This document shows positions 1 through 22,864 of a stretch of 22,864 nt of DNA, in pieces (within the stretch, counting starts at the first letter, position 1; each line of letters starts with the position of its first letter). The stretch is taken from IMG/VR virus record IMGVR_UViG_3300024048_000068, positions 1 through 22,864 of that record. One strand, given 5' to 3'. The notes under the pieces are model-generated. The model had not been told where the DNA came from and searched no databases. It saw only the letters and a list, made by a program, of their open reading frames with translations. A program made the translations under genes and the position numbers. This DNA is from a virus.

Positions 1-2
1 AA

Positions 3-221
3 CTACCCCTTGTGGCGATTATAAGGGCTAAATGGGAGTAGTGGGCACCCTGCTATGTCACATTCGCCACATTCGCCCATACCGTTGCAATTGTAGCATT
101 TTGCCTTTATTGCCTCTTGCCTTGTTATCCGGAAGCCATCCAGGTGTCGGATCAGCTCTTTTCTGCCGGCCCTTAGTTTCCCCTGTTTCGCGCTCTTTAG
201 CAGTCTGTCATCTCTTGACAC
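3..221 (-). CDS. Small Cys-rich phage protein, GTG start
   Basis: A 72-aa basic protein with a Cys cluster in its C-terminal third (CYNCNGMGECGECDIAGC), which suggests a small metal-binding or treble-clef-like fold. I chose the GTG at 221 because an AGGAGG-type ribosome binding site overlaps the stop codon of the upstream gene seven bases before it. A longer in-frame version from a TTG at 278 would overlap that gene by 55 nt and has no comparable site. It is the last gene of the recombination operon within the window. Function unknown. Proteins with this Cys pattern are common in phage early regions, but I cannot name the family. Confidence 0.7.
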   Translation of the reverse strand: MSRDDRLLKSAKQGKLRAGRKELIRHLDGFRITRQEAIKAKCYNCNGMGECGECDIAGCPLLPFSPYNRHKG

Positions 222-223
222 GG

Positions 224-691
224 TTACTCCTCCTCTGCCCTTGCTATGGCATGTTGTATTCTTTTTAAGCATTTCCAAGCAATCTTTTCGTTTGGCTCAT
301 CATTATCAGCTGTATTTACAGAGTGCCATTTATTGACTTCTATTTCTGCTGACTTCAACGCCTCTAACAATTCAGGTGCAGATGCTATTAGTCTTGCGTT
401 GGCTTGTGCTTCTTCTAATTTGATTATGTGATCATCATTTTGATACTGAAACACTTCTGCAACGTGCCTTTTATCCTCAGTAAATATTAGATGGTCAAAC
501 TCTTTATCCTTTCCGAGTACATTAGCTTTTATGAATTTCCACTTCCCTTGTGTATGTTTCATTCTGCATCCTCTCTTTTTTGGGGCTGCGACAGGTGGCG
601 GGTCAGACCACGGTGTCATGGTTTCCACCAAACCCTGGGGGAGTTTCTGCCGCAGCAGTTTCGTTTTATTCACCATGTGTGTTTGTATCAT
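224..691 (-). CDS. Conserved phage early protein with 'ANARLIASAPELLEALK' motif
   Basis: The core from residue 44 (MKHTQGKWKF) to the ANARLIASAPELLEALK segment near the middle is the hallmark of a very widespread, uncharacterised phage family. Two in-frame starts have ribosome binding sites. The ATG at 691 has AGGGG six bases upstream and lies two bases after the preceding stop codon. The ATG at 562 has AGAGG about seven bases upstream and gives the 112-aa length usual for the family. The 43-residue extension is basic with a Pro-rich stretch (PWSDPPPVAAPKKRG). The longer form is annotated here because its coupling to the upstream gene is tight. Function unknown. Confidence 0.75.
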   Translation of the reverse strand: MIQTHMVNKTKLLRQKLPQGLVETMTPWSDPPPVAAPKKRGCRMKHTQGKWKFIKANVLGKDKEFDHLIFTEDKRHVAEVFQYQNDDHIIKLEEAQANARLIASAPELLEALKSAEIEVNKWHSVNTADNDEPNEKIAWKCLKRIQHAIARAEEE

Positions 692-693
692 TT

Positions 694-1362
694 TTAACCC
701 CTGCTATTGACTATCTTTTTTGAGAATACGCGCACTCCCGGAATCGGAAGCGTACCCTTTGTGGCTTGAATCACCTTGTTGATTTTGCTTTCGTCTGCGA
801 TCTTGTACTCATCGGGTAGTGCCTTAAGGTCTTTTACCTCGCCGTACCACCGCTCTGTGTAGTGCACTCCTGCCGGCTTGTCTACCCTGGGTGCTGCGAC
901 CGGTGTCAGGACCTCTGTGGCCTTTTCCTCATATCTGTCTGCCTTGTCCTCTTGGCCCTCTGCCCTTTTAGCATCTGCCTTTGCCTCTAATTCCTGGCGT
1001 TTTTTCTCTGCGATCCGGTCCAGGCGGTCCTGCTCCTCTTTGCGCTTGCGCTCCTGGATATCGGTGTAATTTATCATTTTCTGATCACATATACCTATTA
1101 CCTTCTTGCACATATCTATTGGTCTTTTAAATAAACTATCTAATCTTTTCCCGGCTTCGATAATAGGCTCCTTGATATGCTTTCTTTCGCCTTCGAGTTC
1201 TTTAGCTTTAGCGTTTACAGCCTTCCGCACGTTGGCCGCAAGTTCGTATGTTGATTGATCCTGTATAACTATGCCCTCTGCTGCTCTTAATGCTTTGTCC
1301 GCTTCTACTAACTCATTTTCTACGTTAGATACGTCTATCGGGTTTACTGATACTGTATTCAT
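694..1362 (-). CDS. Coiled-coil phage protein of the Bet/exonuclease operon
   Basis: A 222-aa highly charged protein. The middle (about residues 100-150) is a Lys/Glu/Arg/Ala-rich coiled coil. The C-terminus carries an ALPDEYKI...KINKVIQATKG...IPGVRVF block that I recognise from phage proteins encoded beside annealase/exonuclease genes. The start is fixed by GGAGG, which overlaps the stop codon of the HNH gene and sits five bases before the ATG at 1362. Its position after the annealase and exonuclease genes suggests an accessory role in phage recombination or replication, but this is inference from context. No catalytic motif is visible. Confidence 0.75.
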   Translation of the reverse strand: MNTVSVNPIDVSNVENELVEADKALRAAEGIVIQDQSTYELAANVRKAVNAKAKELEGERKHIKEPIIEAGKRLDSLFKRPIDMCKKVIGICDQKMINYTDIQERKRKEEQDRLDRIAEKKRQELEAKADAKRAEGQEDKADRYEEKATEVLTPVAAPRVDKPAGVHYTERWYGEVKDLKALPDEYKIADESKINKVIQATKGTLPIPGVRVFSKKIVNSRG

Positions 1363-1371
1363 TTGTACCTC

Positions 1372-1908
1372 CTATTTTATTAAAAATGTTTTGTTACAGA
1401 AAGGGCAAGATAGCTTGCCGTAATGTTTTTTTCTAACTACAATCTCAAGATTTTTAAGACGGTTGTCGTCTTTAATACCATTTTTATGATGGATCAATTC
1501 CCATGCTTTTAAGTGTCGACCTAAATGTTTTTCCATAACATATCGATGCTCTAAAATATACATATTTCTATATGAACCTGAATAGTTTGGTTTATAAACC
1601 TGCACATATCCACTCCATGTTTTTTTGCTACCTCCTTTCCAATTAGGCCCATGACCGTTAAAAAGCCTTTTTCTTCGACCTGTTGCTAATGCATTTTTCG
1701 TAGCCTCTTTTATATTCCTTAATACGCCATGTTTGCGCAATCTTCGTGTTATCGTGGTTGCACCAACATTAAACATTTTAGCTATTTCTATTGGACTTTT
1801 CTTATTTTTTACATACAGTTCTATCAACCTTTTTTCGTCTAAATCTATCCACCTCCAATGTTTTAAACCACACATTTCTCCTCTTACAAAGCGTCCTAAC
1901 TTATCCAT
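1372..1908 (-). CDS. HNH homing endonuclease with N-terminal HTH (copy 1)
   Basis: A 178-aa probable site-specific nicking or cutting endonuclease. Residues about 37-60 (SPIEIAKMFNVGATTITRRL) form a helix-turn-helix. The HNH_3-type core runs from about H121 (LEHRYVMEKHLGRHL) through H140-H141 and N143 to N149 and N153 (DDNRLKNLE). A CPFC motif at 168-171 suggests a terminal zinc knuckle. The gene sits between the exonuclease and coiled-coil genes of the recombination operon. Its stop codon overlaps the next gene's ribosome binding site, as expected of a free-standing homing endonuclease inserted between genes. GGGGG lies four bases before the ATG. A structured leader and its own promoter lie directly upstream. 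Confidence 0.88.
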   Translation of the reverse strand: MDKLGRFVRGEMCGLKHWRWIDLDEKRLIELYVKNKKSPIEIAKMFNVGATTITRRLRKHGVLRNIKEATKNALATGRRKRLFNGHGPNWKGGSKKTWSGYVQVYKPNYSGSYRNMYILEHRYVMEKHLGRHLKAWELIHHKNGIKDDNRLKNLEIVVRKKHYGKLSCPFCNKTFLIK

Positions 1909-1919
1909 TTTACCCCCAT

Positions 1920-2020
1920 AAAAAATGACAGCTTTCGGGTAGATTGAGGATAAGCGGTTAGCTTGTCCAACCCTACGGCTGCCATCGTTATAGTCATAAA
2001 AATACCGCCTTCCTCAATCT
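1920..2020 (-). ncRNA. HNH-associated pseudoknot RNA (copy 1)
   Basis: Read on the minus strand, the 5' arm AGATTGAGGAAGGCGG (2020-2005) pairs with CCGCTTATCCTCAATCT (1957-1941), with ten uninterrupted pairs at the base and four G-C pairs at the loop end. The 47-nt loop starts TATTTTTATG. Within it, ATGGCAGC (1985-1978) can pair with GCTGTCAT (1932-1925), which lies 3' of the stem, giving an 8-bp pseudoknot including one G-U pair. A six-T run follows immediately, then the HNH ribosome binding site. The same plan with different paired sequences occurs before the two other HNH genes. Function unknown. Confidence 0.75.
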
Positions 2021-2026
2021 GTTTTA

Positions 2027-2055
2027 AGCATATCATGGTTATTGCCTCTTGTCAA
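2027..2055 (-). promoter_or_regulatory. sigma70-type promoter of HNH module copy 1
   Basis: TTGACA (2055-2050), 17-nt spacer, TATGCT (2032-2027, four of six consensus bases). The expected +1, seven bases downstream, is position 2020, exactly the first base of the 5' arm of the structured RNA. The -35 box lies within the last codons (LDKRQ) of the exonuclease gene. Confidence 0.65.
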
Positions 2056-2611
2056 GCAAATTATACCGCTTCTTCCAGTTAAAAACATGCAGGCATGCAA
2101 GAAAAACCGCCTTGTCCGATGAGTCTGTGTATGGTGATATCTTGTAGCCTTTTTCGGTTAATTGAACGCCCAATCTTTGTTTGATTTTGATTTTGTAGTT
2201 TTCCTCTACTAACATTTGGTACGCCATTGTCTGTATAGCGGTTGATGGGTACATTTGGGTAGAAGTCTTAATGTCAGGCAATATACCCTTTTTCCTATGC
2301 CACCTGTCTGGCATTCCACCAAATCCGTATTTCTCTGATATTAACCTATTTTCTATTTCTTCAGGCTCGAATGACAGGTCATAGTCTTTTAAAAATTGCT
2401 TCCAACTCTCAAGATAGGGGACAAGAGGCTTGGTTTTTGGATTATTAACGAATTCAACAATATTCAATATTTTGCTATCCCACAATTCACAAGCCTTATG
2501 GACAGCACTACCAAAAGCGCAGGCCCTTCTTAACACATCTTCTTTTACCATATCAAAGTTGACCAACCCCGCTACTTGCAAAATCTGAGTAACTCTTGGT
2601 AAGTTAACCAT
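2039..2611 (-). CDS. PD-(D/E)XK phage exonuclease (YqaJ/Cas4-like)
   Basis: A 190-aa probable 5'-3' DNA exonuclease that would produce the single-stranded ends used by the Bet-like annealase encoded upstream. Visible motifs: H38 in GSAVHKA, FGGMPDR with D102, the catalytic LPDIKTS (D113, K115), and Q127...Y131 in AIQTMAYQ, all characteristic of the PD-(D/E)XK superfamily. I chose the ATG at 2611 because AGGAG lies nine bases upstream and MVNLPRVTQIL resembles the usual beginning of such proteins. A longer in-frame version from 2662 would overlap the HNH gene more. The HNH copy 2 stop codon lies inside the second and third codons of this gene. Confidence 0.8.
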   Translation of the reverse strand: MVNLPRVTQILQVAGLVNFDMVKEDVLRRACAFGSAVHKACELWDSKILNIVEFVNNPKTKPLVPYLESWKQFLKDYDLSFEPEEIENRLISEKYGFGGMPDRWHRKKGILPDIKTSTQMYPSTAIQTMAYQMLVEENYKIKIKQRLGVQLTEKGYKISPYTDSSDKAVFLACLHVFNWKKRYNLLDKRQ

Positions 2612-3230
2612 TCTTATGAACTCCTTTCTCACGGTGACATTTTTTGCAAAGAGTTTGACCATTATTTATATTCCATAATTCAGCACATTCCATTGCGTCA
2701 TTAACTGTTTTAACGTTGTTTTCACGCAATATTTTTATAAATGATTTTTTATGGTGAGCTTCTAAATAACAGCCCTTTGTTCCGCATTTTTGACAGGTAT
2801 AATTATCTCTTTCAAACACATCGCAACGCCATTGTCTATATTGGAAAGATGTCCGCAGTATTTTCCATAATGGCGTTAACCCGCCTTTCCAACTTGGACT
2901 ATTTTTACCTGCATATTCTGGCATTCTTTTACCTTTATTCCATGCAGATCTACCCTTAAGGGAAACACTAAGCGTTTTGCGTGTTTCTTGTGAAATAGTT
3001 TTGCCCATATTAGACCTACTTATTTTTCTCTTGGTTTCTTCAGAGTGATGTTTCCCTTCCATCGAAGGTGGTTTAGTCCCTAACCTTTTATGGGTTTCTC
3101 TCAATTTTAGCTTTGTTTCTTTTGATAAAGGCCCCGTTGACTTTCCTTTATTCCAAGCAACTTGTCCTTTATGGTTGGCCCTCTTCCCTAAAATATTACC
3201 TTTTTGGAATCCCTGTATTCCTGTTGGCAT
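2604..3230 (-). CDS. NUMOD3/HNH homing endonuclease (copy 2)
   Basis: A 208-aa probable homing endonuclease. Residues 1-115 contain repeated NUMOD3-like DNA-binding motifs (VAWNKGKS, KHHSEETKRKIS, SAWNKGK, SPSWKGG). The C-terminal classical HNH domain has C146-x2-C149, H159-H160, N190 and C195-x2-C198-H199. AGGAG six bases before the ATG at 3230 fixes the start. The gene lies between the annealase and exonuclease genes, which are normally adjacent. Its last codons overlap the exonuclease ribosome binding site and start codon. Its HNH subtype differs from the two other HNH proteins here, although the upstream RNA element is the same kind. Confidence 0.9.
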   Translation of the reverse strand: MPTGIQGFQKGNILGKRANHKGQVAWNKGKSTGPLSKETKLKLRETHKRLGTKPPSMEGKHHSEETKRKISRSNMGKTISQETRKTLSVSLKGRSAWNKGKRMPEYAGKNSPSWKGGLTPLWKILRTSFQYRQWRCDVFERDNYTCQKCGTKGCYLEAHHKKSFIKILRENNVKTVNDAMECAELWNINNGQTLCKKCHREKGVHKNG

Positions 3231-3244
3231 TTTATTCTCCTAAC

Positions 3245-3343
3245 AAAAAAGCCCTCGTTCTGCGGACAATCAAGGAAACGGTTAAGTTTCTTGCGCATAC
3301 TAAAGGGCTATTAGAACATAAAAAATCCGTATCCTTGATTGTC
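3245..3343 (-). ncRNA. HNH-associated pseudoknot RNA (copy 2)
   Basis: On the minus strand, the 5' arm GACAATCAAGGATACGG (3343-3327) pairs with CCGTTTCCTTGATTGTC (3281-3265) at 16 of 17 positions. The 45-nt loop starts ATTTTTTATGTT. AGCCCT in the loop (3309-3304) pairs with AGGGCT (3255-3250), 3' of the stem, as a pseudoknot. Six T residues follow. The 14-nt linker holding the 3' pseudoknot strand contains GAAC at the place where the other copies have GAAA. The predicted length is 99 nt if transcription ends at the T-run. Confidence 0.8.
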
Positions 3344-3349
3344 ATATTA

Positions 3350-3378
3350 ATTATACCATGTTTGTTAAGGCATGTCAA
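3350..3378 (-). promoter_or_regulatory. Consensus sigma70 promoter of HNH module copy 2
   Basis: Perfect TTGACA (3378-3373), 17-nt spacer and perfect TATAAT (3355-3350). The predicted +1 is 3343, the first base of the structured RNA arm. It starts just after the annealase stop codon and would also transcribe the HNH, exonuclease and later genes. Confidence 0.85.
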
Positions 3379-3382
3379 GGGC

Positions 3383-4291
3383 TCATTCATCAAGAGCATC
3401 CATTGCTTTCGCCTCTATACGCGCTTGAGCCTTCTTACATTTTTCCCTTAACCCCTCTTTACAGCCATCAGGTAGTGCCGCTATCTTAATCCTATTTTCC
3501 TTGACTATGAAGTCGACCCCGATTTGGGTTGTTGCCGTTTCAAACGCCTCTGTAATTGTTATCATTAAATCGGCTTGTTCCTGCGTGGGTGCAGTAGGAG
3601 TCGGTTTTTTCTCTTTCGTGGCGTCAGGCACGGTTTCTGGCTTATCTGGGGTGGTTTCTATGGCCTTTGGCATTTCTACTTCCGGTTTACCTGATTCTAC
3701 TGTTTGAGCGTCAAGTATTCTGTTTCCCTCATCAGGGTCATATATGCCTGTTATGCCGAATGCTATCCTTATACCCTGGATTAGAACCTTATGCCGTAGC
3801 ATTCTCTTGGTGTGGCTCTGCCATGGGCCTGAGTAGCTGTTCCTTGCTGGTACATATACCTCATCTAAGTATTCTCTTACTATAGTTGCGTGTTCTCTGT
3901 CCTTATGGTATATTTTGACCTCCGCCCACTCTGGGCATGATTTAGCGCCCTCCATGGTGCTATCCTCTGTGCTGTATATCATCTCGTATCCGTTGTAGTC
4001 CGGCTGACGATTCATTATGGTTACGAATCCGTCTACCCCTACGATCGGCACGACTCCGCCTTTTTTGCTTGGGAAGGCGTATATCTCATTGGTGAATGGA
4101 TCAAGGTTGTATTTATTTGCTACCATAAGGAATGCTGCTATCTCCTCATTTGATGCTACCTTGTTATCTCTGCCCGGTTTCATTACTGTAGCCTTGATTG
4201 TGCTTAAGAACGTAGCCTGGTCAAGGTTGTACTTGGTGGCCATTATTCCCAACACGCTAGGCTTTGCTACTGCTTTCGTCTTTTCTGCCAT
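3383..4291 (-). CDS. bet: Bet/RecT-family single-strand annealing protein
   Basis: A 302-aa DNA-annealing recombinase. It binds single-stranded DNA and pairs it with complementary strands, working with the exonuclease encoded downstream. Family landmarks are FLMVANKYNLDPFTNEIYAF, the GGVVPIVGVDGF block and, near residue 165, GPWQSHTKRMLRHKVLIQGI followed by IAFGITGIYDPDEG. The C-terminal third is a Pro/Lys/Thr/Glu linker followed by a charged helical tail, more variable in this family. I chose the ATG at 4291 for its upstream AAAGGGG and because MAEKTKAV fits the family. An in-frame start at 4351 would overlap the upstream gene. The assignment to Bet/RecT is firm. Confidence 0.93.
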   Translation of the reverse strand: MAEKTKAVAKPSVLGIMATKYNLDQATFLSTIKATVMKPGRDNKVASNEEIAAFLMVANKYNLDPFTNEIYAFPSKKGGVVPIVGVDGFVTIMNRQPDYNGYEMIYSTEDSTMEGAKSCPEWAEVKIYHKDREHATIVREYLDEVYVPARNSYSGPWQSHTKRMLRHKVLIQGIRIAFGITGIYDPDEGNRILDAQTVESGKPEVEMPKAIETTPDKPETVPDATKEKKPTPTAPTQEQADLMITITEAFETATTQIGVDFIVKENRIKIAALPDGCKEGLREKCKKAQARIEAKAMDALDE

Positions 4292-4307
4292 TATATTTCC
4301 CCTTTCG

Positions 4308-4511
4308 TTACAGGTTACACTGAGCGCACTCTGGCTCAATGGTCTTATCATAATCTAATACTTTTACTCTCTCTATGCTCTGGTGACTCAATTTACCAAG
4401 AGCCTCGTTCCTACCTACCGCCATTGCCTTTTGCCTGGTAGAGGCAGTTACCTCTATCGCCTGCCAGACTCCATCAAACTTAAACCTATATATCCAATCG
4501 TGCATATCCAT
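4308..4511 (-). CDS. Small phage early protein
   Basis: A 67-aa soluble protein (MDMHDWIYRFKFDG...) with one CAQC pair near the C-terminus. AAGGAGG lies just upstream of the ATG at 4511, within the end of a preceding mini-gene whose stop codon overlaps this start (TAATG). The fold looks like a short beta-strand/helix domain (YRFKFDGVWQAIEVTASTRQKAMAVGRNEALGKL). No family recognised. Its place just before the annealase suggests an early accessory role. Confidence 0.7.
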   Translation of the reverse strand: MDMHDWIYRFKFDGVWQAIEVTASTRQKAMAVGRNEALGKLSHQSIERVKVLDYDKTIEPECAQCNL

Positions 4512-4579
4512 TATGCCCTCCTTGTAAAAATACTTTTAATCACTACTGCGATAAATACCATTACCATCTTGATGTTCAT
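4511..4579 (-). CDS. Possible 22-aa hydrophobic mini-protein
   Basis: The reading frame MNIKMVMVFIAVVIKSIFTRRA starts with an ATGA overlap on the stop codon of the ribbon-helix-helix gene and ends with a TAATG overlap on the next gene. It would be a single short membrane helix with a basic tail. Support is limited to this perfect coupling at both ends. It could instead be a translated spacer with no function. Confidence 0.35.
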   Translation of the reverse strand: MNIKMVMVFIAVVIKSIFTRRA

Positions 4580-4719
4580 TTCTTCCTGCTTTCTTTTTGC
4601 ATCTGCGCTTCTAACAGTTTATTGATCTGCCAGTTAATGGAAGATCCGTTATCATACTTTTTTTTGTTAAGCCACTGCTTAATTCTTTCGGGCATTCTTA
4701 CTAAATACGATGTTAGCAT
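4576..4719 (-). CDS. Arc-like ribbon-helix-helix regulator
   Basis: A 47-aa protein, MLTSYLVRMPERIKQWLNKK followed by a second helix (SSINWQINKLLEAQ). This matches the Arc/MetJ ribbon-helix-helix layout: one beta-strand (TSYLVRMP) for base contacts in a dimer, then two helices. AAGGAG lies six bases before the ATG. It is the first gene after the early promoter at 4766-4793, so it probably binds near that promoter and regulates its own operon. That role is inferred from position and fold. Confidence 0.72.
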   Translation of the reverse strand: MLTSYLVRMPERIKQWLNKKKYDNGSSINWQINKLLEAQMQKESRKK

Positions 4720-4765
4720 TTTTTCTCCTTTCTGTTTGTTATCGTTTTATATCTCTTACGCCTAA

Positions 4766-4793
4766 AGTATATCATATTTTCAGAGCTTGTCAA
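4766..4793 (-). promoter_or_regulatory. Early-operon sigma70 promoter
   Basis: TTGACA (4793-4788), 16-nt spacer, TATACT (4771-4766), reading toward the ribbon-helix-helix gene. It lies directly downstream of the terminator that ends the structural operon, so it separates the recombination genes from late transcription. A direct repeat of AAAATAG just upstream of the -35 box and a small ATATCATAT palindrome over the spacer/-10 region could be operators for the adjacent regulator. Confidence 0.8.
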
Positions 4794-4815
4794 CAACTAT
4801 TTTGCTATTTTAAAT

Positions 4816-4852
4816 AAAAAAATAACCAGCTTGCTTTTTACGCAAACTGGCT
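4816..4852 (-). terminator. Intrinsic terminator of the late operon
   Basis: On the minus strand, CCAGTTTGC (4850-4842), a 7-nt loop and GCAAGCTGG (4834-4826) form a 9-bp stem with one G-U pair, extendable by two weaker pairs, followed by A and seven T residues. The G-U pair favours the minus-strand transcript. It lies just after the 2159-aa gene. Confidence 0.85.
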
Positions 4853-4869
4853 GTTTTCTCGTCGAGGTT

Positions 4870-7800
4870 CTATTTTTGGAGTAGTTCTCTAAACATTGAC
4901 ATCATATACGGTGTAACTTTATTATCTTTGTAGGCTCTCCGAAACTTGCTTATTAAGATATTTTTTGTTTCTTGTTTTTCTTTACGGGTTGCGATTGCAA
5001 AAACATTAAGAGCTTCTTTTAAAGAGAGCCTTTTGTACGATTCAGCAAACGGTGGTAACTGGGCTTCTTTTATAGTACGCTTAAATGATTTAACTCCTAA
5101 ATATTGTGCAGCTTCTTTGTAATCTACAGGTTCACCTTTTCGGATTCTACTTTTAAATTGTTTTCTATATGCTGACTTTTCAAAATCTTCTTTGGTTTTT
5201 GATACATTAGGAATGCGGTCTATCATATATCTATACATTAACTTTTGTGCTGCACTTCGTGTAACATACGATGGCGCTGACGTAATACCTGTGATAGACA
5301 CAAAAGCAGTTACCTTTTTGCCTTCACCCGTTTTTTCCATTTTCTCATAGTTCTTAAACGAGAACGGCTTAGAGTAGTTTACTATATGTTTTGCTCTATC
5401 GTATATCTGGTCTACTAAGGGGTCTTTAAAATCTGATACCTCAACATTAAAGAAGTCTTTATTTTGCAACTGCTCATTTAAAAGCCCTATTAAGGGGTGA
5501 GCCTTGTTCCGTACTGTCTGTAATGGTCTTTGCGAATAAGCGTACACATCTTTAGCATAGGTAGGCAAAGATAACCTCTCAGGCGAGCCATCAGACTTAA
5601 TTCTGCCTGTTTTAGGAAAGAAATAGTCTTTAGGCTCTTCGGGGGGCTTGCCTGTCAACACATACTGAATTACAGCACCTAATATAGAATATATTATACT
5701 TGCACCTAATACATAACTCATTTTATGGCTTAGTAATTTATCGCCGCTTCTTAGTCTTTCTGCAGTATTTACAACATCAACAGCCCCACCGCCATATTCG
5801 CGCCAGGAACCTAAGTTCCACCCTACCGAACGAATAGCAAGCATAAGAGTATCTTTTAGAGTTTTATTCCAAAATAGATTATCGTATATCAACTGACCCA
5901 TTCTATTATCTACGCTATCCCACACAGACGCTAACTGGCCTTTTAATTGTTCATCAGTTATCTCTCCTGACTCCGCGCGCTCCATTTCATATTGAGCAAG
6001 TTTAGAAAATAACCCTAATTTACCAGTAGGGACATACCATTGCATTAAGGGTTTAGCAAGTGTTTCAAGTGTAGCTCCGAACACATTAAAAGGAATCTTC
6101 GCCACACCTTTCATTTTTTCAACACCAGATCCTTTTAAAACATCTCTAAATGTCTGCTCAAGTGCCTTAATCTGAGCGTTGTAGTAGTAAACGTCCATTC
6201 TATCTCTACCGCCTGCTTCTACTACTGTCCTTACCATCTCTTTTACTTTAGGGGATTTGATAGAGTCCATTTGCTGTCTGTATGCTTTTTTGATCCTTGT
6301 GCCTTCCCATACACTTAAAATAGGCGCAATAGGCACTTTTAAAACATCTATCATTCCTTGCACTCTTTGGCCTCTTGTGAAAAACTTCTTAATCGCTAAC
6401 CCGGTTGTAGAAGCCCATATATCGGTTGTAACATTTAACGCGTGGAAAGCACTCAGGGAAAGATTAACCTGATTCAAGATATTTCCCATTCCTCGTAATA
6501 CATTGTAAGAACCTGATACGAGCTTATTGTCAGCGTTTCGCAACCCTGGAGATAGGTGATTATTTATCAACCTTGCCAGATCCTCTGGCATATAATAATG
6601 ACCTAACGTAGTAAACCCAGGTATCTTTATCTTTGCATCTGCCTCGCCTAAAACTAATGACGGTTCTATGTCAAGTAACGGCCTTAACTCTGCGTGGCTG
6701 TTGATAAATTTCACGAAATATTTATACAAATCAGGGGCTACGCTCTGGAACTCTTTAGGTGCGTGGATTAAGGCCTCTACCAGTACAGCCTCTTTTTCTT
6801 TTGAGTTGCGGACATAATTTTTATATGAGTTAGAAGTCTTTGAACCTTTGAACCTTGCGTCTGCTAAATCTCTCCATTGTTTATCTATGTCTCTACGATA
6901 TTCAATAGCTTCTTTTGCGGGCTTGAAATACTGCTCGCCTGCTTTCTTGCCTTTTAGGTGAACCTTAGTTTCGCCCTCTTTGCGTCTGCCGATAGTATTA
7001 TATACATCATACTGATACCCCAATACATGACCTATCTCGTGGGCTAATACACTCTCTGGGCCTGCCCATCTTGTTCTGACTTTACCTTTGCCTATATCTT
7101 GAGCATACCCCCAACGCTTACCACCTATGCTTACGAACCTTTTTGTATCTATTCCGAGAGTCTTTGCTATATCTGTCAACTGTTCTACCAATATACTGTC
7201 AAACGCCTCTTTTTTAGTCATCTCTGGAGGCATAAACACAGTAAAGGCGTTGTCATTGACTCTTGCATATCCTTCAGGGCTTTTACCTCTTGAATATACA
7301 AACTTTGCTAAGCCTTGTTCTTTGGAGTCACGGATAATGTTCTGCGCCATTATATATCTATCCATTTCGTGTATCTTTAATAGCACAAGGTCAACAGGAT
7401 TATCGCTTACTAACTCTAAGCCTCTTTCTAATCCGTCTTTGACAGATACAATAATACGCTTTTTAAGAAACGACTTAGTTCCTTCCAATCGTTTCCTTCC
7501 CATAATTTGAGAGATTATATTTTTAGCTTTTTTTGGGTCTTTCCATATATGTGGAAAGTAGTTTTCATAATACCCCTCTAATTGCCCCTTGCCTAAGTCT
7601 TGTATGTTTTTTCGCCTGCCATCTAACAGCCCTCGTAGCATATCCGCAAAAGGCTGTAATGCCGACTTTGTAGAACGACCACTTTCCACATCATCTATAA
7701 ACTTATGGCTATCTTCTTTGTTCATCCACTGGAAAGCCCTATGCGCTTTTTGTGTTGCCTCTTGCGCCATTGCGTCATTATGTGCTAATGTGGCTATGTT

Positions 7801-10800
7801 TTTACGGAGTATCAAAGCACCTTTTTTAGTAATAGGTGATACTCTCGCAGGCGCTACTATTTTAAGAGCTTCCTTTATGATATTAGTTTCTTCCCTTGAG
7901 GGGATTTCTTCGTTTACTTTAGCGTAATCCGTTTTAGCTACTTTTTCTTTTGTGGATTTTTCAGAGGATTCTATAATGCCACCATATCCTGTGACTTTCG
8001 CTGCTGCAGAACTACCTGCTGTGCCGCCTGGCCCAAAGCCTTTGGGTGTTACATCTTCTATGCCTTTTTCTTTATCTGCTATCTTTTGTAGATGTTCTGG
8101 GAGTTTCTTATCAGATATCCCTAATTTCCTTTTCATAGTTTCTGCTTCAGCAGTACCCGGAGATACTAACTTATCAGGCTTAGATAATCCTTCTATAAGT
8201 TTTCTTTGTCTATCGGTAATATCCTTACCGTCTTTAAAGTCTTGAACTGCCTGTCTTGCTTCAGCTACAAGTTCTAATTGCATTTTTCTTTTATCTTGAG
8301 TTGGCTCAGTTTTTTTCTCCTGTGCCTTATTCCAGATGTCGGTGAGTTGGGATTTGGTTAAATCGCTTCTATCCATTGATTCTATGAACTGTTCCACTTT
8401 AGGGTATAATTCAGCATCTTGTTTGAGAAGATAAAGTCTTTCACTATCTATTTTACCTTCCTGTATTGAGGTGTCTGGTTTTTTCTTCTTTGCTATTACA
8501 TCGTCTATCTTTTTCTCAATGTTTTCATCTCTGCCTGACTTAGCTACAACACCTCTTACCGTTTCTTCGTTTACTTCTTTTTTAAATCTTTGGTATTCCT
8601 CAATTATATCTCTTTTAATATCTTCTACTGTGGGTTTCTCGTCATAATTAAATGTAGTTGCGTTACCCATTTCACCTAAAGAATGAGGATAAGATACTGT
8701 TACTTCGTATTTACTACCGTGCTTAATCCATACTTGGTCATCTTCTTTTTTAGGGTTAAGCTCTCGGATTTCATCTACAAATGCGTCTGCTTCTACAATA
8801 GATTTATTGGTGTTATATTCAGGTAAGGTAGTTTTGCGTAACTCTGCTAATAGGGGGTGTTCTGGTTTCTCTTGTTTCTTTAAAGTGTCTAAATATTTCT
8901 TATTCTTTTCTTTACCTTCTTTTGTCTGCTCGAAAGGTTTAGGTTCATATAAATCAGGATAGTTTGTTTCTGCCCATTGCTGAAACCCTTCTTCTGTAGG
9001 ATTTGCGTGGGTTTTATTATACTCTTTTTTTATCTCTAGTTCTTTTCTGTATGCTACATCTCGTCTTGCCTCATAGTCTTTTTCTTCTTGGCTTCCAGGT
9101 TCAACACCAAAGTCTTCCGTTACCCAGTCAGGTATTTCTTCCGTATCAACTTCGCCTTTAACTTCTTCTTCAAGATCGGCCTCAAGCTCTCTTTCAGCTT
9201 GCTTAATCTCATCTTGTCCATATCCTGCCTCCTCTTGCTCTTTTAGGTATTGTTCGTATTCTGTGTCATATTGGCTCTCTAAATCTTGTGCAAACAAATC
9301 AGCATTTCTTAATTGCTCATCTTTAAGTTGTTGCATCAAATAATCGCCAGGGTTCATATCTTCTGGGACTTTCAGTAATCCTTGATTTTGAAGCTGGTCT
9401 GCCATATCGTCTAATTCAGAAGCACCTTTTTTAAATACACCTATTGGAATCTTACTTTGCTTAATATCTTCATTCCACTTGTAATCTTTTTTAATCTGTT
9501 CTGTGCCTAATCCGCCACGTTCCTTTATTGCTGATATAAGTGTTTGTTTCTTTTTAGGCACCGTAGGCTTTGCTACAGGTTTCTCTACAGGTGTATCAAA
9601 TAATCTCTGCTCTACTCCTTTATCTACCGATGTCTTAGGAGCCGGGTGTAAAGGAACATCCAGTTCAGGCCGATGAGCAACTTGAGACTTGAGCCATTCT
9701 TCATACTTTCCTGACTCATCTATAGCGGATTTTTCCAGTTTGCTCTCTATCTCGTCAGCATTATTTACTATCTGATTTTTTACAGCTTCCTGCATAGCAT
9801 TTATATCTTGTGGAGAAACACCTTTATCGAGAGCATCTCTTATTAATCCATCTGTCTTTATACCTCTACCTGAAGTGAGTCCACCTAAAACACCACCAGA
9901 ACCTGCCCCACCGATAAAGCCTTCTATCATACCTTCCGTTAAATTTCTTGTTTTATCATATCCTATTCTTGCTATAAGGTTCTGCCATAATGCCTGTAAA
10001 ACTTCTTCTCCGCCCTCCTGGATAGCCCCTAAGAACATATCTTTGCCTAATTTACCACCGCCACCTTTAACGAAACGAGTTAAAGGCAGAACCTCTAATA
10101 TGGTTGTTCCTACAACAGATAAACCACCCATTACATTAGCAGGAACAACGTCTTTACCTGCTTGTCTTGCTTCCACATACTGCCCAGAACCTTCTATCAA
10201 GCCTAATGTGGCTGCACCAGCTAAAGGATTTCCAGTAGCAATACCTATTACTGTAGCACCTGCAAGTGATGGAATTGCCTCTGCAACAACAGCAACCGCC
10301 CTTGTCCATGAAGGATTTTGTATAAAACTACCTTTAAATGTTTCTATATCTGGAGCCTCAATGCCTCTTTGAGATTCTTCGCGCCAAAATGAATAAGCAT
10401 TTTTCCCCCATTTGGCTATCTTATTACCTACTTTTTCTTGGATATTTTTCTGCCATTCAGGACTACCTTTAGGAAGCAACTGCACCCCCGGAGTAAGGGC
10501 TTTTGCCACGTCTGATGGTATGCCTTCTGCTATATTCTCACCCATCCAGTATGTAGCGGCCCCCAAACCTGCAAACAACCCCTCAAAGCCTCTAAGAGAA
10601 GCCTTACCTGCTTCGGTGGCCATTTCTCTGCCCTCTTGTGCAACAGATTTTCCAGGCTCATCTAATACTAATCTTGGGCCAGTAGGTTCATCTAAAACCA
10701 ATCTTGGGCCTTGTCCTGCGTATGCTTCACTTACTTTAAATGGATTAAGAGAACTTATATCAAAACTTTCTCTTAAATCATCAATCCTGTTCTGCCACCC

Positions 10801-11349
10801 TCGCTCAAATTCTTTATACTTATCAGGATTATCTTTAATCAACTTTGCGTGATGTGCTTCACGATTTTTTAAAATATTATCTAATAACTTATTTTCTCCA
10901 TGCTGGTTAATATATTCACCTGTTTTTCTACGCGTTTTGTTTCCTATCATGCCATCTGACTTTGTTCCAACTACTTCTTGAAGCGTTTTAATGGCTCTCT
11001 TCGGATTTGACATTACACCGTAATCAAATAAAAGTTCTCCTGTTTTCTTAGGCAAAGTATGTATTTTAGGAATTTGAAAAAATTCGTTTTTATATATATC
11101 TTTTGCTTCATCAACAGTTATTTGTTCTACGCTTTGGTTAGGAAGATTTTTTCTTCTAAGATAGGAGTCATAAATATCTTTAGTAATACCTTTATTGGAA
11201 ATACCACCACCGCCTACTTCTCTTCTATTTATACCACCTTCATACCTTAAAACACGGTCATAAGGAGGATCTTCTTGATAGAACTCCTCTTCTATCAGGT
11301 TTAGTTTCCTGGGAGCTATTGGCTGGTTATCCAGAACTAATCTTGTCAT
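4870..11349 (-). CDS. 2159-aa polyvalent ejection protein: GH108 lysozyme + zincin
   Basis: A giant multidomain virion protein, probably packaged internally and ejected with DNA. Residues about 30-150 form a GH108-type muramidase: catalytic-type E37 in LRYEGGINRREVGGGGISNKGIT, then a peptidoglycan-binding-like region (NPKRAIKTLQEVVGTKSDGM). A 10-residue repeat, GPRLVLDEPT, spans 214-233 and echoes the N-terminal MTRLVLDNQP. Residues about 351-492 are hydrophobic and Gly-rich. A long acidic coiled section follows (about 690-1080). LAHEIGHVLG at about 1437-1441 is a zinc-metallopeptidase signature. A polyvalent-protein-like helical region lies at about 1600-1850, with a membrane helix near 1877-1900. 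It starts by ATGA overlap with the preceding gene. Lysozyme and large size resemble T7 gp16-type ejection proteins in role; this is inference. No free endolysin is present in the window. Confidence 0.85.
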   Translation of the reverse strand: MTRLVLDNQPIAPRKLNLIEEEFYQEDPPYDRVLRYEGGINRREVGGGGISNKGITKDIYDSYLRRKNLPNQSVEQITVDEAKDIYKNEFFQIPKIHTLPKKTGELLFDYGVMSNPKRAIKTLQEVVGTKSDGMIGNKTRRKTGEYINQHGENKLLDNILKNREAHHAKLIKDNPDKYKEFERGWQNRIDDLRESFDISSLNPFKVSEAYAGQGPRLVLDEPTGPRLVLDEPGKSVAQEGREMATEAGKASLRGFEGLFAGLGAATYWMGENIAEGIPSDVAKALTPGVQLLPKGSPEWQKNIQEKVGNKIAKWGKNAYSFWREESQRGIEAPDIETFKGSFIQNPSWTRAVAVVAEAIPSLAGATVIGIATGNPLAGAATLGLIEGSGQYVEARQAGKDVVPANVMGGLSVVGTTILEVLPLTRFVKGGGGKLGKDMFLGAIQEGGEEVLQALWQNLIARIGYDKTRNLTEGMIEGFIGGAGSGGVLGGLTSGRGIKTDGLIRDALDKGVSPQDINAMQEAVKNQIVNNADEIESKLEKSAIDESGKYEEWLKSQVAHRPELDVPLHPAPKTSVDKGVEQRLFDTPVEKPVAKPTVPKKKQTLISAIKERGGLGTEQIKKDYKWNEDIKQSKIPIGVFKKGASELDDMADQLQNQGLLKVPEDMNPGDYLMQQLKDEQLRNADLFAQDLESQYDTEYEQYLKEQEEAGYGQDEIKQAERELEADLEEEVKGEVDTEEIPDWVTEDFGVEPGSQEEKDYEARRDVAYRKELEIKKEYNKTHANPTEEGFQQWAETNYPDLYEPKPFEQTKEGKEKNKKYLDTLKKQEKPEHPLLAELRKTTLPEYNTNKSIVEADAFVDEIRELNPKKEDDQVWIKHGSKYEVTVSYPHSLGEMGNATTFNYDEKPTVEDIKRDIIEEYQRFKKEVNEETVRGVVAKSGRDENIEKKIDDVIAKKKKPDTSIQEGKIDSERLYLLKQDAELYPKVEQFIESMDRSDLTKSQLTDIWNKAQEKKTEPTQDKRKMQLELVAEARQAVQDFKDGKDITDRQRKLIEGLSKPDKLVSPGTAEAETMKRKLGISDKKLPEHLQKIADKEKGIEDVTPKGFGPGGTAGSSAAAKVTGYGGIIESSEKSTKEKVAKTDYAKVNEEIPSREETNIIKEALKIVAPARVSPITKKGALILRKNIATLAHNDAMAQEATQKAHRAFQWMNKEDSHKFIDDVESGRSTKSALQPFADMLRGLLDGRRKNIQDLGKGQLEGYYENYFPHIWKDPKKAKNIISQIMGRKRLEGTKSFLKKRIIVSVKDGLERGLELVSDNPVDLVLLKIHEMDRYIMAQNIIRDSKEQGLAKFVYSRGKSPEGYARVNDNAFTVFMPPEMTKKEAFDSILVEQLTDIAKTLGIDTKRFVSIGGKRWGYAQDIGKGKVRTRWAGPESVLAHEIGHVLGYQYDVYNTIGRRKEGETKVHLKGKKAGEQYFKPAKEAIEYRRDIDKQWRDLADARFKGSKTSNSYKNYVRNSKEKEAVLVEALIHAPKEFQSVAPDLYKYFVKFINSHAELRPLLDIEPSLVLGEADAKIKIPGFTTLGHYYMPEDLARLINNHLSPGLRNADNKLVSGSYNVLRGMGNILNQVNLSLSAFHALNVTTDIWASTTGLAIKKFFTRGQRVQGMIDVLKVPIAPILSVWEGTRIKKAYRQQMDSIKSPKVKEMVRTVVEAGGRDRMDVYYYNAQIKALEQTFRDVLKGSGVEKMKGVAKIPFNVFGATLETLAKPLMQWYVPTGKLGLFSKLAQYEMERAESGEITDEQLKGQLASVWDSVDNRMGQLIYDNLFWNKTLKDTLMLAIRSVGWNLGSWREYGGGAVDVVNTAERLRSGDKLLSHKMSYVLGASIIYSILGAVIQYVLTGKPPEEPKDYFFPKTGRIKSDGSPERLSLPTYAKDVYAYSQRPLQTVRNKAHPLIGLLNEQLQNKDFFNVEVSDFKDPLVDQIYDRAKHIVNYSKPFSFKNYEKMEKTGEGKKVTAFVSITGITSAPSYVTRSAAQKLMYRYMIDRIPNVSKTKEDFEKSAYRKQFKSRIRKGEPVDYKEAAQYLGVKSFKRTIKEAQLPPFAESYKRLSLKEALNVFAIATRKEKQETKNILISKFRRAYKDNKVTPYMMSMFRELLQK
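10657..10710 (-). repeat. 30-bp-period direct repeat encoding GPRLVLDEPT
   Basis: Two copies (10687-10710 and 10657-10680) of a 24-nt near-identical block spaced 30 bp apart, encoding tandem PRLVLDEP. A third, weaker copy encodes residues 2-10 at the start of the same protein. Confidence 0.8.
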
Positions 11350-12101
11350 TCTTCAATCCGATACTTTTTACCGTTTTGCATAACCTTCCATACACCATCC
11401 TCTAAAAACGCGTTGGGGTATTCTTCATAAGGAGATGGCTCTGATGATATTTCTTCCGAATCCCCATCAGATAAACTTGCTAAAAATTCTTCATCAGATA
11501 ATTTTGTAGTCGAAGTTTTTTCCTTATAATGCAGTTTTTTTGCCTCTGTTGCTGTTTTTCCTGTTTTATCTTGAGCTTGCCTACTCAACTGTGCAAGGAA
11601 TGGGTCTCTTGCATCACCTCTATCATATTCAGAATATTGCTCTACAAATTCAGGAGAAGCTACTCCTACTCTTTGGCCACCTACACTGGCTGTAGTGCCT
11701 GCTCCTGCCATTATGTTTCTTGCCTCTGGTTCTGTGTACCCTTCGCTTTGCAGTGTATTAAGTTCGCCTGCTCGATAGATGTCTATGCTTTTCTCTAACT
11801 CCATTTTCTTTTTCTGCTCGTTTAATTCCGCATTACCTACCTGGCTTTTTTTGACTTTCATATTCATATCGTGTAACTGTGTGGCTTGTTTAAATTCTTC
11901 CCTTTCGCGTTGCATCGCCTCCGGGCTTGTTTCAAACTCTAACTTCTTGAGCTGTGCGTCCTTGACCTTTTTGTTGAGCTGAAACTCCTCATCTTCTCTA
12001 CGGAGTTTTTCTTTAGCCTGAGAGATATTCACGAGGTTTGTTACTGCCTTGTCAATTCCTCCTGCGATACCTGCCAGTATACTGAGTGTTCTTTCGCTCA
12101 T
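11346..12101 (-). CDS. Coiled-coil internal virion protein (T7 gp15-position)
   Basis: A 251-aa protein, highly charged and helical over residues about 30-120 (Lys/Glu/Gln-rich, EEFQLNKKVKDAQLKKLE and similar), with an acidic Ser/Glu tail and a short C-terminal ordered end (AFLEDGVWKVMQNGKKYRI). The start MSERTLSIL at 12101 is chosen for AAGGAG six bases upstream, next to the preceding stop codon. It ends by ATGA overlap with the giant ejection protein. Its place between a Gly-rich internal protein and a lysozyme-bearing giant protein parallels the middle ejection protein of podoviruses. No sequence signature confirms this. Confidence 0.7.
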   Translation of the reverse strand: MSERTLSILAGIAGGIDKAVTNLVNISQAKEKLRREDEEFQLNKKVKDAQLKKLEFETSPEAMQREREEFKQATQLHDMNMKVKKSQVGNAELNEQKKKMELEKSIDIYRAGELNTLQSEGYTEPEARNIMAGAGTTASVGGQRVGVASPEFVEQYSEYDRGDARDPFLAQLSRQAQDKTGKTATEAKKLHYKEKTSTTKLSDEEFLASLSDGDSEEISSEPSPYEEYPNAFLEDGVWKVMQNGKKYRIEE

Positions 12102-12112
12102 AGTTTTCTCCT

Positions 12113-12805
12113 TTAGCGAGGAAATCCTCCACCCCACGCATATTGTTTAGGCGTTGACCTGGTTGTTGCGCCACTCGCTGCTTTACCTGCGGCAGAACCT
12201 AATGTTCCACCTACCATAGCGCCTGCAGGCCCACCTATCATAGCTCCACCGATCGTGCCAAGAGCCCCGATTCCAGACTCTAATATTTTTCCCCACATAG
12301 CATTCTTACTGGCTTTCTTAGCATCTTCTCTTTCCTGTTCTTTTAATCTTAAATTCTCATTAAATTGGTCAGCTTGTAATTGAAGTCCTGCACCCTGCAT
12401 ACCATACTGATTCTCTTGTCCTGCATATTGTAACCCTGCGCCTCTAACACCAGAGATAGTGTCTAACCCTGTGCCGAGTAAGGACTGTTTTTCTCCTGCG
12501 GCTTTTTGGTAGTCTGTCCAGGATAGATTGGTAGTAGCGTCTGCGGTTGCTTTAGCGATAGCCGATAGACCTACTCCACCCTTGATATTCCTACGGACTA
12601 AGTTCTCGTTTACCGCAGTGGCAGTATCTCTGTTTACTAAGGCAAGCATATCCTGGAATTGTTTAGAATTTGTCTGCCCCATGCCTTGATAAAACTCAGG
12701 CAATTCACCTCCCAATATTCCCTTGCCTGTAGTATATGACAGGTCTTGCGATTTCTTAAAATAAGGGTCTGTTTTAAAATCTGGTAAATTTACACTTATA
12801 GCCAT
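12113..12805 (-). CDS. Gly-zipper internal virion protein (T7 gp14-position)
   Basis: A 230-aa protein. The middle is rich in Gln/Gly/Ala (GAGLQYAGQENQYGMQGAGLQLQ), followed by a charged helix (LRLKEQEREDAKKASK) and a glycine-zipper membrane segment near residues 175-210 (GIGALGTIGGAMIGGPAGAM). Such a Gly-zipper tail is typical of small podoviral internal/ejection proteins that enter the cell envelope. AAGGAG six bases before the ATG at 12805 fixes the start. It is encoded directly after the collar fibre and before the coiled-coil internal protein. The ejection role is inferred from composition and order. Confidence 0.72.
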   Translation of the reverse strand: MAISVNLPDFKTDPYFKKSQDLSYTTGKGILGGELPEFYQGMGQTNSKQFQDMLALVNRDTATAVNENLVRRNIKGGVGLSAIAKATADATTNLSWTDYQKAAGEKQSLLGTGLDTISGVRGAGLQYAGQENQYGMQGAGLQLQADQFNENLRLKEQEREDAKKASKNAMWGKILESGIGALGTIGGAMIGGPAGAMVGGTLGSAAGKAASGATTRSTPKQYAWGGGFPR

Positions 12806-12820
12806 ATTATTCTCCTTTTT

Positions 12821-14230
12821 TTATAGCTTTTGTATATACGCTAATGCATAGTAAGGGTTAATTACATTGCTTACTGTAAATATTGGATGATAGCCTGGAT
12901 CGCCCCTAAGTTCTGCTCCTGTAGCAGCAGTAGCAGTACAGGTTAAAGAACTCTCCGTTCCTCCGATAGTACCACCGCCTGACGCCCCTGGAGTAGCTAA
13001 GTTACCCGCGCCGATGACAAATCTATCGGTTAAATCAGGCGTTCCGTTATCTCCATCACACAGCACCCACCCTGTAGGAATATCGCTAGTCGTGCCTGAC
13101 CACATTACTATTACACCTGAAGGTATAACGGAATCCCTATCATCTACTATGCTTGTTATATTGCTATCTGAATCATTAGTAAAATACCCTAATCTTAAAT
13201 AATAAGTAACTCCCGACGGAAGTGACGAGCTTTCTGATACCTTAATAGTAAAGGTAGTATCTGATACCGCACTCATAACTGCGTACACATAATATGTAGT
13301 GCTTGCCGCCTCAGAACCTGTATCAATATCATCCCAATCTACCGTAGTGGCGGATGAGTTTCTTGCCATTAACCTTATCGAGCCAGAGGTATTAGAGCAT
13401 ACTACTGAGCCTATACCTACGGTTAATTCAGAGGCTGAACTGTAAGCAAGTTTACATCCAAACCTGCCATCTGCTAAAAAGTTATCTAATGGGGCTACGA
13501 TATTATCGTATATAGCACTATCTATTGTACCCGGATTTATTGAGCCTAAAACAGTTTCAGCACCGTCACCATTTCGCCAGTTTTCGACACAGTATCCATT
13601 ATTTACTTGACACAACGATATAGATAATGCTATAATTATAGTAGCTAAAGAAATTACGGATTTTTTATGTTTAAAATGGGCGATGAGTAGGTCTTGAAAA
13701 AACAACCGTTTTTTCTTTAGCTGACTGAAAGTCGCCTTTTTAATTTGGAGGATGTTATGCCTTTTAAAAAAGGACAAATTGCTTGGAACAAAGGTAAAAA
13801 ATGGTCTAAAAAAATACGCACAAAATTTGGTATTGCTCATATTGGCAAAAAACATTCTCAAGCAACTAAATTGAAAATGAGTCTTTCTCGTAAAGGCAAG
13901 AAAATTCGGAGTCGGAAAGGTGGACACATTATCCAAAATGGATATGTATTTATTAAAATGTCTGAGCATCCTTTCTGTAATGGAAGCGGTTATGTTGCTG
14001 AACATCGTCTTGTAATGGAGAAACATCTTGATAGATACCTTACAAAAAAAGAGAGAGTTCACCATAAAGGTATTAAATATCCTATTGGCTCTATTAAGAA
14101 TAAGCAGGACAACAGAATTGAAAATCTTCAGTTGTTTGATAGCTGTGGTTATCATCTTAGTTTTCACCTTACTCTTAATCGCCTTAAAACAAAACTTTAA
14201 AATCATTAACACTATCCATAATCTTTTCAT
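12821..14230 (-). CDS. Tail-collar fibre gene with HNH element inserted in its signal peptide
   Basis: The C-terminal part is a phage tail-collar fibre: IPTGWVLCDGDNGTPDLTDRFVIGAG is the tail-collar domain signature and the gene ends YYALAYIQKL. The natural start appears to be ATG 14230, with AAAGGAG five bases upstream, encoding MKRLWIVLMI, the beginning of a Sec signal peptide. Immediately after codon 10 the sequence becomes the antisense of the HNH copy 3 gene and leader. The collar-like sequence resumes around residues 196-215 (IIALSISLCQVNNGYC, then VENWRNGDG). The reading frame stays open throughout, so a 469-aa fusion with about 190 foreign basic, hydrophobic residues could be made. 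Whether it is functional is unknown. No ATG or GTG close to the rejoining point would restore a normal signal peptide; a TTG near codon 175 (13699-13697) is a weak candidate. Confidence 0.7.
   Translation of the reverse strand: MKRLWIVLMILKFCFKAIKSKVKTKMITTAIKQLKIFNSVVLLILNRANRIFNTFMVNSLFFCKVSIKMFLHYKTMFSNITASITERMLRHFNKYISILDNVSTFPTPNFLAFTRKTHFQFSCLRMFFANMSNTKFCAYFFRPFFTFVPSNLSFFKRHNILQIKKATFSQLKKKRLFFQDLLIAHFKHKKSVISLATIIIALSISLCQVNNGYCVENWRNGDGAETVLGSINPGTIDSAIYDNIVAPLDNFLADGRFGCKLAYSSASELTVGIGSVVCSNTSGSIRLMARNSSATTVDWDDIDTGSEAASTTYYVYAVMSAVSDTTFTIKVSESSSLPSGVTYYLRLGYFTNDSDSNITSIVDDRDSVIPSGVIVMWSGTTSDIPTGWVLCDGDNGTPDLTDRFVIGAGNLATPGASGGGTIGGTESSLTCTATAATGAELRGDPGYHPIFTVSNVINPYYALAYIQKL
13607..13636 (+). 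promoter_or_regulatory. Consensus sigma70 promoter of HNH module copy 3
   Basis: Perfect TTGACA (13607-13612), 18-nt spacer, perfect TATAAT (13631-13636). The predicted +1 is 13643, the first base of the structured RNA arm, as in the two other copies. It points against the late operon and lies within the region encoding the collar protein's signal peptide on the other strand. Confidence 0.85.
13643..13741 (+). ncRNA. HNH-associated pseudoknot RNA (copy 3)
   Basis: The 5' arm AGCTAAAGAAATTACGG (13643-13659) pairs with CCGTTTTTTCTTTAGCT (13706-13722) at 15 of 17 positions. The 46-nt loop begins ATTTTTTATGTT, the same block as copy 2. GGCGAT (13679-13684) pairs with GTCGCC (13731-13736), 3' of the stem, as a pseudoknot, and five T residues follow. 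The 14-nt linker begins GACTGAAAGT. The predicted length is 99 nt if ended at the T-run. Confidence 0.8.
13757..14200 (+). CDS. NUMOD3/HNH homing endonuclease (copy 3)
   Basis: A 147-aa probable homing endonuclease. The N-terminus FKKGQIAWNKGKKW is a NUMOD3-type DNA-binding motif also seen in copy 2. The HNH_3 core includes AEHRLVMEKHLDRYL (H83), VHHKG (H102-H103) and QDNRIENLQL (N119, N123), closely resembling copy 1 but with a short insertion after HHKGIK. GGAGG six bases upstream selects the ATG at 13757 over an in-frame TTG at 13745. It lies inside, and opposite to, the collar fibre gene. Its 12 Leu and 10 Ser codons include no TTA, CTA or TCA, which is why the opposite-strand frame is open. 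Confidence 0.88.
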   Translation: MPFKKGQIAWNKGKKWSKKIRTKFGIAHIGKKHSQATKLKMSLSRKGKKIRSRKGGHIIQNGYVFIKMSEHPFCNGSGYVAEHRLVMEKHLDRYLTKKERVHHKGIKYPIGSIKNKQDNRIENLQLFDSCGYHLSFHLTLNRLKTKL

Positions 14231-14264
14231 TATAGCTCCTTTTTTTTGTTTAATTATATTACTA

Positions 14265-17200
14265 TCAAGAATAAGTTACAACTACGCCCGCTTGCTTTTG
14301 TGTTGTGGTTGTATTCTGACCAGCAGATGGTGTATTCCAACCATAATAATACCAAGTATCTACCGCCAATCCAGAAATATCTACCGATTTTGAAAAAGTA
14401 GCATATGTTTGATTTAATGTTTGGCTACTTGAATTTGCACTACCACAATACCACCTCATACTGATACCACCAGGGGCACTATTTTTAGCCTGACAGTCTA
14501 CTTTCATATAATTTTGATAAGCATTTGACTTATAAAAACGATTAAAAGAAATATCGCTATCAGCAGTATTCCCAGTATCAAATGCAACTTCTGCATCGTC
14601 TGAAAATACTATTTGGTCAAGTGTACCTGCTGCCATTTTAACAGCAGTAATACTTGCGTCGGTAAATCTAGATACTGATATAGTACCGGCTGTCAAATCA
14701 TCTGCATTTAATGTTCCTCTAACTGTAAGTGCTGTGCCATTCCAAGTAAGTGAATTTGTACTACCATTGCCAATAGAAAATCTAGGTGTTCCAGAGTTAT
14801 ATTCCAACCAATAACCACTACCCGTATTATAGGCAGTCTGACCACTTTTTATATATTCATCAACATTAAGTGAACCCGTATTAACTGTAAGAGCATCTAG
14901 TTGAGACACATTTATTTGAGTAGCCGTGACTGTATTGGTATAGATATCTCCACCGTCTATAAGAGTAACGTCAGAAGCATGAGCCCAAGCTTGTATATTA
15001 TTTGAATATGCGCTCGTATCAAACATTCTATCTGTTACAGCAGAGGCCAACCCCGCCACCACAACTGAATTAGTGTATATATCTCCACCGTCTATTTTAG
15101 TCGAATCAGAGCTAGAAGACCAACCTGTTGCTTGTGCAGCGTCATAGAGTTCCCATTCACCTGCGGTAATTGCGTCGTCACCTATATTGGTTGCCCTATA
15201 TAATTTATAGTCATCTGTGTCTATAAACAAATCACCTACTGAAACAGCCGTAGGCACAGCACTCTGCCTGAATACTTTTGATTTAACATCTGCTGTGGTT
15301 TGCGCCGTTGCTATCGCATCGTCCTGAACCTCTATCCATTCACCACCGCCTATTTGGTCATCACCTGCGGATGTAGCTCTATAAAGTTTGTTCCCATCAT
15401 TTGTGTCTATCCACATATCGCCTATATGCAATGATGTAGGAACTGCATCTTGTGCGAATGTTGTTACCATACCTGTTGAGCCACTCTCTACTATTATAGT
15501 ACCTTTAATCCGTAATCCATTTGTGGGGTCATATTTTAAGTATGCGTCAGATTCGCCTATCGCTATCCCGTATAAATCTGTTGAATACCCTAAGAAACCA
15601 TTAAGATTACCCATCCTCATACGAGTTGTTATTCCACTATCCCAAGGGGTAGCATCTATTGTATATACATCTATAAACGGAGAGTTAGTTTCAGAGGCCG
15701 TCATTAAAATACCACCGTCTAGGTTCTGTCCAAAGTTTACTATAGCTGCTCCTGTAGTCCATTCTGGATTTGAGCCATCTGCATAACTTCCTGCCTTATC
15801 TCTTATAACAACATAATTCTCTGCATCAGTGGCAGTTGCAACCTCCATCCATTCGTCGTCCACTCCAGTGGATGTGAGAGCTTTCATTCTTAAAAAATCC
15901 CCTACTGCGAATGTAACATTTCCCTCTGTTACCATTGCCGTATCTGTATCATTAGCGCCCATGTCTGCATTGAGCTTATCTGCATCATGCGATACCAGTA
16001 CGGTACCACCAACTGCTGATATAGTTTCATATTCAAACACGGTAGATCTCAATATTCCTCTAGCATATACATTCTGGAATTCAGCCCAATTGTTATCTAT
16101 CTGCCAACCTTTTCCTAATGCTCCTGTCACAAAATTATTACTCTTGATCAACTCATTACCACTATCTATAGTAAGGTTTGTAGACGATAATGTTGATGAT
16201 CCTAAAGTCCATCCGCCTATTGTTCCTGATACTGCTTTAAGAACCCCGGCATTAGTCACGCTAAATTCTGCATCAGCAAAGGTAGAATCACCCATTTGTA
16301 TGCCTACACCAGGAATCAATCCTATATAGTCGTCGTCTGTGCCTGCGCTTAGACTCGTATCGGAAAAAGTCCATCCGCCTATTACTTGTTGCGTGTCTGA
16401 CACCTCATAAACAACATTGCTTCCACCTGTATCGTATATTCTTAGACCATACACCCCGGCAGAGAGGTAGCCTAACTCTAACCTTTTAGCAGAGTCCTCA
16501 TAGCAAGTAACGGACGCATCACCTGAAGTTAGTACCAGTCCATCATTAGGTACAGAAGTAGGCGTTCCGCTTTGAAGGCTGTATAGATATCCTGACACCA
16601 TATTCCAACCACCCAAATCGCCCGTAATGCCTGTTACAGAACCTGCAGTTATAATTCCTAGATCAGCATATATAGCGGACAATGTAGTACCTGTGATTTC
16701 CGTACCAGTAATAGTTCCGGCAGATATATCGCCCGCTACTATTGTATTAGCTGCGATCAAGTCAGTCGTAATCGTACTGGCTGCTATTTCAGCAGCGGTT
16801 ATAGTATTTGCTGCAATTTCGTTAGCCGTGAGCGTATTAGTTGCTATGTTATCAGCCCCTATAAGCGTTCCACCTACTCCACCCGCTCCACCAAAAACTT
16901 GATATGTAGCGTACTTCGTGACATCTGATACATCTTCTGCTACTCCTATTAGAATCTTATCACCGCCTACGCTTGTTGACGCAGTTGTAGTCGTTTGCAA
17001 TATGGTTGAAGAAGTGCCCGTGTCTAAATAAATATATGTTAGTGCCGTCATATCCCCGGTGTTACCTGCGCTGATGCTGTAAGTATTTGTACCGTCGGAC
17101 ATAGTAATCGTCCCAGACGTCCAAGCTGCCGTGTCATTATCAGTAGCACTAAACGTCATATCTTGCCCCCACCCTCGAATGGAAGTCAGTGCTAAATCTT

Positions 17201-17402
17201 CTAGGGTTTCGTCCAAATACCCTAAAGTATCATCAGTGGATGATGATCTACCTCTACCATATAATAGGGCCTGGTCTATCTTCCTAAGATGTTCGTTAAG
17301 AATGGGCAGGTCTTTATCGGTGTCAAAGCCGGTAAGGTAGTCCCCTGCATAGGCTGATGTGCATAAAATAATAGATAATAATATTGCTATTGATTTCATC
17401 AT
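14265..17402 (-). CDS. 1045-aa tail fibre protein with Sec signal peptide
   Basis: A large Thr/Ser/Gly/Asp-rich tail fibre. Residues 1-19 (MMKSIAILLSIILCTSAYA) are a canonical signal peptide ending AYA before GD, unusual for a virion protein. Residues 188-237 hold five 10-residue repeats (type ANTITAAEIA), probably a triple-helical or coiled shaft. A pair of duplicated modules later (about residues 650-760) share AVPT..x..GD.xIDT.DxxKLYRAT and GGEW/AGEW motifs, followed by two copies of IDGGDIYTN. The C-terminus is beta-rich. AGGAG lies ten bases before the start, two bases after the stop of the 816-aa gene. It is probably a receptor-binding or side fibre. The fibre call is firm, the precise role is not. 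Confidence 0.8.
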   Translation of the reverse strand: MMKSIAILLSIILCTSAYAGDYLTGFDTDKDLPILNEHLRKIDQALLYGRGRSSSTDDTLGYLDETLEDLALTSIRGWGQDMTFSATDNDTAAWTSGTITMSDGTNTYSISAGNTGDMTALTYIYLDTGTSSTILQTTTTASTSVGGDKILIGVAEDVSDVTKYATYQVFGGAGGVGGTLIGADNIATNTLTANEIAANTITAAEIAASTITTDLIAANTIVAGDISAGTITGTEITGTTLSAIYADLGIITAGSVTGITGDLGGWNMVSGYLYSLQSGTPTSVPNDGLVLTSGDASVTCYEDSAKRLELGYLSAGVYGLRIYDTGGSNVVYEVSDTQQVIGGWTFSDTSLSAGTDDDYIGLIPGVGIQMGDSTFADAEFSVTNAGVLKAVSGTIGGWTLGSSTLSSTNLTIDSGNELIKSNNFVTGALGKGWQIDNNWAEFQNVYARGILRSTVFEYETISAVGGTVLVSHDADKLNADMGANDTDTAMVTEGNVTFAVGDFLRMKALTSTGVDDEWMEVATATDAENYVVIRDKAGSYADGSNPEWTTGAAIVNFGQNLDGGILMTASETNSPFIDVYTIDATPWDSGITTRMRMGNLNGFLGYSTDLYGIAIGESDAYLKYDPTNGLRIKGTIIVESGSTGMVTTFAQDAVPTSLHIGDMWIDTNDGNKLYRATSAGDDQIGGGEWIEVQDDAIATAQTTADVKSKVFRQSAVPTAVSVGDLFIDTDDYKLYRATNIGDDAITAGEWELYDAAQATGWSSSSDSTKIDGGDIYTNSVVVAGLASAVTDRMFDTSAYSNNIQAWAHASDVTLIDGGDIYTNTVTATQINVSQLDALTVNTGSLNVDEYIKSGQTAYNTGSGYWLEYNSGTPRFSIGNGSTNSLTWNGTALTVRGTLNADDLTAGTISVSRFTDASITAVKMAAGTLDQIVFSDDAEVAFDTGNTADSDISFNRFYKSNAYQNYMKVDCQAKNSAPGGISMRWYCGSANSSSQTLNQTYATFSKSVDISGLAVDTWYYYGWNTPSAGQNTTTTQKQAGVVVTYS
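16692..16841 (-). repeat. Five 30-bp coding repeats in tail fibre shaft
   Basis: Encodes five tandem 10-residue units (TNTLTANEIA, ANTITAAEIA, ASTITTDLIA, ANTIVAGDIS, AGTITGTEIT) at residues 188-237 of the fibre. The units share a T-I-T pattern and an acidic residue followed by Ile at the end. Repeat number could vary by recombination. Confidence 0.75.
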
Positions 17403-17403
17403 C

Positions 17404-19854
17404 TTAATATAACTCCTGTACTTCGTATAGTATTTCTATTTTCTGAATTTCCCATCCAACAATCCCAGTTTCAGTAAGTTCAAAACGGAATAGTTGGCTT
17501 ACCAAGGATGGGGCCTCCTCCTCGTTTATCGGGGGCAGGTATGTATATATCTTTAGATTCTCGTCGCCTGTATAGTCGTCCTCGGTGTCAGAATCAGCAT
17601 CAACAGATAAATCTATTTCTATATCTCTATCTATGTCTCCGTCGTCTGCTTTTATATTGAATGTTAAGGTTCCGGATGTGCCGGTATAGAATACCTTGAT
17701 TCTCTTAATTAATTTCTTGTATCCTTCCACATCAAAATCTACCCATCCGGTTTTCCATTTGCTTACTACGGATGTCTCTTTGGTGGAACCTACTTTATCG
17801 TATATCATCCTAAAAACATATCCGTCTGCTGAGTATAGTGTAGGCGAATATTCCTCGTCGGTAGTAGTGAAATTTGCCCTAAATTGGATATAGTCATTTG
17901 CTGTGATACTAGATAAATCTGCGCCGTTCTGGTTTGTAACCGCTGTGTTCCATGTTATGCCTGTCATATCAGAGTCGGAATCTAATCTTACCTGGAAGGT
18001 TATGTCGCCGTACGCTCCAAGAGATTCATTCCAGTATAATTTGTCTAGTGCTGCTGCATCAATATTATAAACTTCGCTTGTCCACGTTCCATCCTTGTCC
18101 GGCCTGTCTATTTTTGCATCAGGCAGATAAGTCAATATCTCGTCTAGCGTGTCTATATTGGCATCTTTAGTCTGTAATTCTGTCAGCCAGGTGTCTATCG
18201 TGCAATCCCACCCTATCTCTATTATAGGATAACTATCAGTTCCATATACCCTGGTGTCGTCATACGTTCCCGAATCAAACTCGCTTTCATACCGAATATT
18301 TAACAACGGTTCTAGGTATGATGCGCCCTGTACCAAACCGTTTGCGAGAGACGATCCTAAATATATAACTCCCGTGTCCGTGCTAGCGTTGAAAGCCGTC
18401 CAACAGTTTACGTTTATTGTGTCTAGCACATATGAATCTCTGATCAGGTTGTACAATAGCACTCTGTTGTTGTTGGTCACCCCTGACTCATAAGAATTAT
18501 ATGCTAGTCTATATTCGTTATTAAAATATATACCTGCGCATTTGGCTATATTTGTTTTGGATATGTCTCTTATCTCTGGGGTTACTGCGTCTGATATGAG
18601 CTTAGATCGTACCCCGTCAAAGGTATACAGGCCGTCTCTGGATAGATAAATTATCCCTATCGGTGATGTGTCTGCTGAATAAGGTGCCGGACAGCCTACA
18701 AACGAGAACGGATCACTTACATACCAGTCTGTCGTGAATGAACCGTCTGTGTAATATTTTTGGATGCTATTATTTTTTCCTATGGTAAGCGTCCCCATAA
18801 ATGTCTCTAGGAATGTTATCTCATCTCCGTCATTCGGCCTTATTCTCTCAAACGAGTCAGGATCGAAATATTCCGGGTTACTGTCATCAGAAAAATAAAG
18901 CCTTGAGTTATATGTAGTATTCCCGCCAATCCATAGCCGATCCTTATTTATGTTACAATATTTACCTTTGGGCGGGGAGGCATTGAATTTAGCCGCAGTT
19001 GACCACGCTGTATTCCCTGCCAGAGTAGAATCTGATACTGTGTCGTTTAAAGTCGTTGTGGTGTTGTCTGCAAGCGTACTCGCAAGGTAATAGGTTGTAT
19101 TAGACTTGCATGCGGCCTTAGATGCACTTCCTACGTTTCTGTATACATACCTTGCCGTAGTCCCTAAAGGGCCTATAGGGATGTCTGTGAGGCTTATATT
19201 GTATACCTCAGCACCCGTTAGGATAGGGTTACTGCGAGCGTTGGAATAGTACCCTACAGCGCTTACTAAATACATCATTTTATACTGATACCACTTTGCC
19301 GCGGTTAGGTCAGTGCCGGTGTTGAGTTCCGCGAAAGGCGCGCCTAAATCAGCACAAAGCTCTCCTACCGTTCTCGCGCCGTCTGTGTTGGCCGTGGTAA
19401 CGGTTTCGCCATCATATTTTACAGGATTGTCAAATCCATTCATTCCTATAGCGTTGTCTTTAAAGGTAACAAATGTCCACCTCTTGCCATCTGTCAGGGC
19501 TGTATCTATGTTCGTTGTGCCGGTATCTGTGGAGTTTCCTATATCTAAGGTCGTACCGGTGGCTATGATCGTTTTAAAGGTGCCGTCGCTCTTGTAATAA
19601 CGGTGTAGAGAGTTGTTTGTGGCTGAACCCGTGTCCCAGGCCGTAATCAGTGGTTCGCGCTTGCCTATGGCCCCATAACGCTTGTTTACGCGTACATTCT
19701 GGGCCTCTACTGCTTGGTTGTCAGGAGTGTTTAGCGGGCTTATATGACTATTCTGGCCTTTACTGAAGTCCTGTAAGACAAAGAACTTATCCTGTGCATA
19801 AACAGGCAATGCAACCGCCATCAATAATAGTCCTATAAATATACGCTTCCTCAT
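17404..19854 (-). CDS. 816-aa tail tubular/stabilisation-like protein with Sec signal peptide
   Basis: After a canonical signal peptide (MRKRIFIGLLLMAVALPVYA, cleavage before QD), the protein has the podoviral tail pattern DFSKGQNSHISPLNTPDNQAVEAQNVRVNKRYGAIGKREPL, typical of tail tubular B or tail-needle/stabilisation proteins that describe a beta-propeller-like body. Its size and position just after the adaptor-like gene agree. The start overlaps the preceding stop codon (ATGA), with an AAGGGGG site inside the end of that gene. The signal peptide is unexpected for a protein that should assemble on heads in the cytoplasm. The structural assignment is good; the exact homologue is uncertain. 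Confidence 0.78.
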   Translation of the reverse strand: MRKRIFIGLLLMAVALPVYAQDKFFVLQDFSKGQNSHISPLNTPDNQAVEAQNVRVNKRYGAIGKREPLITAWDTGSATNNSLHRYYKSDGTFKTIIATGTTLDIGNSTDTGTTNIDTALTDGKRWTFVTFKDNAIGMNGFDNPVKYDGETVTTANTDGARTVGELCADLGAPFAELNTGTDLTAAKWYQYKMMYLVSAVGYYSNARSNPILTGAEVYNISLTDIPIGPLGTTARYVYRNVGSASKAACKSNTTYYLASTLADNTTTTLNDTVSDSTLAGNTAWSTAAKFNASPPKGKYCNINKDRLWIGGNTTYNSRLYFSDDSNPEYFDPDSFERIRPNDGDEITFLETFMGTLTIGKNNSIQKYYTDGSFTTDWYVSDPFSFVGCPAPYSADTSPIGIIYLSRDGLYTFDGVRSKLISDAVTPEIRDISKTNIAKCAGIYFNNEYRLAYNSYESGVTNNNRVLLYNLIRDSYVLDTINVNCWTAFNASTDTGVIYLGSSLANGLVQGASYLEPLLNIRYESEFDSGTYDDTRVYGTDSYPIIEIGWDCTIDTWLTELQTKDANIDTLDEILTYLPDAKIDRPDKDGTWTSEVYNIDAAALDKLYWNESLGAYGDITFQVRLDSDSDMTGITWNTAVTNQNGADLSSITANDYIQFRANFTTTDEEYSPTLYSADGYVFRMIYDKVGSTKETSVVSKWKTGWVDFDVEGYKKLIKRIKVFYTGTSGTLTFNIKADDGDIDRDIEIDLSVDADSDTEDDYTGDENLKIYTYLPPINEEEAPSLVSQLFRFELTETGIVGWEIQKIEILYEVQELY

Positions 19855-20531
19855 ATGCGAGGCCCCCTTAGACGCATCTCCGCTGAATTGGCTATATCTT
19901 TCCTGCGTTTTAACATATTCAGTTTCTCCTCACGCTCTAATTTATACTCCTGGTACAGTTTATCCGCATTAGCATCATTAGACAGCATAGGTAGTATTCT
20001 CCATCTGGCAAAGGCTATTATCGAATAATCAAATATCGACAAATGCGTCAGTTCAGTTTTACTTCCCGAAAAAGGATAGTCCGAGTCCTTTGACATCGAA
20101 ACAGGAGCAGACCCGTAATAAAGCCACAAACCACTGGCAAGTGTCGTGTCTGGTGTAGGCGATAGGGTTACAATATCCGAGTCTATTGAATAGTAGAGCG
20201 GATCGCCAGAGCCTAAATCTCTCCAGTTAGGACGGTTTATATCAAACCATTTAAGAGTACGTGGATAGAGTTGTTTCCACTTTGAGCCATTATACCACCA
20301 CAAACCCGGAGAATCGACTGCAACATAATCCCCTATAAAAGAAGATAAGCTGTATTCGTACTTATCAGCCGTTATCTTGAATTTCTTATTAGCCTTTAAA
20401 CATACTGTATAAGCAGCTATATCCTTTACACCTTCATTGAGTATCAGGTTAAAAGATGCGTTTTTGACCACAGATACTTTTGCTCCTGGTATCAGAGCGC
20501 GACCCGTTTGTCGAAGTTGAGATAATGTCAT
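19851..20531 (-). CDS. Head-tail adaptor (tail tubular A-like) protein
   Basis: A 226-aa protein. The LYYSIDSDIVTLSPTPD...GLWLYYGSAP...MSKDSDYPF block and the helical C-terminus (LSIFDYSIIAFARWRILPM...DKLYQEYKLEREEKLNMLKRR) match the pattern of podoviral adaptor/tail-tubular-A-type proteins that join portal and tail. It lies directly upstream of the tubular B-like gene, as expected. AAGGAG is nine bases before the ATG. Unlike the next two genes it has no signal peptide. Confidence 0.72.
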   Translation of the reverse strand: MTLSQLRQTGRALIPGAKVSVVKNASFNLILNEGVKDIAAYTVCLKANKKFKITADKYEYSLSSFIGDYVAVDSPGLWWYNGSKWKQLYPRTLKWFDINRPNWRDLGSGDPLYYSIDSDIVTLSPTPDTTLASGLWLYYGSAPVSMSKDSDYPFSGSKTELTHLSIFDYSIIAFARWRILPMLSNDANADKLYQEYKLEREEKLNMLKRRKDIANSAEMRLRGPRI

Positions 20532-20544
20532 GTCAAGATTCTCC

Positions 20545-20829
20545 TTAAAGGTTATTCTTTATATAGTTCAGCGCAAGATTGATTAATATATCAATTATGC
20601 TGTCTGGAATGTACTTGCCCCTTCTGATCGCCTCTGCTTTTATATCCACAAATGCTTGGCTACGCTTTTCCTCATTACTCAGGTCTGTTTTCTGGAGAGT
20701 GCCTACTACGTTAAGCACAAAGTCCTTAAACTCCGCTATCAAAATCTGTATCAGAATAGGCAATGCCGCATCTATGAAGCTCTTGAATATCCTCAGAAAC
20801 TTATTCCATAATCTTTTAAACCAGTTCAT
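20545..20829 (-). CDS. Small amphipathic/membrane phage protein, holin-region
   Basis: A 94-aa protein. The N-terminus is basic and aromatic (NWFKRLWNKFLRIFK), then comes a hydrophobic helix (AALPILIQILIAEFKDFVLNVV), then a charged helix pair (AFVDIKAEAIRRGKYIPDSIIDILINLALNYIK). The AF..IKAEA..RG..+PDS.I..LIxLAL pattern recurs in small phage proteins annotated as holin-associated. AAAGGA lies upstream of the ATG. It is a possible holin or minor structural protein; the evidence does not decide. Confidence 0.6.
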   Translation of the reverse strand: MNWFKRLWNKFLRIFKSFIDAALPILIQILIAEFKDFVLNVVGTLQKTDLSNEEKRSQAFVDIKAEAIRRGKYIPDSIIDILINLALNYIKNNL

Positions 20830-20830
20830 A

Positions 20831-21109
20831 TTATTTTCCTTTCTTTTTTTTACTTTTCTTAATATTGTCTGCTTCTATCCTCAATACAGCAGCGAACGCA
20901 TCCGGGTTTTCTGCATATAAGCCTCGGATAAATTGCAGCAAAAGACTTACGATCGTACCCCTTTGTATCTTTTCGCTTGCTTTTTTGCCTAATTGCTTAT
21001 CCATTAAGGCGTCTGCTTTCTTACCTTCTTCAAACATATTTACCTTGCTTGCAGCTATTCTTATTACAGTCGAAGCAATGTTACCCTTTAGCCACTGTTT
21101 CATCTCCAT
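20831..21109 (-). CDS. Small basic phage protein, unknown
   Basis: A 92-aa helical, Lys-rich protein (MEMKQWLKGNIASTVIRI...) ending in a poly-Lys tail (KKSKKKKGK). AGGAGG six bases before the ATG at 21109 selects this start over one at 21157. The gene overlaps the preceding one by 29 nt. No membrane helix is clear. I do not recognise a family. Confidence 0.6.
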   Translation of the reverse strand: MEMKQWLKGNIASTVIRIAASKVNMFEEGKKADALMDKQLGKKASEKIQRGTIVSLLLQFIRGLYAENPDAFAAVLRIEADNIKKSKKKKGK

Positions 21110-21293
21110 TATTAGCCTCCTTTTTTGGAGCCCGTCTAAAGAAATACTGGAACACAATCATATATATCGCTATCAATACATCAGGTAAGTTTAATATTTT
21201 ACCCTTAGTTACGCTATATACGAAATAGAACAATAGCCCCAATGTCATTAGTATCAAAACAATATACTTAAATACAGAGTCAGCGTTTTTCAT
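21081..21293 (-). CDS. Two-helix membrane protein, holin candidate
   Basis: A 70-aa protein with two membrane segments (YIVLILMTLGLLFYFVYSV and VLIAIYMIVFQYFF), a short basic turn (TKGK) and a charged tail, the shape of a class II holin. The start at 21293 is preferred because its ATGA overlaps the stop codon of the preceding gene. A start at 21326 would add 11 residues. No sequence signature proves holin function. The lysozyme partner in this window is a domain of the giant virion protein rather than a free endolysin. Confidence 0.6.
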   Translation of the reverse strand: MKNADSVFKYIVLILMTLGLLFYFVYSVTKGKILNLPDVLIAIYMIVFQYFFRRAPKKEANNGDETVAKG

Positions 21294-21475
21294 TCCTGCA
21301 TCACTCCATTCCGAAAGGTTCTCCATCCACTACGCTTAAAGTCAGGGCAACCAACATCTTCGTCCCATTTCCAATTCTTATGTTTCTTTTTACATTCTCC
21401 CCAAAAATAACCCAACCCAAGAAACATTGATTTCGGAGGGTTTAAATGCTTACAATTTTTACAATAATTTTCCAT
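21290..21475 (-). CDS. 61-aa Cys-rich zinc-binding-like protein
   Basis: CKNCKHL (C5, C8), GECKKK (C28) and VGCPDF (C43) give a four-Cys pattern for one zinc ion, a common small phage zinc-knuckle layout. AAGGTGG lies four bases before the ATG and overlaps the end of the previous mini-gene. Role unknown. Confidence 0.65.
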   Translation of the reverse strand: MENYCKNCKHLNPPKSMFLGLGYFWGECKKKHKNWKWDEDVGCPDFKRSGWRTFRNGVMQE

Positions 21476-21476
21476 A

Positions 21477-21593
21477 TCACCACCTTATAGTCTTTTTAAT
21501 CATTATCCGGCGGTCTTTCTTCTTGCCGTCCTTATCCTTACCATTCAGCAATTCAAACAATGATTTCAATAGATTTTTAGCTTTATCTGCCAT
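21477..21593 (-). CDS. 38-aa basic mini-protein
   Basis: MADKAKNLLKSLFELLNGKD followed by a Lys/Arg-rich tail. It fills the gap between two genes: its ATG overlaps the barrel gene's stop codon (TAATG) and its stop lies one base before the next ATG, whose ribosome binding site it contains. Amphipathic helix plus basic tail; function unknown. Confidence 0.5.
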   Translation of the reverse strand: MADKAKNLLKSLFELLNGKDKDGKKKDRRIMIKKTIRW

Positions 21594-22225
21594 TAGAATT
21601 TCTTTTCTATCATGAGCGACCAGTAGTGCTGATTGCTCTGGGCTTCTAATATCCCATTGGTGAATTTATACCCATAGGCCCACTCTGGGTCTTTACCGCT
21701 TTCTACGTCAAGATCGCCCCATCCCCATTTATTTATGAGTGTCCAGTCCTTCATAAACTCCCAGCCAAATTGAATATGTGTTCCTATCTCATCATCCCAA
21801 TCTGCCTCGGCTGAATAGTTAGGCTTAAAATAGGGGTCTAAATAATCTATTCCAAATCCAGCGTGTACGGTTTCGGTGAAGTACCATTTAAGCGTTACGA
21901 AATAATCAAGCAGATTAAGCCTTCCCATTGACTTTCCCTGATAGGGGGTTTCTACCTGAGTATCGTGCGCGTTAGAAGATGTTGCGCCTACACCTAACTC
22001 TATACCGATTTTAGGTCTTAGATAGTTATCTTCTGGATTTGGCGAGAACGGAAGAAAAGGTATTTTAATTATTGGATTAAATTCATATCCCAACTCTACC
22101 CTGGGAGAACTATCAAGCCCTTCTACCAGATAGTCAGCATACCCTACCTTAGCGTTTATGCTGTCAGCATGCGCTATGCCTACAAAAGCTAAAATCAAAA
22201 TACTACTTATTATTATTCTCATCAT
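21593..22225 (-). CDS. Secreted outer-membrane beta-barrel protein
   Basis: A 210-aa protein. Residues 1-20 (MMRIIISSILILAFVGIAHA) are a signal peptide before DS. The rest shows alternating aromatic/polar strands (VGYADYLVEGL, PRVELGYEF, PKIGIELGVG, FVTLKWYFT, HAGFGIDYL, HIQFGWEFM, WTLINKWGWG, YWSLMIEKKF) and a terminal Phe, the usual signal for outer-membrane barrel insertion. AGAGGA before the ATG at 22225 selects this start rather than 22330. It looks like an 8-strand barrel of OmpW/PagL-like size, but no PagL catalytic motif is clear. A phage barrel could alter the host surface (for example superinfection exclusion, as suggested for Lom-like proteins). That role is inference. Confidence 0.7.
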   Translation of the reverse strand: MMRIIISSILILAFVGIAHADSINAKVGYADYLVEGLDSSPRVELGYEFNPIIKIPFLPFSPNPEDNYLRPKIGIELGVGATSSNAHDTQVETPYQGKSMGRLNLLDYFVTLKWYFTETVHAGFGIDYLDPYFKPNYSAEADWDDEIGTHIQFGWEFMKDWTLINKWGWGDLDVESGKDPEWAYGYKFTNGILEAQSNQHYWSLMIEKKF

Positions 22226-22370
22226 TTTTCCTCTTGGTTTTTTTGCTATCTTCTTGTGCTTTGCGGATAATGTTCTCTGCAAGGCTAATGTTCTGTTTAG
22301 CGTTCTCAAGATGTTCCATTGCGTGAGCAAGTGCCCTGTCAGAGTTTCTTCTGTATTTACGATTAGTCAT
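22203..22370 (-). CDS. 55-aa charged helical protein
   Basis: MTNRKYRRNSDRALAHAMEH... then a helix (LENAKQNISLAENIIRKAQ) and a Lys/Asn-rich end. The start forms an ATGA overlap with the previous mini-gene, and AAAGG lies seven bases upstream. It overlaps the barrel gene by 23 nt in another frame. Function unknown. Confidence 0.55.
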   Translation of the reverse strand: MTNRKYRRNSDRALAHAMEHLENAKQNISLAENIIRKAQEDSKKTKRKNDENNNK

Positions 22371-22468
22371 TTTAATACCTTTAGTTTAAACTTGTTATAA
22401 AAATTGCATCTTTTGCATTTCTTATTTCTATTAGCACACATAGTTAAAACGCAATCTTCTGCTTTCAT
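22367..22468 (-). CDS. 33-aa Cys-rich mini-protein
   Basis: MKAEDCVLTMCANRNKKCKR plus a basic tail, with Cys at 6, 11, 18 and 21 in a possible zinc-binding pattern. Both ends are ATGA overlaps with neighbouring genes, so translation is probably coupled. It has no strong ribosome binding site of its own. Confidence 0.5.
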   Translation of the reverse strand: MKAEDCVLTMCANRNKKCKRCNFYNKFKLKVLK

Positions 22469-22734
22469 TTAGTTGCTATTATCCAAATTGCCCTGCTTAT
22501 TATTGCAATCACCATCGCTGACCCAAGTCGCCATAGCCAAGTAATCTGTTTATTATGCCCCCTATGTTTCTCTGCGTGAGTTTGGCATTGTAGATTATCA
22601 AGTTTAATGAAGATAGCCTTAATGCTACCTTTTACTTCTTTCCATATTTCCTCTGAACGCTTGTCATGATTATCCCATCGTATTTTTGTTTCAGTTTCGA
22701 TTACTGTCAATCTGTCTCTTTCTTCCTGTTCCAT
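22465..22734 (-). CDS. XhlA-like coiled-coil/membrane protein
   Basis: An 89-aa protein: N-terminal helical region (EERDRLTVIETETKIRWDNH), a middle helix (IKAIFIKLDNLQCQTHAEKH) and a C-terminal membrane segment (WLWRLGSAMVIAIISRAIWII). This layout, with an ERD.L..IET start, is that of small phage proteins related to hemolysin XhlA and found beside holins. GAGG lies seven bases before the ATG. It probably belongs to the lysis or envelope group; function not proven. Confidence 0.65.
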   Translation of the reverse strand: MEQEERDRLTVIETETKIRWDNHDKRSEEIWKEVKGSIKAIFIKLDNLQCQTHAEKHRGHNKQITWLWRLGSAMVIAIISRAIWIIATK

Positions 22735-22742
22735 AATAACCT

Positions 22743-22811
22743 CTATATTCTTCCTATTATAAATACCGCCATCAACCCTGCCATTATTGTGAATAAAAAG
22801 TATGCTCTCAC
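22743..22811 (-). CDS. Possible 22-aa membrane mini-protein (GTG start)
   Basis: GTG at 22811 overlaps the stop of the incoming gene (GTGA) and encodes a single hydrophobic helix (YFLFTIMAGLMAVFIIGRI). An internal ATG would give 13 residues. Supported only by coupling and hydrophobicity. Confidence 0.3.
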   Translation of the reverse strand: MRAYFLFTIMAGLMAVFIIGRI

Positions 22812-22864
22812 TCCAACTGCCCTACAAGTTTAATTATCTTCTTTAGCAAATCATATATCTTCTG
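22808..22864 (-). CDS. C-terminal end of a gene continuing beyond the window
   Basis: The last 18 codons (QKIYDLLKKIIKLVGQLE, then TGA) of an amphipathic helical protein entering from the right edge. Too short to identify. Confidence 0.4.
   Translation of the reverse strand, partial: QKIYDLLKKIIKLVGQLE

Follow-up and report, generated by a model that had tools for sequence, protein, structure and literature searches.

A predicted pseudoknotted RNA leader upstream of homing-type nuclease genes in a phage genome fragment and its relatives

Homing endonucleases must be expressed strongly enough to spread, and not so strongly that they harm the phage that carries them. To our knowledge, the means by which the expression of free-standing homing endonucleases is controlled in phages other than T4 are largely unknown. 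The question is raised here by a phage fragment in which each of three HNH genes has the same RNA element, of about 100 nucleotides, directly upstream: what fold does that element adopt, how is it joined to the gene that follows, and in what way might it influence that gene's expression?

Three nuclease cassettes in one phage fragment

The window analysed is an entire IMG/VR record, a phage fragment of 22.9 kb (22,864 nucleotides) that encodes RecT (Pfam PF03837), an exonuclease (phrog_298), tail-type proteins and a protein of 2159 residues with a GH108 lysozyme domain. The exonuclease gene is flanked by two HNH genes in its own orientation, forming the run recT-HNH-exo-HNH, and a third HNH gene lies antisense among the tail genes. 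The gene between recT and the exonuclease gene (E2; 2604..3230, minus strand) encodes NUMOD3 and a Cys-type HNH domain; the gene beyond the exonuclease (E1; 1372..1908, minus strand) encodes an HNH_3 endonuclease (Pfam PF13392; phrog_20891); and the gene antisense to the surrounding tail genes (E3; 13757..14200, plus strand) is of homing-endonuclease type, with NUMOD3 and an HNH domain of phrog_20891. At 2604-2662 (minus strand) the stop codon of the E2 nuclease overlaps the exonuclease start codon and the exonuclease ribosome-binding site lies inside the nuclease 3' end, a layout that would favour retention of the nuclease gene. The 2159-residue reading frame (4870-11349, minus strand) combines a GH108/peptidoglycan-binding N-terminus with long further regions that include an AHEIGH metallopeptidase-like motif, and its product resembles polyvalent or injected virion proteins.

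Comparison with related phages demonstrated that the cassettes are insertions: both sides of the exonuclease gene are empty of nuclease in relatives L050 and L051, and the tail-gene site lacks a nuclease in G015 and L127, such that each nuclease gene stands between phage genes at a site that is empty elsewhere, as is expected of free-standing homing cassettes. The left edge of the insertions falls near the -35 box of the promoter described below. Identity to L018 over 11900-13200 of the window is at first uneven (56-100%) and then climbs to a constant 100% through the E3 nuclease region; recent recombination or homing would fit such a mosaic. Opposite E3, the antisense tail gene (13560-13760, minus strand) has no obvious start codon: HKKSVISLATIIIALSISLC stands in its frame at the point where L127, a relative, has MRRLLLVIMVLSLAVPAFA, and its signal-peptide codons double as the E3 promoter and the first helix of the E3 element.

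Fold and covariation of the element

The original prediction placed three structured elements at 13643-13741 (plus strand), 3343-3245 and 2020-1920 (both minus strand), and all three are present, each before an HNH gene. The E3 element (13643-13741, plus strand, about 100 nucleotides) follows an extended -10 sigma70 promoter, TTGACA-18-TATAAT (13607..13636), that matches at 12 of 12 positions and has TG before the -10 box. It opens with the 5' arm of helix P1, AGCTAAAGAAATTACGG (13643..13659), at whose base (13643) transcription is predicted to start; this arm pairs at 15 of 17 positions with the covarying 3' arm, CCGTTTTTTCTTTAGCT (13706..13722). Between them lie loop L1, ATTTTTTATGTTTAAAATG (13660..13678), with a conserved U-run, AU(U)G and A-tract in conserved unpaired columns; the P2 5' strand GGCGAT (13679..13684); AGTA (13686..13689), which is, by alignment, the 5' half of an AGUA/GAA internal loop; and the P3 5' strand GGTC (13690..13693). 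Downstream of P1, the P3 3' strand GACT (13723-13726) and the GAA half of the internal loop occupy 13723..13729, and are followed by the P2 3' strand GTCGCC (13731..13736), a U-tract and spacer (13737..13746) and a Shine-Dalgarno sequence, GGAGG, read directly from the sequence (13747..13751).

The two remaining elements, both on the minus strand, repeat this plan. For E2, a TTGACA-17-TATAAT promoter (3350..3378; 12 of 12 with TG) directly follows the recT stop codon, and the element (3245..3343) comprises P1 (3343-3327/3281-3265), P2 (3308-3303 with 3256-3251), P3 (3297-3294/3264-3261), an internal loop of AGTA (3301-3298) and GAA (3260-3258), and a terminal U-tract. For E1, a TTGACA-17-TATGCT promoter (2027..2055; 10 of 12 with TG) overlaps the final codons of the exonuclease gene; the element (1920..2021) comprises P1 (2021-2005/1957-1941, with one bulge), P2 (GGCAGC, 1983-1978, with GCTGTC, 1932-1927), P3 (1973-1970/1940-1937) around a variant internal loop, CGTA/GAAA, and again a terminal U-tract. 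The arm pairing first reported (15/17, 16/17 and about 16) holds for E3 and E2, where every pair is Watson-Crick, and is reached in E1 only if one bulged A is allowed, the ungapped count being 11/17; at random window positions, pairing of at least 15/17 has a probability of 2.5e-5. The 14-nucleotide linker that had been described as carrying a fixed GAA does carry it, as half of the internal loop, and proves to contain the 3' strand of the covarying helix P3 as well. The original prediction did not include that helix, the promoter upstream of each of these three copies or the constant distance to the start codon.

Homologous elements were collected by an exact-pattern scan of viral contigs, which returned 39 stretches (about half with long complementary arms correctly placed), and the set was enlarged by further patterns, a 17-copy covariance model and whole-record searches. 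The resulting collection holds 36 distinct copies (E < 1e-7) from about 30 IMG/VR records, several of which carry two or three. Because the covariance searches were confined to loci that exact patterns had already located, the true diversity of the family, and the share of neighbours that are not nucleases, are underestimated. Among isolate phages and plasmids, blastn gave no credible match to the leaders tried; among cellular genomes, one MAG scaffold matched, and a search of 383 further genomes of its phylum gave none.

Three helices, P1 (14 pairs), P2 (5) and P3 (4), 23 pairs in all, were tested on a sequence-only MAFFT alignment. Across 17 copies, 91.8% of cells are paired and the covariation score is 0.717, versus 0.216 for shuffled and 0.193 for the best slid controls; across all 36 copies, 89.1% are paired and the score is 0.682, the controls reaching 0.229 when shuffled and no more than 0.250 when slid, with the reservation that the copies are related and shuffle counts, here and below, are not probabilities. 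Changes on both sides of a pair are found in 21 of the 23 pairs among the 36 copies. The original proposal of a selected fold with two covarying helices that cross is thereby borne out, at values far above both kinds of control. In 5' to 3' order the parts are P1a, L1, P2a, AGTA, P3a, L2, P1b, P3b, GAA, P2b and U-tract; because of that strand order, P2 and P3 form a single helix interrupted by AGUA/GAA, and in the fold, as read from covariation, this second helix crosses the long hairpin P1.

The internal loop is usually AGUA/GAA, often with an adjacent U.C or G.A, and is replaced by CGUA/GAAA in E1 and its relatives and by UGGAU/UGAAG in L114 and L122. In sequence, AGUA/GAA carries the signature of a loop E, or sarcin-ricin, motif. 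Two further regions are conserved though unpaired: L1, with its U-run, AU(U)G and A-tract, and the end of L2, with UUAA before CCG.

Promoter, start codon and downstream genes

A TTGACA/TATAAT promoter matching at no fewer than 10 of 12 positions lies upstream of 33 of the 36 copies, and such a match is found in 3.4% of upstream sequences once they are shuffled; TG precedes the -10 box in 31. The distance from the -10 box to the base of P1 is 5-7 nucleotides in 34 of 36 copies, which, by the usual sigma70 spacing, would place the transcript start at P1. Towards the gene, the GAA and the start codon are separated by 28-30 nucleotides in 29 of 34 copies, and at least five T fall within the eight nucleotides after P2 in 33 of 36. 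Base composition is correspondingly biased, with A at 56% just before P2, and T at 73% and A at 18% just after it (over 35 copies for the U-tract and spacer); the spacers between Shine-Dalgarno and AUG are, by contrast, A-rich. The U-tract leads into the Shine-Dalgarno sequence, which lies 3' of, and outside, all covarying helices. The figures for spacing, U-tract and folding energy rest on a hand-anchored parse, in which the second helix is wrongly placed for a few copies (L012_7809 and L121 among them); the 36-copy covariation counts are independent of it.

The genes downstream of the 36 copies encode homing-type nucleases, except in three decayed cases (L031, L023 and L047) where the leader is intact and the nuclease gene is deleted or truncated. 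These nucleases, 110-310 residues in length and with no RuvC among their Pfam hits, are mostly HNH_3/NUMOD3 proteins, and also include HNH PF01844, phrog_374/3377-type and GIY-YIG SegE-like (L075) proteins, part of them having been scanned against the library and the others assigned by similarity to those scanned. Similarity between leaders is almost uncoupled from similarity between the reading frames they precede (Spearman 0.14): at the post-exonuclease site, for instance, the leaders of the window and of L081 are 94% identical, and the nucleases match at only 44% over 73 residues.

Related phages include some nuclease genes that carry this promoter and lack the leader, from which it follows that the leader is a separable module. 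In L101, a leader-bearing phage, a homing-type gene around 9125-9160 (plus strand) has its ATG about 7 nucleotides after TATACT, and the mRNA of this gene (L101:9088) is probably leaderless; in L007 the same promoter is followed by a short, ordinary leader. Nor is the leader family confined to nucleases, since G010 has a diverged copy, scoring 35 bits (E 2e-6), with a replisome-organizer gene (phrog_13246) downstream. This copy (L142 247-361, or G010:C1:27746-27860) has a longer P2 and a U7 tract.

Possible modes of action and comparison with known systems

Because promoter, fold and ribosome-binding site are so tightly joined, we infer that the leader acts within its own transcript, where it probably controls the timing or strength of nuclease production; a regulatory leader was among the roles originally suggested, and the promoter, the fold and the fixed spacing to ribosome-binding site and start codon all argue for it. 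The reading that we prefer, tentatively and at a little under even confidence, is that of a cis-acting 5' leader RNA, most likely an attenuator, within a self-contained free-standing homing-gene cassette. The order of that cassette would be a sigma70 promoter, a pseudoknotted leader of about 100 nucleotides, a ribosome-binding site and the nuclease reading frame, and the leader would determine the amount or timing of nuclease production from that cassette's transcript. The second helix is laid out like an intrinsic terminator, with an A-tract, the GC-rich P2, the internal loop, P3 and a U-tract in turn, and the 3' arm of P1 lies within its loop. Depending on whether P1 and the conserved loops were in place when this hairpin formed, transcription would yield either a short RNA of about 100 nucleotides or a read-through product extending into the ribosome-binding site and the gene.

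The elements do carry a GC-rich stem directly followed by a U-tract, as intrinsic terminators do. A standard terminator scan, restricted to loops of 3-8 nucleotides, found none at the elements, because the loop here (L2 plus P1b) is far longer than the standard. Folds containing only P1 and folds containing only P2 and P3 have energies of the same order, and nested minimum-free-energy prediction chooses P1 or the second helix depending on the copy; it is on account of the terminator layout, these similar energies and the alternation between nested predictions that attenuation is ranked first, and an effect on translation or stability second. Several observations weigh against this reading. The downstream genes of the E2/E1 run are presumably needed by the phage, and termination must be weak or conditional, since strong terminators in the recT-HNH-exo-HNH run would cut those genes off; P1 shares no bases with the second helix, and the two could coexist as a stable knot without any switching; the U-rich stretch before the Shine-Dalgarno sequence also fits simple enhancement of translation; and some relatives of these nuclease genes lack the leader.

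The main rival is a cis-acting leader that operates after transcription and without termination, which we consider possible and rather unlikely: a knot burying the 5' end, with consequences for mRNA stability, and keeping a U-rich ribosome-binding site open at a set distance, or else a ribosome-binding site occluded by L1. The predicted transcript start at the base of P1, the near-invariant 28-30 nucleotides from GAA to start codon and the position of the Shine-Dalgarno sequence directly after the U-tract are all compatible with it, and hairpins at ribosome-binding sites control homing genes in T4 (PMC2988022). The complementarity of L1 to the ribosome-binding site (-3.9 kcal/mol) also exceeds that of its own shuffles (-2.9 kcal/mol; 0/200), but L1 pairs with its own site no better than with those of other copies (p 0.09), and the idea of L1 as an anti-RBS strand was set aside for that want of cognate specificity. 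Moreover, no covarying helix includes the Shine-Dalgarno sequence, and a GC-rich P2 beside a U-tract with a matching A-tract would be left unexplained. Comparable, and likewise limited, confidence is given to the proposal that the element represents a new riboswitch-like or factor-sensing RNA class that times selfish homing genes, having been swapped among unrelated nucleases and derived perhaps from the leader of a core replication gene; such a class would be marked by the pseudoknot, the loop-E-type internal loop and the conserved U-rich and UUAACC loops.

Readings that detach the element from its gene fare less well. The early suggestion of a free, trans-acting small RNA of about 100 nucleotides, which would end at the U-tract and merely travel with nuclease genes, accounts for the element's own promoter, compact fold and terminal U-tract and for its survival in L031, L023 and L047, but such copies can reflect recent decay, and the constant position on the same strand, immediately before a reading frame with a Shine-Dalgarno sequence and at fixed spacing from its start codon, makes it improbable. 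Folded DNA used in mobility, as a cleavage-site mimic or hairpin end, had been suggested as well, and the element does move with mobile genes whose three insertion sites in the window are all empty in relatives; we nevertheless judge it very improbable, because the arms vary, the RNA-type loops are conserved, and both G-U pairs and a loop-E motif occur, which speaks for RNA, because the element carries a promoter that homologous nuclease genes possess without it, and because one copy lies upstream of a replication gene. Least credible of all is a guide or scaffold RNA of the HEARO/OMEGA kind: HNH genes are indeed adjacent, but HEARO is absent from the Rfam matches, and the neighbours are small homing-type nucleases of several families, GIY-YIG among them, with no RuvC domain detected by Pfam.

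Several more specific roles for the conserved loops were rejected. The ATG in the loop, a candidate start for an upstream reading frame, seemed invariant because the scans that found the copies required it; a scan free of that requirement returned variants with ATTG and ATA. The frame stays open in part of the copies and is closed in the rest, and the ATG is therefore no conserved start codon. A CsrA-type GGA site is contradicted by several copies with CGGT in place of CGGA. The UUAACC loop was also considered as a partner for 16S rRNA, an idea dropped because E3, E1 and other copies lack the full motif.

The leader family is not in Rfam and is previously uncatalogued: Rfam 15 yielded no family match in the window (E<=5), in six homologue loci (E<=1) or in element pieces of 131 bases (E<=10), and the literature searched, with incomplete coverage, held no description of it. 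The 13 matches returned at E<=10 from the 131-base scan, all far below gathering scores and belonging to miRNA, snoRNA and similar families, are read as chance. The general shape of the skipping-rope RNA, a long hairpin with a pseudoknot, is close to that described here. It is catalogued as RF02924, and its pseudoknot has been reported (PMC7779021). The pseudoknotted long hairpin is what the two have in common, but the resemblance suggested at the outset does not extend further, RF02924 being absent from the scans of window and homologues, even at E<=10 on the 131-base piece. HEARO and OMEGA RNAs share with these leaders a position beside an HNH-containing reading frame; they differ in that no such model, including the HEARO model named in the original prediction, matched in the same scans, and in that the neighbours here are not IscB or IsrB, which join RuvC with HNH.

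Fluoride, preQ1 and SAM-II leaders, as riboswitches and attenuators, share with the present element the succession of promoter, compact pseudoknot with conserved loops, U-tract or ribosome-binding site, and gene; the element differs in having no Rfam match and in serving mobile nuclease genes. Among phage homing genes, those of T4 and its relatives (I-TevI, I-TevII, I-TevIII, segB and Aeh1 mobE) are under translational control by hairpins that mask the ribosome-binding site, the structure hiding that site only on read-through RNA and a late promoter being placed so as to exclude the structure, and in seg43(25) a hairpin precedes a free ribosome-binding site (PMC2988022). An RNA structure just before a phage homing gene, with a dedicated promoter, is common to both systems. 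In the cassettes described here, by contrast, the promoter lies upstream of the whole structure, no stable stem includes the Shine-Dalgarno sequence, and the ribosome-binding site is outside the structure altogether; seg43(25) is nearest in layout, but has a single simple hairpin. The present leader is a pseudoknot with an internal-loop motif, short and well defined by covariation, with conserved loops that may bind something, and it is common to unrelated nuclease families, for which one leader would constitute a portable expression-control module for mobile genes.
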